Of a stretch of 64,000 nucleotides of DNA, positions 1 to 64,000 are shown piece by piece. Position numbers and translations under genes: made by a program. Positions within the stretch are counted from its first letter, which is position 1, and the number at the start of each line of letters is the position of its first letter. The stretch lies in assembly GCF_009363895.1 (NCBI RefSeq), contig NZ_CP045434.1, positions 558,001-622,000 of the forward strand. The letters are read 5' to 3'. This DNA comes from Sphingomonas ginsengisoli An et al. 2013. GTDB taxonomy: Bacteria > Pseudomonadota > Alphaproteobacteria > Sphingomonadales > Sphingomonadaceae. A model generated the notes under the pieces. It was given only the letters and a program-made list of their open reading frames with translations. It was not told the origin of the DNA and did no database searches.

Positions 1-1
1 C

Positions 2-535
2 ACCAAGCGCCAGGCGCAGGACGCGATCGCCGAGGCGGCGCGCGCGTCGGGCCAGCATTTCGTCAACCACCGTTGGCTGGGCGGCATGCTCACCAACTGG
101 AAGACGATCTCCAACTCGATCAAGCGGCTGAAGAGCCTCGAGGAGCAGCTCAGCGGCGAAACCGCCGGCCTGACCAAGAAGGAAGTGCTCCAGCTCACCC
201 GCGAGCGCGACAAGCTCGAGAAGAGCCTCGGCGGTATCCGTGACCTGGGCGGCCTGCCCGACGTCATGTTCGTGGTCGACACCAACAAGGAAGAGCTGGC
301 GATCAAGGAAGCCAACGTCCTTGGCATCCCCGTCGTCGCGATCCTCGATTCGAACTCGAACCCGCAGGGCATCGCCTTCCCGGTCCCGGGCAACGACGAC
401 GCCAGCCGCGCCATCCGCCTCTACTGCGAGGCGGTCGCCTCGGCCGCCAACAACGGCAAGGCCGGCGGCGCGACGTCGCGCGGCGAGGACATCGGGTCGA
501 TGGCCGAACCGCCGATGGAAGCCGCGGTCGCTTAA
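2..535 (+). CDS. rpsB: 30S ribosomal protein S2 (5' end outside window)
   Basis: Structural protein of the small ribosomal subunit, incomplete because the reading frame is open from the window edge. The visible part begins inside the first third of S2 and contains the family signature [12 protein letters not shown], then the [10 protein letters not shown] segment and [15 protein letters not shown], all in the usual S2 order. About 177 codons are visible out of roughly 250 expected. The C-terminal tail is short and Gly/Ala rich. It is followed by tsf in the near-universal rpsB-tsf order, with a large inverted repeat in the gap that may reduce read-through from rpsB into tsf. Identification is secure. 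Confidence 0.97.
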
Positions 536-550
536 GGTCACGCAAATTCC

Positions 551-631
551 GCTCGTCCCGAGCGCAGTCGAGGGGCGCTTCACCGCGAAACGCCCCTCGA
601 CTTCAGCCTTCGGCTTCCGCTCGGGACGAGC
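551..631. repeat. Nested inverted repeat between rpsB and tsf
   Basis: Two nested complementary pairs: outer arms 551-564 and 618-631 (GCTCGTCCCGAGCG against its exact complement) and inner arms 566-577 and 591-602 (AGTCGAGGGGCG against its complement). Both are perfect, so RNA or single-stranded DNA could form a long hairpin. There is no T-run after it, so it is not a classical intrinsic terminator. It resembles the short intergenic REP-like palindromes common in sphingomonad genomes; that family membership is from memory and was not checked. Confidence 0.8.
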
Positions 632-658
632 GAACCACTTCTTCAGAGGAAATACGAC

Positions 659-1597
659 ATGGCTGAGATCACGGCCGCCAGCGTCAAGGAGCTGCGTGAG
701 CGCACCGGCGCGGGCATGATGGATTGCAAGAAGGCGCTCGCCGAGAACAATGGCGAGATGGAAGCCTCGGTCGACTGGCTGCGCGCCAAGGGCCTCGCCG
801 CCGCCGCCAAGAAGTCGGGCCGCACCGCGGCCGAGGGCCTCGTCGGCGTCGCCGTCGCGGGCACCCGCGGCGCGGTCGTCGAGGTCAATTCGGAGACCGA
901 CTTCGTCGCCAAGAACGAGCAGTTCCAGGAGTTCGTCCGCGAAGTCTCGCAGCTCGCGCTGCAGGCCAACGGCGACGTCGAGGCGCTCAAGGCGGCCAGC
1001 TATCCGGGCGGCGGGACCGTCGAGGAGAAGCTGACCAACAACATCGCCACCATCGGCGAGAACCAGTCGCTCCGCCGCTCGGCGGTGCTCGAGGTCGCCG
1101 AGGGCGCGGTGGTCAGCTACGTCCACAATGCGGTCGCCCCGAACATGGGCAAGATCGGCGTGCTGGTCGCGCTCGAGGGTTCGGCGCCGGCCGAGACGCT
1201 GAACGCGCTCGGCAAGCAGCTGGCGATGCACATCGCCGCGGCCAACCCGCTGGCGCTCCACGCCGACGAGCTCGACGCCGAGCTGCTCGAGCGTGAGCGC
1301 GCGATCGCCGCCGAAAAGGCGAAGGAAAGCGGCAAGCCCGCCAACATCGTCGAGAAGATGGTCGACGGCGCGATCGCCAAGTTCAAGAAGGAGAGCGCGC
1401 TGCTGAGCCAGCTCTTTGTCATGGACAACAAGACCCCGGTCAGCGACGTCGTCGCGCAGGCGGGCAAGGACAGCGGCGCGCCGGTGCACCTGAAGGCGTT
1501 CGTCCGCTTCCAGCTCGGCGAAGGCATCGAAAAGGCGCAGAGCGACTTCGCCGCCGAAGTCGCCGCCGCCTCGGGCGTGCCGCAGCCGGTCGCTTAA
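659..1597 (+). CDS. tsf: Elongation factor Ts
   Basis: Guanine nucleotide exchange factor for EF-Tu in the cytoplasm. The first 55 residues form the UBA-like domain ([19 protein letters not shown]), followed by the EF-Tu contact motif [10 protein letters not shown] near residue 80 and the two core subdomains; the C-terminus has LFVMDN and [11 protein letters not shown] as in other alphaproteobacterial EF-Ts. The 312-residue length is normal. The start ATG has AGAGGA upstream. It is second in the rpsB-tsf pair and is followed by a strong terminator, so pyrH downstream must have its own promoter. Confidence 0.98.
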
Positions 1598-1620
1598 ATT
1601 TCAACGTCGACGGAAAAGGA

Positions 1621-1650
1621 AAGGGCGGTGCCGCGAGGCGCCGCCCTTTT
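1621..1650 (+). terminator. Intrinsic terminator after tsf
   Basis: GC-rich hairpin, AAGGGCGGTGCC paired with GGCGCCGCCCTT around a GCGA loop and ending in TTTT. It starts about 25 nt after the tsf stop. The A-run on the left side means it could also act on the converging TIR gene, whose stop lies just beyond it. Confidence 0.85.
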
Positions 1651-1654
1651 CGTA

Positions 1655-3562
1655 TCAGCCAAGCTTGGCCGCCTCGGCCTGGCAATTGTAGCTGATCCCG
1701 GGGCGGTCGCAGAAGTCGGGCCAGCGCCTGCTCGCGCGCCAGTAAGCGAGCAGCCCGAGCCGCTTGGCCAGGGGAAGGAAGCGAGGATTCTGGCGGACCG
1801 ACGCCATGGTCGGCCGGAACAGCACATAGGCGATCCGCGCCGCATCGTCGGTCGAGAGCCGCCCGAACCAGTAGAAGACGTCGTCGACCAGCCCGAACTG
1901 GCCGAGCGCCTGGGTCGCCCAGCCGACCTGGCTGGCGGTGACCGCCTTGGAGCGGAATTCGTCGATGCCGGCCTTGAGGCGGGCAATGTTGGCCGGGGAA
2001 GGGTCGAGCCGCGCCTGATAGAATGCGGCAGTGTTGTAACCACTGGGATCGAGGCGCTGCGCCAGCCGGACATCGCCATAGCGCATCGCGAAGGCGAGCT
2101 GGGCATTGCGCAGCGCCGCGGTCCCTGCCCACAGCTTCTCCGCACTGGCCAGTTCCTGTCGCGCCGCGTCGAGCTCACCGCTGTTGGCGAGGGTCATCAC
2201 GATATTCGTCGTCCCGTCGGGCGAGAGGGGGTCGAGCTCGGCCGCCTTACGCGCCTTGGCGACCGCATCATTCATCAGGCCGACTTGGGCGAGCGCGTTG
2301 CTGAGCTCGGACCACAGGCGCGCGCTGGTGGGCGCGCGTTCGACCGCCGCGCTGAGCCGCGCGATCTGTCCGCCGTAATCGAGCCGGGGCGCCAGCTCAT
2401 TCTCGGCGATCGCGAGCTCGGGGAGGTCGGGGAAGCGCGGCTTCACCTGCGCGACGTCGGTGCGGAGCTGGGCCTGCGCCTGGAGCAGGTCGGGGGTGAA
2501 ACGCGCCTCGGTCACCGCATCGGCGTCGGCGAGGATTAGTCGCCGCCACGCAGGCTCGAAGCGCGGCAGGCGCGCGACGATCGGGCGGAGCTGGGCGTCT
2601 GGCGAATCTGCGCCGTTGCCGACGCTCGCGGCGCAGGCGTTGAGGAACATCTTAAGGAGGTCGCCCGGCAGGCCGCCCGCCGCCCGCGCCTCGAGGTTGC
2701 AGTCGAGCACGCGCCCGGCGGCGAGGGCGCGGCGCTGGCGAACGTCCGCCGCACTGCCGCCGTCGGACTCGAACTCGCCCGACCAGAGGAGGCCGTTGTC
2801 CCGCCCGGTCAGCACCAGCCCGGCCTGCGGCGCGGTCGCCGAACCGCTGTCAGTCGGTCGGAAGGTGAGGTCGGCACGCGTGCCTGTCCCGGGGTCGACC
2901 AACTTCCAGCGGCCCTCGCCGATTTGCGCCAGCGAGCCCAAGCTGACGAATAGGTCGTTGGCGATCGCCCGCGCGCGGGGCGAACCGTCACTTGGCGCGA
3001 CGGTGACGACGGGCAGCGAATCCCGGCCAGGCCAGCGCCACAGCGCGACGCCGCCGGCCAGCATGAGGACGGCTGCGGCGGCGGCGATCAGCCAGCTGCG
3101 CCGGCTTGGTGAGGGGCGCGGGCGCGCGACCGGTGCGGAATCGGCGATGCTTGCCGAGGGCGACGATGCGGACGCCTCGGTGCGGTCGGCCACGGCCTGC
3201 AGCAAGTCGGCGAGCCGCGGCACCTTGCCCCGCCCGCTCCACTTGCCGAGCTCGATCGTCTGATATTGGCGGAAGCCGATCGGCGGCTGCACCCCGCCGG
3301 CGCTGACCGGGACCAGCTTGCCGCGGTCGCGCCCGTCGGCGGCCTCATCGCGGACCCAGGCGCTGGCGACGCTGTGCTCGGTCCACAGGACGACCACGGC
3401 GGCGGCGGCGTCGAGCGCCTGTTCGATGCGGTGGGAATATTGCGCGCCACCCTCGATGTGGCGGTCGTACCAGACTTGGTGGCCGGCCTTTTCGAGCGCG
3501 GCGACGAGCGGGCGGGCGAGCGCCAGATCGTCGTGGGCGTAGCTCAGGAAGACATGCGCCAC
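1655..3562 (-). CDS. TIR-domain, single-TM, TPR-like protein
   Basis: About 635 residues. The N-terminal TIR domain (residues 1-130) begins HVFLSYAHDD and includes VWYDRHIEGG, YSHRIEQAL and WVRDEA; Glu47 in RIEQAL aligns by eye with the catalytic Glu of NAD-cleaving TIR domains. A basic linker leads to one transmembrane segment (SWLIAAAAAVLMLAGG, near residues 177-195), then a C-terminal half with helical TPR-like repeats (AVAKARKAAELDPLSPD). The GTG start has a strong GGGGGAGAG Shine-Dalgarno and removes an unconserved extension of about 100 codons. It lies antisense between tsf and pyrH. Role unknown: signalling or NAD-dependent immunity are possible. No effector partner is adjacent. Confidence 0.82.
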   Translation of the reverse strand: MAHVFLSYAHDDLALARPLVAALEKAGHQVWYDRHIEGGAQYSHRIEQALDAAAAVVVLWTEHSVASAWVRDEAADGRDRGKLVPVSAGGVQPPIGFRQYQTIELGKWSGRGKVPRLADLLQAVADRTEASASSPSASIADSAPVARPRPSPSRRSWLIAAAAAVLMLAGGVALWRWPGRDSLPVVTVAPSDGSPRARAIANDLFVSLGSLAQIGEGRWKLVDPGTGTRADLTFRPTDSGSATAPQAGLVLTGRDNGLLWSGEFESDGGSAADVRQRRALAAGRVLDCNLEARAAGGLPGDLLKMFLNACAASVGNGADSPDAQLRPIVARLPRFEPAWRRLILADADAVTEARFTPDLLQAQAQLRTDVAQVKPRFPDLPELAIAENELAPRLDYGGQIARLSAAVERAPTSARLWSELSNALAQVGLMNDAVAKARKAAELDPLSPDGTTNIVMTLANSGELDAARQELASAEKLWAGTAALRNAQLAFAMRYGDVRLAQRLDPSGYNTAAFYQARLDPSPANIARLKAGIDEFRSKAVTASQVGWATQALGQFGLVDDVFYWFGRLSTDDAARIAYVLFRPTMASVRQNPRFLPLAKRLGLLAYWRASRRWPDFCDRPGISYNCQAEAAKLG

Positions 3563-3686
3563 GGCTCTCCCCCTCGTGCCGCGGAGGGTGCGCCGGGTGC
3601 CGGGTCCCGTCAAGACGGTTGGCAAGGGCGCGGGTCGGTCATAGAAGCGCCTCGCTCTTCGCCTTGCCAAGGACCGACCTCGCCTC

Positions 3687-4412
3687 ATGACCCGCCCGCG
3701 CTTCAACCGGATCCTGCTGAAGCTGTCGGGCGAGGCGTTGATGGGGCCGGGGCAGTTCGGGATCGATCCCGAGACGGTCGCCGGGCTCGCCGCCGAGATC
3801 GCCGCCGCCAAGGCACAGGGGCACGAGCTGTGCCTGGTGATCGGCGGGGGCAATATCTTCCGCGGCATGGCCGCCGCCGCGCGCGGGTTCGACCGGGCGA
3901 CCGGCGACTACATGGGGATGCTGGCGACGGTGATGAACGCGCTGGCGGTCCAGAATGCGCTCGAGAAGGCGGGGGTCGACACCCGCGTCCAGTCGGCGAT
4001 CCCGATGTCGTCGGTCAGCGAGCCCTATATCCGCCGCCGCGCGCTCCGCCACATCGAGAAGGGGCGGATCGTCATCTTCGCGGCCGGCACCGGCAATCCT
4101 TACTTCACCACCGACACCGCCGCCGCGCTGCGCGCCGCCGAGATGGGCTGCGACGCGCTGTTCAAGGGCACCAGCGTCGACGGCGTCTACGACGCCGACC
4201 CGAAAAAGGTCGCCGACGCCAAGCGCTACGAGACATTGAGCTATCGCCGGGTCCTCGCCGACAATCTGAAGGTGATGGACGCCGCCGCGGTGGCACTGTG
4301 CCGCGACAATGACATCCCGATCGTCGTCTTCAACATCCGCCAGCCGGGCAACCTCGCCCGCGTGCTGGCCGGGGAAGGCACCGCGACGACCGTTCAGACC
4401 GAAGGAGCTTGA
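3687..4412 (+). CDS. pyrH: UMP kinase
   Basis: Phosphorylates UMP to UDP with ATP in pyrimidine nucleotide synthesis; cytoplasmic hexamer in bacteria. Motifs in order: KLSGEAL at the N-terminus, [29 protein letters not shown] (acceptor binding) and [14 protein letters not shown]. The 241-residue length matches the bacterial family. It begins the run pyrH-frr-uppS-cdsA-dxr-rseP-bamA-ompH-fabZ and is separated from frr by 4 nt. The 124-bp gap to the divergent TIR gene should hold its promoter; no clear -35/-10 was found. Confidence 0.98.
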
Positions 4413-4416
4413 GAAT

Positions 4417-4974
4417 ATGCCCGCCTATGACAAGGCCGACGTCCAGCGCCGCATGCACGGCGCGCTTGAAGCGCTGAAGCACGACCTGGGCGGCCTGCGC
4501 ACCGGCCGCGCCTCGACCGCTTTGCTTGATCCGGTGCAAGTCGAGGTCTACGGCGCCAACATGCCGCTGAACCAAGTGGCCACGGTATCGGTGCCCGAGC
4601 CTCGGCTGATTTCGGTGCAGGTCTGGGATCGCTCGAATTTGAACGCAGTGGAAAAGGCGATCCGCAACGCCGGGCTCGGCATCAACCCGATCACCGACGG
4701 CCAGATGATCCGCCTGCCGATTCCCGATCTGACCGAGGAGCGCCGCAAGGAGCTCGCCAAGCTCGCCAGCCAATATGCCGAAAAGGCGCGGATCGCGGTG
4801 CGCAACGTCCGCCGCGACGCGATGGACGGCCTCAAGACCGACGAGAAGAAGAAGGAAATCAGCGAGGACGAGCACAAGAGGCTCGACACCGAGGTCCAGA
4901 AGATGACCGACGACACGATCAAGGAGATCGACGCGACGGCGGGGGCCAAGGAAAAGGAAATCCTCGGCAAGTGA
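4417..4974 (+). CDS. frr: Ribosome recycling factor
   Basis: Splits post-termination ribosomes together with EF-G. The protein is 185 residues, the standard length, starting [21 protein letters not shown]. Core motifs [37 protein letters not shown] and the charged C-terminal helix ([17 protein letters not shown]) are all present. An upstream in-frame extension would run into pyrH and was discarded. The ATG follows GAAGGAGCTTGAGAAT, whose GGAG is a good Shine-Dalgarno. Its stop overlaps the GTG of uppS. Confidence 0.98.
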
Positions 4975-5744
4975 CCCGCTCGCTCACCCCGCGTGCGCCC
5001 GACGCCGCCGCGGGGCGGAGCGACCCGGCGGGGGCCACGGGCCCGGCCCCGGTCCCGCGCCACGTCGCGATCATCATGGACGGCAATGGCCGCTGGGCCG
5101 AGCGCCGCGGCCTGCCGCGGGTCGCCGGCCACCGCGCCGGGGCCGAGGCAGTGCGCAGCGCGATGCAGGCGGCGGTCGACGCAGGGGTCGAGTGCCTCAC
5201 CATCTACGCTTTCTCGAGCGAGAATTGGCGGCGGTCGGAGGAGGAGGTCAGCGACCTCAAGGGGCTGCTGCGCTTCTATGTCGAGCGCGAGCTGGCGACG
5301 CTCAAGAAGCAGGGCGTGCGGCTCAAGCTGATCGGCGAGCCGCGCACCTTCGGCGACGAATTGTTCGCCCGGCTCGAGCGCGCGGTCGAGCAGACCCGCG
5401 ACAACGATCGGCTGACGCTGGTCGTCGCGCTCAACTACGGCAGCCAGGCCGAGATCGCGGCCGCCGCGCGCCAGTTGGCCGAGCGCGCGGTCGCCGGGGA
5501 GATCGCGCCGGCGGACATCGACGTGAACGCGATTTCCGACTTGCTACAGACCCGCGACCTGCCGCCGCTCGACCTCGTCATCCGCACCTCAGGCGAAGTG
5601 CGCTTAAGCAACTTTCTGCTGTGGCAGGCGGCCTATGCCGAGCTCATCTTCACCGACGTGCTGTGGCCCGATTTCGACGAGGCGGCGTTCGCCAGCGCGC
5701 TCGCCGACTATGCCCGGCGCCAGCGGCGGTTCGGCGGCCGGTGA
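4971..5744 (+). CDS. uppS: Undecaprenyl (polyprenyl) diphosphate synthase
   Basis: Cis-prenyltransferase that makes the C55 lipid carrier for peptidoglycan and surface glycans by adding isopentenyl units. The catalytic motif [13 protein letters not shown] (Asp37) follows a 30-residue Ala/Pro-rich N-terminal extension. Later motifs [23 protein letters not shown] and [16 protein letters not shown] are canonical. The GTG start overlaps the frr stop (GTGA), so translation is probably coupled. A later start would remove little besides the non-conserved extension, so the exact N-terminus is uncertain. Confidence 0.96.
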
Positions 5745-6388
5745 GCGAACTGGCGCTGCGGAGCCTCGCCGGGCTCGTCATGGTCACTGTCGCGCTGCTC
5801 GCCGAATGGCTCGGCGGGACGGTGTTCGCCATCTTCGTCGCGGCTGCGGCGACGGTCATGTTCTACGAATGGTCGCGGCTGGTGAAGGGGTGGGGGATCG
5901 GCTGGCACCTCGCCGGATTCGCTTACGCCCTGCTGCCCGCGCTGGCGCTGCTGTGGGTGCGCGAACGGGCGGGCGTGCCGCCGGGCTCGAAGGGGTTCGA
6001 GCTGGTGCTGTGGGCGTTCATCGTCACCTGGGCGGCGGACATCGGCGCTTATTTCACCGGACGCACCTTCGGCGGGCCCAAGTTGGCGCCGTCGATCAGC
6101 CCCAACAAGACGATCTCGGGCCTCGTCGGCGGACTGGTCGCGGCGAGCCTGGTGGGCGGGATCTGGGCGCAGGCGACGCATCTGGCGTGGCCGTGGTTGC
6201 TGCTGGCGCCGGTGTTCGCGCTTGGCTCGGCCGGCGGCGACCTGTTCGAGAGCTGGCTCAAGCGCAAGGCGGGGGTCAAGGATTCGGGCGCGCTCATCCC
6301 CGGCCACGGCGGCGCGCTCGACCGGCTCGACGGGCTGGTGCCGGTGGCGGTGCTGACCGGGCTGGCGGTGCTCGCGGGACTGGCGTGA
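5741..6388 (+). CDS. cdsA: Phosphatidate cytidylyltransferase
   Basis: Makes CDP-diacylglycerol from phosphatidate and CTP in the inner membrane, the branch point for phospholipids. At about 215 residues it is shorter than the E. coli enzyme (285) but retains several hydrophobic membrane segments and the family signature near the C-terminus: SWLKRKAGVKD followed by PGHGGALDRLDG. The GTG start overlaps the uppS stop by GTGA. The N-terminal membrane segments seen in longer homologues are missing, a length typical of short alphaproteobacterial CdsA. The product likely feeds cardiolipin and phosphatidylethanolamine synthesis. Confidence 0.95.
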   Translation: MSELALRSLAGLVMVTVALLAEWLGGTVFAIFVAAAATVMFYEWSRLVKGWGIGWHLAGFAYALLPALALLWVRERAGVPPGSKGFELVLWAFIVTWAADIGAYFTGRTFGGPKLAPSISPNKTISGLVGGLVAASLVGGIWAQATHLAWPWLLLAPVFALGSAGGDLFESWLKRKAGVKDSGALIPGHGGALDRLDGLVPVAVLTGLAVLAGLA

Positions 6389-7545
6389 GCCGGCGGACCG
6401 TCTCGATCCTCGGCGCGACCGGGTCGATCGGCCAGTCGACGATCGACCTGTTGAGCGCCGTGCCCGAGCGGTTCGAGGTGGTCGCGCTGACCGCCGCGAG
6501 CAATGTCGCGCGGCTCGCCGCTGACGCCCGCCGCCTGGGCGCACGCTTCGCCGCCGTCGCCGACGAGAAGCTGCTGCCCGACCTGCGCGAGGCGCTCGCC
6601 GGGAGCGGGATCGCCTGCGGGGCGGGACCGGCGGCGCTGGCCGAGGCGGCGGCGGGCGAGGCCGAGTGGGTGATGGCCGCGATCGTCGGCTGCGCCGGGC
6701 TCGAACCGGCGATGGCGGCGATTGCCGCGGGACGGACGGTGGCGCTGGCCAACAAGGAGGCGTTGGTCACCGCGGGCGCGCTGATGACCGACGCGGCGCG
6801 CCGCTCGGGCGCGACCATCCTGCCGGTCGACAGCGAACATAACGCGATTTTCCAATGCCTTGCGGGGCAGGACGTCGAACGCGTCTCAAGATTGATCCTG
6901 ACCGCCAGCGGAGGCCCGTTCCGCACCAGCACCGCCGAGCAGATGGCCCGCGCCACCCCCGCCGAGGCGGTCGCGCATCCCAATTGGTCGATGGGCGCCA
7001 AGATCTCGGTCGACAGCGCGACGATGATGAACAAGGGGCTCGAGCTGATCGAGGCACATTATCTGTTCGGCTTGCCGGGCGAGCGGATCGACATCCTCGT
7101 CCACCCCCAGTCGATCGTCCACAGCCTGGTCGAATATGTCGACGGCTCGCAGCTGGCGCAGCTCGGGCCGTCGGACATGCGGGTGCCGATCGCGCATACG
7201 CTGGCGTGGCCCGAGCGGATGGCGACCGCGGTGCCGCGGCTCGACCTGGCGAGTGCGGGCCGGCTCGACTTCGAGGCGCCCGATCCCGAACGCTTTCCGG
7301 CGCTCCGGCTGGCGCGCCAGGCGCTGAGGCAGGGCGGTGCGGCACCGGTCGTGCTCAACGCCGCCAACGAGATCGCCGTCGCCGCTTTCCTCGGCGGCAC
7401 CATTCACTTCCCGGACATCGCCGGCTCCGTAGACGCCGCGTTGCAGACCATGGACGAGCCCGCGCCTACCTCCATCCAGGATGTCGTCGATCTCGACCGG
7501 CGCACCCGCCGCGCCGTTTCCGCCCGCCTGGAGTGTGCAGCCTGA
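6385..7545 (+). CDS. dxr: 1-deoxy-D-xylulose 5-phosphate reductoisomerase
   Basis: NADPH-dependent rearrangement and reduction of DXP to MEP, the committed step of the non-mevalonate isoprenoid pathway that supplies uppS. Motifs: nucleotide-binding ILGATGSIGQST at the N-terminus, ANKEALVTAG, the metal site PVDSEHNAIFQ, ASGGPF, MNKGLELIEAHYLF and HPQSIVHS. The 386-residue length is normal. The GTG start overlaps the cdsA stop, and the dxr stop overlaps the ATG of rseP, so this is one tightly packed transcription unit. Confidence 0.98.
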   Translation: MSRRTVSILGATGSIGQSTIDLLSAVPERFEVVALTAASNVARLAADARRLGARFAAVADEKLLPDLREALAGSGIACGAGPAALAEAAAGEAEWVMAAIVGCAGLEPAMAAIAAGRTVALANKEALVTAGALMTDAARRSGATILPVDSEHNAIFQCLAGQDVERVSRLILTASGGPFRTSTAEQMARATPAEAVAHPNWSMGAKISVDSATMMNKGLELIEAHYLFGLPGERIDILVHPQSIVHSLVEYVDGSQLAQLGPSDMRVPIAHTLAWPERMATAVPRLDLASAGRLDFEAPDPERFPALRLARQALRQGGAAPVVLNAANEIAVAAFLGGTIHFPDIAGSVDAALQTMDEPAPTSIQDVVDLDRRTRRAVSARLECAA

Positions 7546-8675
7546 TGCTCGCCCAACCGCCCGTCTGGCTGATCGTGCTGGCCTTCCTCGCCGCGATCGG
7601 GCCGCTCGTCTTCATCCACGAGATGGGCCATTATCTGGTCGGCCGCTGGTGCGGGATCGGGGCCAAGACCTTTTCGATCGGCTTCGGCCACGAGATTGCC
7701 GGCTGGACCGACAAAAGGGGCACGCGCTGGAAGATCGGCTGGCTGCCGCTCGGCGGATATGTCCGCTTCGCCGGCGACATGGACCCGGCGAGCATGGGCA
7801 AGAACCTTGACCAGCTTACCCCCAGGGAGCGCGCCGAGGCTTTCCACGGCAAGGCCGTCTGGCAACGCTTCCTGGTGGTGCTGGCGGGTCCGGCCGCCAA
7901 CTTTCTCCTCGCCATTCTGATCTTCGCCGGTTTCTTCATGGCCTATGGCGTGCCGCGCACCCCGCCGGTGTTCGCCGGCGTCGCGCAAGGGAGCGCGGCC
8001 GCGGCGGCCGGGTTCCGGCCGGGCGACCGGGTCATCTCGATGAACGGTCGCGGGATCGACACTTTCCGCGACCTGAGCACCTTCACCGTGATGCGCCCGG
8101 GTGAGCGGGTGGTGGTGCGGCTCGAGCGGGCGGGGCGGCAGTTCGATACGCCGCTGACCCTCGGCCGCGCGGTCGAGGTCGACCGTTTCGGCCAGCGGTT
8201 CGAGGTCGGCCGTCTCGGCGTTGCCACCCCGCCGCCGGTGTTCGCCAGGGTCGGGCCGCTCGAAGTCTTGCCCGAAGCGGTGGGAGCGACGTGGGACACC
8301 ACCCGCTCGATGGCGGAGGGGATTTGGCAGCTCGTCAGCGGGCGGCGGCCGCTCAGCGAGCTTCACGGGACGATCAAGATGGCGCAACTCGCCGGGCAAA
8401 TCGCCACGCTTGGTCCCGTCGATTTCATCCAGCTGATCGCGCTCTTCTCGATAAACCTCGGGTTCATCAATCTGCTGCCAGTCCCGATGCTCGACGGCGG
8501 CCACCTTGCCCTTTACGCGGTGGAGGCGGTTCGTCGCCGCCCGCTGGGTGAGCGGGCGCAGGAGTGGGTGTTCCGGGGCGGGCTGGCCGCCATCGCGACC
8601 CTGTTCCTGTTCACGACCATCAACGACCTAGGCTCGTTCGGCCTGTGGGAGAGAATCGGCCATTTGGCGGGCTAA
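7545..8675 (+). CDS. rseP: Site-2 intramembrane metalloprotease RseP
   Basis: Inner-membrane zinc protease that cleaves anti-sigma factors and remnant signal peptides. The HExxH site HEMGH lies at residues 25-29 in the first membrane segment. One PDZ domain occupies roughly residues 140-220 (GFRPGDRVISMNGRGI), and the second metal-ligand motif NLLPVPMLDGGHL is near the C-terminus. At 376 residues with a single clear PDZ, it is shorter than the two-PDZ E. coli enzyme. It starts at a TGATG junction with dxr and is followed by a 100-nt gap before bamA. Confidence 0.97.
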   Translation: MLAQPPVWLIVLAFLAAIGPLVFIHEMGHYLVGRWCGIGAKTFSIGFGHEIAGWTDKRGTRWKIGWLPLGGYVRFAGDMDPASMGKNLDQLTPRERAEAFHGKAVWQRFLVVLAGPAANFLLAILIFAGFFMAYGVPRTPPVFAGVAQGSAAAAAGFRPGDRVISMNGRGIDTFRDLSTFTVMRPGERVVVRLERAGRQFDTPLTLGRAVEVDRFGQRFEVGRLGVATPPPVFARVGPLEVLPEAVGATWDTTRSMAEGIWQLVSGRRPLSELHGTIKMAQLAGQIATLGPVDFIQLIALFSINLGFINLLPVPMLDGGHLALYAVEAVRRRPLGERAQEWVFRGGLAAIATLFLFTTINDLGSFGLWERIGHLAG

Positions 8676-8775
8676 TGCTTGAACAAGCCGGGCGTCTGGG
8701 GCAGGGCGGGCGCCGCATTCGATGGCCGTGTTGCGGGGGCAACGCCATCACCCATGATTTGAAGCGGGGACGCGC

Positions 8776-11433
8776 GTGATTTCCAATGATTCTCCGACCT
8801 CCAGTCGCCGGCTCGGTGCGGCGCTGCTGATCGGGACGATGCTGTCCGGCTGGGCTGCTCCGGCGCTGGCGCAGGCCGCCGCGCCGGCACCCGCCACCCC
8901 GGCTCCGACCCCTGCTCCGGCGCGGACGACCGCTGCGCCGACCACGGCAACTCCGGCGACCGCCGCCGCACCGGCGCCGGCCCAGCGCGTGATCCGCTCG
9001 ATCTCGGTCCGCGGGGCCGAGCGCCTCGAGCCCGAGACGGTCCGCTCCTACGCCAACCTGGCGCCTGGCCAGACCTACGACACCGAGACCCTCGATCAGG
9101 CGATCAAGGACCTCTACGCGACCGAGCTGTTCGCCGACGCGCAGATCGAAGGCGCCGATACCGGCAATCTGGTGATCGCGATCCGCGAAAATCCGGTGAT
9201 CAACCGCATCGTCCTCGAGGGCAACAAGCGGATCAAGGACGACAAGATTACGCCCGAGATCAAGCTCGCGCCGCGGCAGATCTTTACCCGTTCCAAGGTC
9301 CGCGCCGACGTCGAGCGGATCATCGAACTCTACAAGCGCCAGGGCCGTTTCGGCGCGCGGGTCGAGCCCAAGACCGTCAACCTCGACCAGAATCGCGTCG
9401 ACCTCGTGTTCGAGATCAACGAGGGCCCGCTGTCGAAGGTGCGGGCGATCAACATCATCGGCAACAACACCTTCCCCGACGGTCGCCTCCGCAAGGAGAT
9501 GTATACCAAGCAGGCGGGCGGGCCGCTGGGCTTCCTCAAGTCCAACGACACCTACGATCCCGACCGGCTGGCGGCCGACCAGCAGAAGCTGCGCGCCTTT
9601 TATCTGACGCAGGGTTATGCCGACTTCCGCGTCGTCTCGGCGTTGGCCGAGCTGACGCCCGACCGCCGCGACTTCGTCATCACCTACGTCGTCGAGGAAG
9701 GGCCGCGCTACAAGTTCGGCAAGATTTCTTCCGAATCGGCGATCCGCGATCTCGACACCAAGACGATCGACCGGTTGACCGGGGTCAAGCAGGGCGACTG
9801 GTTCAACGCCAAGGCGGTCGAGGATGCGGTGACGCGGCTGCAGGAGGCCGCCGGCGCGCTCGGCTATGCGTTCTCGGACATCGAGCCCGACTACGGCCGC
9901 AACCCCGACACCAAGACGATGGACATCACCTTCCGGGTGAACGAGACGCCGCGCGTCTATGTCGACCGGATCGACATCAGCGGCAACACCGTCACCCGCG
10001 ACAAGGTCATCCGCCGCGAGTTCCGGATCAACGAAGGCGACGCCTTCAACACGCTCAAGGTCAAGCGCAGCCAGGACCGCATCCAGAGCCTCGGCTTCTT
10101 CCAGGACAAGCTCGAGATCAAGCAGAACCAGGTCGCCCCCGACCGGGTCGCGCTGGGCGTCGACGTCGAGGAGAAGTCGACCGGCCAGCTGTCGCTCTCG
10201 GCCGGCTATTCGAGCCTCGAGCATTTCATCATCTCGGCCTCGGTCGAGCAGAGCAACTTCCGCGGCCTCGGCCAGGTGCTGAGCGCGGGCGTCAACTATT
10301 CGAGCTATTCGAAGTCGGTCCAGCTGGGCTTCACCGAGCCCTATCTGTTCGACAAGCCGATCCTGTTCGGGGTCGACCTGTTCCGCCGCGATCTGAACAG
10401 CTTCAACCTCGTCAACAACACCCGCAACACGACCTACAGCCAGGTCTCGACCGGTGGCGGGATCCGGCTCGGCTTCGCGGTCAACGAGTTCGTCACCATC
10501 GGCACGCGCTACACGCTGCAGAACGACAAGCTCTCGCTCGACCCGACGACCTTCTACACCGATGGCGTCTGCGATCCGTTCAAGGCTGGTCAGTATCTGT
10601 GCGACCAGCTCGGCAACCGTCTGACCAGCTCGGTCGGCTATACCGCGGTCTATGACGACACCAACGGCATCCGCGCGACGCGCGGCCAGCGGTTGATCTT
10701 CGGGCAGGATTTTGCCGGCCTCGGCGGCGACGCCAAGTACATCCGCACCCGCGCCGACGCGACCAAGTATTGGAACCCGTTCGGCGGATTCGTCTTCTCG
10801 GCCCACGCCGAGGGCGGCTACATCAAGTCGCTGGAGAGCGCGCCGAGCGCCAACGTCGACCCGGTGCGGATCACCGACCGCTTCTTCGGCCAGCAGCTGC
10901 GCGGCTTCGACATCCGCGGCATCGGTCCGCGCATCCGCCGCGTCCAGTATATCAAGAATTCCGACGGCACGCTGAGCTTGGGAACGCCCAACAACAACAC
11001 CACCGACGCGCTCGGCGGGCGGGCCTATTACAATGGCCGGCTCGAGCTCGAATTCCCGACCAGTTCGGGTCTGCGCAGCCTCGGCATCCGGCCGTCGGCC
11101 TATATCGATGCCGGCTCGGTGTTCGGCCTGCGCCGTCCCAACGTCAACGACGTCCGCCTGTTCTGCACGCCGACCTCGGACAACACCACCGGGACCGCGT
11201 TCCGCATCAACGGCAACGATCCGCGCACGACCTGCGGCACGGGCTACGCCGACACGCTGGGCTACAAGGAAGAGTATCTCGGCGACTCGATCAAGCCGCG
11301 CCTGTCGATCGGCGTCGGCTTCAACTGGACCTCGCCGTTCGGTCCGATCCGCATCGATATCGCCAAGGCCCTGCTCAAGCAGGAAGGCGACGATACCAAG
11401 CTGTTTTCGTTCAACGTAGGAACCCAATTCTGA
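8776..11433 (+). CDS. bamA: Outer membrane assembly factor BamA
   Basis: Omp85-family beta-barrel that inserts outer-membrane proteins. Residues 1-32 are a signal peptide ending GWAAPALA, followed by an unusual Ala/Pro/Thr-rich linker of about 40 residues, then five POTRA repeats (first begins IRSISVRGAERLEPETV) and the C-terminal 16-stranded barrel ending in the aromatic NVGTQF. The 885-residue length fits the family with the linker added. The GTG start is preceded by GAAGCGGGGACGC. The low-complexity linker between the signal and POTRA1 is the only odd feature. The stop overlaps the ompH ATG. Confidence 0.97.
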   Translation: MISNDSPTSSRRLGAALLIGTMLSGWAAPALAQAAAPAPATPAPTPAPARTTAAPTTATPATAAAPAPAQRVIRSISVRGAERLEPETVRSYANLAPGQTYDTETLDQAIKDLYATELFADAQIEGADTGNLVIAIRENPVINRIVLEGNKRIKDDKITPEIKLAPRQIFTRSKVRADVERIIELYKRQGRFGARVEPKTVNLDQNRVDLVFEINEGPLSKVRAINIIGNNTFPDGRLRKEMYTKQAGGPLGFLKSNDTYDPDRLAADQQKLRAFYLTQGYADFRVVSALAELTPDRRDFVITYVVEEGPRYKFGKISSESAIRDLDTKTIDRLTGVKQGDWFNAKAVEDAVTRLQEAAGALGYAFSDIEPDYGRNPDTKTMDITFRVNETPRVYVDRIDISGNTVTRDKVIRREFRINEGDAFNTLKVKRSQDRIQSLGFFQDKLEIKQNQVAPDRVALGVDVEEKSTGQLSLSAGYSSLEHFIISASVEQSNFRGLGQVLSAGVNYSSYSKSVQLGFTEPYLFDKPILFGVDLFRRDLNSFNLVNNTRNTTYSQVSTGGGIRLGFAVNEFVTIGTRYTLQNDKLSLDPTTFYTDGVCDPFKAGQYLCDQLGNRLTSSVGYTAVYDDTNGIRATRGQRLIFGQDFAGLGGDAKYIRTRADATKYWNPFGGFVFSAHAEGGYIKSLESAPSANVDPVRITDRFFGQQLRGFDIRGIGPRIRRVQYIKNSDGTLSLGTPNNNTTDALGGRAYYNGRLELEFPTSSGLRSLGIRPSAYIDAGSVFGLRRPNVNDVRLFCTPTSDNTTGTAFRINGNDPRTTCGTGYADTLGYKEEYLGDSIKPRLSIGVGFNWTSPFGPIRIDIAKALLKQEGDDTKLFSFNVGTQF

Positions 11434-12017
11434 TGAAGACCAAGCTTTTCGTTGCGGCGCTCGCCGCCACCGCGCTCGTTCCCGCCGCCGCGCAGGCGCA
11501 GCGCGTCCCCGCCGCCGCCGTCGCGGTGGTCGACACCGACCAGATCAGCCAGACCTGCACCGCGTGCCGCGCGGCTTCGGCCACGCTGCAGAGCCAGGAG
11601 GCGACGCTGCGCACCCGCGCGCAGACCCTCCAGCAGCAGATTCAGAGCACCGGTTCGACCCTGCAGACCCAGGTCCAGGCGCTCAACGGCAAGGAGCCGG
11701 ACGCCGCGCTCAAGGCCAAGATCAACGCCTTCGAGGCGCAGCAGCGCGCCGCCCAGAACGAGCTCGGCTCGGGCCAGCAGCGGCTGCAGTCGACCCAGGC
11801 GAACGTCAACCAGCAGATCAGCGCCAAGCTGCAGACGATCGTCGCCAGCGTGTCGGCCGCGCGCGGCGCCAACGTCACCATCGCGAAGGGCGACGTGATG
11901 TACGCGGCTTCGACCATCGACATCACCGCCGAGGTGCTGGCGCAGCTCAACCAGCAGCTGCCGGCCGTCAGCGTCACCCCGCTGCCGCAGACCCAGCAGC
12001 CGCAGCAGAGCCGCTAA
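11433..12017 (+). CDS. ompH: OmpH/Skp-family periplasmic chaperone
   Basis: Periplasmic holdase for unfolded outer-membrane proteins, working with BamA. Signal peptide [22 protein letters not shown], then [11 protein letters not shown] near the mature N-terminus as in OmpH proteins, a long Gln/Ala-rich coiled-coil (residues 45-140, [19 protein letters not shown]) forming the tentacles, and a Pro/Gln-rich tail ending QQPQQSR. It is 194 residues long. Two cysteines (CTAC, near residue 46) are unusual for Skp. It overlaps the bamA stop and is followed by fabZ 4 nt later. Confidence 0.92.
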
Positions 12018-12021
12018 GAAT

Positions 12022-12495
12022 ATGACGGACGGCGACAGCGCGGAGGTGGGCACGCTCGATATCCGGGCGGTCATGGCCGCGCTGCCGCACCGTTATCCAA
12101 TGCTGCTGGTCGACCGGGTGTCCCGGCTGACCAAGGACCAGAGCATCACCGCGATCAAGGCGGTGACGATCAACGAGTCCTTCTTCGCCGGGCATTTCCC
12201 CGGCCGCCCGATCATGCCGGGCGTGCTGATCGTCGAGGCGCTGGCGCAGGCCGCCGGCGTCCTCGCGGTCGAGAGCCTCGGCCTCGCGGGGTCGGGCAAG
12301 CTCGTCTATTTCATGGCGATCGACGGCGCCAAGTTCCGCACCCCGGTCGAGCCGGGCTGCCTGCTCGAACTCCATGTCGAGTTCGTCCAGAAGCGCAGCA
12401 GCGTGTGCAAGTTCGCCGGCAAGGCGATGGTCGACGGCAAGCTCGCCGCCGAGGCCAACTTCACCGCGATGATCGCGGACCCGCCCGCCGCCTGA
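12022..12495 (+). CDS. fabZ: 3-hydroxyacyl-ACP dehydratase FabZ
   Basis: Dehydrates 3-hydroxyacyl-ACP in fatty acid elongation. Hot-dog fold motifs: [35 protein letters not shown] (catalytic His and Glu) and the C-terminal [11 protein letters not shown]. It is 157 residues. In many Proteobacteria lpxD precedes and lpxA follows fabZ; here ompH is 4 nt upstream and the next gene converges, so the lipid A genes are absent from the locus, consistent with a glycosphingolipid outer membrane. Confidence 0.97.
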
Positions 12496-12496
12496 G

Positions 12497-13195
12497 TTAG
12501 GCTGCGTGGCCGGTCGCGGCCGCGGCGCTGACCCGGAAGACCTGCTCGAAGTGCGGGCCCGTGCGGACCGCCGTTGGCGTGCCGTCGGCGACGAGCGCGC
12601 CTTGCGTCATCATCAGCACCCGGTCGCAGCGGTCGAGCAGATGGAGGTCGTGCAGCGTCAGCAGCACGGCGGCGCCCTCGTCGGCCGCCGTCCGCAGCGC
12701 CGCGATCACGGTCGTCACCCAATAAGGATCGAGGTTCGACAGCGGCTCGTCGAGGAGGAGCAGGTCCGGCTTGCTCGCCAGCAGCCGGGCGAGGAGGACG
12801 CGGGCGCGCTCGCCGGTCGAGAGGCGGTCGACCGCGCGGTCGAGCAGGGGCGCGAGCTCGAAGCGGTCGAGCAGGGCGGGCGGCGGATCGCCGTCCGCCG
12901 TACCAAGTCGCAGCAGGTCGCGGACCGGGATCGCCCAGGCGAGGTCGCGCGAGGCGGGAAGATAGCCGAGCCGGGCAGCGCGCCGCGCGGGCGGCATCCG
13001 GTCGAGATTTTCGCCGGCGAGGGTGACGCGGCCGGCGGGCCGCTCGATCCGGGCGAGGGCCTTGAGGAGGCTGGTCTTCCCGCTGCCGTTGGGGCCGATC
13101 ACTGCGGTCAGCGTGCCTGCCTCAAGCGAGAGGTCGGTCGGCTGGAGACGGTCGTCGAGCGCGACGGCGGCGGCCTGGAGCAGGGGTCCGCTCAT
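12497..13195 (-). CDS. btuD: ABC transporter ATPase, probable vitamin B12 importer
   Basis: ATP-hydrolysing subunit of a FecCD/BtuCD-type importer, 232 residues. Walker A GPNGSGKTS, signature LSTGERAR (Thr where most have Gly), Walker B LLLLDEPLSNLD and the switch His in LTLHDLHLL are in order. The ATG overlaps the permease stop by 4 nt. Last gene of the riboswitch-led operon btuB-btuF-btuC-btuD, hence cobalamin as the likely substrate; other corrinoids or iron chelates remain possible from the protein alone. The longer open frame upstream is antisense to nothing conserved and was dropped. Confidence 0.9.
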   Translation of the reverse strand: MSGPLLQAAAVALDDRLQPTDLSLEAGTLTAVIGPNGSGKTSLLKALARIERPAGRVTLAGENLDRMPPARRAARLGYLPASRDLAWAIPVRDLLRLGTADGDPPPALLDRFELAPLLDRAVDRLSTGERARVLLARLLASKPDLLLLDEPLSNLDPYWVTTVIAALRTAADEGAAVLLTLHDLHLLDRCDRVLMMTQGALVADGTPTAVRTGPHFEQVFRVSAAAATGHAA

Positions 13196-14160
13196 CGGCT
13201 CAGACCTCCAGCGCGGCGGAGGAGCACCCACAGGAACAAGGGCGTGCCGATCGCGGCGGTGACGACGCCGAGCGGGATGGTGCGTCCGAGCGGCGCGAGC
13301 CGGGTGAGGAGGTCGGCACCGGTCAGCAGCGCGGCGCCCAGCGCGGCGGCGGGGAGCAGCGCACGGCCGGGATGGCCGCGGCACAGCCAGCGCGCGGCGA
13401 TCGGCGCGACAAGCCCAACGAACCCGACCGCGCCGCAGACCGACACGCACGCCCCGACCGCGATCGCGCTGGCGACCACCACCCCGCGCCGGAGCGTGAG
13501 CGGATCGTGGCCCATGGCGGCGAGCACGTCCTCGCCGAGCGCGAGCCGGTCGAGCACTGCCGCCCTGCTGACGAGCCAGGTCCCGGCCAGCGCGGCGGGA
13601 ATCAGGGCGGCGGTGGCCTGGGACAGGCTGCGGTCCTCGAGGCTGCCCATCAGCCAGGCGAAGCTGTCGTAGAAAGCGAATGGCGAGGGGGCGAGCGCGA
13701 GCGCGAGGCTGGTCAGCGCGCCCGCGACGAGGCTGATCGCGAGGCCGGCGAGGAGCAGACTGAGCGGCTCGGCGCGGCGGCCGGCGATGGCGAGGAGCAG
13801 CCCGAGCGCTAGCAAGGCGCCGGCCGCGCCGCACAGCGCGAGGCCGAGCGGACCGGTGAACCCGAGGAAATAGCTGCCGAGCACCGCGCCGAGCGCGGCG
13901 CCGCTGCTGCTGCCGGTGATGTCGGGCGAGGCGAGGGGGTTGGCGAAGATCGCTTGCAGCGCGGCGCCGCTGAGACCGAGGGTCGCGCCATAGCCGAGCG
14001 CGAGGAGGAGCCGGGGGAGACGCAATTCGACCACCACGGTGCGGGCGAGGGCGGGGTCGGCGTCGAGCAGGGCGCCGAGCGGCGCCCACGGCAGCAGTAG
14101 CGCCAGGGCCGCGAGGCCGAGCAAGGCCAGCCCGATCGCGGCGAGGCCAAGGCGGCTCAA
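13192..14160 (-). CDS. btuC: FecCD/BtuC-family permease, probable vitamin B12 importer
   Basis: Membrane subunit of the importer: 322 residues, nearly all in hydrophobic segments, about ten predicted. Family motifs include LRLPRLLLALGYGATLGLSGAA near residue 50 (split here to keep it short: LRLPRLL, then GAALQAIFANPLASPD), GSSSGAALGAV, and GFVGLVAPIAARWL before the C-terminus. It overlaps btuF upstream and btuD downstream by 4 nt each. Substrate assignment to cobalamin rests on the riboswitch and btuB at the head of the operon. Confidence 0.9.
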   Translation of the reverse strand: MSRLGLAAIGLALLGLAALALLLPWAPLGALLDADPALARTVVVELRLPRLLLALGYGATLGLSGAALQAIFANPLASPDITGSSSGAALGAVLGSYFLGFTGPLGLALCGAAGALLALGLLLAIAGRRAEPLSLLLAGLAISLVAGALTSLALALAPSPFAFYDSFAWLMGSLEDRSLSQATAALIPAALAGTWLVSRAAVLDRLALGEDVLAAMGHDPLTLRRGVVVASAIAVGACVSVCGAVGFVGLVAPIAARWLCRGHPGRALLPAAALGAALLTGADLLTRLAPLGRTIPLGVVTAAIGTPLFLWVLLRRAGGLSR

Positions 14161-14903
14161 TGCGGGGCCCGCCGCAAGCGTGCCACCTCGGCGAGCATCG
14201 GCACGCCGCCGCAGGTCCAGGCGCGGCCGTCGGTTCGGGTCGTCCGCGCGGCCAGCCGCCGGACGAGCGGATGGTCGAACCAGGCCTGCTGCCGGCTCGC
14301 CTCACCGCTCCGATAATCGCTGCGGATCAGCCACTTGGGCGGCGAGGTGACGAGCGCTTCGAGGCTGAGGCGGGCGTTCGGCAAGGCGCGCTGGCGGTAA
14401 CCGGCCAGCGCCAGCCACTCGGCGCCGAGTGATCCCGGGGCGAGCGAAGTGCCGCTGCCGCCGATGAAGGCGCCGTCGGCCGGCGGCGGGGCGCTTGCCC
14501 GTAAACGGTCGATGGTCCCAACGAGCTGACGCGCCTTGCCCTGCTGGCCGAGCAGCGCGCCGACTTGCGCGACCTGGCCCCGGACATCGGCGACACTCTG
14601 GGGGAAGGGGAGGACGACCACCCGCATTCCCAGCCGCGCGGCGATCTCGGCGGTCGCGCGGCCGGCGCCGCCCATCGTCAGGACGAGGTTGGGCCGCGCG
14701 GCCAGCGCGCTGTCGAGCGTGCCGCGATTGCGCGGGTAACGCCGCGCTTCGGCCCAGCGGGCGCTGTCGCCCGGCTCGCCCGCAAGGTAGCTCAACGAGG
14801 CGATCTGCCGGGGCTCGGCGAGTGCCAGCACCAGCTCGTCGGTGCACAGGTTGAGCGAGGCGACGCGGACCGCGCTAGCGAAGGCTAAGGCGAAGGCCGC
14901 CAT
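14157..14903 (-). CDS. btuF: Periplasmic substrate-binding protein, BtuF-like
   Basis: Class III (helical backbone) binding protein of 248 residues that delivers substrate to BtuCD. A hydrophobic N-terminus (MAAFALAFASAVRVASLNLC) acts as signal peptide; the Cys in VASLNLCTDELVL is in the conserved N-terminal motif of this family rather than an obvious lipobox. RPNLVLTMGGAG and GTIDRLRASA follow, with WLALAGYRQRAL in the second lobe. Its ATG lies 29 nt inside the btuB 3' end, so translation is likely coupled. Confidence 0.85.
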   Translation of the reverse strand: MAAFALAFASAVRVASLNLCTDELVLALAEPRQIASLSYLAGEPGDSARWAEARRYPRNRGTLDSALAARPNLVLTMGGAGRATAEIAARLGMRVVVLPFPQSVADVRGQVAQVGALLGQQGKARQLVGTIDRLRASAPPPADGAFIGGSGTSLAPGSLGAEWLALAGYRQRALPNARLSLEALVTSPPKWLIRSDYRSGEASRQQAWFDHPLVRRLAARTTRTDGRAWTCGGVPMLAEVARLRRAPH

Positions 14904-16719
14904 CGACGCTTCTTCCCTCCGTGCGGTAGCCGATCACGTCCTGGTAGGTGCGATCGAACGCGTTGGCGACCCGCCCGAACAGTTCGAGCTTATCGGTCAG
15001 GCGATAGCCGACCCGCGCCCCGGCGAGCCAGTAGCCCTTGAGCGTCAGCGTCGGGGCCGGGAATTGGTCGAAATCGGTGTCCTTGCGCGCGCCGACCAGC
15101 GCGACGCTGGCGCCATAGGTCCAGCGCCGCGACTGGCCATCGAGGACGACGCTGCCGCTGTGCTTGGGGCGGCGGAGCTCCTGCACCGGGCGGTCGAGCG
15201 CGTCGCGCCGCTCGCTCGCCTTGAGGTAGGCGTAGGTGGCGCTGAGCCGGATCGCCTTGGATAATTGCCAATCGCCTTCGAGCTCGACCCCCGCGCGCTT
15301 GCTGACGCCGCTGGCGTTGGCGGTGGTCGACTGGAAGGTCGGCAGGAAGACGTCGATGATCTCGTCGTGGAGGCGCTGGCGGTAGACGGTGGCGCGGAGG
15401 GACAGCGGTCCGGCGGTGTAGCGCACGCCGCTTTCCCAGCCCTTCGACCGCTCGGGCCGGAGGTCGGGATTGCCGACGAAGCTGTCGGGGAAGAAGCCGT
15501 AGAGGTCGAAGAAGCTCGGCTGGGCGATCCCCTCGCCATAGGAAGCGGTGACCGCCCAGCCGTGTCCGAGCGACAGCAGCGCCGAGCCGCGCAGGGTGGT
15601 CGCGTCCTTGAAGCGGTTGAAGATGTCGCGGCGGACGGCGAGGTCGGTGGTGAGCGGCCCGGCCTCGGCGCGCCACTCGCCGGTAAGCGCCTGGTGCGCG
15701 CGGGTGCGGCGCTGGTCGGTCGCGCCGGAATAAACGGCGTCGCTGGCGGTGAAGCGCTCGCGGTCGGCATCGGCGGCGAGGATGAAGCGGTGGTGGATCG
15801 CACCGGTGGTCAGCTCGCGCCCCAGCTGGAGCCCGGCGGCGCGGCGTTCGCCCGAGGTCTGGTTGACGAAGTCGCCGGCCAGCAGGTTGCGGTTGCGCGA
15901 GCCGAGCAGCGAGACGGTCGCGGCGACCGTCCAGCCGCCGCCGCTCCAGCCGGCGTCGAGCCCGAGCGCGCCGAGGCGATTGCGGGTGACGTCGGCGGTG
16001 TCGGCACGGACGAAGTCCTGGTAGCCGTCATAGTCGGAGCGGCCGCGCACCGCGAAGCCGGTCAGCCCCAACGTCAGCCCATCCGCCGGGCGCCACTGGA
16101 TGCGGGTCCGGAGCGCGAGGTTGGCATAGCCGTCCCTGTCGCCGCCGGGCGCACCGAAGCTGTCGATCCCGGTCGCGCGCTGGTAGCCGCCGGCGACGCT
16201 GGCCGAGAGGTTGCCTTGAGCGACGCTGGCGCGACCGCCGGCACGGGCGAAGCCGAACGAGCCGCCCTCGGCGCTGACCTGGGGCGTGGCGCTGGGGTCG
16301 GAGCTGAGGGCGATCACGCCGCCGATCGCCTCGGAGCCCCACAGCGCGGACTGCGGGCCGCGGACCAGCTCGATCCGGTCGGCGAGGTCGGCGCCGAGCA
16401 ATTCGAAGCGCGGGATGTTGCCCGCCGCGGGATCATTGGCGCGGATGCCATCAATGAACAGTAGGGTGTGGTTCGCCTCGGCCCCGCGGATGCGGACCTC
16501 GGTGATCGAGCCCGCCGGGCCCGAGGTCGCCACCGCCACCGAGGGGAGCAGGCGCAACACGCTGGCGACCAGCGGCTCGCCGAGCCGGTCGAGCCGCTTG
16601 CTATCGACAATCGACACCGATGCGGCGGTCTTGTCGCGAGGCTCAGGCGCGCGCTCGGCGGTGACCACGACGGCGGGTGGCTGCAGCGCAGCGGGGACGT
16701 CGGCTTGGATCAGGGGCAA
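14875..16719 (-). CDS. btuB: TonB-dependent receptor, BtuB-like (vitamin B12)
   Basis: Outer-membrane gated channel. Plug domain at the N-terminus: VVVT TonB-box-like segment, VLRLLPSVAVATSG, ITEVRIRGAEANHTLLFIDG, IELVRGPQSALWGSEAIGG; then a 22-strand barrel finishing DGGLRLSLR. About 614 residues from a TTG start with AGAGGA upstream. Oddly, no signal peptide is visible: the frame upstream of the TTG closes at once with TGA, and an ATG 7 nt upstream is out of frame. A small indel or a missed start is possible. A cobalamin riboswitch precedes it, which makes B12 the likely ligand. Confidence 0.9.
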   Translation of the reverse strand: MPLIQADVPAALQPPAVVVTAERAPEPRDKTAASVSIVDSKRLDRLGEPLVASVLRLLPSVAVATSGPAGSITEVRIRGAEANHTLLFIDGIRANDPAAGNIPRFELLGADLADRIELVRGPQSALWGSEAIGGVIALSSDPSATPQVSAEGGSFGFARAGGRASVAQGNLSASVAGGYQRATGIDSFGAPGGDRDGYANLALRTRIQWRPADGLTLGLTGFAVRGRSDYDGYQDFVRADTADVTRNRLGALGLDAGWSGGGWTVAATVSLLGSRNRNLLAGDFVNQTSGERRAAGLQLGRELTTGAIHHRFILAADADRERFTASDAVYSGATDQRRTRAHQALTGEWRAEAGPLTTDLAVRRDIFNRFKDATTLRGSALLSLGHGWAVTASYGEGIAQPSFFDLYGFFPDSFVGNPDLRPERSKGWESGVRYTAGPLSLRATVYRQRLHDEIIDVFLPTFQSTTANASGVSKRAGVELEGDWQLSKAIRLSATYAYLKASERRDALDRPVQELRRPKHSGSVVLDGQSRRWTYGASVALVGARKDTDFDQFPAPTLTLKGYWLAGARVGYRLTDKLELFGRVANAFDRTYQDVIGYRTEGRSVDGGLRLSLR

Positions 16720-16799
16720 AATTCATTCCTCTCGTCACGACACGAATGTCGTCACGGAGGGCGAAGCCCACGTCCCCAGCCTGACCCCGGACAAGGAAA

Positions 16800-16930
16800 C
16801 GGACGACGGCGCCAGAGCAAGTATCGGACTTGTCCGCGTCATCCGTGATCGGCGACGCAGCATACCGTTCCGGGCAGAGCGCCGGTGTCGCACCGGCTTC
16901 CTTGACCCCTGGGCCTGGCGGCGCCTCTCG
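16800..16930 (-). promoter_or_regulatory. Cobalamin (AdoCbl) riboswitch
   Basis: On the minus strand the region reads GGTCAAGGAAGCCGGTG, CGACACCGGCGCTCTGCCCGG, AACGGTATG, matching the conserved core of cobalamin riboswitches (GGGAAxxxGGTG...GCTGCCCCCGCAAC). About 40 nt further the B12 box AAGTCCGATACTTGCTCTGG occurs at 16811-16831. The aptamer ends 80-90 nt before the btuB start, where the expression platform should sit. Known members repress B12 uptake or synthesis when adenosylcobalamin is abundant. A TTGACA at 16947-16952 could be a -35, but no matching -10 was seen. Confidence 0.9.
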
Positions 16931-17027
16931 GGCCGGCCCGCGACCTTGTCAAGCGGCGGCCCCCCCGCTAAGGGCGCCGGGCACCATCCAGGCTGGTCGG
17001 AACCAGCCACTCCAAAGGAATGAGATC

Positions 17028-17258
17028 ATGAAGAGCGGGACCCACCCGGACTATCACTTCATCACCGTCGAGATGACCGACGGGACCAAGTATCAGACCC
17101 GGTCGACCTGGGGCAAAGAGGGCGACACCCTCCACCTCGACATCGATCCGACCGTCCACCCGGCCTGGACCGGCGGCAACAGCCGCATGCTCGACCAGGG
17201 CGGCCAGGTCGCGCGCTTCAACAAGCGCTTTGGCGGCCTCTCCCTCGGCAAGAAGTAA
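17028..17258 (+). CDS. rpmE: 50S ribosomal protein L31, C-minus type
   Basis: Large-subunit protein of 76 residues. [15 protein letters not shown] and [18 protein letters not shown] are characteristic of alphaproteobacterial L31, and [12 protein letters not shown] completes the conserved region. It lacks the CxxC zinc ligands, so it is the zinc-independent form common in Alphaproteobacteria. The ATG follows AAAGGAATGAGATC. It stands divergent from the B12 operon, with its promoter somewhere opposite the riboswitch. Confidence 0.96.
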
Positions 17259-17270
17259 GCCGGCTTGCCG

Positions 17271-17795
17271 GTGACGCAGCGCTCGGCTCCCACGCTGGAG
17301 ACCGAGCGCTTGCGCTTGCGCGCGTTCGGCGCCGACGACCTGCCGCAACTGGCGGCGCTGTGGGCCGATCCTTTGGTCACCCAGTTCGTCGGCGGCCGCC
17401 CGCTCAGCGAAGAGGAAAGCTGGCGCAAGGCGCTGGCCGGCACCGCGCAGTGGGGCCTGTTCGGCTTCGGCTACTGGATCGTCACCGACCGTGACGACCG
17501 GCTGGTCGGGCACATGGGCTTCGCCGATTTCCGCCGCGGCATCGATCCCGCGATGGATGGCGCGCCCGAGCTTGGCTACGTCTTCGCCTCGGCGACCCAC
17601 GGCAAGGGGATGGCGGGCGAGGCCTGCCGCGCGGCGCTCGACTGGCTCGACCGTGAGCTGGGGCAGGAGAGCTGGGCGATCATCAGCCCGGGCAATGCGC
17701 CGTCACTGAAGCTCGCCGACCGGCTCGGCTTCGCACGGGTGGGACAGGTCGACTATCATGGTGAGACGGTGTTGTTGAAGCGGCCCGCCGCTTAG
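17271..17795 (+). CDS. GNAT family N-acetyltransferase (RimJ/RimL-like)
   Basis: Probable acetyl-CoA-dependent N-acetyltransferase of 174 residues. It has the pattern typical of RimJ/RimL proteins: LETERLRLRAFGADDLPQL at the N-terminus, GYWIVTDRDDRLVGHMGF, PELGYVFASATHGKGMAGEA (acetyl-CoA loop) and ISPGNAPSLKLADRLGF at the end. The GTG start is preferred; a TTG two codons earlier is equally in frame. The gene follows rpmE by 12 nt, suggesting co-transcription, but the target (protein N-terminus, small amine or antibiotic) cannot be read from the sequence. Confidence 0.88.
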   Translation: MTQRSAPTLETERLRLRAFGADDLPQLAALWADPLVTQFVGGRPLSEEESWRKALAGTAQWGLFGFGYWIVTDRDDRLVGHMGFADFRRGIDPAMDGAPELGYVFASATHGKGMAGEACRAALDWLDRELGQESWAIISPGNAPSLKLADRLGFARVGQVDYHGETVLLKRPAA

Positions 17796-17799
17796 GCGC

Positions 17800-19713
17800 T
17801 TACCAGCCGCCACCACCCCCGCCGCCGCCGCCACCGCCCGAGAAACCGCCGCCGCCCGAGCCGCTCGACGAGCCCGGCGCGGTCGAGGCCGCGCTGATGG
17901 CGCTCGACAGGCTCGAGCCGACGTCGCGGACGAAGCCGCCCGGATTGTCCCACGGCTGGTGCGAGCCCGAATACCACAGGAAGCCCTGCTGCCCCGCGGC
18001 GGTGTTGGCCGCGGCGGCCGCCGCCAGCTGCGCGGCGAAGCGGTCGGCCCACTTGTTCTCGACCTTCAAGGCGATCGCGTAGGGCAGATATTTCTCGAAT
18101 AGGTCGAGCGTCGGCGCCGGGCCGCCGGTCATCCGCTCGAGCCGGTCCTGCTCGGCGATCGAGAGATATTGCTTGAAGCCGGCGATCTGATCGAGCGTCT
18201 TGCGGCCTTCCGCCGTCGGCGCGGACAGCCATTTGAAGGCGCTCAGCGCCACCGGCACCGCCAGCAGCGGGCCGAGCAAGGGGAGCAGGCCGGTCATCTC
18301 GACCCCGGCGAGCGCGATCGGCAGGCTAACGACGACCACGATCACGCCGGCGATCCCGGCGAGGATCGTCCACAAGGTCCGCATCCCGCCGCGCGCGCCC
18401 TGGCGGAGGAAGAGCAGGAACAGCGTCGCGGCGAGCGCGCCCATGCCCATCAGCAGCCAGCGGCCGGCGACCCCGGCGGCGAGGCCCATGGTGGTCGCGG
18501 TGAGCCATAGCCCGCCCAGCACCAGCGCCAGCCCGATCACCGCCCAGTCGAGGTTGCGCTTGAACTGCTTGCCGTCGAACCGTTCCTTGAGCGGCATCTC
18601 GAGCGCCTGTGAGGCGGCCGAGAATTTGCTGTGGTTCTGCTGCTTCATCTCGAGCGACTGATCGGGCATCGCGATCAGCGCATCGAGCATCGCGGCTTCC
18701 TCGTCGGGAAGCGGCGACGTGCCCTGAAGGCGGTCGATGCGGGTGGTGTCCTTGGAAAACCAGCCGCCGTCCTCCTCGGTCAGGCGGATGTGGCCGCGGA
18801 CGCCGAGGTCGACCAGCGCCGCCGCGAAGGCGCGATTGTCGCAGGTCATCGTCTCGAGATAGCGCATCGCCGCCGGCGAGAGGTCGGCGGGCGGGGAGAA
18901 CAAAGGCACTACCGGACCCGCCCGCGGATCGCGCCCGACACGGCGGTAGGCGCGCCAGAAGAAACCAAGCAGCGCGACCAGCACCGCCGCGCCGGTCAGC
19001 GGCGGGCCGTAATCGGCGAGCCAGTAGCCCGCCTTGAGGGTTTTCGAGGGTGGCGACACGATTCCTTTCGGGAAGGAGACCGCGATCGTCAGGCCCTGGT
19101 AGGCGTCGAGCGGGGCGGTCGATTCGATGCGGATTTCGCCCGGCCGCTCGGCGGTGACGGCGGCATTGCGATCGGTCGAGCCCTGGCTTCCGGTGTAGAA
19201 GGCGCGCTGGCCGAAGGTGGCCGGGGCGGGGAGGGTGACGGTCGCGCTGGCGTGGTCGATCGGAAAGATCCAGCCGTTGCCGGTGACGTTCCAGTAGAGC
19301 TCGTCATAGCGGTCGAAGAAGCCGAGCTCGCGGGTGGCGCGGTAATGGATGGTATAACGATGGTCGCCGACCGGGACCGTGCGGTTGGCGTCACCGATCT
19401 TGACCCGAACGCCATTGCCGATCGCCTCGGTGCTGCTCGGCTCGGGTTGGCCGTCGCGGGTGGTGCCGAGGAGGGTGAAGCCGATCTTGACCAGCTTGGC
19501 GTGCGGCCCCCGGTAGCGGGTCGGGAAGTCGCGGTAGATGCCGTGGTTGATCCGCTGGTTCTCGACCGTGACGTCGAGCGTCTCGACGACGTCGAGGGCG
19601 CCATCCTTCTGGATCGCGATCCGCGAGTCGTAGCTGGCGATCCGCTCCTCGGCCGCGGCGGCGCCGGGCAGCGCGACCAGCAGCGCGGCGAGCGCCGCCG
19701 CGAACCGGCGCAT
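17800..19713 (-). CDS. DUF2207 membrane protein with Gly-rich tail
   Basis: 637 residues. Signal peptide MRRFAAALAALLVALPGAAAA, then the DUF2207 periplasmic beta domain (HGIYRDFPTRYRG, a diagnostic segment), one membrane span near residue 255, a cytoplasmic stretch, a further cluster of membrane spans around residues 415-515, and a C-terminal tail with a long run of glycines ending in Trp. Function is unknown; such proteins occur next to LemA and are proposed to work at the envelope. It lies 4 nt after lemA and is co-directional, so the two form one unit. Confidence 0.88.
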   Translation of the reverse strand: MRRFAAALAALLVALPGAAAAEERIASYDSRIAIQKDGALDVVETLDVTVENQRINHGIYRDFPTRYRGPHAKLVKIGFTLLGTTRDGQPEPSSTEAIGNGVRVKIGDANRTVPVGDHRYTIHYRATRELGFFDRYDELYWNVTGNGWIFPIDHASATVTLPAPATFGQRAFYTGSQGSTDRNAAVTAERPGEIRIESTAPLDAYQGLTIAVSFPKGIVSPPSKTLKAGYWLADYGPPLTGAAVLVALLGFFWRAYRRVGRDPRAGPVVPLFSPPADLSPAAMRYLETMTCDNRAFAAALVDLGVRGHIRLTEEDGGWFSKDTTRIDRLQGTSPLPDEEAAMLDALIAMPDQSLEMKQQNHSKFSAASQALEMPLKERFDGKQFKRNLDWAVIGLALVLGGLWLTATTMGLAAGVAGRWLLMGMGALAATLFLLFLRQGARGGMRTLWTILAGIAGVIVVVVSLPIALAGVEMTGLLPLLGPLLAVPVALSAFKWLSAPTAEGRKTLDQIAGFKQYLSIAEQDRLERMTGGPAPTLDLFEKYLPYAIALKVENKWADRFAAQLAAAAAANTAAGQQGFLWYSGSHQPWDNPGGFVRDVGSSLSSAISAASTAPGSSSGSGGGGFSGGGGGGGGGGGW

Positions 19714-19717
19714 CGGC

Positions 19718-20290
19718 TCAGGCCGCCGGCTTGAAGCTGACCTTGGGCGCCGACTGGATCGAGGCATCGGCATCCTCGTAATAGGGCTCCTCGCTGAACC
19801 CCATCGGGCGGGCGATCAGCAAAGCCGGGAAGCTCTGGATGCCGGTGTTGAGGTCGCGGGCGGTCGCATTGTAGTAGCGCCGCGCGCCCTGCAGCTCGCC
19901 CTCGATGCTGCCCAGCTGCTCCTGCAATTCGAGGAAGTTGGTGTTGGCCTTGAGGTCGGGATAGGCCTCGGCGACCGCCATCAGGCGGCCGAGCATCCCG
20001 GTCATCTGCGCATCGGCCTGGGCGGTCGCGGCGACCGAGCCGGTGCCCTGGATCGCGTCGGTCCGGTGCGCGGTCACCGCCTCGAGCGTCTCGCGCTCGT
20101 GCCCGGCATAGCCCTGCACCGTCTCGACGAGGTTGGGGATGAGGTCGGCGCGGCGGCGGAGCTGGACGGTGATCCCGCTGAAGCCCTCCTTGGTCAGCGC
20201 CCGCAGCCGCACCAGCCGATTATAGAGCCCGACCGCGTAAAGCAGCAGCAGGACGACGACCCCGATGACGATCCAGCCAACCAGCCCCAT
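19718..20290 (-). CDS. lemA: LemA family protein
   Basis: 190 residues: one N-terminal membrane anchor (IVIGVVVLLLLYAVGLYN), then a helical bundle on the far side with the LemA pattern RRADLIPNLVETVQGYAGHE, YPDLKANTNFLELQEQLGSIE and ARRYYNATARDLNTGIQSFP. Biochemical role not established; LemA is named after a Pseudomonas/Listeria antigen and often pairs with a Gly-rich-tailed envelope protein, as here with DUF2207. A CCCCCGA/TCGGGGG hairpin lies between the manC stop and its start, and could insulate it from manC transcription. Confidence 0.93.
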   Translation of the reverse strand: MGLVGWIVIGVVVLLLLYAVGLYNRLVRLRALTKEGFSGITVQLRRRADLIPNLVETVQGYAGHERETLEAVTAHRTDAIQGTGSVAATAQADAQMTGMLGRLMAVAEAYPDLKANTNFLELQEQLGSIEGELQGARRYYNATARDLNTGIQSFPALLIARPMGFSEEPYYEDADASIQSAPKVSFKPAA

Positions 20291-20298
20291 GACCCAAA

Positions 20299-20317
20299 CC
20301 CCCGATTGTCTCGGGGG
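20299..20317 (-). other. Short hairpin between manC and lemA
   Basis: CCCCCGA at 20299-20305 pairs with TCGGGGG at 20311-20317 around a 5-nt loop. On the minus strand it is followed by TTT only, so it would be at best a weak terminator for manC. Confidence 0.35.
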
Positions 20318-20345
20318 CGAGCATAAGCGGTGACGAGAAGTGGCG

Positions 20346-21815
20346 CTAGGCCTCGGCGTCGGTCGCCGGGGCGCGGCCGTAGACGTCGTCGAAACGGACG
20401 ATGTCGTCCTCGCCGAGGTAGGTCCCGCACTGAACTTCGACGAGGTGCAGCGGCACCTTGCCGGGGTTGGCGAGGCGGTGGACGGTGCCCGCGCTGATGT
20501 AGGTCGACTGGTTTTCGTAAAGGAGGAAGGTCTTCTCGCCGACGGTCACTTCGGCGGTGCCGGCGACCACCACCCAATGCTCGGAGCGGTGATGGTGGAG
20601 CTGGCTCGACAGCTTGCCGCCCGGCTTGACCACGATCCGCTTGGTCTGGAAGCGCTCGTCGCGGTCGGTGGTCTGGTAGGTCCCCCACGGGCGATGGATC
20701 ACGGTCGGCAATTCGCCGCTCTGCTCGCCGCGGTCCTTGAGCTCGTCGACCACCGCGCGGACGTCCTGGCTGCGTGCCTTAGGGGCGACCAGCACCGCGT
20801 CGCGGGTCGCGACCACGATCATCTCGTCGAGGCCGACCCCGGCGACGGTCATCCCGTCATAGCCGAACAGCAAGCTGCCGCGGCAATCCACCGCCACCGC
20901 CTGGCCGCGCATGGCGTTCTGCGCGCCGTCCTGCTCGGCGCGTGACCATAGTTCGTTCCACGAGCCGAGGTCCGACCAGCCCGGATCGACCGGGACCATC
21001 GAAATCCGCGCCGAGCGCTCCATTACCGCATAGTCGATCGAGATGGCCGGGCAGGGGCTGGCGTCATTCTCCTCGGCCGGGCGGAAGAATTCGCAATCGC
21101 TGCTGCCGCCGGCGATGGCCTGGTGCGCCCAGGCCGCGACTTCGGGGGCGTGGGTGGTGAGCTCGGCGAGCACGTCGCCGACCCCGAACAGGAAGATGCC
21201 CGCGTTCCAATAATAGTCGCCCGAGCGCAGATATTCCTCGGCGGTCGCCAGCGGCGGCTTCTCGACGAAGCGCTCGACCGGGCGGACGCCGCCGCCCGCC
21301 TGCCCATCGGCGTCGACCTTGAGATAGCCGTAGCCGGTCTCGGGCCGCGACGGGGCGATCCCGAAGGTGACCAGCTGGCCGGCCGCGACTCCGGCCAGCG
21401 CCTCGCCGATCGCGGCGAGGAAGGCCGCCTCGTCGTCGATCACATGGTCGGACGGGAGCACCAGCATGATCGCGTCGGGGTCATGCGCCTGCAGCCATTC
21501 GGCGGCGAGGGCGACCGCCGGCGCGGTATTGCGCCCGGTCTTCTCGAGCAGGAGGCAGGCGGGCTCGACGCCCATATCGGCGATCTGGTCGCGGACGACA
21601 AAGCGATGCTCTTCGCCGCTGACCAGCAAAGGAGCGTCGAAATGAGGCCCGGTGACCCGCGCCACTGTTTCCTGGAGCAGTGAGCGGCCGCTACCAAGAT
21701 CGGCCAGTTGCTTGGGAAACTGCGCGCGCGAGACCGGCCACAGTCGCGCGCCCATGCCGCCGCACAGGATGACGGGACGAATACGGCGGGTCGAGGCTGA
21801 GGAAGAAATGCTCAT
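20346..21815 (-). CDS. manC: Mannose-1-phosphate guanylyltransferase / mannose-6-phosphate isomerase
   Basis: Bifunctional enzyme of the AlgA/XanB/ManC type that makes GDP-mannose for surface polysaccharides. The N-terminal nucleotidyltransferase has ILCGGMGARLWPVSR (the Rossmann-like signature) and RFVEKP; the C-terminal cupin isomerase part starts RPWGTYQT with GGKLSSQLHHHRSEHWVV and ends in EVQCGTYLGEDDIVR. At 489 residues it is full length. It is divergent from the first PEP-CTERM gene and points toward lemA; the rest of the glycan genes lie 3-11 kb downstream of that divergent promoter. Confidence 0.95.
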   Translation of the reverse strand: MSISSSASTRRIRPVILCGGMGARLWPVSRAQFPKQLADLGSGRSLLQETVARVTGPHFDAPLLVSGEEHRFVVRDQIADMGVEPACLLLEKTGRNTAPAVALAAEWLQAHDPDAIMLVLPSDHVIDDEAAFLAAIGEALAGVAAGQLVTFGIAPSRPETGYGYLKVDADGQAGGGVRPVERFVEKPPLATAEEYLRSGDYYWNAGIFLFGVGDVLAELTTHAPEVAAWAHQAIAGGSSDCEFFRPAEENDASPCPAISIDYAVMERSARISMVPVDPGWSDLGSWNELWSRAEQDGAQNAMRGQAVAVDCRGSLLFGYDGMTVAGVGLDEMIVVATRDAVLVAPKARSQDVRAVVDELKDRGEQSGELPTVIHRPWGTYQTTDRDERFQTKRIVVKPGGKLSSQLHHHRSEHWVVVAGTAEVTVGEKTFLLYENQSTYISAGTVHRLANPGKVPLHLVEVQCGTYLGEDDIVRFDDVYGRAPATDAEA

Positions 21816-21910
21816 GCGGGCCCCTGAACAGCGTCTCGTTTACCTTGTCTAGCCGCAGTTCCTATCTGTTGTCTTTGCGGCAACACTTACCCTGTCTCAA
21901 AGCCAGACAG

Positions 21911-22615
21911 ATGAATGGAAAATCTTCACAGAAACTAAACAATGGATTAACCGTTCTGGACGTGGACCGATTCCGGAGCAACAGGGTGAACCAGGGGACG
22001 AAGCGCAATCTGACCGTCGGGGCGCTGCTCAGCGCCGGACTGGTCGCCGTTGCCGGCACGCCGCTGGCACTCCAGACCCTCGCCGACCACGGCTACGACG
22101 TTCCAACGCTTTCCACGCCTCAAAGCCTGCTCGCGTTGCTCGATGCCCGTTCGCCGGGTGAGCGGGCCAAGGGCGCGCTGACGGCGACCAAGACCAAGAA
22201 GCTGGCTGCCAACGCCGTCCGTCCGCACGAGCGGGCGCTCGGCAAGATCGTCAATCCCGCCGCGCCGAACACCGATTTCGCCGAGGCGCTGGCGCCGCCG
22301 GCCGCCGCCGAGGTCGCTCCGCCGCTGGCGCCGCCGCCGACGCTGGCCGAGGTGTTGCCCAAGGTTACCGGCGTTCCCGGCAATTCGGCCCCGGGCGGAA
22401 GCGTCTTGGTCGGCGCGCCTGGTGGTGGCGGCGGTGGCGGTACCCCGGGCACGCCGGGCACGCCCTCGGCGCCGCCGACCGACGTGCCGGCGGTACCCGA
22501 GCCGGCGACCTGGTTGACCATGCTGCTCGGTTTCGGGGTTATCGGCTCGGCCCAGCGCCGGCGTCGGCCCGCTCGTTCGGGACCCGCCCTTTCGAGAACG
22601 CCCAGGCTCGCTTAA
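21911..22615 (+). CDS. PEP-CTERM (PEPxxWA) sorting-domain protein, Pro/Gly-rich
   Basis: About 234 residues of unknown function bearing a C-terminal sorting tail: VPEPATWLTMLLGFGVIG followed by a basic RRRR stretch. That tripartite form (PEP motif, membrane span, Arg cluster) is recognised by exosortases. The body has one hydrophobic segment near residue 30-45 (VGALLSAGLVAVAGTPLAL), then Pro/Ala- and Gly-rich low-complexity sequence. Start is unclear: ATG here or the in-frame GTG at 21986, which has CGGAG upstream and puts the hydrophobic segment at the N-terminus as a signal. The preceding 100 bp is AT-richer than its surroundings, fitting a promoter or leader. Confidence 0.8.
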   Translation: MNGKSSQKLNNGLTVLDVDRFRSNRVNQGTKRNLTVGALLSAGLVAVAGTPLALQTLADHGYDVPTLSTPQSLLALLDARSPGERAKGALTATKTKKLAANAVRPHERALGKIVNPAAPNTDFAEALAPPAAAEVAPPLAPPPTLAEVLPKVTGVPGNSAPGGSVLVGAPGGGGGGGTPGTPGTPSAPPTDVPAVPEPATWLTMLLGFGVIGSAQRRRRPARSGPALSRTPRLA

Positions 22616-22627
22616 GGTCGGCGCCCG

Positions 22628-23257
22628 ATGCGGCGGCTGATCCTTCCCTTGCTTGTGCTGGCCGTCGTTGGCGGCGGCCTGCTGCTCTGGTTCAATCGGC
22701 CTTCGTCCGAGCCGGCGGCGGTGGCGGTCGCCCGGCCATTGCCCGCCGCCCCGACCGACAACGCCCGGATCGTGCTTGACGCCGCCCAGCAGCGTCAGGC
22801 CCAGGCGGTCGGCGGGTTCGAGCAGGCGCCGCACTCGCTGCTCAAGGTCGACCATGCGCTCGAATATGGCGACTTCCTGTGGAACGAGGCGGGCGTCCCG
22901 GCCGGTCCCGTCACCATCCGCGTCGACCTGCGCACGCAGCTGATCAGCGTGTTCCGCCAGGGGCATGAGATTGGCACCGCGGTGGTGCTCTACGGCGCCG
23001 ACGCCAAGGAAACCCCGCTCGGTCGCTTCCCAATCCTGTGGAAAGGCAAGGATCACCGCTCGAGCACCTATGACGCGCCAATGCCCTATACGCTGCGGCT
23101 GACCGGCGACGGGGTGGCCATCCACGGCAGCGACGTGCGGTGGGGGGCCGCGACTCATGGCTGCATCGGCGTGCCCACCGCCTTCGCCGAAAAGGTCTAT
23201 GCCCAGGCGAAGGTCGGCGACCCGGTCACCATCGTCCGCTCGGCCAAGCCGGCCTGA
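22628..23257 (+). CDS. L,D-transpeptidase (YkuD domain)
   Basis: Envelope enzyme that forms 3-3 cross-links or attaches proteins to peptidoglycan. N-terminal membrane anchor or signal (LILPLLVLAVVGGGLLLWF), then a YkuD domain (residues 95-205) with the catalytic signature IHGSDVRWGAATHGCIGVP, containing the conserved His and the nucleophilic Cys. It is 209 residues long. It lies 12 nt after the PEP-CTERM gene, so the two may be co-transcribed, and the exosortase and cell-wall linking steps may be functionally connected, although that is inference. Confidence 0.93.
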   Translation: MRRLILPLLVLAVVGGGLLLWFNRPSSEPAAVAVARPLPAAPTDNARIVLDAAQQRQAQAVGGFEQAPHSLLKVDHALEYGDFLWNEAGVPAGPVTIRVDLRTQLISVFRQGHEIGTAVVLYGADAKETPLGRFPILWKGKDHRSSTYDAPMPYTLRLTGDGVAIHGSDVRWGAATHGCIGVPTAFAEKVYAQAKVGDPVTIVRSAKPA

Positions 23258-23333
23258 GACTTTCGCCGCCGGACGCTAACCGGCCTTTTACTCTCTTCGT
23301 TCAAAACGGCGCCTCGTTCCTTCGAGGTGACGC

Positions 23334-23855
23334 ATGCCCCGTTCCCAGTTTCTTCCGCGTTTGGCGCTGCTTCTTACCGCCACCCCGCTGCTGATCGGCA
23401 GCCTCGGCCCGCGGACCAATTTCAACGACCGGCTGCTGGCGGCGCAGAATCGCGAGCGGGCGGTGATGGATGTGCCGCCGCTGGCGTGGGACGAGGGGCT
23501 CGCCAAGGGCGCGGCCGTCTGGGCCAAGCATCTCAGCCGGACCGGGCGCTTCGAACATTCGCCCGACGAACCTGGGGCGACACCCGAGGGCGAGAATATC
23601 TGGGGCGGCACCCCGGGTTATTATTTGCCCGAGAATATGGTCGGGCTGTGGACCGCCGAGAAGCGCGAATTCCGCCCCGGCATCTTTCCATATGCGAGCC
23701 GGACGCGCCGGGTTGAGGACGTCAGCCACTATACTCAGATGATCTGGCGGCGGACCACGCACGTCGGCTGCGCGAGCAGTGCGGCAGGGGCCGAAGAGAT
23801 TCTAGTGTGCCGTTATAGTACAGCTGGAAATGTCATTGGTGAACGGATCCTATAA
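23334..23855 (+). CDS. CAP (SCP/PR-1-like) domain secreted protein
   Basis: 173 residues with an N-terminal signal-like segment (FLPRLALLLTATPLLIGS) and a CAP domain: LLAAQNRERAVMDVPPLAWDEGLA, KHLSRTGRFEHSP, GENIWGG, HYTQMIWRRTTHVGCA and a final VCRYSTAGN. The His residues of the CAP cavity (in FEHSP and SHYTQ) are present. Bacterial CAP proteins are extracytoplasmic with no settled activity. Standalone gene with a 75-bp leader. Confidence 0.92.
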   Translation: MPRSQFLPRLALLLTATPLLIGSLGPRTNFNDRLLAAQNRERAVMDVPPLAWDEGLAKGAAVWAKHLSRTGRFEHSPDEPGATPEGENIWGGTPGYYLPENMVGLWTAEKREFRPGIFPYASRTRRVEDVSHYTQMIWRRTTHVGCASSAAGAEEILVCRYSTAGNVIGERIL

Positions 23856-24022
23856 ATTTGGTTCCGAACAAATCCCATGTTCTCAATGACTAGCCGGACC
23901 CGGACCGGAAAAAATGGTGCACCTGCGAACTAGGCGGGGAACCCAAAGGTAACCATCCCGTTAACGACCTCGCTGAGATCGCGCTCAGGCTCATCCATGC
24001 GCGTGCAGTGAGGGAGTACCAC

Positions 24023-24586
24023 ATGGGAAAGTTTAAGTATCTCGTCGCCGGCGCACTGGCGTCGGTCGCCTGCGCCACCGGCGCGAACGCCGCGGTCGTC
24101 ACCCCGGTCATCGACGGCGCCGCCGGTTCGTTCCAGAACCCGACCGTGCAGTGCACGCCGACCACCACCAGCTGCCCGTCGGGCCAGACGTTCACCGACA
24201 CGGTGACGTTCACCACCCCGACCGGCTACAACAGCGTGTCGGCGATCCTCAATTCGACCTACAACACGTCGAACCCGCTGACGAACCTGAACTTCAATTC
24301 GGTCGTGCTGAACAACAGCGTGTCGAACTATTCGTTCAACATCGCCAACGGCGTGTTCGACAGCGCCAGCCGTGAGATGATCCCGCTGATCGCCAATGCG
24401 ACCAACGTGCTGACCATCAACGGCACCACCTTCGGCGACGCCTCGTACAGCGGCACGCTGTCGTTCGGCGCCACCCCCGCGGTGCCCGAGCCCGCCACCT
24501 GGGCGCTGATGCTCCTCGGCTTCGGCGCGGTCGGCTTCTCGATGCGCCGCCGTCAGGCCGGCAGCTTCCTGCAGCAAGCCGCCTAA
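24023..24586 (+). CDS. PEP-CTERM (PEPxxWA) sorting-domain protein
   Basis: 187 residues. Signal peptide YLVAGALASVACATGANA, then an Asn/Thr/Ser-rich beta-type body containing FTDTVTFTTPTGY (similar to the F-x-D-x-F class of exosortase substrates), and a C-terminal sorting signal VPEPATWALMLLGFGAVGFSMRRR. Likely exported, cleaved at the PEP motif by exosortase and attached to the outer surface. A good Shine-Dalgarno AGGGAG precedes the ATG by 7 nt. Followed by a strong terminator. The 24000 region has no other gene, so it is monocistronic. Confidence 0.92.
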   Translation: MGKFKYLVAGALASVACATGANAAVVTPVIDGAAGSFQNPTVQCTPTTTSCPSGQTFTDTVTFTTPTGYNSVSAILNSTYNTSNPLTNLNFNSVVLNNSVSNYSFNIANGVFDSASREMIPLIANATNVLTINGTTFGDASYSGTLSFGATPAVPEPATWALMLLGFGAVGFSMRRRQAGSFLQQAA

Positions 24587-24607
24587 CCCGTTTCCATACG
24601 GATGGAG

Positions 24608-24639
24608 AAGGGGCTCGGCCGTTGGCCGGGCCCCTTTTT
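24608..24639 (+). terminator. Intrinsic terminator after the PEP-CTERM gene
   Basis: Hairpin AGGGGCTCGGCC paired with GGCCGGGCCCCT around GTT, followed by TTTTT, 20-50 nt after the stop. The converging UDP-xylose synthase gene ends immediately beyond it. Confidence 0.85.
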
Positions 24640-24647
24640 CGTGGGCG

Positions 24648-25598
24648 TCAGACGACCGTGCGGAAATAGTCGATGGTGGCATTGAGGCCCTTGTCGAGCG
24701 GGATGGTCGGCGCCCAGCCGAGATGCTCGCTGGCCTTGCTGATGTCGGGCTTGCGCTGGCGCGGGTCGTCGCTCGGCAGCGGTTCGAACACGAATTCGGA
24801 CGTGCCGCCGACTTTGTCGCGGACGAGTTCGGCCAGTTCCTTCATCGAGAATTCGCCGGGATTGCCGATGTTGATCGGCCCGGTGACGTCGTCGCCGCTG
24901 TTCATCAGCCGCACCAGCCCGTCGATCAAATCGTCGACATAGCAGAAGCTGCGGGTCTGCTCGCCCGAGCCGTAAAGGGTGATCGGCTGCCCCTTGAGTG
25001 CCTGGACGATGAAGTTGGAAACCACCCGCCCGTCCGCCGGATGCATTCGCGGCCCATAGGTGTTGAAGATCCGCGCGACCTTGATCCTGAGGCCGTGCTG
25101 GCGGTGATAATCGAAGAACAAGGTCTCGGCGCAGCGCTTGCCCTCGTCGTAGCAGGAGCGGATGCCGATCGGATTGACCCGCCCCCAATAATCCTCGGTC
25201 TGCGGGTGGATGTCGGGATCGCCATAGACCTCGCTGGTCGAGGCTTGGAGGATCTTGGCGCCGACCCTTTTGGCGAGGCCGAGCATGTTGATCGCGCCGT
25301 GGACGCTGGTCTTGGTCGTCTGCACCGGGTCGTGCTGGTAATGGACCGGCGAGGCGGGGCAGGCGAGATTGTAGATCTCGTCCACTTCCACGAACAGCGG
25401 GAAGGTCACGTCATGGCGGAGCAGCTCGAAATTCGGGTGGCCGAGCAGGTGCGCGATGTTGCGCCGCTGGCCGGTGAAGAAGTTGTCGACGCAGATGACC
25501 TCATGGCCCTCGCCGATCAGCCGCTCGCAGAGATGCGAGCCAAGGAATCCCGCACCGCCGGTGACGAGAATGCGTTTGGTATCGGCGTAGGTGCGCAT
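24648..25598 (-). CDS. UDP-glucuronate decarboxylase (UDP-xylose synthase)
   Basis: Extended short-chain dehydrogenase/reductase converting UDP-glucuronate to UDP-xylose for surface glycans. Rossmann motif [10 protein letters not shown] near residue 13, [19 protein letters not shown] (characteristic of the UXS subfamily), catalytic STSEVYG and YDEGK (Y-x3-K), [13 protein letters not shown] and [12 protein letters not shown]. About 316 residues. The ATG before RTYADTK was chosen over the longer open frame, which adds a low-complexity non-conserved extension. It ends next to the PEP-CTERM terminator and is transcribed with the adjacent glycosyltransferase. Confidence 0.92.
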
Positions 25599-25608
25599 CA
25601 CTGAAATC

Positions 25609-26709
25609 CTATTCTGGTCGCTGGGGACCCGCTGCCACGACTTCCTTGAGAAATCGCTCATAGTCGGCGGCGATGGCGGTCCATGAAAATCGTTCGGCGC
25701 GCTCGAGCTGGGCGGCCGGGGCGCGGGGGAGGGTGAGGGCGCGCTGGATCCCGGCGACCAGCGCATCTTGGTCGAGATCGGTCACGAGCACCCCCGTGTC
25801 GCCCATGATCCACCGCGTGCGGGGCAAGTCCCACGCGACCGAGGGCAGCCCGCTGGCCATCGCCTCGACATAGACGTTGCCGAAGCTCTCGTCGCGCGAG
25901 AGGTGGAGGAAGACGTCGGCGCTGCGGTAGAGGTCGGGCATCTGCGTCGCCGCCACCGACAGGGTATGGTAGCGCCCGGGCATCAGCGCGTCGGCCTTGG
26001 CCCTAAGCTCGTCGCGCAAGGGCCCGTCGCCCGCCACTACCAGATGCACGCCGGGCAAGCGCGCCACCGCCTCGATCCCGTCGCCGACCCGCTTGCTGGC
26101 GATCATCGCGCTGACCATCAGGACGAGCGGCACGCCTTCGGGGAGCCCGAACGCCGCGCGCTGTGCAGGGCCTGGATTGAAGCGGGTGAGGTCGACCCCG
26201 TTGGGGATGAGCGCGGTCCGGTAGTTGGCGCGATTGTCCTCGAAATAATCGGGGTTGATCGCGACCAGCCCGTCGCAACCGAAGAAGCGATACTCACTGT
26301 TGTTCGCCCGCGCCGGCCAGTCGCCGTTCTGCGTCACGAACACGTGCCGCGGCCGATAGCCGCGATGCTTGCGGGCTCGCAGCGCCCAGTTGAGGAACGG
26401 GTAGGAGCAAGTCAGCGTGACGTCGAAATCCTGCGGCCGGTAGCGGCGCAGGAAACCGGGGAGGAAGGTTGCTTCTTCCCAGGTCGTATCGCCGCGGAAG
26501 ACCGGCACCTTGGGAAAACGCTCGAAGCGTTCTCGCGCGATCAGCGGTGACCGCGCGAATGCATAACTCGTGTCGGCATCCGCGTGACCTGCTCCGAACA
26601 ACGTCACGGCGTGGCCGTGGCTCGCCAAGCCCGAAGCGACGGACATCAGCGCGACCTCTGCTCCGCGGTGATACCGGTGGAAACCGGGCAGAGCAAAAGC
26701 GATCCTCAT
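25609..26709 (-). CDS. Family GT4 glycosyltransferase
   Basis: Glycosyltransferase of the GT-B fold, 366 residues. N-terminal acceptor half ([21 protein letters not shown]), then [12 protein letters not shown] at the junction and the donor-binding half with [41 protein letters not shown] (the E-x7-E region of GT4). It sits 10 nt upstream of the UDP-xylose synthase on the same strand and divergent from the formyltransferase/GINT1-like gene. The sugar transferred is not readable from the sequence; a xylose or mannose donor would fit the neighbours. Confidence 0.9.
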
Positions 26710-26795
26710 GCCTCGCGTGTTGGCAACCAAGCAAAGGGCTGTAAAGCCGGTCGCGTCGAGCTGGGGACCTTAAATTGCCTGAACCGCTAAAACGA

Positions 26796-28475
26796 ATGAT
26801 TCGCGTCGGCGTGCTTCGCGAGCAGGGCGATCTTGCCGCTTGGCAACTGGCCTGTTTACGTCAGGCGCAGTCGCTCGACTTCGTTGATATCGCCTTGTTC
26901 ATCGTCAACGCCAAGCAAGCGCCAGTTTCGCAAGGCATCGTTGCACGTGCCGCCAAATTGCTCAAAAGCGGCTCGCTCTTGTGGCGAATCTTGGACCGCC
27001 TCGTATCGAGGCGGACACCGGCCGTACGAGGGCTTCCTCTGCCGGAAATCCTCGGAAACGTTTCGCAAGTGCATTGCACGCCGGTTCCCGTCGGAAAATT
27101 CAGGGAAACGTTGAGCGATGCCGATATTGGCCTCATCGCGGATTTCGACCTCGATGTTGTCGTGAGGTTTGGGTTTGGAATCCTGACCGGCAAGGCGCTT
27201 GAGATCGGTCGCTACGGTGTTTGGTCGTATCATCACGGTGATCCCGACTTCTTTAGGGGAGCACCTCCGGGCTTTTGGGAGATCCATGCGGGCGCGGACA
27301 ATACCGGTGCAATTCTTCAGCGACTGACTGAAAAGCTGGACGGCGGCGTCATCCTCAATCGGGCATACTTCAAAACGATTGCAGCTAGTTATTCACGCCA
27401 ACTAGACCACCTTCTGATGAGCTCGTCGCCTATGCTCGCCCGAGCGCTGGTTCAATTACGGAATGATCCTAGCGTCGCCGACGCGCGCGCAGGCACGCCC
27501 CCGCCCTCCGGCCCGATTTACCGATATCCCAAGAACGCCGCTGTCATTCGATTTGTTTGGAGACTGGTTTGGTCGTGGCTGGCTGAACAGTGGACTTCTC
27601 TTTTCCGGCATCAGCAATGGGGAGTGGGATTCATCGACGCTTCGCCAGGGGACGTTGCTGAGCAAGCGCGCGGTGCTGATTTCGTCGAGAAGGATGTGCG
27701 TTGGTCGCCCGAGCCGGCAGGCGCATTTCTTGCAGACCCATTTTTGCTGAGAGGAGGCGCGGACCCGATCGTCTTCGCCGAAGAATATGATTGGGATTCG
27801 GGGAAAGGTCACATCTCGACGATTACCGGCCACGGTGGAGTGGACGTGCGTCCAGCGCTGAAGACATTAAGCCACCTGTCCTATCCGTTCTTGTTCGAGC
27901 ATGGCGGCGAAACGCGCTGCCTCCCCGAAAACGCGGAAAGCGGGCACACGACCGTGTACGCGACGGGAGAGCAAACTCTTACGCCAATCGGCCGCCTGAA
28001 GCTTGATTTTCCGGCAGTCGATGCGACGATTCTCCAGCGCGACGATCTGTGGTGGCTCTTTTGCACGCGCGCTGGCCCTAACGACAAGGACACCTTGTAC
28101 GCCTTTTACGCGCGCGATCTCGACTCAACTTGGACAGCGCATGATCTCAACCCTGTGAAGATCGATGTTCGCTCAAGCCGACCGGCTGGGTCATTCATCC
28201 AACACGGCTCCTTGCTGTTACGACCCGCGCAGGATTGCTCGCGCTTCTATGGCGGTGCTCTCGTCTTCAACCAAGTCACCTCGCTAAACCCCTCCATTTA
28301 CGAAGAGCGTGCGATCGGTCGCCTGGTGCCGGATCCGGCCGGACCCTATCCCCATGGACTTCACACGATTTCTGGCACGGCGGACCTGACCGTGATTGAC
28401 GGTGCGCGGCACACGTTCGTTTTTGCTCAGCTACGCCGTGCAATGCTGCGAAAACTCAGGATATCTCGTCGATGA
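26796..28475 (+). CDS. Formyltransferase-like / GINT1-N-like fusion protein
   Basis: 559 residues from this ATG; an earlier in-frame TTG at 26775 has GGGGAC upstream and is possible. Residues 60-230 resemble a formyltransferase core: SYHHGDPDFFRGAPP (His146, with Ser where the catalytic Asn usually is) and LTEKLDGGVIL (Asp182). The C-terminal half (residues 300-550: FLADPFLLRGG, FAEEYDWDSGKGHIS, SFIQHGSLLLRPAQDCS) resembles the beta-propeller N-domain of glucosamine inositolphosphorylceramide transferases. Likely a sugar or sphingolipid-glycan modifying enzyme; substrate unknown. GC is clearly lower than the flanks, suggesting horizontal origin. The stop overlaps the next gene (ATGA). Confidence 0.75.
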   Translation: MIRVGVLREQGDLAAWQLACLRQAQSLDFVDIALFIVNAKQAPVSQGIVARAAKLLKSGSLLWRILDRLVSRRTPAVRGLPLPEILGNVSQVHCTPVPVGKFRETLSDADIGLIADFDLDVVVRFGFGILTGKALEIGRYGVWSYHHGDPDFFRGAPPGFWEIHAGADNTGAILQRLTEKLDGGVILNRAYFKTIAASYSRQLDHLLMSSSPMLARALVQLRNDPSVADARAGTPPPSGPIYRYPKNAAVIRFVWRLVWSWLAEQWTSLFRHQQWGVGFIDASPGDVAEQARGADFVEKDVRWSPEPAGAFLADPFLLRGGADPIVFAEEYDWDSGKGHISTITGHGGVDVRPALKTLSHLSYPFLFEHGGETRCLPENAESGHTTVYATGEQTLTPIGRLKLDFPAVDATILQRDDLWWLFCTRAGPNDKDTLYAFYARDLDSTWTAHDLNPVKIDVRSSRPAGSFIQHGSLLLRPAQDCSRFYGGALVFNQVTSLNPSIYEERAIGRLVPDPAGPYPHGLHTISGTADLTVIDGARHTFVFAQLRRAMLRKLRISRR

Positions 28476-29464
28476 CGCCGCCGTCTCCGCAAGAACTTGG
28501 CTTCGTCGTGATTGGGCGCAACGAAGGCGAGCGGCTGGCGGCCTGTTTGCGCTCGTTACTCCCTCTGCAAGCGCCCATCGTTTACGCCGATTCCGGATCG
28601 ACGGACGGCAGCCCGGATCGCGCAGCCGAATTGGGGGCCACTGTCGTCAGGCTTGATCCTGCGCGGGCCATGAATGCTTCGCGTGGTCGCCATGAGGGTT
28701 ACCAAGCTCTGAAGGTCGACCATCCCTCGCTTCGCTTCGTCCAATTTCTCGATGGAGACTGTGTTCTCGCCGAAAGGTGGATCGATGAGGCTTCGGCGTT
28801 TCTTGAACAGCATCAACGCGCAGCAGTCGTCTGTGGTCGGCGATTTGAGGCGCATCCCGATGCCTCGTTCTATAACAAGCTTTGCGATGAAGAGTGGAAC
28901 ACTCCCTGCGGGCGGGTCGCATCGTCGGGGGGAGACGCGCTGATGCGCGTGTCAGCCCTCGACCAAGTGGGGGATTTCGACCCAAGTCTCATGGCCAGTG
29001 AGGAGCCAGAACTTGCCGCTCGATTGCGCGAAGCCGACTGGGAGATCTGGCGCATTGACGCATTGATGACTGAGCACGATGCCAAGATCTTCACTTTCAA
29101 AGCTTATTGGCGGCGGGCCATGCGTGCAGGCTTCGGCTACGCCCAAGCCTGGATGCGAACTGCGAAACTGAGCCACCGCATCAATGGCAGGCTGCTCGCG
29201 AGCAGTTTGTTCTGGATGGCAATTTTACCGCTTGGTTTAATCGTGCTTGCAGCGCTTCTTCGCCACCCCACTTTGCTGGTCTTGCTTCCGCTCATCTATT
29301 TTCTGCAGATCGCGAGGATGGCGGCCTCAATTGAAATCGGCGATCCCTATCAGTGGCGCAAAGCATTCGTGATCTTCGCAATTAAGTCCGGCGAATTGAT
29401 CGGCGCGGCGCGGGCAATTTTTGGCGGCCAGAGCCGCACCGCCATCGATTATAAGGGAAATTGA
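28472..29464 (+). CDS. Family GT2 glycosyltransferase with C-terminal membrane segments
   Basis: 330 residues, GT-A fold: VVIGRNEGERLAACLRSLL at the N-terminus, YADSGSTDGSPDRA, FLDGDCVLAERWI (DxD-like metal site), SGGDALMRVSALDQVGDFD, then two hydrophobic segments near residues 245-290. Likely transfers a sugar to a lipid-linked or exported glycan. Overlaps the upstream fusion gene by 4 nt and shares its lower GC, so the two appear to be one transferred unit. No match to a specific sugar can be argued. Confidence 0.9.
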   Translation: MTPPSPQELGFVVIGRNEGERLAACLRSLLPLQAPIVYADSGSTDGSPDRAAELGATVVRLDPARAMNASRGRHEGYQALKVDHPSLRFVQFLDGDCVLAERWIDEASAFLEQHQRAAVVCGRRFEAHPDASFYNKLCDEEWNTPCGRVASSGGDALMRVSALDQVGDFDPSLMASEEPELAARLREADWEIWRIDALMTEHDAKIFTFKAYWRRAMRAGFGYAQAWMRTAKLSHRINGRLLASSLFWMAILPLGLIVLAALLRHPTLLVLLPLIYFLQIARMAASIEIGDPYQWRKAFVIFAIKSGELIGAARAIFGGQSRTAIDYKGN

Positions 29465-29465
29465 T

Positions 29466-30731
29466 TTGGTTCGTCCGGTTTCCCCGCCCAGTACGCCAGG
29501 CCCCATCGCCTATCTCGCCAGCCAGTATCCGGCGACGTCGCACACTTTCATCCGGCGCGAGGTCACCGCCCTCCGCGACGCCGGCGTCCCGATCCGGACC
29601 TTCAGCGTGCGGGCGCCGCTGGCGGACGAGTTGAAGGCAGACAGCGACCGCCGCGAGGCGGAGCAGACCTACACTCTGCTTACTCAGCCACTGACCGCAT
29701 TCCTTCGCGCGCATCTGGGCGAATTGGCGCGTTCGCCAATGACTTACGTTAAAACCTTCGCATTAGCTCTCCGCCATCGAGCGCCGGGCTTGCGCGCCGG
29801 CCTCCTGTCAGTTGCGCATTTTGGGGAAGCGATCCTGCTGGCGCGCGAATTGCGGCGTGGCGGCATCTCCCACCTCCACAACCACTTTGCCAACAGCGGG
29901 GCGAGCGTCGGGTTGCTGGCGGCTCGACAGGCCGGGATCGGGTGGAGCTTCACCATCCACGGCGTCTCCGAGTTCGACTATCCGGCGGGGCTCACCCTCG
30001 CCGACAAGATCGTGGCGGCCGACTTCGTCGCCTGCGTGTCCTATTTCGGTCGCGCTCAGGCCGAGCGACTGACCAATCCCGATCAATGGGCCAAGCTGAG
30101 GATCGTGCGCTGCGGGCTCGAATTGGATCGACTGCCTGCCAGGAAAGATCGGGACGACGTCGAGGTGCAGATCATTGCGGTCGGTCGCCTCTCTCCGGAA
30201 AAGGGCTTCTCGGGCTTGCTCGAGGCGTTCGCGCGACTGCCCGCGGGGAACCGAGCACGGCTTATCCTCGTCGGGGACGGCCCCCTCCGTGCGGAGCTCG
30301 ACGCGCAGGTCGCTACGCTCGGCATCGGTGAGCGCGTCACCTTCCTCGGTCGACTGCCCGAGGCTGAGACACTTAGCGCCATCGCTGACAGCGACCTGCT
30401 GGTCCTGTCGAGTTTCATGGAAGGGCTGCCGATCGTGCTGATGGAAGCGCTCGCGCTCGGCAAGCCGGTCATTGCCTCGCAGGTGGCTGGCATCCCCGAG
30501 CTGGTCCGAGACGGCGAGACGGGACTGCTGTTCGCGCCGTCGGACTGGGATGGACTGGCACGCGCGCTCGAACGCCTGGTCGGCGATCGCGCCTTGCGGC
30601 AGGCGATGGGCGCGCGGGGTCCCGCCGTGATGGCGCGCGAATTCGATATTGCTCAGTCGGCTACGGCGCTTCGCGATTTGTTTCAGACGCCCGCTCGGTG
30701 CGATTCCACGTCGCCGGCGCGCCCTTCCTGA
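29466..30731 (+). CDS. Family GT4 glycosyltransferase
   Basis: 421 residues of GT-B type. N-terminal YLASQYPATSHTFIRREVTALRDAG (shown split: YLASQYPATSHT, IRREVTALRDAG) is the exosortase/exopolysaccharide-associated pattern, HLHNHFANSGASVGLLAA follows, and the donor half has LVGDGPLRAELDAQ, SSFMEGLPIVLMEALALGKPV and a VRDGETGLLF loop. The TTG start follows an exact AAGGGA Shine-Dalgarno at 29453-29458, and lies 1 nt past the previous stop. Its 3' end overlaps the converging GT2 gene by 71 bp. GC returns to the local norm here. Confidence 0.9.
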   Translation: MVRPVSPPSTPGPIAYLASQYPATSHTFIRREVTALRDAGVPIRTFSVRAPLADELKADSDRREAEQTYTLLTQPLTAFLRAHLGELARSPMTYVKTFALALRHRAPGLRAGLLSVAHFGEAILLARELRRGGISHLHNHFANSGASVGLLAARQAGIGWSFTIHGVSEFDYPAGLTLADKIVAADFVACVSYFGRAQAERLTNPDQWAKLRIVRCGLELDRLPARKDRDDVEVQIIAVGRLSPEKGFSGLLEAFARLPAGNRARLILVGDGPLRAELDAQVATLGIGERVTFLGRLPEAETLSAIADSDLLVLSSFMEGLPIVLMEALALGKPVIASQVAGIPELVRDGETGLLFAPSDWDGLARALERLVGDRALRQAMGARGPAVMAREFDIAQSATALRDLFQTPARCDSTSPARPS

Positions 30732-31872
30732 CCAGACCGGCGTACATCGGCAGCTTCCACAAGGCGTAGCCGGGGATGCTGAGCAGGGCTCGCCCGCTGA
30801 GCGTGGTGCGGCCCTCACGCCACCAAGCGAGTAGCAGCACGACGATCTCGAGTAGGCCGAGGCCGACGAGGACAAGTGCCGGCAACCAACCTGTCAGACC
30901 GAAAAGTCCGAAGAGTACGGTGGCGGCCAGCACGCCGGCGTTGATCATCATCAGCAGGGCAAGCGGCGGGACGAGCAGGTCGAAGCCGGCGAGGACGGTG
31001 CCGAGCGATCCCCGTCGGAGGCCACGCGCGAGCAGGGCGGGGGCCGTCGCCCGCATGGTGGCGAGGAACCCGCCCTCCCAGCGGCTGCGCTGACCCAGCG
31101 TCTGCGACGCCGATGCGTGGGTGCTCCAGACGATGCTGTCGTCCACCAGCAGCGGCGGGACCCCGCACTCGGCCAGTTCCAGCCCCAACCGCAAATCCTC
31201 GACGATGCTGGCCGTCGCCAGGTCCGCGGCCGCGAATTGGGGCCAGGGCAGGCACATTCCCGTGCCGGTCAGGTGGACGCGTCCGGCGAGACGTTGGAGC
31301 CCCCGCTGGCGCACCAGATTCTTGATCAGGAAGGCGAAGGACGAAATTTGCACCATCGGCGCGGCCGCCGCGTCCGGTTCGAACAGATAGACCGCCTGGG
31401 TCGCCTGGCCTGTTGCCGCGCTCAAAGCCACCAATCGCTCGAGACTTAGCCGATCGATGTGGCAATCGGCGTCGAACACCACCACGGCGCTCGGCGGCGC
31501 GGCGAGCAGGTGATCGCGCGCGAAGGCCAGCGCGAAACCCTTGCCGCGACGAGCCGGATCGTGACGTTCGATGGCCTCGACGCCACACGAACGGGCGATC
31601 GCCGCCGTATCGTCCGTGCAATTGTCGGCGACGACCAGCACCCGCATGCCGGTGCCGAGCGCTGCCTCCAGCCGGCGAAGGGTCTCGCCGATGACCGCTT
31701 TCTCGTCATGCGCCGGAATGACAATCGCGACCTCGCCGACGTCCAGCAGGGTCGGTGCGGCGCGGCGGCGGGCCAATCCTGCGGCGATCTCGACGACGAA
31801 GAACGCGTTAGCGGCCAAGATCGGCGCTAACAGCAACAGCAGCAGGATCGACAGTATTTCGGACATGTTCAT
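30661..31872 (-). CDS. Family GT2 membrane glycosyltransferase
   Basis: 403 residues. N-terminal membrane span (ILSILLLLLLAPILAANAFF), cytoplasmic GT-A domain with VAIVIPAHDEKAVIGETL, VVADNCTDDTAAIA, DADCHIDRLSLE (metal-binding DxD) and the processive-type QRSRWEGGFLATM motif (QxxRW), then membrane spans. The QxxRW pattern fits polymerising synthases. Start ATG chosen at MNMSEILS; an alternative is two codons later. It converges on the GT4 gene with a 71-bp overlap and is divergent from the exosortase gene. Confidence 0.9.
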   Translation of the reverse strand: MNMSEILSILLLLLLAPILAANAFFVVEIAAGLARRRAAPTLLDVGEVAIVIPAHDEKAVIGETLRRLEAALGTGMRVLVVADNCTDDTAAIARSCGVEAIERHDPARRGKGFALAFARDHLLAAPPSAVVVFDADCHIDRLSLERLVALSAATGQATQAVYLFEPDAAAAPMVQISSFAFLIKNLVRQRGLQRLAGRVHLTGTGMCLPWPQFAAADLATASIVEDLRLGLELAECGVPPLLVDDSIVWSTHASASQTLGQRSRWEGGFLATMRATAPALLARGLRRGSLGTVLAGFDLLVPPLALLMMINAGVLAATVLFGLFGLTGWLPALVLVGLGLLEIVVLLLAWWREGRTTLSGRALLSIPGYALWKLPMYAGLVRKGAPATWNRTERASETNREAP

Positions 31873-31970
31873 TTCTGGGTCGGTCCCGTGATTGCATCGC
31901 GACGGCGGCGCGACTAGCATCCTGCATCAAGGTCTGCACCTTGCCAAACGGCAGTGGAGGTTTGGCGAAA

Positions 31971-32858
31971 TTGTTGCTTCAGAAGACTGACCAGTTTCAA
32001 CATTCGCGCTGGCGATTGCGGTGGCCCGACGGCGTGCTAATCCTCGGCATGCTGGCCATGGTCCTGCCGCCGATGATCCTGGTGGCTCAGAACAACTGGT
32101 CGACCGAGCAAGGGGGGCACGGGCCGATCGTGCTCGCCACCGGCCTGTGGCTGCTGGCGCGCGAATATCGTTCCTCGCGAGGCTTGGAGGAGCGCGGCAA
32201 TCTGCTGCTCGGCTTGGTGGCGCTGGCGCTGTTTCTGGCGGCCTTCATCGTTCTCGGCATCACCGGCATCCTCGAGCTTCAGGTTGTGGCGATGTACGGC
32301 GCGCTGATCGCCGGCGCCTATCTGCTGGTCGGCGCCCGCATGCTCCGTGCGGTCTGGTTTCCGATTTTCTACATGGCGTTCGCGCTACCCCCGCCCGATA
32401 CGGTGGTCGCGACCCTCACCAATCCGGTCAAGATCGCCATCTCGCAGGGAGCGGTCTCGCTGCTCCACGCCTTTGGCTATCCGGTCGGCAGCTCGGGCGT
32501 CGTGATCCAGATCGCGCAGTATGAGTTGTTCGTCGCGGCGGCCTGCTCGGGGCTCAACTCGCTGATCACCCTGTCGGCGATCGGCCTGTTCTACGTCTAT
32601 CTGCGGCACCGGAGCGATACGCGGGCGCTGATCCTCATGTCCCTTCTGGTCGTGCCGGTCGCGATCCTCGCTAACTTCATTCGGGTGCTGATCCTCATCT
32701 TGCTCACTTATTATGTGAGCGAGGCAGCCGCGCAGGGCTTCCTTCACGATTTCGCCGGGATCGTTACCTTTGCCGCGGCGCTGGGTACGATGATGGCTCT
32801 CGAAGCGCTCTATTCGCGGGTCACCGCGCGCAAGCCGGAGGTCGTGCTCCATGGCTGA
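31971..32858 (+). CDS. Exosortase, XrtV-like
   Basis: Polytopic membrane cysteine protease-transpeptidase that recognises PEP-CTERM tails. About 296 residues with eight or so spans. Catalytic residues by position in this translation: Cys192 in VAAACSGLNSL, Arg238 in NFIRVLIL and His259 in FLHDFAGI, the exosortase triad. It was called XrtV-like because of its sphingomonad context and neighbours. Start: TTG preceded by GGAGG with a 10-nt spacing; TTG at 31941 is a longer alternative. Overlaps the EpsI-like gene by 8 nt. Confidence 0.88.
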   Translation: MLLQKTDQFQHSRWRLRWPDGVLILGMLAMVLPPMILVAQNNWSTEQGGHGPIVLATGLWLLAREYRSSRGLEERGNLLLGLVALALFLAAFIVLGITGILELQVVAMYGALIAGAYLLVGARMLRAVWFPIFYMAFALPPPDTVVATLTNPVKIAISQGAVSLLHAFGYPVGSSGVVIQIAQYELFVAAACSGLNSLITLSAIGLFYVYLRHRSDTRALILMSLLVVPVAILANFIRVLILILLTYYVSEAAAQGFLHDFAGIVTFAAALGTMMALEALYSRVTARKPEVVLHG

Positions 32859-33546
32859 GCCGGTCGGTTTCGAAAGCCCAGCGCTCGATCGGCGCAAGGT
32901 GCTGCTCGGGCTCCTGTTCGCGGGCAGTGCGGGCATCGCCTTCGCCCGCCAGCCGCGACAGCCGATCGACTATCTGGGCAAGACCAAGCTCGACAAGCTC
33001 ATTCCCAACCGGATCGGCGAATGGGAGTTCGCGTCGACCAGCGGGCTCGTCGTCCCGCCCGAGGACGCGTTGTCGGCGGCGCTCTATTCGCAGATGCTCA
33101 CCCGCACCTATACCCATGCCGACGAGCCGCCGATTATGCTGCTCATCGCGCAGAGTGCGGGCCAGACTGGGGTGCTGCAGATCCATCGCCCCGAATTCTG
33201 CTATCCGGCGAACGGCTTCCAACTCACCCCGATCACGCCGCGTCCGATCGCGGTCAATGGGTCGACCTTTGCGGCCAACCAGCTGACCGCCACGCAACCG
33301 GGCCGAACCGAGCAGATTCTCTACTGGACGCGGGTGGGTGAGGTGATGCCGCCGACCTGGGCGGCGCAGAAAATGGCGGTCGCGGTGGCCAATCTGAAGG
33401 GCGAGATCCCCGACGCCGTCCTGGTCCGCATCTCGACCATCGATCCCGATCAGGAAGCGGCATTCAACCGCCTCCAGCGCTTCGTCGCGGCGATGGTGGG
33501 GTCGTTGCCGGCGGATCGGCGCAAGGTGCTGGTCGCCGACGCCTAA
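32851..33546 (+). CDS. EpsI-family exosortase-associated protein
   Basis: 231 residues. Short membrane anchor or Tat-like N-terminus (RRKVLLGLLFAGSAGIAFA) followed by an EpsI domain with the diagnostic HRPEFCYPANGFQ motif (H-x-PE-x-CYP). EpsI proteins accompany exosortases and are thought to aid sorting or exopolysaccharide export; in some genomes EpsI is fused to the exosortase. Here it directly overlaps the exosortase gene. The 3' end holds a 20-bp tandem duplication. Confidence 0.9.
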   Translation: MAEPVGFESPALDRRKVLLGLLFAGSAGIAFARQPRQPIDYLGKTKLDKLIPNRIGEWEFASTSGLVVPPEDALSAALYSQMLTRTYTHADEPPIMLLIAQSAGQTGVLQIHRPEFCYPANGFQLTPITPRPIAVNGSTFAANQLTATQPGRTEQILYWTRVGEVMPPTWAAQKMAVAVANLKGEIPDAVLVRISTIDPDQEAAFNRLQRFVAAMVGSLPADRRKVLVADA

Positions 33547-33565
33547 TGCTGGTCGCCGACGCCTA
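33527..33565. repeat. 20-bp tandem duplication at the EpsI stop
   Basis: TGCTGGTCGCCGACGCCTA occurs at 33527-33545 and again at 33547-33565, separated by one A. The first copy ends the EpsI-like frame; the second provides the stop of the converging small gene (CTA read as TAG). Confidence 0.9.
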
Positions 33566-33820
33566 GTGCGGGCGGCCGGTCGGGAAGGGCTTCAGATAGT
33601 GGATGATGAAGGCGATGGTCACGCCGATCATCGCCACCGCCGGCAGGTGCATCCCTTCGTTGCCGAGGTAATTGGCGAGCGCGCAGCCGCCGCCGGCGAG
33701 CAAGTACATCCAAAGGGGATCGTGAACCTGCTGCTCGTCCTGGTTGGTCGATCGCTGCATGAACAGGACGATCAGCCCCGCGAAGATCGCAATGGTGATC
33801 CAGTCATAGGGGGTTTTCAA
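33563..33820 (-). CDS. Small membrane protein, probable XrtV-system accessory protein
   Basis: 85 residues with two predicted spans (WITIAIFAGLIVLFMQ and WMYLLAGGGCALANYLG) and a third hydrophobic stretch (VAMIGVTIAFIIHYL). The TTG start is supported by GGAGGAGT seven nt upstream, which removes a 13-residue basic extension. It sits inside the exosortase cluster on the opposite strand. From memory such small proteins occur next to XrtV in sphingomonads; function is unknown. Its stop codon lies in the second copy of the tandem duplication. Confidence 0.72.
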   Translation of the reverse strand: MKTPYDWITIAIFAGLIVLFMQRSTNQDEQQVHDPLWMYLLAGGGCALANYLGNEGMHLPAVAMIGVTIAFIIHYLKPFPTGRPH

Positions 33821-33902
33821 CTTCGCACTCCTCCGCTTACGCTGGCGCCCACCTAGCACCGATGCTAATCACGCTCGAACAAAAGTTTAATAGGGGCTGT
33901 TC

Positions 33903-34715
33903 ATGCATAAGCAGTTACTTCTCGGTCTGACCCTCGCGGTGGCCCTGTCCGGCTGTCAGAAGAAGGCCGAGGGGCAGACGGTCGCGGTGGTCAACAAGGA
34001 CGAGATCACCTCGTCCGAGATCAACGGCGAGCTCGCCAACGCCAGACTGCCGGCCGACGTCGACAAGAAGGAGGCGACCAACCGCATCCTCCAGGGGCTG
34101 ATCGATCGCCGCCTGCTCGCCGACCAGGCGCGCCAGGAAGGGATCGACCAGTCGCCCGAGTTCATCGCCCGCCAGCGCCGCATGAACGACGAGCTGCTGA
34201 TCGGCATGCTCGCGAGCCGCCAGATGGATTCGAGCAAGCTGCCGACCGACGCCGAAATCGCGGCCTTCCAGAACAAATATCCGCAGGCTTTCGCCAAACG
34301 CGAAGTGTGGAAGCTCGACCAGATCCAGTATCAGACCCCGGCCGATCCGGCGGTCAAGGCCAAGATCATGGCGACCAAGAGCATCGATCAGCTCATCGCG
34401 GTGCTGACTGCGGCGCGCATTCCGTTCCAGCGCGCCAGCAACCAGATCGCGTCGAACGTCATCCCGCCCGACATGTACCCGCGGCTGGCGGCGATGACCT
34501 CGGGCGAGCCGTTCATCGTTCCCAATGGCGCGGCGTCGGTGGCGAGCTCGATCGTGTCGCGCGAGCCGGCCCCGCTGGTCGGTGCGCCGGCGCGGACGGA
34601 GGCGGTCAACCTGCTCCGCCGCCAGCAGAGCGCCGATGCGCTGCAGCAGCGGCTCAAGGACCTGCGCAAGAACGCCAAGATCGAATATAAGGAGGGCTTC
34701 GGCCCGCCGAAGTAA
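33903..34715 (+). CDS. SurA/EpsD-like peptidyl-prolyl isomerase lipoprotein
   Basis: 270 residues. Lipoprotein signal peptide with lipobox LSGC (Cys near residue 18), then SurA-type N-terminal helices (VAVVNKDEITSSEINGELANARL, shown split as VAVVNKDEITSSEING then NGELANARL), and a C-terminal PPIase-like domain (EVWKLDQIQYQTP). EpsD-type isomerases accompany PEP-CTERM and exopolysaccharide clusters and presumably fold exported substrates. Third conserved member of the exosortase set here. Good SD-poor start but only ATG available. Confidence 0.85.
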   Translation: MHKQLLLGLTLAVALSGCQKKAEGQTVAVVNKDEITSSEINGELANARLPADVDKKEATNRILQGLIDRRLLADQARQEGIDQSPEFIARQRRMNDELLIGMLASRQMDSSKLPTDAEIAAFQNKYPQAFAKREVWKLDQIQYQTPADPAVKAKIMATKSIDQLIAVLTAARIPFQRASNQIASNVIPPDMYPRLAAMTSGEPFIVPNGAASVASSIVSREPAPLVGAPARTEAVNLLRRQQSADALQQRLKDLRKNAKIEYKEGFGPPK

Positions 34716-34754
34716 GCGGGAGGCTCAGCGGCCGCCGGTCATCGCCGGCGGCGC

Positions 34755-36191
34755 TCAGCTCGGGTTGTCGATGCCCAGTTCGGCGAGCTTGCGGTAGAGG
34801 GTCGAGCGCCCGATCCCGAGCCGCCGGGCGACCTCGGTCATCTTGCCGCGATAATGATTGATGGCGAGGCGGATGACGTCCGCCTCGATGTCCTCGAGGC
34901 TGCGCAGGTGGCCGTCGGCGCGGAGCAGGGTCACGCCTGGCCCGCCCGACACGGCGGCATCGGCGCTGGCCTTGCTGATTTCGGGGGTCGCGTCGTGGCT
35001 GCGGTTGGTGAAGCGCGACTGCACCGCCAAGTGCGGGAAGTCCTCGGCGGTGAGCGCGGAGCCTTCGCTCTGCAGCGCGGCACGGAACAGCACGTTGCTG
35101 AGCTGGCGGACATTGCCCGGCCAGCCGTAGCGCATCAGCACCGCCAGTGCGTCATTGCCGAGCGACAGCGGGCGGATGCCAGGCTGCCCGGCGATTCGCG
35201 CGAGCAAATGGCGCGCGAGCGACGGGATATCCTGCGACCGTTCGCGCAGCGGGGGGACGGTGACGATGGTGGTGCACAGCCGCTCGGCAAGGCCGGGGAG
35301 GAAATCGTCGGGCAGCGGGGCCGAGCTGGTCGCGATGACCCGCACGTCGACCGAATTACTGCCGTTGCACCCGACCGGACGAACTTCGCCGGTGGCGAGC
35401 ACGCGGTCGAGCGTTTCCTGGGTCTCGCGCGGCATCAAGCCGATCTCGTCGATCAGCAGGGTGCCGCCGTCGGCCTCGACCATCTTGCCGATCCGCTCGG
35501 CGAAGGCGCCCGGAAAGGCGCCGGCGACATGGCCGAACAGCTCGCTGTCGATGATGTTGCCCGGGGTCGCCTTGCAGTCGATTTCGAGCAGCGGCCCACG
35601 GGCGCGGTGCGAGGCCGAGTGGATGGCGCGGGCGATGGTTTCCTTGCCGGCGCCGGGCTCACCGACGATCAGCAGGGGCAGGCGGTTGCGCGCGGCCTTG
35701 GCGGCGATCGCCAGTGCGGCGCGGAATTCGGGGGTGGCGCCGATCAGCTCTTCGAGCGCCATCTGCGGCGCGAGCTTCTCGGACAAGGGCGCGAGCTCGC
35801 CGCTCGGGCGGCGGCGGTCGGCGTTGACCGCCAGCGCTTCCATCAGCCGCTCGGGCGCGACCGGGCGCGACAGGAAGTCGGAGGCGCCGGCGCGCATCGC
35901 CTCGACCGCCTGGGCGATCGAGCCGGCTTCGGCGAAGACGATGATCGGCAGGCCGGGGCGGTCGGCGCGCAGCGCGCGGACGGTCGCCGGGCCGCTCTGG
36001 CTGTCCCAGCCGCCGACCAGCACCGCCTTGACCTCATGCCCGTGGGGGCCTTGCAGCAGCTCGACCGCCTCGGCGGCGCCGGGCGCGCCCAGCGTGTTCC
36101 AGCCGGCACGCAACGCCGTAGCCGCAACCAGCCGGCGCTCGTCGAGCCCGGCGTTGACCAGCAACAGGAATCGGATGGTATCCGCACGCAT
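34755..36191 (-). CDS. PrsR-like AAA+ regulator with atypical receiver and GAFPGA loop
   Basis: 478 residues: N-terminal receiver-like domain (1-120), AAA+ domain (145-385) and Fis-type HTH (last 40 residues, MTEVARRLGIGRSTLYRKL). Walker A GEPGAGKE at 177-184 and Walker B IDEI at 247-250 are intact. The sigma-54 contact loop reads GAFPGA (224-229) rather than GAFTGA. The receiver has Gly60 where the phosphoacceptor Asp is expected (VLVGG) and Arg109 in place of the conserved Lys. ATG with AAGG nearby chosen over two upstream starts. It closes the exosortase region and is its likely regulator, as PrsR-type proteins are in PEP-CTERM systems. Confidence 0.85.
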   Translation of the reverse strand: MRADTIRFLLLVNAGLDERRLVAATALRAGWNTLGAPGAAEAVELLQGPHGHEVKAVLVGGWDSQSGPATVRALRADRPGLPIIVFAEAGSIAQAVEAMRAGASDFLSRPVAPERLMEALAVNADRRRPSGELAPLSEKLAPQMALEELIGATPEFRAALAIAAKAARNRLPLLIVGEPGAGKETIARAIHSASHRARGPLLEIDCKATPGNIIDSELFGHVAGAFPGAFAERIGKMVEADGGTLLIDEIGLMPRETQETLDRVLATGEVRPVGCNGSNSVDVRVIATSSAPLPDDFLPGLAERLCTTIVTVPPLRERSQDIPSLARHLLARIAGQPGIRPLSLGNDALAVLMRYGWPGNVRQLSNVLFRAALQSEGSALTAEDFPHLAVQSRFTNRSHDATPEISKASADAAVSGGPGVTLLRADGHLRSLEDIEADVIRLAINHYRGKMTEVARRLGIGRSTLYRKLAELGIDNPS

Positions 36192-36301
36192 AACCATCGC
36201 CTTAGGGACCAAGGCGTAAAGATTAGGTGTAGGGGCTTCGCGACGGCTCACAGCGTTGTTATGCACGGGCCAACTCTAGCTTTCGCTGAACGGAGCATTC
36301 C

Positions 36302-36451
36302 ATGGCCATTCACACTTCCGACGAAATCTCAGGTCCGGTCGATTACAAGGTCCACGCCCGCGACTATGCCAAGGTCATTTCCATGCTGAAGTGGGGCGCC
36401 GTGATCGCCTTCATCCTCGCCATGCTCGTGATGGTGTTGCTGGCCAGCTAA
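36302..36451 (+). CDS. aa3-type cytochrome c oxidase subunit IV-like peptide
   Basis: 49 residues, below the usual size cut-off. Reads MAIHTSDEISGPVDYKVHAR at the N-terminus, then a single membrane span (LKWGAVIAFILAMLVMVLLA). This soluble-plus-single-span form is typical of the small bacterial subunit IV of the aa3 oxidase. GGAG lies 7 nt upstream of the ATG. It precedes pntAA by 13 nt, an arrangement also seen in other sphingomonads as I recall. Probably anchored in the inner membrane; precise role in the oxidase is minor. Confidence 0.85.
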   Translation: MAIHTSDEISGPVDYKVHARDYAKVISMLKWGAVIAFILAMLVMVLLAS

Positions 36452-36464
36452 AGGACAGGCGCGG

Positions 36465-37592
36465 ATGAACATCGCGGTCCTCGCCGAAACGGCGCCCAGC
36501 GAAACCCGCGTCGCGGCGATCCCCGAGACGGTGAAGAAGTTCGTCGCGCTCGGCGCCGCCGTCGCGGTGGAGCGCGGGGCGGGGGCTGCGGCGGCGATCG
36601 CCGATGCCGATTACGAGGCAGCGGGTGCAACGCTGGGCGAGCGCGCGGCGATCCTTGCCGACGCCGACATCATTCTCGGTGTCAGCGGTCCTGAACCGGC
36701 CAGCTTGGCGGGCGCCAAGTCGGGCGCGCTGCTGGTCGCCGCGCTCGACCCCTTCCGGCGCCGCGCGGCGATCGATGGCTATGCCTCGGCTGGGCTCGAG
36801 GCGCTGGCGCTCGAATGGATGCCGCGAATCACCCGCGCGCAGAGCATGGACGTGCTCTCCAGCCAGTCGAACCTCGCGGGCTACAAGGCGGTGATCGAGG
36901 CCGCCGACGCCTATGGCCGCGCCTTCCCGATGATGATGACCGCCGCCGGCACCGTCAGCCCCGCGCGGGTGTTCGTGATGGGTGTCGGGGTCGCCGGCCT
37001 CCAGGCAATCGCTACCGCCCGCCGCCTCGGCGCGCAGGTCAGTGCGACCGACGTCCGCTCGGCCACCCGCGAGCAGATCCAGTCGCTCGGCGCCAAGCCG
37101 ATCTTCGTCGAGGGCGTCGCGGGCATCGAGGGCGAGGGGCAGGGCGGCTACGCCGGCGAGACCAGCGAAGAATATCGCCGGGCGCAGGCCGAGCTCGTCT
37201 CGAGCCATATCGCCAAGCAGGACATCGTCATCACCACCGCGCTGATCCCCGGCAAGCCCGCGCCGCGGCTGATCAGCGACGCCCAGCTCGCCTCGATGCG
37301 GCCGGGCAGCGTGGTGGTCGACCTTGCCGCCGACGCCGGCGGCAATGTCGAGGGGACCGAGGTAGATCAGCGGGTCGAGCGGCATGGCGTCACCATTCTG
37401 GGCGCGGCCAACCTCGCGCGGAGCCTGCCGGCCGATTCGAGCGCGCTGTTCGCCCGCAACATCTTCAATTTCCTGTCGGCGTTCTGGGACAAGGAGCAGG
37501 GGCGCCCGCTACTGCCCGACGAGGACGAGATCGTGAAGGCGATTCGGCTGACCCGCGGCGGTCAGGTCGTCGCCGAGCGGCTCGCCTCCTAG
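36465..37592 (+). CDS. pntAA: NAD(P) transhydrogenase, alpha subunit part 1 (NAD-binding)
   Basis: Domain I of the proton-translocating transhydrogenase that moves hydride between NADH and NADP+. 375 residues: MNIAVLAETAPSETRVAAIP at the N-terminus is typical of PntA, followed by QSNLAGYKAVIEAADAYG, the Rossmann region VMGVGVAGLQAIATARRLGA and GAANLARSLPADSSALFARN near the C-terminus. It lacks the membrane domain, which in split systems is pntAB; here that gene is 3.8 kb away. It converges with ybaK through a shared CTAG. Confidence 0.96.
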   Translation: MNIAVLAETAPSETRVAAIPETVKKFVALGAAVAVERGAGAAAAIADADYEAAGATLGERAAILADADIILGVSGPEPASLAGAKSGALLVAALDPFRRRAAIDGYASAGLEALALEWMPRITRAQSMDVLSSQSNLAGYKAVIEAADAYGRAFPMMMTAAGTVSPARVFVMGVGVAGLQAIATARRLGAQVSATDVRSATREQIQSLGAKPIFVEGVAGIEGEGQGGYAGETSEEYRRAQAELVSSHIAKQDIVITTALIPGKPAPRLISDAQLASMRPGSVVVDLAADAGGNVEGTEVDQRVERHGVTILGAANLARSLPADSSALFARNIFNFLSAFWDKEQGRPLLPDEDEIVKAIRLTRGGQVVAERLAS

Positions 37593-38065
37593 TCGCTGGC
37601 TGGGGGCAGCACGCAGGCCTCGACCCAGCGCGCACCGGTGATTTCGGCCAGCCGCTCAGGCGCTAGCTCGACCGAGCTGTTGCGGCTGCCGGCGGCGGGG
37701 AAGACGGTCGCGAAGTCGCGCAGGCTCGTATCGCAATAGACGGGGAGCGGGTGGGCCAGCCCGAATGGGCAGACCCCGCCGACCGGATGGCCGGTCAGCG
37801 CCAGCGTCTCCTCGGCGTCGAGCATCCGCGGCCGCCCGCCGAACGCCGCCTTGCAGCGGACATTGTCGAGTCGCGCGTCGCCACGCGTGACCAGCACCAG
37901 CACCTCGCCATTGACCCGAAGCGCCAGCGTCTTGGCGATCCGTCCCGGCGCCACACCCAGCGCTAGAGCAGCGTCGGCGACGGTGGCGGTGCTGGCATGT
38001 GCCTCGATCAGCCGCGCCTCGGGCGCGTGCTCGGCCAGCCAGGCGCGGACGCTCTCGACGCTCAT
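37589..38065 (-). CDS. YbaK/EbsC-type aminoacyl-tRNA deacylase domain protein
   Basis: 158 residues of the YbaK fold, which hydrolyses mischarged tRNA (typically Cys-tRNA-Pro or Pro-related). Conserved pieces: VARIAKTLALRVNGEVLVLVTRGDARLD in the middle (motif KTL...VNGE), GHPVGGVCPFGL near residue 105 and SVELAPERLAEITGARW at the end. ATG chosen after the longer open frame's basic tail. Overlaps the upstream yjbQ stop by 4 nt, so the two are co-translated. Confidence 0.88.
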   Translation of the reverse strand: MSVESVRAWLAEHAPEARLIEAHASTATVADAALALGVAPGRIAKTLALRVNGEVLVLVTRGDARLDNVRCKAAFGGRPRMLDAEETLALTGHPVGGVCPFGLAHPLPVYCDTSLRDFATVFPAAGSRNSSVELAPERLAEITGARWVEACVLPPASD

Positions 38066-38481
38066 GCGCCGACCAGGTGCAGCGCGAGTTCGCGCGGCGA
38101 CGGGAAGCGGCGGTGCTCGAACAAATAGATGCCCTGCCACGTCCCGAGCATGAGCGCGCCGCCCATCACCGGCACCGCCAGCTGGGTCTGGGTGAGCGCG
38201 CTGCGCAGGTGAGCGGGCATATCGTCGGGACCTTCGTCGTCATGTTCGTAGGCCGCATCTTCGGGCGCGAGGCGGGCAAAGTAGCGTTCGAGGTCGCGTC
38301 GCGCGGCCGGAGCGGCATTCTCCTGGATCAGCAGCGAGGCCGAGGTGTGGCGGCAGAAGACGGTCAGCAGTCCCTCGCTCAGGCCTTGCGCAGCGACCCA
38401 CTCCAACACTTCCGCGCTAACCTCATGGAGGCCGGGGCGGGGCGCCGTGACAGTGATGGTGCCGAGGGCCTGGTGGAGCAT
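38062..38481 (-). CDS. YjbQ family (UPF0047) protein
   Basis: 139 residues. Family pattern: GLHEVSAEVLEWV, TVFCRHTSASLLIQENA, EDAAYEHDDEGPDDMPAHLRSAL, QLAVPVMGGALMLGTWQGIYLFEHR (shown in pieces: VPVMGGALMLGTWQG and IYLFEHRRF). Members have weak thiamine-phosphate synthase activity in E. coli; the physiological role is unclear. Lies upstream of ybaK with an overlapping ATGA, and downstream of the tiny W-rich ORF's terminator, so it may need its own promoter. Confidence 0.92.
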   Translation of the reverse strand: MLHQALGTITVTAPRPGLHEVSAEVLEWVAAQGLSEGLLTVFCRHTSASLLIQENAAPAARRDLERYFARLAPEDAAYEHDDEGPDDMPAHLRSALTQTQLAVPVMGGALMLGTWQGIYLFEHRRFPSPRELALHLVGA

Positions 38482-38502
38482 TCGGGCTCGCTAACGGGCA
38501 AA

Positions 38503-38538
38503 GAAAAAGCGCGCCAGCCTTTCGGCGGACGCGCTTTG
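38503..38538 (-). terminator. Intrinsic terminator after the W-rich micro-ORF
   Basis: On the minus strand AAAGCGCG-TC-CGCC, GAAA loop, then GGC-TGG-CGCGCTTTTTCTTT: a stable stem followed by a T-rich run. A second perfect hairpin, 38546-38565 (GATCCGC...GCGGATC), precedes it. Together they close a short transcript that contains the 11-codon ORF. Confidence 0.8.
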
Positions 38539-38576
38539 AAAATCTGATCCGCCCGAGCGCGGATCGGTGCGTCAGC

Positions 38577-38612
38577 TTAGCGCCAACCGCAACCGAAAAG
38601 CCAGCTCCACAT
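38577..38612 (-). CDS. Candidate 11-residue W-rich micropeptide MWSWLFGCGWR
   Basis: Too short for ordinary gene finding. The ATG has a strong AGGGAGAG Shine-Dalgarno with suitable spacing, and 3 of 11 residues are Trp. A hairpin (GCACCG...CGGTGC, 38630-38650) lies just upstream of the ribosome binding site, and two hairpins, one an intrinsic terminator, follow the stop. It may be a leader/attenuator or a free micropeptide. The next gene is not a trp gene, so a simple trp leader is unlikely. No homologue was checked. Confidence 0.5.
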   Translation of the reverse strand: MWSWLFGCGWR

Positions 38613-38774
38613 AGCACTCTCCCTGTATCGCACCGCCGATTCGACGGTGCTTGGGAGCAGTATTAACCTTAATCGATACGGTTAGCAAACTATTTACCAT
38701 GTTTCCGAACAAGTCGCAGAAACGCGCCAAGGCGGGAGGGCCGCCGGCAAAGGTTAACGCAGTAATGATCGAAG

Positions 38775-41078
38775 TTACGCGACTTGGCGGACGTGCCGGA
38801 TCTGCAGCGACTGGACGAGCTCGCGAACGCCCATCGGGCGACCGACCAGATAACCCTGGACGATGTCGCACTGGAGCTCGACCAGTTGGTCGAGTGTGGC
38901 GCGATCCTCCACGCCCTCGGCGACCACGGTGCGGCCAAGCGAGTGGGCGAGCGCGATGGTCGACTGGACCATGATCAGGTCCGACCGGTTGAGCTTGATC
39001 GCCTTCACGAAGCTCTGGTCGATCTTGATCTCGCTCGCCGGGACCTTCTTGAGATAGTCGAGGGTCGACAGGCCGGTGCCATAGTCGTCGATCGCGATGC
39101 GGACACCCAGCCGGCGCAGCGCGTCGAGCATGGCGAGGCCTTCATCGGCGCTCTGCAGCGATTCGGTCTCGGTCAACTCCAGCGTCAGCCGCTCGGGCGC
39201 AAGCTGGTGGACCACCAGCCGCTCCTTGATCCGTCCGACCAGCCCGCGATCGCTCAGCAGTCGCGGCGAGATGTTGACCGCAATGGTGAACTCCTGCCCG
39301 CGGCGGTTGATCGCGGCGGCGGTGGAGATGGCGCGGTCGAGCACGAAGTCGGTCAGCTTGGCGATCCGGCCCTGCTGCTCGGCGGCGGCAACGAACTCGG
39401 CCGGGCTGATCGGACCCTTCTCGGGGTGGGTCCAGCGGGCCAGCGCCTCGGCGCCGACGATCCGGTTCGACTTGAGGTCGAGCTGGGGCTGATAGGCGAT
39501 CCACACCTCGCCGCGGTCGATCGCGGCGTCGAGTTCGCCGAGCAGCGACAGCCGCCAGCTTGCCTGCTCCTCGCGGGCGGGGTCGTAATATTTCCAGCGC
39601 AGCCCTTCGTCCCACGCCTCGTCGGCGGCGACCAGGGCGCTGCCGAGCCGGCTGGCATTGGCGCGGTTGCTGCCAAGCTCGACCCCGAAGGTCAGCGCGA
39701 CGTCGACCGAGCGGCCGTCGATGGTGACGGGGGCGCGGAACAGGGTGTGGAGCGCCTCGAGATGGTTGGTGATCGCCGGGCCCGGCTCGGCGAACCAGGC
39801 GAAGATGCCCTCGTCGCCCTGGTAGACGGTCATCGGCTTGTCGGCGACCGCCAGCCGGGCGACGATCTGGCGGACCAGCTCGGCCTCGCTCTCGTCGGGC
39901 AGGGTCGAGGCGATCTCGGCGTAATTGTGGACGCGGGCGGCGGCGAGCAGGCGGTTGGCCTGGCCCGACGCCTCGCGCAGCGCGGTCAGGTTGGGCAACC
40001 CGGTATGGCGGTTGATGAGGCCGCCCAGGCGCCAGCGCCGCCAGGCGAGGCGGACGCTCATCGCGGTGAGCGCGCTCAAGCCCGCGAACACGTCGACCGA
40101 CACGAGGTGAGCCTCGAGCGGGACCGGCGCGGCGAGGAGGATGCCGAAGCCGACGGCCAGCGCGATCTCCTCGCGGCGGCGGCTCTGGGTCAGGCGGGCC
40201 CAGGTGCACAGGCCGAGCGCCAGCAGCAAGGCGGGAAGGAAACCCCAGTCGCGCGGCGTGCCCCGCTGCAGCGTCTCGGCGGCGAGCATGTGGACATAGG
40301 CCATCGCCATCCGCCCGCGCGCCGGGATCCACACCTGGTCGCCGAGCGCCTCACCGTCGAGGCCGACATAGAGCGTCTTGCCGCGCAACTGCTCGGCAGG
40401 CACCCGTCCCGCAACCAGGTCGGCGGCGTTGATCCGCGGAATGCTGGTCGGGTCGATCGAATAGTCGATGCGGAAGTCGCCGCTGGTCGGCAGGCCCGCG
40501 CGGCCCGAGACCGCCGCCGCCATGCCCGGGACAGGCTTGCCGCCATAGGTGCTGGCGTAGGGCGAGCGCCACACCGCCTGCTGGTAATTGTAGAAGACCG
40601 CCGTGTCGGCGAGCTGCGCGCGGCGGGCGAACAGCGACATCGGTCCGCCGTCGGCCTGTTCCCCCTGGCGGCCCGTGCCCTGGCGGGTGCGGACGGGAAG
40701 GGTGACGTTGCCGGCCTTGGCGATCGCGCTGGCGAGGCGGTCGTCCTCAACGGCGCTGGTGTGGTCGTCGAGCGGGACCTGTAGCACGACCTGCTTGGCG
40801 CCATCGGCCGAGGCATGGTCGATCAGCCGGGCAAGGTCCGAGCGCGGCCACGGCCAGGCGCCGACCGTCTTGGTGCTGCGGTCGTCGATCGCGACGAACA
40901 CCAGCTGCCCGCTGGCCGCCGAGCGGTGGAAGTTGTTGCGGGTCATCCGCAGCAGGTCTTCGACCACCTCACCGACGTTGAAATAGCCGACGAGGGCGCA
41001 GATCAGGCTCAGCCACAAGAGCAGCTTGACCGGTGATTTGGTCCCTTCCGCGGAAGGCAAAGGCGTGTCCGAGCGCAT
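38775..41078 (-). CDS. CHASE2-GGDEF-EAL signalling protein (c-di-GMP phosphodiesterase)
   Basis: About 767 residues: one N-terminal span (LLLWLSLICALVGYF), periplasmic CHASE2 sensor region (to about 300), membrane spans, a degenerate GGDEF-like region (YQGDEGIFAWF near 470) and a C-terminal EAL domain with GAEALARW (catalytic Glu544), NISPRLL, LELTETE, IDDYGTGLSTL, KIDQSFV, VAEGVED and VQGYLVG all intact. So it should hydrolyse c-di-GMP rather than make it. The chosen ATG follows AAGCAGATCGA; the longer frame upstream runs through an AT-richer promoter-like stretch. Confidence 0.88.
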   Translation of the reverse strand: MRSDTPLPSAEGTKSPVKLLLWLSLICALVGYFNVGEVVEDLLRMTRNNFHRSAASGQLVFVAIDDRSTKTVGAWPWPRSDLARLIDHASADGAKQVVLQVPLDDHTSAVEDDRLASAIAKAGNVTLPVRTRQGTGRQGEQADGGPMSLFARRAQLADTAVFYNYQQAVWRSPYASTYGGKPVPGMAAAVSGRAGLPTSGDFRIDYSIDPTSIPRINAADLVAGRVPAEQLRGKTLYVGLDGEALGDQVWIPARGRMAMAYVHMLAAETLQRGTPRDWGFLPALLLALGLCTWARLTQSRRREEIALAVGFGILLAAPVPLEAHLVSVDVFAGLSALTAMSVRLAWRRWRLGGLINRHTGLPNLTALREASGQANRLLAAARVHNYAEIASTLPDESEAELVRQIVARLAVADKPMTVYQGDEGIFAWFAEPGPAITNHLEALHTLFRAPVTIDGRSVDVALTFGVELGSNRANASRLGSALVAADEAWDEGLRWKYYDPAREEQASWRLSLLGELDAAIDRGEVWIAYQPQLDLKSNRIVGAEALARWTHPEKGPISPAEFVAAAEQQGRIAKLTDFVLDRAISTAAAINRRGQEFTIAVNISPRLLSDRGLVGRIKERLVVHQLAPERLTLELTETESLQSADEGLAMLDALRRLGVRIAIDDYGTGLSTLDYLKKVPASEIKIDQSFVKAIKLNRSDLIMVQSTIALAHSLGRTVVAEGVEDRATLDQLVELQCDIVQGYLVGRPMGVRELVQSLQIRHVRQVA

Positions 41079-41400
41079 TCGATCTGCTTTTGCCACGCGA
41101 AAGGTTATTAAATCGGAAACCTTGAACCCGTTGACGGGCATTAACGCGGCCAGCAGCGAGTGCCGCTTTAGTCCTGTCCTACTGCCGTCGGCTTGTGCCA
41201 TGCTGTCCCGCAAGAGAGGAGTAAGCGTCAGTCTCGGCTTTGCTCGGAAAATGGTTAACAAATTGCTTCGGGCCCTTTCGAGATACGGACAGGCAGGGGT
41301 CGAACCAGGGAAACTTGGAAACTTCGTCTTCCAAGAACGGGACAGGTCTTGCCGAGCGCGGCGACTTCCCCTCTGATGCGAGGAAGCCAAGAGGACATTC
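41079..41400. other. Divergent intergenic region, EAL gene / pntAB
   Basis: About 320 bp, AT-richer than its flanks, that should carry the outward promoters of the EAL gene and of pntAB. It contains a hairpin CTTGGAA...TTCCAAG at 41314-41335. Open frames here (for example one of 58 codons from 41200) show no family resemblance, and I call none of them a gene. No confident -35/-10 pair was found. Confidence 0.55.
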
Positions 41401-41682
41401 ATGGACCTGATCTCGATCGTCTCGATCTTCGTGCTGGCCTGCTTCGTCGGCTATTTCGTCGTCTGGTCGGTGACCCCGGCGCTCCACACCCCGCTGATGG
41501 CAGTGACCAACGCCATCTCCAGCGTCATTATCGTCGGCGCGCTGATCGCCGCGGCGGCGAGCGGCAACCCGGTCGCGAAGTGGCTGGGGCTGCTCGGCGT
41601 GGTGCTCGCCAGCATCAACATCTTCGGCGGCTTCGCGGTGACCAGCCGAATGCTCGCCATGTACAAGAAGAAGGAGCGCTAG
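41401..41682 (+). CDS. pntAB: NAD(P) transhydrogenase, alpha subunit part 2 (membrane)
   Basis: 93 residues, with three or four membrane segments (ISIVSIFVLACFVGYFVVW, SSVIIVGALIAAAASG, WLGLLGVVLASINIFGGF). VTPALHTPLMAVTNAISSV is the conserved PntAB stretch that contributes to the proton path. It would join pntAA and pntB to form the enzyme. Its own upstream region replaces the usual direct linkage to pntAA. Followed by a palindromic repeat and pntB. Confidence 0.96.
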   Translation: MDLISIVSIFVLACFVGYFVVWSVTPALHTPLMAVTNAISSVIIVGALIAAAASGNPVAKWLGLLGVVLASINIFGGFAVTSRMLAMYKKKER

Positions 41683-41700
41683 GCTTGCGCGTTTCTCCGG

Positions 41701-41791
41701 CCGTCATCCTGAACTTGGTTCAGGATCCATCTTCCCACGAACGCTGCAGCCTGAAGGCAAAATGGATGCTGAAACAAGTTCAGCATGACGG
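41701..41791. repeat. REP-like double palindrome between pntAB and pntB
   Basis: Two 30-nt arms, 41701-41730 and 41762-41791, are complementary apart from three positions. Each arm is also internally palindromic: TCCTGAAC...GTTCAGGA in the left, TGCTGAA...TTCAGCA in the right. The base that differs inside each hairpin is compensated on its partner, which suggests selection for structure. The right arm runs into the pntB Shine-Dalgarno (GGGGGAGAG). Similar intergenic units are common in sphingomonads, as I recall. Confidence 0.85.
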
Positions 41792-41802
41792 GGGAGAGTT
41801 GC

Positions 41803-43320
41803 ATGCCTGAGGCCGCCCACGCCCAGCCCGGCTGGGCCCTGCTCGCCTATCTCGTCGCGGGGGTCTGCTTCATCCTTGCACTGAGGGGCTTGTCGAGCCC
41901 GGTCAGCAGCCAGCGCGGCAACCGCCTTGGCATGATCGGTATGGCGATCGCCGTGCTGACGACGCTTATTACTCATGTGCCTCGCCAGACGCCGATGGGC
42001 CCGGGATGGACGGTCTACGCGCCGCTCCCTGCCGGCGAGCAATTCCAATGGCCGGTGGATTATTCGACGCTATTGCTCGTTATCGCCGCCATCGCCATCG
42101 GCGCCGTCATCGGCATCGTTACTGCCCGCCGCATCCAGATGACTGCGATGCCGCAGCTGGTCGCGGCCTTTCACAGCCTCGTCGGCCTCGCCGCGGTGCT
42201 GGTCGGCGCCGCCGCCTACCTCAATCCCGAGGCGTTCGGGATCGCGGTGCGGGTCACCCCGATCGCCACCCAGTCGTTCATCGCCATCCTGCCCGTCAGC
42301 CGAATCGAGCTCGGGCTCGGCGTCGCCATCGGCGCGATCACCTTCTCGGGCTCGGTCATCGCCTTCCTCAAGCTGAACGGCAACATGAGCGGGTCGCCGA
42401 TCCTGCTGCCGGGCCGCCACGTCATCAATCTCACGGTGCTCGCCGGCATCCTCGGGCTGATCGCCTACTTCACCCAGGACCAGGCGCCGTGGGTGTTCTT
42501 CACTGTCATGGGGCTTAGCTTCGCCATCGGCTTCCTGCTGATCATCCCCATCGGCGGGGCGGACATGCCGGTCGTGGTGTCGATGCTGAACAGCTATTCG
42601 GGCTGGGCGGCGGCGGCGATGGGCTTCACGCTCCACAACAGCGCGATGATCATCACCGGCGCGCTGGTCGGCAGCTCGGGCGCGATCCTCAGCTACATCA
42701 TGTGCCGCGCGATGAACCGCAGCTTCATCTCGGTCATCGCCGGCGGCTTCGGCGCGACCGCGGCGGCGGGCGGCGGCGAGGTCATCGACCGCCCCTACAA
42801 GCGCGGCTCGGCCGAGGACGCCGCCTTCCTGATGAGCCAGGCCGACCAGGTCATCATCGTCCCCGGCTACGGCATGGCGGTGGCGCAGGCGCAGCATGTG
42901 CTGCGCGAGATGGCCGACCTGCTCAAGAAGGAAGGGGTGAAGGTGAAATACGCCATCCACCCCGTCGCCGGCCGCATGCCCGGGCACATGAACGTGCTGC
43001 TTGCCGAGGCGAACGTGCCCTATGACGAGGTCTTCGAGCTCGAGGACATCAATTCCGAGTTCGCGCAGACCGACGTCGCGTTCGTGATCGGCGCCAACGA
43101 CGTCACCAACCCCGCCGCCAAGACCGACAAGAGCTCGCCCATTTACGGGATGCCCGTGCTCGACGTCGAAAAGGCGCGCACCGTGCTGTTCATCAAGCGC
43201 TCGATGGGCGGGGCGGGCTATGCCGGGGTCGATAACGAGCTGTTCTACCGCGACAACACGATGATGCTGCTGTCCGACGCCAAGAAGATGGTGGAGGAGA
43301 TCGTGAAAGCGCTTGGTTAA
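41803..43320 (+). CDS. pntB: NAD(P) transhydrogenase, beta subunit
   Basis: 505 residues: about nine membrane segments (domain II), then NADP-binding domain III beginning near residue 330. Conserved items include VTARRIQMTAMPQLVAAFHSLVG (shown split: ARRIQMTAMPQLVAAFH), SGSVIAFLKLNGNM, DMPVVVSMLNSYSGWAAAAMG, and domain III GYGMAVAQAQHVLREMADLLK with VIGANDVTNPAAKTDKSSPIYGMPVLDV. ATG after GGGGGAGAGTTGC chosen. Terminal gene of the pnt set. Confidence 0.97.
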   Translation: MPEAAHAQPGWALLAYLVAGVCFILALRGLSSPVSSQRGNRLGMIGMAIAVLTTLITHVPRQTPMGPGWTVYAPLPAGEQFQWPVDYSTLLLVIAAIAIGAVIGIVTARRIQMTAMPQLVAAFHSLVGLAAVLVGAAAYLNPEAFGIAVRVTPIATQSFIAILPVSRIELGLGVAIGAITFSGSVIAFLKLNGNMSGSPILLPGRHVINLTVLAGILGLIAYFTQDQAPWVFFTVMGLSFAIGFLLIIPIGGADMPVVVSMLNSYSGWAAAAMGFTLHNSAMIITGALVGSSGAILSYIMCRAMNRSFISVIAGGFGATAAAGGGEVIDRPYKRGSAEDAAFLMSQADQVIIVPGYGMAVAQAQHVLREMADLLKKEGVKVKYAIHPVAGRMPGHMNVLLAEANVPYDEVFELEDINSEFAQTDVAFVIGANDVTNPAAKTDKSSPIYGMPVLDVEKARTVLFIKRSMGGAGYAGVDNELFYRDNTMMLLSDAKKMVEEIVKALG

Positions 43321-43511
43321 TCGAAACGGCCAAGCAACGCTTTGTCGCTTCGCCGCCACAGCTGGCAGTTGTCGCGTTAACTATTGGCGTTGGCGACTTG
43401 TCGGACCTGTGCGAACAAGTGAAAAGAAGCGCGACGAGGCTTCGCTAGAGGCCTGAATCGTCTTGGTATTCGGGGACGGCGCGCCGACGCGCGCCAGGGG
43501 AGTGGCGACAG

Positions 43512-44237
43512 GTGCGTAAGCTCGGGATCATCGGCGGGGCGAGCTGGAGTTCGACCGCGCTTTATTACGATCACATCAACCGCCAGGTGGCGCAGCGGAT
43601 GGGCGGGCTGCACAGCGCCCGGCTGGTGATCGAAAGCCTCGACTTCGAGGAGGATTACGCGCGCTTCCATCGCAGCGGCGACTGGACCGGCGCGGAGAAG
43701 GTGGTGGTCGACGCTTCGCAGCGGCTCAAGACCGCCGGCGCCGAAGGCCTGCTGTTCGCGTCCAACACGATGCACAAGTCGGCCGAGGCCGCTTGCAAGG
43801 CGACCGGGCTCGAACTGGTCGACATCCGCGAGGCGACCGCCGCCCGGCTCGTCGCCGACGGCCGCAGCCGCATCGCGCTGCTCGGCACGCGCTTCACCAT
43901 GACCGAGGAATGGGCTCGCGCCCCCTACATGGAGCGCGGCATCGTCATCCAGGAACTCAGCCCCGAGTGGCGGACCGAGGTCGACCGGATCATCTACGAG
44001 GAACTGGCCGGCGGTCGCGTCGTGCGCGAGAGCCAGCGTAAATTGAAGACGTTGATCACCGAACTGGGCAAGCTCAAGGTCCAGGCGATCGTGCTCGGCT
44101 GCACCGAGCTGGTGCTCGCGGTCGATACCCGCGCCAACGTCCTGCCGGTCTACGACACCACCGCCATCCACGCCGCCGCGGCGGTCAAGTGGATGCTCGC
44201 CGACCAGCAGATCGAGGAAGCCCGAGCCGCCGCCTGA
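43512..44237 (+). CDS. Aspartate/glutamate racemase family protein (Ser/Cys)
   Basis: 241 residues: GIIGGASWSSTALYYDHIN at the N-terminus, FASNTMHKSAEA near residue 82-92 and VLGCTELVLA near 195. In classic members the two catalytic residues are both Cys; here the first is Ser84 and the second Cys197. E. coli YgeA, as I recall, pairs Thr83 with Cys197, so a Ser/Cys pair would be similar and compatible with activity biased to one direction. GTG start with GGGGAG upstream. Standalone gene. Confidence 0.85.
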   Translation: MRKLGIIGGASWSSTALYYDHINRQVAQRMGGLHSARLVIESLDFEEDYARFHRSGDWTGAEKVVVDASQRLKTAGAEGLLFASNTMHKSAEAACKATGLELVDIREATAARLVADGRSRIALLGTRFTMTEEWARAPYMERGIVIQELSPEWRTEVDRIIYEELAGGRVVRESQRKLKTLITELGKLKVQAIVLGCTELVLAVDTRANVLPVYDTTAIHAAAAVKWMLADQQIEEARAAA

Positions 44238-44312
44238 CGAGCGTGCGGCCCTGGCTTGATCCCTGCGAAACCGGTTGCTAGCAAAAACGCGTTAACTGCT
44301 CGGGTGGGGGTA

Positions 44313-44444
44313 ATGCGCAAAAAGTGGTCGAAGCCACAGGTCAAGGTCATGAAGGCCGGCGATGCGGAGTCGCAACGCAGCGTCGGCACTCCGGACGCGG
44401 GTTCGGCAAGCCTGGCCAAGGCGGCCAATTTAGCTGATCGCTGA
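44313..44444 (+). CDS. Candidate RiPP precursor peptide with lasso-like leader
   Basis: 43 residues from an ATG with GGGTGGGGG upstream. The N-terminal part matches the lasso-type leader pattern (aromatic-x-x-Pro-x-aliphatic ... Gly ... Glu): Trp5, Pro8, Val10, Gly16, Glu19. The C-terminal part (residues 24-43, VGTPDAGSASLAKAANLADR) is Ala/Ser-rich and would be the core. It stops 6 nt before the asparagine-synthetase-like gene. No acid sits at ring position 7-9 from a Gly start, so an ordinary lasso ring is not obvious. An upstream in-frame extension also exists but lacks support. Confidence 0.6.
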   Translation: MRKKWSKPQVKVMKAGDAESQRSVGTPDAGSASLAKAANLADR

Positions 44445-44450
44445 CCGGCG

Positions 44451-46157
44451 ATGACCGTCACCGGCCGGTTCACGGCCGACGGTCCGGCCGCTCACGACGT
44501 CACCATCGCGCACGACCGCGCACTGTTCCGCGCCGCGGAGGCGCGCGCGGGGCAGCGCCACTGCGTGATCGAGGGACGCGGCGACGATCCGCGGGCGCCG
44601 CTCGATCCGGGGAAATTGCTTTCGCATTGGTCACCCGGTGACCTCGGCCGACTTGGCGGGGATTGGGCGGTGGCTTTAGCCGACCTTGAGCGCCAAGTTC
44701 TCGTCCTCGCCCTCGCGCCACTAAGCGAACTCGAGCTTTTCTACCATGTCGCCGCCGATGGGACGGTGATTTATTCCACCGACCTTGCGGCGCTCATTCG
44801 CCGGGTGCCCGCCAAGTTCGACCTCACCATGGTCGCGCGAGCGTTCGCCATGCAACCGTTCTTCGATGAGCAGCGCTCACTCTATCACGGCATCTGGCAG
44901 GTGCAGCCGGGATCGCTGGTGACGATCACGGCGGGCGAAGCCAAGGTGAGCCGCTTCTGGGAATTGCCGCCACCGGCTAGTTTGAGGCTCGGTCATGCGG
45001 AAGCCGCATTGAAGCTTCGCGGCCTTCTCGAGCAGGCCGTGCAGCGCCGTCTGAGTGCGATCGAGGGCTCGGCGGGCACGCTGTTGAGCGCGGGCCGTGA
45101 CAGCGGCGCAGTCACCGCGGTCGCGGCGCGTGAACTGGCCGCTCGGGGACAGACGCTCGACGCCTGGACTGCCGCTGCCGAGCCGGACGGCGCGGACGAC
45201 GGGCTGCATCTGCTCGACGAGGCGCCGCTCGCTGCTTGCACCGCAGCGGGTTTCGCCAACGTCCGTCATCATGTCCTGCGGCCGCGACCGTTCGACCTGT
45301 GCGCCAGGCTCGACGACATCCATCGGCGGGTGCGGGTGCCGATCGCGCAGCCGCTGGCAGTCGCCTGGTGCGAGCAGCTGTGGGACGCCGCCAGTGCGGC
45401 GGGCAATCGGCTGCTGCTGAGCGGCGACTTCGGCAACTATGCGCTGAGTGCGGGCGGCTTGGGGTGGCTGGAGGACGTTCGGGCCGAGGAGGGTGTGGGC
45501 CGGTGGTTGGCGACGATTGCTACGCTGGTGGTGCGTGACCCGCGCCGGTGGCGGAGCCTCGGCGGCGCGCTGCTCGGCCACGGCTGGCGCTCGCGTACGC
45601 CGCCTGGCCCGAGGCCGCTGGATGGCTTCGTCCGCGGGCCGTTCGCAGTGGCCCTGCGAGAGGCGACGACGGCGACAGCGCCGCGCTTGACCTATCGCAA
45701 GTGGCTACGCCGAGGGGTGCGGATTTCGGTCAATCCGAACGATGTCGTGACGATCGGGCGCGAGCTCGAGCAGACCGATCCGACCCGCGACCGTGGGCTG
45801 GTGGAGTTTGTCCACGCGCTTCCGGCAGCCATGCTGGTCGGGCCGGACGGCCGCCGCGACCTGTTCGAGCGCGCGTTCGGCGACCTGCTCCCGCCAGCCG
45901 TGCTGCGGCCGCAGCGCCGGGGGCGGCAGAATGTCGACTGGCACCTGAGCTACGACCCTGCGCAGCTGGCAGAGGCGGTTCGCCGCTATGCGGAAGTGCC
46001 CGCGGTGCGCGAATGGGTCGATTGTGACGCGCTGCTCGGCGCGTTGCGCGATTGGCCGGCCGAGCGGACGCTGCGCGGGGCTTTATACGATCGGATGGTG
46101 TGGGGGGTCTTGCCGGCCATTTCGCTCGCCAGCTTCCTGGCCGTCGGAAAACCCTAG
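44451..46157 (+). CDS. Asparagine synthetase-like protein (possible RiPP-modifying enzyme)
   Basis: 568 residues in the AsnB fold. There is no Cys2, so the N-terminal glutaminase domain is inactive as in lasso cyclases. The ATP-pyrophosphatase loop is SAGRDSGAV (residues 213 onward) instead of the usual SGGLDSSAV; the S-x-G-x-D-S core is retained. FGNYALSAGG and WGVLPAISLASFL follow. Adjacent to the candidate precursor, which suggests it activates a carboxyl group of that peptide for amide or isopeptide formation. It could instead be an isolated asparagine-synthetase paralogue of unknown use. Confidence 0.8.
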   Translation: MTVTGRFTADGPAAHDVTIAHDRALFRAAEARAGQRHCVIEGRGDDPRAPLDPGKLLSHWSPGDLGRLGGDWAVALADLERQVLVLALAPLSELELFYHVAADGTVIYSTDLAALIRRVPAKFDLTMVARAFAMQPFFDEQRSLYHGIWQVQPGSLVTITAGEAKVSRFWELPPPASLRLGHAEAALKLRGLLEQAVQRRLSAIEGSAGTLLSAGRDSGAVTAVAARELAARGQTLDAWTAAAEPDGADDGLHLLDEAPLAACTAAGFANVRHHVLRPRPFDLCARLDDIHRRVRVPIAQPLAVAWCEQLWDAASAAGNRLLLSGDFGNYALSAGGLGWLEDVRAEEGVGRWLATIATLVVRDPRRWRSLGGALLGHGWRSRTPPGPRPLDGFVRGPFAVALREATTATAPRLTYRKWLRRGVRISVNPNDVVTIGRELEQTDPTRDRGLVEFVHALPAAMLVGPDGRRDLFERAFGDLLPPAVLRPQRRGRQNVDWHLSYDPAQLAEAVRRYAEVPAVREWVDCDALLGALRDWPAERTLRGALYDRMVWGVLPAISLASFLAVGKP

Positions 46158-46552
46158 TCGAGCGGGTCGAGGCTGGGGGCGGCGACGTCGACCCAGGCGT
46201 GCTTGCGGTCCCCGTAGACCGTATATTCGGGCGGCGGGAAGGACGGTTCGGCGAAGGCGCCGATTGCGATGGCGGTAAGGCCGGGTAGGCCCTCGGCCTG
46301 ATAGCCGACAGTCGAGCCGCAGGTCGGGCAGAAGCGGAAAGTCGCGACCTGGCCGCTGTCGCCGGCGGCCGACCAGCTTTTGGTCTCGCCCTCCCACTGC
46401 ACCCGATCGTCGGGCCAGCGCGCCTGCGCCGCGAAGCTGCTTCCCGAACGCTTCTGGCAGTTGAGGCAGAAGCAGACCGAGACGCGGACCGGATCGCCCG
46501 TGCAGGTCGCGCTTAGCTGCCCGCAGCGGCAGGTGGCGGTGCGCGCGCTCAT
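46154..46552 (-). CDS. GFA (glutathione-dependent formaldehyde-activating) family zinc protein
   Basis: 132 residues. Zinc-binding cysteines in TCRCGQLSATCTG, CFCLNCQKRSG and FCPTCGSTVGY follow the GFA/CENP-V layout. Such proteins bind glutathione adducts or metals; formaldehyde activation is only one documented case. It ends 4 nt inside the asparagine-synthetase-like gene's 3' end, converging with it, and its ATG overlaps the stop of the proline-rich protein upstream (46549-46552), so the two are co-translated. Confidence 0.93.
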   Translation of the reverse strand: MSARTATCRCGQLSATCTGDPVRVSVCFCLNCQKRSGSSFAAQARWPDDRVQWEGETKSWSAAGDSGQVATFRFCPTCGSTVGYQAEGLPGLTAIAIGAFAEPSFPPPEYTVYGDRKHAWVDVAAPSLDPLD

Positions 46553-47364
46553 CCCTTGCGCGCCAGCGTATAGTCGATCCGGATCCGCACCCACTCACCG
46601 ACCATCACCTGGTTGTCGCGCTGCGGCGGGCGCACCCGGAACTGCCAGGCGGCGGCGAGCACGGCGCGCAGCACGCCCGAATTGTTGGGATATTCGTCGA
46701 GGCCGATGCAGTCGGCGACGCGGAAGTCGGGCACCGTCTTGCAGGCGATCAGCGCGAAGCTGTCGGGCTGCGCGGTCGACAAGTAACCGCGCAATTCGCT
46801 CTCATAGGGTTTGCGATACCAGGCGGCGGCGTAGAGCTTTTCGCCATTGGGGCCGTGGCCCTCGGCGAGCGGCGTGTCCCCGGCGGCCGGGCCGGGCGCG
46901 GCGGGTCCCGCGACATGGCGAGGCGCGGCGGGGGCGCTGGGGAGCGAACGGATGTCGAGCCCCGCCATCGCGCCTTTCGGCAACTCGATGATCGGGGTCG
47001 GCGCGACGATCGGGCTTGGCGGCGTCGGGCTCGGGGTGGCCTGGGTGCGCGTCTGCGACGGAACCGGCGCGGGCGGGAGGGGGACCGTCGGCGCGGTTGC
47101 GGCGGCCTTGGGGGTCGGCGCGGGCGCGGGCGGGGCAGGGGTGTCGTCGGTCTTCTGGTTGCTGAGCTCGATGCTCACCAGATGCGGTTCGGGCGGCGGC
47201 TTGGTGGCTTCACCGCGTCCCAGCGTTAGCAGCGCAAGCACCAGCAGCAGCTCGATCAGCAGGGCGACCGCCCAGCCGACCGCGCGGCGGCTGGCCGGGA
47301 CCCGGAGCGCCTCGCGGATGCTGGTGGGGCGGCTATCGGCCGTCGAGACGCGCGACATGAACAT
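46549..47364 (-). CDS. Proline-rich single-span envelope protein (TonB-like organisation)
   Basis: 271 residues: a short cytoplasmic N-terminus, one span (AVGWAVALLIELLLVLALLTL), a periplasmic Pro/Ala/Thr-rich linker (about residues 60-160) and a folded C-terminal domain with two Cys (LIACKTVPD, VADCIGLDE) that could form a disulfide. The layout is TonB-like, but I see no TonB C-terminal signature (YP). Function unassigned. Overlaps the GFA gene by 4 nt. ATG here or at 47358. Confidence 0.75.
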   Translation of the reverse strand: MFMSRVSTADSRPTSIREALRVPASRRAVGWAVALLIELLLVLALLTLGRGEATKPPPEPHLVSIELSNQKTDDTPAPPAPAPTPKAAATAPTVPLPPAPVPSQTRTQATPSPTPPSPIVAPTPIIELPKGAMAGLDIRSLPSAPAAPRHVAGPAAPGPAAGDTPLAEGHGPNGEKLYAAAWYRKPYESELRGYLSTAQPDSFALIACKTVPDFRVADCIGLDEYPNNSGVLRAVLAAAWQFRVRPPQRDNQVMVGEWVRIRIDYTLARKG

Positions 47365-47461
47365 CGATGCCGCCTTTTAGAGCAGCGGCGCGGCAGCGCC
47401 ACCATTGGTGCAAAAGTTCACCCTCTCGCAACCTTGGCGGCGATCACCTAAGTCGGCGGGC

Positions 47462-49402
47462 GTGAGCAAGGCCGACCGTCCGCACCATCCTCGCGCCGCC
47501 GAGCGCTTCAACGAGGAGGCGGCGACCACTACCGTCAAGGGCGGGGGCGAGGCGCCCGATCTCGAGGCGGGGGTCGCCGCGATCCGCAATGTCTTGAAGA
47601 CGCTCCCGGCGCGGCCCGGGGTCTATCGGATGCAGGACGCCAAGGGCGACGTGCTCTATGTCGGCAAGGCGCGCGCGCTCAAGCAAAGGGTGACCAACTA
47701 TACGCAGGTCGCGCGGCTGTCGAAGCGGCTGCAGCGGATGGTCGCGCAGACGCGCTCGATGACCATCGTCACCACCCGGACCGAGGCCGAGGCGCTGCTG
47801 CTCGAGGCGCAGCTGATCAAGCGCTTCCGGCCGCCCTACAATGTGCTGCTCCGCGACGACAAAAGCTTCCCGTTCATCCTGCTGCGCGAGGATCATGCCT
47901 TTCCGCGGGTGCAGAAACATCGCGGGGCGCGGCGGCTGAAAGGGCAATATTTCGGGCCGTTCGCCAGCGCGGGTTCGGTCACTCGCACGCTTAATGCGTT
48001 GCAGAAGCTCTTCCTGCTAAGAAGCTGTTCGGACAGCTTTTTCCAGAACCGATCGCGGCCTTGCCTGCTTTACCAGATCCGCCGCTGCTCGGCACCGTGC
48101 GTTGGGCGGATCGAACAACCCGCCTACGGCGAGCTGGTCGAAGACGCGAAGAATTTCCTCTCCGGCAAGTCGACCGGCGTGCAGGCGCGGCTGAGCAAGT
48201 CGATGGCCGAGGCGGCCGAGAAGCAGGATTACGAGCTGGCGGCGGTCTATCGCGATCGGCTGCGCGCGCTGACCTACATCCAGGGCAGCCAAACGGTCCA
48301 CGCCGAGGGACTGGGCGACGCCGATATTTTCGCGCTTGCCTGCAGCGGCGGGCAGATGTGCATCCAAGCCTTCTTCATTCGTGGCGGGCAGAATTGGGGG
48401 CACCGCGCCTTCTTCCCCAGCCACACCGCCGACGTGCCCGAGGCCGAGGTTCTCAGCAGCTTCCTGGTCCAATTCTACGAGGATATGCCGCCGCCCAAGC
48501 GGGTGCTGGTCGATCGCGAGCTGCCCGAACTCGAACTGCTCGCCGAGGCGCTGTCCGAGCGGGCGGAACGCAAGGTCCTGATCGAGCGGCCCCAGCGCGG
48601 CGACCGCCGCAAGTTGATCGAGCAGGCCAGCCGAAACGCCACAGAGGCACTCGAGCGGCGGATGGCCGAGGGGACAACCCAGACGCGACTGCTGCGCGAG
48701 CTGGCCGACACGTTCGAGCTGCCCGACCTGCCCAAGCGGATCGAGGTCTATGACAACAGCCACATCATGGGGACCAATGCGACCGGGGCGATGATCGTCG
48801 CCGGGCCCGAGGGCTTCCGTAAGAACAGCTACCGCAAGTTCAACATCAAGCAGGCGGCGACCGACGACGACTTCGGGATGATGAAGGAAGTGCTAGAACG
48901 GCGCTTCGCCCGGCTCGAGAAGGACGATCCCGACCGGGCGAGCGGGGAATGGCCCGACCTCCTCCTGATCGACGGCGGGCGCGGCCAATTGAACGCGGTG
49001 TGCGAGATCATGGAGAATGCCGGGGTCCATGACATTCCGGTGATCGGCGTCGCCAAAGGGCCGCACCACGGCCGCGAGGGGCGCGAAGTGTTCCACCTGC
49101 CGAATGGGCGAGAACTGACGCTGCCAGTCAATTCGCCCTTGCTCTTCTACCTCCAGCGACTCCGCGACGAGGCGCACCGCTTCGCCATCGGCACCCACCG
49201 CGCCAAGCGCGCCAAGAGCCTGACCACCTCGACCCTCGACGAGGTACCGGGGATCGGGCCCAACCGGAAGCGCGCGCTGCTGATGCACTTCGGGACCGCG
49301 CGGGCGGTCAAGGGCGCGGCGCTGGAGGATCTCGAGCGGGCGCCGGGGATCAGCAAGGGCACCGCGCGCCAGCTCTACGATTATTTCCACCCCAACGGAT
49401 GA
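47462..49402 (+). CDS. uvrC: Excinuclease ABC subunit C
   Basis: Nuclease of nucleotide excision repair, incising on both sides of damage. 646 residues: GIY-YIG domain ([26 protein letters not shown], shown split as PGVYRMQD then [14 protein letters not shown]), central region with a UVR-like helix ([13 protein letters not shown]), RNase H-like domain with [15 protein letters not shown], and terminal HhH motifs ([18 protein letters not shown]). GTG start preferred; the longer frame adds 19 unconserved residues. Overlaps recO by 4 nt. Confidence 0.96.
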
Positions 49403-50136
49403 GGCTGACCACCCCCGCCATCGTGCTCGGGCTGCGCAACCATGGCGAGCATGGCGCGGTGATCCGGCTGCTCACCCCCGACGAGGGACTGGTGGCGGGC
49501 TATGTCCGCGGGGCGCGGGGACGGCGGCTGCGGCCGGTGCTGATGGCCGGCAATGCGGTCGAGGCGCAACTGGCGGCCCGGACCGACGTCCAGCTCCCGC
49601 AGATCACGGTCGAGCTTATCCACAGCCGCGGTCCGCTGCTGTCGGAAGCGCTGCCGGCGGCGGCGATCGAGTGGGTGGCGGCGTTGACCGCGGTCGCGCT
49701 GCCCGAGCGCCAGCCATATCCCCGGCTGTACGACGCGCTGGCCGCGCTGCTCGACGCGGTGGAGGCGGCCCCCGCGGCGCGCGGCTGGGCGAGCGCGCTG
49801 GTCCGCTATGAGCTGTTGCTGCTGGCGGAACTCGGCTTCGGGCTCGACCTCGAGGCCTGCGCGGTCAGTGGTGCCAGCGACAATCTGGTGGCGGTCTCGC
49901 CGCGATCAGGACGAGCGGTCAGTGCCGCCGAGGCCGAGCCTTATGCTGGCAAGCTGCTGCGCCTGCCGCCTTTTCTGCTCGCGGGCGGGTCGGCGGAGTG
50001 GCCCGACATCCTCGACGGGCTGGCGCTGACCGGCCATTTCCTGTCGCGCGACCTGCTGCACCAGCGCCAGGTCGGACTCGACGATAGCCGCGCGCGGCTC
50101 GTCGAGCGGTTGCGGCGCGCCGCTGGGCTGCCATAA
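49399..50136 (+). CDS. recO: DNA repair protein RecO
   Basis: 245 residues, RecF-pathway mediator that loads RecA. OB-fold N-terminus ([23 protein letters not shown], shown split as [17 protein letters not shown]), [11 protein letters not shown], and the helical [21 protein letters not shown] motif in pieces ([15 protein letters not shown]). The ATG overlaps the uvrC stop. It forms a plus-strand repair/housekeeping run uvrC-recO-apaG. The C-terminal zinc cysteines of some RecO proteins are reduced to the Cys after LDLEA here. Confidence 0.94.
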
Positions 50137-50142
50137 GGGCTT

Positions 50143-50547
50143 ATGTCTCTTAGCGCCCTTGCCGTCCTGTTCCCGCATGAAGCGACGACCCGCGACATCA
50201 CCGTCCGGGTGGCGGTGTCCTACCTTGCCGAGCAGTCCGCGCCCGAGAATGGCCGCTGGTTCTGGTCATACCATATCCGGCTCGAGAATGGCGGCGGGAA
50301 GAGCGTCCAGTTGCTGTCGCGGCACTGGCGCATCCTCGACGGCCGCGGCGCGCTGCACGAGGTGCGCGGCGAGGGCGTGGTCGGCGAAATGCCGCTGATC
50401 GCGCCGGGGGCGAGCTTCGACTATGTCTCAGGCTGCCCGCTCGGCACGCCGACCGGCTCGATGGAGGGCAGCTACCGGCTGGTCGACGAGGACGGCGAGG
50501 CGTTCGACGTCGCCATTCCGCGCTTCCCGCTGAGCGGACCGGCCTGA
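50143..50547 (+). CDS. apaG: ApaG domain protein (Co2+/Mg2+ efflux protein ApaG)
   Basis: 134 residues, FN3-like beta fold. Conserved: ITVRVAVSYLAEQSAPE, FWSYHIRLENGG, VQLLSRHWRILDGRG, VRGEGVVGEMPLIAPGASFDYVSGCP (in pieces: VVGEMPLIAPG, FDYVSGCPL) and GTPTGSMEGSYRLV. ApaG affects cobalt/magnesium and Ap4A levels in enterobacteria; mechanism unresolved. Six nt after recO, followed directly by the DUF488 gene. Confidence 0.96.
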   Translation: MSLSALAVLFPHEATTRDITVRVAVSYLAEQSAPENGRWFWSYHIRLENGGGKSVQLLSRHWRILDGRGALHEVRGEGVVGEMPLIAPGASFDYVSGCPLGTPTGSMEGSYRLVDEDGEAFDVAIPRFPLSGPA

Positions 50548-50985
50548 TTGGCGCTGCGCTTCTTCACCATCGGTTATGAGGGGACCACGGTCGCCGACTT
50601 CCTCGCCGCGCTGAAGGCCGCGGGGGTGACCCGGCTGGTCGACATCAGGGCGTTGCCGCTGTCGCGCCGGCCCGGCTTTTCCAAGTCGCCGCTGCGCGCG
50701 GCCTTGGCCGAAGCAGGGATCGAATATGCCCATCTGCGCGCCCTCGGCACGCCGGCCGCGGGACGAGAGGCCGCGCGTAAAGGCCGGCAGGCCGAGCTCG
50801 AGCGAATCTACCGCGAGCAGCTTGAGCTGCCCGAGGCGATGGCCGCCAGCGCGCAGTTGCGTGAGCTCGCTGTGGAGGCGCCGACCGCGCTTCTCTGCTT
50901 CGAGCGCGAGCCAGCGGGCTGCCACCGCTCGCTGTGGCTGCGGTGGGAGGCTCCCGACGCCGAGGTTATCGACCTCTTTCCGTAA
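50548..50985 (+). CDS. DUF488 family protein
   Basis: 145 residues. Signature FFTIGYEGTTVADFLAAL near the start, TRLVDIRALPLSRRPGFSKSPL and LLCFEREPAGCHRSLW at the end (contains the family Cys-His pair). Function unknown; members are thought to be cytoplasmic and some bind nucleic acid. The TTG start abuts the apaG stop (TGATTG); GCGGA upstream gives a modest Shine-Dalgarno. Probably the last gene of the uvrC unit. Confidence 0.9.
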   Translation: MALRFFTIGYEGTTVADFLAALKAAGVTRLVDIRALPLSRRPGFSKSPLRAALAEAGIEYAHLRALGTPAAGREAARKGRQAELERIYREQLELPEAMAASAQLRELAVEAPTALLCFEREPAGCHRSLWLRWEAPDAEVIDLFP

Positions 50986-51087
50986 CTCGGTCCAAAATAA
51001 TGCACAGGCCGACGTCCCGGCGATCCACAGCCCGGCACCGCCGCGGCAGTACCAGGGCGCGGATCACGCGGCGGCGCACCACATAGC

Positions 51088-51558
51088 CTAGACGTCGGCG
51101 GGTTCGGCCGCCTTGGTTTCGCTGACTATAAGCGCTTCGATGTCGGGGATCGGGCGGCCGCTCATTTCCTTGTTGATGGTGCAGACAACCCGCTTCTCCA
51201 CTTCCTTGTGAAGCGCCTTGCGAAGCACGCCGAGCGCTTTGGGTGGGGCGACGATGCACAGGTGGTCGAAGTCATTGCGGAGCGCGCGGAGCCGGAGATT
51301 TTCGGCCGCTTCCTTGACCCAATTATCCTCGTCCTGCTGCTTGAAGTCGGTCTCTTCCATCGAGGAACGTCCGGCCCCGACGCTGCTGTGCGACGTTCCG
51401 GGCCCGTCCCGCTTGAGATCGCCGTCGTGATGCGCGTCGTCGCGTTCGTCATGGTCCTCGGTCCGCAGGTCGATCTGGTTCTCGTCGCCCTGGTTGCGGA
51501 AGAAGAGCATCTTGCGGCCGTCGACGACCAGCACGAGCGCGTTGTTGGGAATGGGCAT
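51088..51558 (-). CDS. Host attachment family protein
   Basis: 156 residues resembling the family named 'protein required for attachment to host cells' (eRF1/Pelota-like fold). NALVLVVDGRKMLFFRNQGD at the N-terminus, a charged Asp/His linker, FDHLCIVAPPKALGVLRKALHKEV and a final IPDIEALIVSE. The name comes from a plant pathogen; a housekeeping role in sphingomonads is likely but unknown. Upstream of, and parallel to, gyrA only by distance; probably independent. Confidence 0.88.
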   Translation of the reverse strand: MPIPNNALVLVVDGRKMLFFRNQGDENQIDLRTEDHDERDDAHHDGDLKRDGPGTSHSSVGAGRSSMEETDFKQQDEDNWVKEAAENLRLRALRNDFDHLCIVAPPKALGVLRKALHKEVEKRVVCTINKEMSGRPIPDIEALIVSETKAAEPADV

Positions 51559-51617
51559 TCGGGTCTCCTCGTTACAGCGTATCGAACGCGTGACGGGGAG
51601 ACCCGGTTGCGGAAAGA

Positions 51618-54395
<2,778 letters not shown>

Positions 54396-54487
54396 GGAAA
54401 AATCCTGCTGTTGTGCTGTTCGTTTACTCGCGGGAACCCGCTCGCCCGAGGACTAGCAGTCCGCGCGTACGCGCGCGAGGCTTTTCG

Positions 54488-55249
54488 TCACGCCGCCCGA
54501 ACGAACAGGGGCTTGTCGGGCGTGCTTCCCGCCGAGTCGAAACGCCAGCCGTCGCGGTCGAAGTGGGAAAGCGCGGCCGGGTCGGCGACCCGTTCCTCGC
54601 ACACCCAGCGGGCCATCGCGCCGCGGGCGACCTTCGCGGTGAAGCTCTGGAACTGGAGGCCCTTGGCGGTGCGGACGCGGAAGTCGGGCGCGATGACCTT
54701 GACGCCGCGCTTGGGAAGGTGCGGCCCGACCGCCGCATAATATTCCTGGCTGGCGAGGTTGAGCAGCACACCCGAGCCGTCGGCCTTGAGATCGGCGAGC
54801 ACCGCGCGGGCGACCTTGCGGCCCCAATAATCGGTCAGCTTGTCGCCATCCTTGGGCGCCCAGGCAGTGCCCATCTCGAGCCGGTAGGGGCGGATCGCGT
54901 CGAGCGGCCGCACCACGCCGTAGAGGCCTGACAGGATGCGCAGGTGATCCTGGGCAAAAGCGATGGTGTCGGCGTCGGCACTGGCAGCGTCGAAACCACG
55001 ATAGACGTCGCCGGCGAAGGTGCGGATTGCCGGGCGCTCGGCGGCCTTGCGAAAACCCTTGAAGCGCTTGACGTTGAGCTTGGCCAGGGCGGCGCTGATG
55101 TGCATCAGCGCCGACAGGTCGGCGGCCGACAGCTTCGCCGCGGCCCGCGCGATTCGTGCCGCATCGGCGGCGAAGCGCGCTTGGGTCGGCTGGTCGGAGA
55201 CGGGAGAATCGAGGTCGAGCGTCTTGGCGGGCGAAAGCAGGATGATCAC
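54488..55249 (-). CDS. yaaA: Peroxide stress protein YaaA (DUF328)
   Basis: 253 residues: LLSPAKTLDLDSP at the start, LMHISAALAKLNVKRF, AGDVYRGFDA, LRILSGLYGVVRPLDAIRPYRLEMGT (in pieces: LRILSGLYGVVRPLD, IRPYRLEMG) and VAPDFRV-like ends. In E. coli YaaA lowers free iron during H2O2 stress and has DNA-binding ability. Upstream of gyrA with a 92-nt gap on the same strand, so it may share transcription. Confidence 0.94.
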   Translation of the reverse strand: MIILLSPAKTLDLDSPVSDQPTQARFAADAARIARAAAKLSAADLSALMHISAALAKLNVKRFKGFRKAAERPAIRTFAGDVYRGFDAASADADTIAFAQDHLRILSGLYGVVRPLDAIRPYRLEMGTAWAPKDGDKLTDYWGRKVARAVLADLKADGSGVLLNLASQEYYAAVGPHLPKRGVKVIAPDFRVRTAKGLQFQSFTAKVARGAMARWVCEERVADPAALSHFDRDGWRFDSAGSTPDKPLFVRAA

Positions 55250-55450
55250 GATCGCGCGCCTAGCAAGTCGCTCGGGGAAACGTCAAAGCGTCCGGGAAAA
55301 CAATCGGTTCTGGCGAGTTCAACGGGGGTTCACGCGGCCGACAGCAGGGCGCTGGAACCGGCGGCGGAAGGGGCTTAAAGGCGCCTCACCGTCGTTGCAG
55401 AATTAACGGGTCCGCGGCCGCGAGGCGGTCCGGCCACACAGGAGAGTGGG

Positions 55451-56665
55451 ATGACGTTCTACGGCAAGATGCTGGCTGGCGCGGTGGCGCTGGGAGCCAT
55501 TGGCATGGCGGCGCCGGCAATGGCGCAGCAGCCGCCCGCGCAGATCAAGGTGTCGAACAAGGCGCAGCCGGCGCTGATCGCGCTGCAGACCGCGGTCAAC
55601 GCCAACGACACCGCCAAGATTCCCGGCGCGATCGCCGCGGCGCAGGCTGTCGTCTCGACCAAGGAAGACCGGTACATGCTGGGGCAGCTCCAGCTCAAGG
55701 CGGCGCTGGCGGCCAAGGACGACGCCGCGATCACCGCGGCGGGCGACGTCATCCTCAACAGCGGCATGGCCACGCCCGAGCAGATCCGGGTGTTCCGCGT
55801 GAACAAGGCCAAAGCGCGCTTCCAGGCGAAGGATTATGCCGGGGCGCAGACCGACCTGCTGGCGTTGCTGGCGGCCGATCCCAACAACACCGACGCCATG
55901 CTGCTGCTGGCCGAGACCTATGAGAGCGCCGGCAACAGTGCGCAGGCGGTCGCGACCTTCCAGAAGGCGATCGCGACCCAGCAGGCGGCCAATCAGCCGG
56001 TGCCGCCGGAATGGCGCAAGCGGCAGGTGTCGATCGCCTACAACCACAAGCTGCCCAACCTGGACGCCGTGGTGATCGACTGGATAAAGTCCGCGCCGAC
56101 CGCCGACAACATCCGCGACGCGACGCGGATCGTCGGCGATTCCTCGGGTCAGTCCGACAATGATCAGATCGACCTGTTCCGGCTGCAGCGCGCCGCCAAT
56201 GCGCTTAAGGGCGAGAGCGACTATTATCGCTATGCCAGCACCGCCTTGAGCCACGGTTTCCCGGGCGAGGCCAAGACCGTCCTCGACCAGGGCTTTAATT
56301 CGAATGCGATCACCCGGGGCAAGCCGGTCTTCGCCCAGGTCTACAGCTCGGCGAGCACTCGCGTCACCGCCGACCGCGCCGGTCTAGCGGCGACGGAGCG
56401 GAATGGGCTGGCGGCGGCGACCGCCAAGTCGGCGGTGACCGCGGGCGACGTGTTCCTCGGCTATGGCGAATATGCCAAGGCCGCGGGGCTCTACCGTGCC
56501 GCCCTGACCAAGACGGGGGCCGACGCCAACCTCATCAATCTGCGGTTGGGCGAGGCGCTGGCCGGCGCTAACGACAAGGCAGGGGCGCAGGCCTCGTTCG
56601 CCAAGGTCACCGGACCGCGGCAGTATACCGCGCAGCTGTGGTCGGCATGGGTCGCCGGGCACTAA
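55451..56665 (+). CDS. Periplasmic TPR-repeat protein
   Basis: 404 residues. Signal peptide MLAGAVALGAIGMAAPAMA, then TPR-type helical repeats (AKARFQAKDYAGAQTDLLALL, shown split as RFQAKDYAGAQTDLL, and LLAETYESAGNSAQAVATFQKA). Likely a secreted scaffold; no catalytic motif seen. Ribosome binding site GGAGAG. Followed by a strong intrinsic terminator, so probably monocistronic. No close family name could be given. Confidence 0.8.
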   Translation: MTFYGKMLAGAVALGAIGMAAPAMAQQPPAQIKVSNKAQPALIALQTAVNANDTAKIPGAIAAAQAVVSTKEDRYMLGQLQLKAALAAKDDAAITAAGDVILNSGMATPEQIRVFRVNKAKARFQAKDYAGAQTDLLALLAADPNNTDAMLLLAETYESAGNSAQAVATFQKAIATQQAANQPVPPEWRKRQVSIAYNHKLPNLDAVVIDWIKSAPTADNIRDATRIVGDSSGQSDNDQIDLFRLQRAANALKGESDYYRYASTALSHGFPGEAKTVLDQGFNSNAITRGKPVFAQVYSSASTRVTADRAGLAATERNGLAAATAKSAVTAGDVFLGYGEYAKAAGLYRAALTKTGADANLINLRLGEALAGANDKAGAQASFAKVTGPRQYTAQLWSAWVAGH

Positions 56666-56687
56666 GCCGAGGTAGCCAAGCGAAAGG

Positions 56688-56717
56688 AGGGGCGGTCCGT
56701 CGGGCCGCCCCTTTTTT
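56688..56717 (+). terminator. Intrinsic terminator after the TPR gene
   Basis: GGGGCGGTCC paired with GGGCCGCCCC around GTC, followed by TTTTTT, 25-50 nt past the stop. Confidence 0.85.
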
Positions 56718-56806
56718 CATGCCTGTCCCACAACAGGAAAGTTAATGACGGCCCGGTATACGTTTGTTTAACGGCGGCGTTAGGTAGCGTCATCTGACGT
56801 GTGTGA

Positions 56807-58183
56807 GTGCGGGGCCTTTTCCTGGTGCGATTCGACGACCGCCTTTTGACGGTTTTGGGCCTCAACGCCGTAGCGCCGCGCGACCGCGTGGTGCAGTGGC
56901 GCCAGCTCGTCGAACTGGTCGCGCGCGGCGCGGGCGAGACCGACCCGGTGCTGCTGAACAAGGCGCTGGCGCGGATTGCTGAAATCTCGCCCGAAGTTCC
57001 TGAAACGATCCGCGCGACGGCGGCGCGGGCGATCGCCGCGCCCGACCTGCCGCTCGCGCTGCTCAAGGTGTTCGTCGCCGATCGCGGCAAGGTCGCGGCA
57101 CCGCTGCTTGGCGCGGCGGAGCTGGACGACGCGGCGTGGAAGGAGTTGCGCGCCGCCGCCTCGACCGGAACGCAGGCCATTATCGACACCCTCCACCCGC
57201 GTGAGCCGGCGCGTCCGCCGCTTAAGGAGAACGCGGCGTCCGCCGCCAGTTCACCGCGAGTCGCCGCAGGTCGGCTGTTCCAGTGGGAATGCGGCCCCGA
57301 CGGCGACATCGACTGGGTCGACGGCATCGCCCGCGGCGCGGTGATCGGCCGCTCCGTCCGCAGCGACCTCCGGCAGCGGTTCGACACCATGCAGCCGTTC
57401 GTCGATGAGCCGCTGCTGCTGGCCGACGATGGCGAGCTGGGCGGCGACTGGCGCTGGTCGGGGCAGCCGCAATTCCTGCCCGGCAGCGGACGCTTCGCCG
57501 GCTATGCGGGCGTGGCGCGGCGGGTGACGGAGCCGGTGGTGCCGCAGCACGATCCGATTCCGGTGCTCGCCGCGGGCCTGCCCGCCGACCACGGCAATCT
57601 GCGCGAGCTGATCCACGAGCTGCGCACCCCGCTGACTGCGATCATCGGCTTCGGCGAAGTGATCGAAGGCCAGTATCTCGGCCCGGCCCACCGCGCCTAT
57701 CGCGACAGGGCGGGCGAGATCGTCCGCCAAGCGCGGCTGCTGCTCGCCGCGGTCGACGATCTCGACCTTGCCGCCAAGCTGCGCAGCGCCAGCCCGGCGT
57801 CGCGGGACGTTACCGTTCTGGCCGAACTGGCCAGGCTGCTCGACCCGCGCGTGACCGTCGAGATGCGCGACGACGAGGTGAAGGTCGCGCTCGAGCCGAG
57901 CCTCGCCGAGCGCTTGCTCCGCCGGTTCGTCGCCGCGGTGGCGGATGCCGCCGGGCCGGAGGAACGGCTCAAGCTGATCGTTGACCGGGTCGATGACCGC
58001 GCCGTGCTGGCGATCACCCGGCCGGAGGAAACGCTGGGCCTGAGCGACGAAGCCATGCTGCGCGGCGAGTCGGTCGCCCGGCTCGGCTTTGCCCTTCGTT
58101 TGGTGCGCGGGCTGGCCCAGATCGCGGGCGGCTCGCTCGATATCGAGCCCGAGGATTTCGTCCTGCTGCTACCCGCGGTTTGA
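56807..58183 (+). CDS. Degenerate histidine-kinase-like protein
   Basis: 458 residues, no clear membrane span. A dimerisation/phosphoacceptor helix with H-box LRELIHELRTPLTAIIGFGEV sits at about residue 265 (His in IHELRTP). The following ATPase half retains few catalytic features: the N-box region reads FVAAVADAAG without the usual Asn pair, and the G boxes are poor. So autophosphorylation is doubtful; it may act as a phosphatase or scaffold. GTG start uncertain, other GTGs lie within 10 nt. No response regulator is adjacent. Confidence 0.75.
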   Translation: MRGLFLVRFDDRLLTVLGLNAVAPRDRVVQWRQLVELVARGAGETDPVLLNKALARIAEISPEVPETIRATAARAIAAPDLPLALLKVFVADRGKVAAPLLGAAELDDAAWKELRAAASTGTQAIIDTLHPREPARPPLKENAASAASSPRVAAGRLFQWECGPDGDIDWVDGIARGAVIGRSVRSDLRQRFDTMQPFVDEPLLLADDGELGGDWRWSGQPQFLPGSGRFAGYAGVARRVTEPVVPQHDPIPVLAAGLPADHGNLRELIHELRTPLTAIIGFGEVIEGQYLGPAHRAYRDRAGEIVRQARLLLAAVDDLDLAAKLRSASPASRDVTVLAELARLLDPRVTVEMRDDEVKVALEPSLAERLLRRFVAAVADAAGPEERLKLIVDRVDDRAVLAITRPEETLGLSDEAMLRGESVARLGFALRLVRGLAQIAGGSLDIEPEDFVLLLPAV

Positions 58184-58216
58184 CCTTGGCGGGCGGCTGG
58201 TGAAAAGCCCCGCCCC

Positions 58217-59637
58217 ATGAGCCAGGACAGCAACAGCATGTGGGGCGGCCGCTTCGGCGGCGGTCCTTCCGCGATCATGCAGCAGATCAACGCCTCGATC
58301 CCGGTCGACCGGATCCTGTGGCCCGAGGACATCAAGGGCTCCAAGGCGCACGCCCGCATGCTCGCGGCACAGGGCATCCTGTCGGCGGAGGATGCCGACG
58401 CCATCGTCGCGGGGCTCGACCAGATCGCCACCGAGTTCGCCGAGCAGGGCGTGCCGGTGCGGATGGAGCTCGAAGACATTCACATGACCGTCGAGAACCG
58501 CCTGGCCGAGCTGATCGGCCCGGTGGCGGGGCGGCTGCACACCGCGCGCTCGCGCAACGACCAAGTGGCGACCGACTTCAAGCTGTGGACCCGCGGCACG
58601 GCGGTGCGGATGGCCGACACCATCGTCGAGCTGCAGAAGGTGCTGGTCGCGCGTGCCGAGGAACATGCCGAGACGATCATGCCCGGCTTCACCCACCTCC
58701 AGGTGGCGCAGCCGGTGACGCTCGGCCACCATCTGATGGCCTACGTCGAGATGCTGTTCCGCGATTTTCTGCGGTTCATGCAGGTGGTCAAGCTGGCCGA
58801 CGAATGTCCGCTGGGGGCCGCGGCGCTGGCGGGGACGGGCTTTCCCATTGACCGCGCGGCGACCGCCAAGGCGCTCGACTTTTGGCACCCCACCGAGAAC
58901 AGCCTCGACAGCGTTTCCGACCGCGATTTCGCCCTCGACTTCCTGTCGGCGGCGGCGATGTGCAGCCTGCATCTGTCGCGACTGGCGGAAGAAGTGATCC
59001 TGTGGGCGAGCCCGCCATTCGGTTTCGCCCGACTGTCGGATCAATGGTCGACCGGCTCGTCGATCATGCCGCAGAAGCGCAATCCCGACGCGGCCGAGCT
59101 GGTGCGCGGACATTCGGGGCGAATCGTCGGGCTGCTCAATGGCCTGATGATCACGATGAAGGGGCTGCCGCTGGCCTATTCGAAGGACATGCAGGACGAC
59201 AAGGCGCCGACCTTCGAGGCGGCGGAGATGCTCGAACTGAGCCTCGCCGCGATCGGTGGGACGATCGAGAGCATGACCTTCGTGCCCGAACGGATGCGCG
59301 CGCTGGCGGCGAGCGGATACTCGACTGCGACCGACCTCGCCGACTGGCTAGTCCGCGAAGCCGGGGTGCCATTCCGCGAGGCGCATCATATCACCGGTTC
59401 GGCCGTCAAGGCGGCAGAGGAGCGCGGGTGTGACCTGTCCGACCTGCCGCTCGAGGCCTTGCAGGCGATCGACCCGCGCATCGACGCGCGCGTCTACGAC
59501 GTGCTCAGCGTCGAGGCGTCGGTGGCGAGCCGCACCAGCCACGGCGGCACCGCGCCGGTCCGCGTGCGTGAGCAGATCGCCCGCTGGAAGGAGCGGTTCG
59601 AGAAGGGGCTCCCCCTCAAGCCGCCGGTGATGGTCGG

Positions 59638-59641
<4 letters not shown>
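58217..59641 (+). CDS. argH: Argininosuccinate lyase
   Basis: Last step of arginine synthesis, releasing fumarate. 474 residues: [21 protein letters not shown] at the start (in pieces: [11 protein letters not shown]), [24 protein letters not shown], and the family loop [19 protein letters not shown] (in pieces: [14 protein letters not shown]). Complete. It runs toward argG, which ends 4 nt inside its stop on the opposite strand. Confidence 0.98.
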
Positions 59642-60864
<1,223 letters not shown>

Positions 60865-60867
60865 GGT

Positions 60868-61746
60868 TCAGAACTCTTCTGAAGAAGGGACGTCGAGCAG
60901 CCAGAGCAGCGCGCCGCGTGCCGTGTGCATGCGATTGATGGCCTGCTGCCAGACCGCGGAGCGGGGCCCGTCGATCACCTCAGCGGTGACTTCCTCGCCG
61001 CGATGGGCGGGCAGGCAATGGAGGAAATGGGCGTCGGGCGCATTGGCCATGAGCTTGGCATTGACTTGATAGTCCTTGAGCTCGGCCAACCGGCGCTCAC
61101 GCTCGTCGTCCTGGCCCATCGAGACGAAGACGTCGCTGTAGACGATGTCGGCGCCGCTGACGGCCGCGGCGGCGTCCTCGGTCTGGCGGGTGCCGGCAGG
61201 GGCGTCGGTGAGCTGGTAGGCGGCGGGGGCGGCGATAATCAGCTCGGCGCCGAGCAGGGCGCAGCCTTCCGCCAGCGACCGCGCGACATTGTTGTCGCCA
61301 TCGCCCACGTAGGCGATCTTCACGCCCTCGATCCGGCCGCACAGCTCGTCGATGGTCTTGAGGTCCGCGAGCGCCTGAAGCGGATGGTCGGTGGCCGACA
61401 GCATGTTGAGCACCGGCGCCGCGTTCACCGCCGCCATCTGCTCGAGCAGGCCGTGGTCGAACACCCGCGCGGCGATGACCCGGTGGTAGCAGGCAAGGGT
61501 GCGGATGATGTCGGGGACGCTTTCGCGGCTGCCGAGGCCGATTTCCTGTGGCTGAAGATAGACCGGGTGCAGCCCGAGCTGGGCGGCCGCCAACTCCATC
61601 GAGTTGCGGGTGCGCGCGCTCGGCTTCTCGAAATAGAGAGCGACGCCCTGGCCGCCATCGAGGCGGCGGGCGCGGCCGCTGGACAAGCCGAGGATAGTGC
61701 GGAGATCGTCGGCCGAGAGGTCGGCGATGCGGAGGAGGTGCCTCAC
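60868..61746 (-). CDS. argF: Ornithine carbamoyltransferase
   Basis: Forms citrulline from ornithine and carbamoyl phosphate. 292 residues, slightly short. Carbamoyl phosphate loop FEKPSARTRNSMELA (SxRTR), ACYHRVIAARVF, AVNAAPVLNMLSATDHPLQALADL (in pieces: PVLNMLSATDHPLQAL) and HCLPAHRGEEV are present. It overlaps argB by 4 nt upstream and lies 3 nt before argG, so arginine genes are co-transcribed. Position 2 of the STRT motif is Ala, as in some other bacterial OTCs. Confidence 0.95.
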   Translation of the reverse strand: MRHLLRIADLSADDLRTILGLSSGRARRLDGGQGVALYFEKPSARTRNSMELAAAQLGLHPVYLQPQEIGLGSRESVPDIIRTLACYHRVIAARVFDHGLLEQMAAVNAAPVLNMLSATDHPLQALADLKTIDELCGRIEGVKIAYVGDGDNNVARSLAEGCALLGAELIIAAPAAYQLTDAPAGTRQTEDAAAAVSGADIVYSDVFVSMGQDDERERRLAELKDYQVNAKLMANAPDAHFLHCLPAHRGEEVTAEVIDGPRSAVWQQAINRMHTARGALLWLLDVPSSEEF

Positions 61747-62621
61747 CAGCTTGCTTCCTGCTTGATCATAGTCCCGATGCCGTGCGCGGTAAGCAGTTCG
61801 ATCAGCAGCGCATGGGGTACCCGGCCATCGATGATGTGAGCGAAGTTGACGCCCTGCTCGACCGCGTCGGCACAGGCCGTCAGCTTGGGGATCATGCCTC
61901 CGCCGACGCTGGCGTCGCTGATCCGCGCGCGGAGTTCGGCGGCAGTGAGCCGCGGGACGAGGGTATTTTCATCCTTCGGGTCTTCGAGAAGGCCGGGCGC
62001 GGCGGTCATATAAACGATCTTCTCCGCCCGCATCGCGACCGCGATGGCGCGCGCGGCTTCGTCGGCGTTGACGTTGTAAGGCTGGCCCGCCGGATCGGCG
62101 CCGACGGTCGAGACCACCGGCAGCAGGCCGTCGTCGAGCAGACGGTGCAGTAATTCGGCGCGTACCTGGGTAACGTCGCCGACGAAGCCGAGCGAGGCGT
62201 CGCGCGGAGAGACGGTCAGCAGCCCGGCATCCTCGCCCGAGACGCCGACCGCGGCGGGTTCGGCGCCGGCCTGGCCGTTGATGGTGGCGACGAGGTCGCG
62301 GTTGATTTTGCCGACCAGCACCATGCGGACGATCTCGAGCGTCTCGGCGTCGGTGACGCGAAGGCCGTCACGGAACTCAGGTTCCTTGCCGACGCGGCGA
62401 AGCATCGCGTCGACCTGCGGCCCGCCGCCGTGGACCAACACGCAGCGCACCCCAACCGAGCGCAGCAGCAGCACGTCCTGTGCGAGTGCGAGGTCGCTCG
62501 CCTCGTCGATCGCCGCGCCGCCGAGCTTCACCACGATCGACTTGCCGGCGAACTGGCGGATGTAGGGGAGGGCCTCGACCAGGATTTGGGCGGTGCCTCC
62601 GGGGGACAAGACTGGCGTCAT
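61743..62621 (-). CDS. argB: Acetylglutamate kinase
   Basis: Second step of the acetylated arginine pathway, ATP-dependent phosphorylation of N-acetylglutamate; usual target of arginine feedback. 292 residues: SIVVKLGGAAIDEAS, LVHGGGPQVDAMLRRVGKEPEF (in pieces: LVHGGGPQVDAML), GRVTDAET-type LRVTDAETLEIV, VGVSGEDAGLL, YNVNADEAARAIA and GGMIPKLTAC. ATG chosen where the longer upstream frame loses family resemblance. Overlaps argJ and argF by 4 nt. Confidence 0.97.
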   Translation of the reverse strand: MTPVLSPGGTAQILVEALPYIRQFAGKSIVVKLGGAAIDEASDLALAQDVLLLRSVGVRCVLVHGGGPQVDAMLRRVGKEPEFRDGLRVTDAETLEIVRMVLVGKINRDLVATINGQAGAEPAAVGVSGEDAGLLTVSPRDASLGFVGDVTQVRAELLHRLLDDGLLPVVSTVGADPAGQPYNVNADEAARAIAVAMRAEKIVYMTAAPGLLEDPKDENTLVPRLTAAELRARISDASVGGGMIPKLTACADAVEQGVNFAHIIDGRVPHALLIELLTAHGIGTMIKQEASW

Positions 62622-63781
62622 GACGTCTTCGAATTTTCCTTGATGTAACCCGGCCCGAGGTCGATCCCGATCATTCGCGCCGAGCCCTGGCCGGCTCCGA
62701 GATGGACCTCGATCGAGAACTCGTCGCCCATCATGTGCTCGGTCAGCGCCTGAGCGTCGTGGGCGATATTGATGCCTGCTTCGGCGACGCGGATCCCCCC
62801 ATAAGCGACGAAGGTGCGCTCGACCTCCATCGCCACGCCGCACGAGCCGGCGGCGGCAAGCAGGCGGCCCCAATAGGGATCGCTGCCGTACCAGCTGCAC
62901 TTGACCAGGTTATTCTCGGCGATCGACTTGGCCGCGATCCGCGCCTCGGCATCGCTGGCGGCGCCGGTGACGTGAAGGTGGGCGATGCGGGTCATCCCCT
63001 CGGCGTCGCGGGCCATCTTCATGGTCAGCTCGCGGCAGGCCTGCTCGACCGCGCGGCCGAAGCCGTCGAGATCGGACGGGGTCCCCCGGCGGCCGCTGGC
63101 GAACAGCATCGCGGTGTCGTTAGTGCTGGTCGCCCCGTCGACATTGAGCGTGTTGAAAGTGTTCGCCGAAGCGCTCGCCAGCATCGCCTGGAGGGTTTCG
63201 CGAGGGACGTCGGCGTCGGTCGTCAGGAAGGCGAGCATGGTCGCCATGTTGGGCGCGATCATCCCGCAGCCCTTGGCCATGCCGCCCAGCGTCCAGCCGT
63301 CGCCGCAGATGACGACCTCCTTCGACACATGGTCGGTGGTGAGGATGCCGCGCGCGGCGTCCTCGCCCCCGCCACGGCCGAGCTTTTTCACCAACTTTGG
63401 CGTGGCGGCGAGGATCGGCTCCATCGGTAGCGGAGTGCCGATGATTCCGGTCGAGCAGACAAGCACATCGCCGGTCGCCGCACCGAGCGCGTCGGCGGCG
63501 GCGGCGCCCATGGCCTCGGCAGCGGCCAGCCCGGCCGCACCGGTGCCGGCGTTGGCATTGCCCGAATTGACGATCACCGCCGTCGCGCGTCCGCCATTGG
63601 CGGCGAGCAGGCTGCGGTCGAGCGTCACCGGGGGCGCGGCGAATTTGTTCTGGGTGAAGACCGCCGCGCAGGTGACCGGCTGGCGATCCTCGGTGGCGAG
63701 CAGCGCCATGTCGTAGCGCCGCCGCTTGATCCCGGCATGGAGTCCGGAGGCAACGAAGCCCTCGGGGGCGGTAACGCTCAT
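62618..63781 (-). CDS. argJ: Glutamate N-acetyltransferase / amino-acid acetyltransferase
   Basis: Recycles the acetyl group from acetylornithine to glutamate, and may also acetylate glutamate directly. 387 residues: GFVASGLHAGIKRRRYD, VIVNSGNANAGTGAAG, STGIIGTPLPM, and the self-cleavage site IAPNMATMLAF (Thr nucleophile after Ala). C-terminal ELTEHMMGDEFSI, GPGYIKENS. Overlaps argB by 4 nt. Presence of argJ means the pathway is the cyclic one. Confidence 0.97.
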   Translation of the reverse strand: MSVTAPEGFVASGLHAGIKRRRYDMALLATEDRQPVTCAAVFTQNKFAAPPVTLDRSLLAANGGRATAVIVNSGNANAGTGAAGLAAAEAMGAAAADALGAATGDVLVCSTGIIGTPLPMEPILAATPKLVKKLGRGGGEDAARGILTTDHVSKEVVICGDGWTLGGMAKGCGMIAPNMATMLAFLTTDADVPRETLQAMLASASANTFNTLNVDGATSTNDTAMLFASGRRGTPSDLDGFGRAVEQACRELTMKMARDAEGMTRIAHLHVTGAASDAEARIAAKSIAENNLVKCSWYGSDPYWGRLLAAAGSCGVAMEVERTFVAYGGIRVAEAGINIAHDAQALTEHMMGDEFSIEVHLGAGQGSARMIGIDLGPGYIKENSKTS

Positions 63782-64000
63782 GGATAGACTCCGCAGACGC
63801 TGAGACCGGCGGTCTCGGGCAGGCCGAACATCAAATTGGCGCACTGGATCATCTGTCCGGCGGCGCCCTTGCCGAGATTGTCGATCGCCGCAATCGCCAG
63901 CACGCGACCGGTGCGCTGATCGTAGCGCGCCGTCAGCTGAACCGCGTTCGAGCCCGCCACCCACTTGGTCGCGGGCGGCTCGGCGGTGACATGGACGAAC
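63778..64000 (-). CDS. argC: N-acetyl-gamma-glutamyl-phosphate reductase (N-terminal part missing)
   Basis: Only the C-terminal end is in the window (reading frame open to the last base). VAGSNAVQLTARYDQRTGRVL and DNLGKGAAGQMIQCANLMFGLPE (in pieces: AAIDNLGKGAAGQMIQCAN) match the NADPH-dependent reductase of the third arginine step. Overlaps the argJ start by 4 nt, so argC-argJ-argB-argF-argG form one unit. Confidence 0.95.
   Translation of the reverse strand, partial: FVHVTAEPPATKWVAGSNAVQLTARYDQRTGRVLAIAAIDNLGKGAAGQMIQCANLMFGLPETAGLSVCGVYP

Follow-up and report, generated by a model that had tools for sequence, protein, structure and literature searches.

The small peptide A1 and the AsnB-like enzyme C1, encoded side by side in this stretch of the Sphingomonas ginsengisoli genome, are probably (at roughly 0.7) the precursor and the cyclase of a kinase-associated lasso peptide system whose genes are scattered, a pair that would be served in trans by enzymes encoded elsewhere, as judged from sequence comparison. 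The stretch, hereafter the window, comprises 64,000 nucleotides (bases 558001-622000); the genome is a single contig of 3.04 Mb with a completeness rating of 100%. The kind of system is already known, the new element being its dispersed organisation, and no description of a scattered lasso layout was found in the open-licence papers searched. The labels A, B1, B2, C and K are assigned by analogy.

The precursor peptide, its core and its tail

A1 is a 43-codon ORF with a G-rich ribosome-binding-like run in front of it, and it ends 6 nt before C1, in agreement with the original prediction. Its features are the following (positions in the window):

44302..44310, + strand, G-rich ribosome-binding-like run 5' of the precursor (sequence)
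44313..44444, + strand, A1, lasso-type precursor peptide (43 codons; ATG at 44313, stop at 44442-44444)
44313..44369, + strand, A1 leader, WxxPxV...AGDAE (alignment of 18 peptides)
44370..44441, + strand, predicted A1 core, a proposed Ser1-Asp9 ring followed by the tail (family alignment; cleavage site and ring inferred)
44394..44396, + strand, Asp28 codon, proposed ring-closing residue (at least 90% of the 18 aligned peptides have Asp here)
44397..44444, + strand, A1 tail, out of frame with respect to the orthologue of genome G216 (DNA alignment)

The lasso-type leader pattern proposed from the single sequence (Trp5, Pro8, Val10, Gly16, Glu19) is present as described. W5, P8, A15, G16, A18 and E19 are invariant in the alignment of 18 peptides, and the A1 leader, which carries Val10, fits the lasso leader motif [Y/W]xxPx[L/V/I]; according to the accessible text of PMC13381572, leaders of the WxxP type characterise paeninodin-like precursors. 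When the 703 window ORFs with 20 aa or more were searched with a leave-one-out profile of the 17 remaining aligned peptides, A1 was retrieved with an E-value of 7.1e-12, matched as a longer, TTG-started ORF (44256-44444), the runner-up reaching 0.41, and the match stayed at 7.6e-11 when the own-genome paralogue and three syntenic relatives were also taken out. The leader match is beyond chance and the ORF is real. The peptide has no match in Pfam and NCBIfam, and a single-sequence database search returned A1 alone, in contrast to the 284 proteins found by the family profile. The identical 43-aa form is present in the database on two contigs, which are perhaps copies of one assembly. Counting against a lasso peptide, the residue at leader position -2 is Ala in the proposed register instead of the usual Thr; we do not treat it as defining, and the accessible text of PMC10368454 reports Ile or Val at this position for Sphingomonadales and Ala among predicted precursors.

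The aspartate had been placed at core position 4, which follows from another core start; the family alignment puts it at position 9. The core most likely begins directly after AGDAE, so that Asp28 would be its ninth residue. The profile search covered 5.8 billion proteins, and the best 120 of the 284 matches comprise 119 homologues besides A1 itself. In all 119 the offset from W to AE is 13, and in 112 the first acidic residue lies at core position 7, 8 or 9, counted from the residue after AE. A core starting one residue later (Gln1-Asp8) would place 20 of the 119 first acids at position 6, and the start after AE is therefore favoured. Each of these 119 homologues (best 120 of 284 matches) also ends in Ser, a count that is somewhat circular because the search profile itself has a Ser end in 17 of its 18 rows. 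When the seven homologues that match profile rows are removed, the figures among the matches listed are 112/112 for the terminal Ser and 105/112 for an acid at positions 7-9.

A1 itself ends in ...LADR without a C-terminal Ser, whereas 17 of the 18 aligned rows end in this residue. Comparison of the window DNA with the G216 orthologue reveals a one-base gap after the Asp codon, beside a short G run, and ORF 44324-44437, in the next frame, has a final stretch that matches the C-terminus of this orthologue, terminal Ser included. The leader and the proposed ring, Asp included, remain in frame. Frameshifts had been named beforehand as a sign against the pair; one is indeed seen in the tail of the window copy, and there are intact relatives. 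The shifted tail and the lost Ser may mean that A1 is in decay, or they may stem from an error in sequencing. Without this Ser, A1 is not filed as a phosphorylated lasso peptide, though its relatives fit this description.

That the precursor lost its core frame recently, that nothing mature is made and that C1 has yet to decay is a possibility we take seriously without favouring it. The shift relative to a syntenic orthologue, together with the loss of a residue kept in all the listed homologues, speaks for it, and a second pair in the same genome could cover the function. Against it stand the leader and ring still in frame, and an intact C1: across 33 other C rows, 41 columns are conserved at 90% or more, and C1 agrees with every one of them (a comparison excluding the split L079 gene, in which 10 rows are database orthologues of C1, P0008 being the G216 protein). 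Moreover, a sequencing error would look alike. An error of sequencing or assembly in the short G run, leaving a normal precursor, is in our view rather unlikely: the single-base nature of the difference beside that run and the intact C1 are in its favour, but the genome is a single contig rated complete, and the same 43-aa form occurs on the two database contigs mentioned above.

The AsnB-like enzyme and its syntenic position

The cyclase gene and the genes that mark its position are:

44451..46157, + strand, C1, AsnB-like lasso-cyclase-type enzyme of 568 aa without Cys2 (ORF, Pfam, NCBIfam, alignment)
45087..45104, + strand, ATP/PPi loop SAGRDS of C1, residues 213-218 (sequence, alignment)
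43512..44237, + strand, Asp/Glu racemase-family gene, left syntenic neighbour (Pfam, synteny)
47405..49402, + strand, uvrC, right syntenic neighbour (synteny)

The claims that this enzyme lacks Cys2 and carries SAGRDS in its ATP loop are borne out: the protein begins MTVTG..., Pfam detects only sub-threshold traces of the glutaminase domain, and PF00733 is matched with 69 bits. In this respect C1 resembles the AsnB-like cyclases of lasso systems, which have no active glutaminase. The top NCBIfam model for C1 is the lasso cyclase NF033535, yet with 75 bits against a cut-off of 525; the C proteins of the genus that were tried, clustered loci included, also remain below this cut-off (36-165 bits). 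The large shortfall of C1 counts against our reading. The model of the albusnodin/ikarugamycin macrolactam cyclase ranks fourth (60 bits). Of two syntenic orthologues tried, that of G216 matches an asparagine synthase model best and that of G217 the albusnodin/ikarugamycin macrolactam cyclase (81 bits), and in the PDB the C1 alignment matched four entries, one hydroxyamidotransferase, one beta-lactam synthetase and two asparagine synthetases. These macrolactam cyclase and PDB matches would suit an enzyme forming another amide, for example an unthreaded macrolactam, in place of a threaded lasso. We regard this as improbable, since the leader type, B1, B2, the kinase-like gene and the acid at core positions 7-9 all suit lasso systems.

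In the phylogeny, C1, the C proteins of four syntenic relatives and nine database orthologues (P0003-P0012 minus P0008, the G216 protein; 47-52% identity to C1) form one group with support 100/100. A second AsnB-like gene of the same genome, C2, shares 33% identity with C1; the two fall on opposite sides of the midpoint-rooted tree (split 90/96), which rules out a recent duplication of the own-genome pair. Neither C1 nor its alignment led to a confirmed locus when used to scan genome contigs. A family-wide C search gave hits in 145 of 199 genomes, mostly short weak matches presumed to be other AsnB-like proteins, and these were kept out of the counts. The C gene of genome G257 (L079:6572-8481) is split over two adjoining ORFs and is possibly a broken cyclase.

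The order racemase-A-C-uvrC recurs in four relatives (G214, G216, G217 and G218), in all of which nothing intervenes between C and uvrC. Judging from gene order, the racemase-uvrC position of the pair is old. In the window, C1 and uvrC are separated by two genes (46154-47364, - strand), one of the GFA family and one that is Pro-rich and has no match in Pfam.

Lasso-type genes elsewhere in the genome and across the genus

The original prediction described a stand-alone pair with no B protease or PqqD-like protein nearby. Locally this holds: neither PqqD nor Transglut_core3 has a match in the window, no B1 or B2 was matched near the pair in the stretches fetched from the four syntenic relatives, and an ABC transporter from one relative, the sole one tried, has no window homologue above 60 bits. 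It does not hold for the genome, which has one PqqD and one Transglut_core3 match, and the pair is therefore stand-alone only in the local sense. The PqqD-like B1 lies at 517559, 84.8 kb from A1; it passes the Pfam PqqD model and fails the NCBIfam lasso models. B2, with Transglut_core3, lies at 623505, 21.2 kb from A1, its start about 1.4 kb past the right window edge, and it passes the NCBIfam lasso B2 cut-off (86 vs 33 bits). The single HPr-kinase-like gene is found at 514763, 87.6 kb from A1; it is recognised only below the curated Pfam and NCBIfam cut-offs, which counts against our reading. C2 has a 35-codon peptide with the same leader directly upstream, adjoining B1, and the HPr-kinase-like and nucleotidyltransferase genes are located on the other side of this second pair.

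The suggested check of co-occurrence in sphingomonads came out in favour of the pair: a leader peptide, found by pattern or profile, adjoins C in 19 of 20 C-like loci taken from among the best matches. The exception, G209, has a C-B1-B2-kinase cluster (L073) with no precursor by profile beside C, its sole good match lying 15-18 kb away. Among 71 genomes of the genus, a precursor was detected in 27, B1 in 44, B2 in 48 and the kinase in 47, with a precursor profile that was built from the same genus and misses divergent precursors. Precursor places are 32 rows at E-values of at most 1.5e-4, weaker rows (0.013 upward) being discarded; at E 1, a row of any kind was present in 57 genomes of the 71. 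Kinase counts refer to rows at E 1e-8, and the B1 and B2 counts exclude three weak matches below curated cut-offs, a row of G265 and two pieces of G204 (raw counts 45 and 49).

B1 and the kinase occur in all 27 precursor genomes and B2 in 26 of them; the one in which it is missing is 79% complete. Half of the precursor places (16/32) are unlinked to both B genes, 15 of them more than 10 kb away on the same contig and one on another contig, and five genomes have two precursors for one B1, one B2 and one kinase. Eleven genomes have no precursor within 10 kb of B1 or B2, although for G209 and G216 the distance is only 15-18 and 14-15 kb, respectively; B1, B2 and the kinase are present in 11/11. 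One-sided Fisher tests of these against the 44 genomes without detected precursor gave p values of 0.0002 for B1, 0.0016 for B2 and 0.0007 for the kinase, and of 0.0014, 0.0078 and 0.0041 when G209 was left out and the near kin G214, G217 and G218 were counted once, in both cases with no correction for the tree. Since B1, B2 and the kinase are also present in 17, 22 and 20 of those 44 genomes, these genes are not specific to the WxxPxV-AGDAE precursor type, which counts against our reading.

The idea of a reduced or different peptide-modification system is not needed in view of this co-occurrence and of the genes found elsewhere in the genome. A two-gene system, in which C1 would modify the peptide without B1 and B2, seems very unlikely to us. 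It would accord with the lack of B1/B2 matches in the window and in the corresponding stretches of the four syntenic relatives, and one paper, by its title, describes the formation of pseudomycoidin in the absence of a leader and of a leader peptidase; nevertheless, the counts over precursor genomes include the unlinked cases, and the A1 leader retains the B1-binding motif. In each of G214, G217 and G218, the A-C pair, B1, the kinase-like/nucleotidyltransferase pair and B2 occur once, with no further C-like match at E 1e-3. Their A-C pair lies 52-69 kb from B1 and the kinase, B2 is 226-354 kb away, and the gap of 14-15 kb between B1 and the kinase spans exopolysaccharide genes.

A second recurrent place of stand-alone A-C pairs, beside a gyrA/parC-type gene, was observed at L069, L070 and L072, and these pairs are not one group in the tree. 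Across the family, the leader was found in 2 of 199 genomes, with no more than 37 candidates scored among the matches listed, and a family-wide spread was rejected.

Proposed pathway, known systems and exopolysaccharide neighbours

From these data we infer a route acting in trans, the chemistry of which is modelled on known lasso systems. The PqqD-like B1, encoded 85 kb away, would bind the WxxPxV leader, and the B2 protease, encoded 21 kb away, would cut after AGDAE; the accessible text of PMC5067487 describes B1 as binding the leader and presenting it to B2. With ATP, C1 would then close the ring between the freed N-terminus and the Asp9 side chain. In the relatives, the C-terminal Ser may be phosphorylated by the HPr-kinase-like enzyme, as such kinases do with precursors according to the available parts of PMC9266682 and PMC8498205, and decorated by the nucleotidyltransferase, a gene that accompanies an added hexose in pseudomycoidin (PMC9266682, in part). 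A single set of B1, B2 and kinase could serve both precursor-cyclase pairs of the genome, and the window copy, with its shifted tail and lost Ser, would be either an unphosphorylated variant or decaying. Lasso pathways are found through clustered genes, and if their parts are scattered and shared, cluster mining overlooks pairs like A1-C1. If shared, one B1/B2 pair must accept several leaders and cores. As A stays with C here, the arrangement is also a natural test of which lasso parts need to be co-encoded.

The closest comparisons are with kinase-associated lasso systems, all taken from partly accessible texts. Paeninodin of Paenibacillus (PadeA, C, K, B1, B2, D) shares the WxxP leader (PMC13381572), the split B1/B2, a kinase, there an HPr-kinase homologue acting on the C-terminal Ser (PMC9266682, PMC8498205), and, in some clusters, a nucleotidyltransferase, with polysaccharide loci nearby; however, it is encoded in one cluster with an ABC transporter, whereas here the genes are scattered and A1 has no terminal Ser. 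Counting against our reading, the accessible text of PMC13381572 calls paeninodins restricted to Bacillota. SyanA/SyanK of Sphingobium yanoikuyae likewise comes from a sphingomonad, and its kinase polyphosphorylates the C-terminal Ser (PMC9266682), but a figure legend presents it as a gene cluster (PMC8498205). BsfA/BsfK/BsfB1/BsfB2 of Bradymonas sediminis resembles the present system in its kinase, nucleotidyltransferase, discrete B1 and B2 and non-Thr residue at leader -2, yet it is clustered with an ABC transporter, its kinase targets Ser3, and the residue at -2 is Ile instead of Ala (PMC10368454). RiPP pathways completed by enzymes encoded elsewhere are exemplified by citrulassin with its unlinked deiminase (PMC12971885) and by lanthipeptides with unclustered proteases (PMC8960859); in those cases the unlinked part is a tailoring enzyme or a protease, whereas here it would be B1 and B2, core lasso-forming parts.

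The neighbours of these genes were surveyed in 21 of the 27 precursor genomes (leaving out G223, G226, G250, G253, G259 and G261). With queries drawn from two of these genomes, homologues of Wzc and/or a ligase were located next to the kinase or nucleotidyltransferase gene in 19 of the 21 (for example L032:4228-11666). Another 21 stretches that lack both of these genes, unequal in length and in part overlapping, had none. By Pfam, G217 has Wzz and Wzy_C, the own genome has a gene for polysaccharide export, and in three genomes EpsG adjoins B2. Paeninodin-like precursors are often near capsule loci in Bacilli (PMC13381572, accessible part), a link that has a parallel in these sphingomonad neighbours. 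It would be a speculative step, and to us a doubtful one, to see in the B1, B2, kinase and nucleotidyltransferase genes beside the operon an exopolysaccharide-tied hub that matures several unlinked pairs, its phosphorylated and sugar-decorated peptides ending on, or regulating, the exopolysaccharide.

An EpsG-like gene adjoins B1 or B2 in 10 of the 21 genomes, including the own-genome B2 (L039:6884-8002). Finally, in seven of the genomes whose genes are scattered, B1 has an ABC transporter gene in its vicinity (L170:3693-5519, with homologues in L168, L172, L175, L176, L177 and L186); this transporter could be the exporter or an ordinary gene of the lipid-exporter type.
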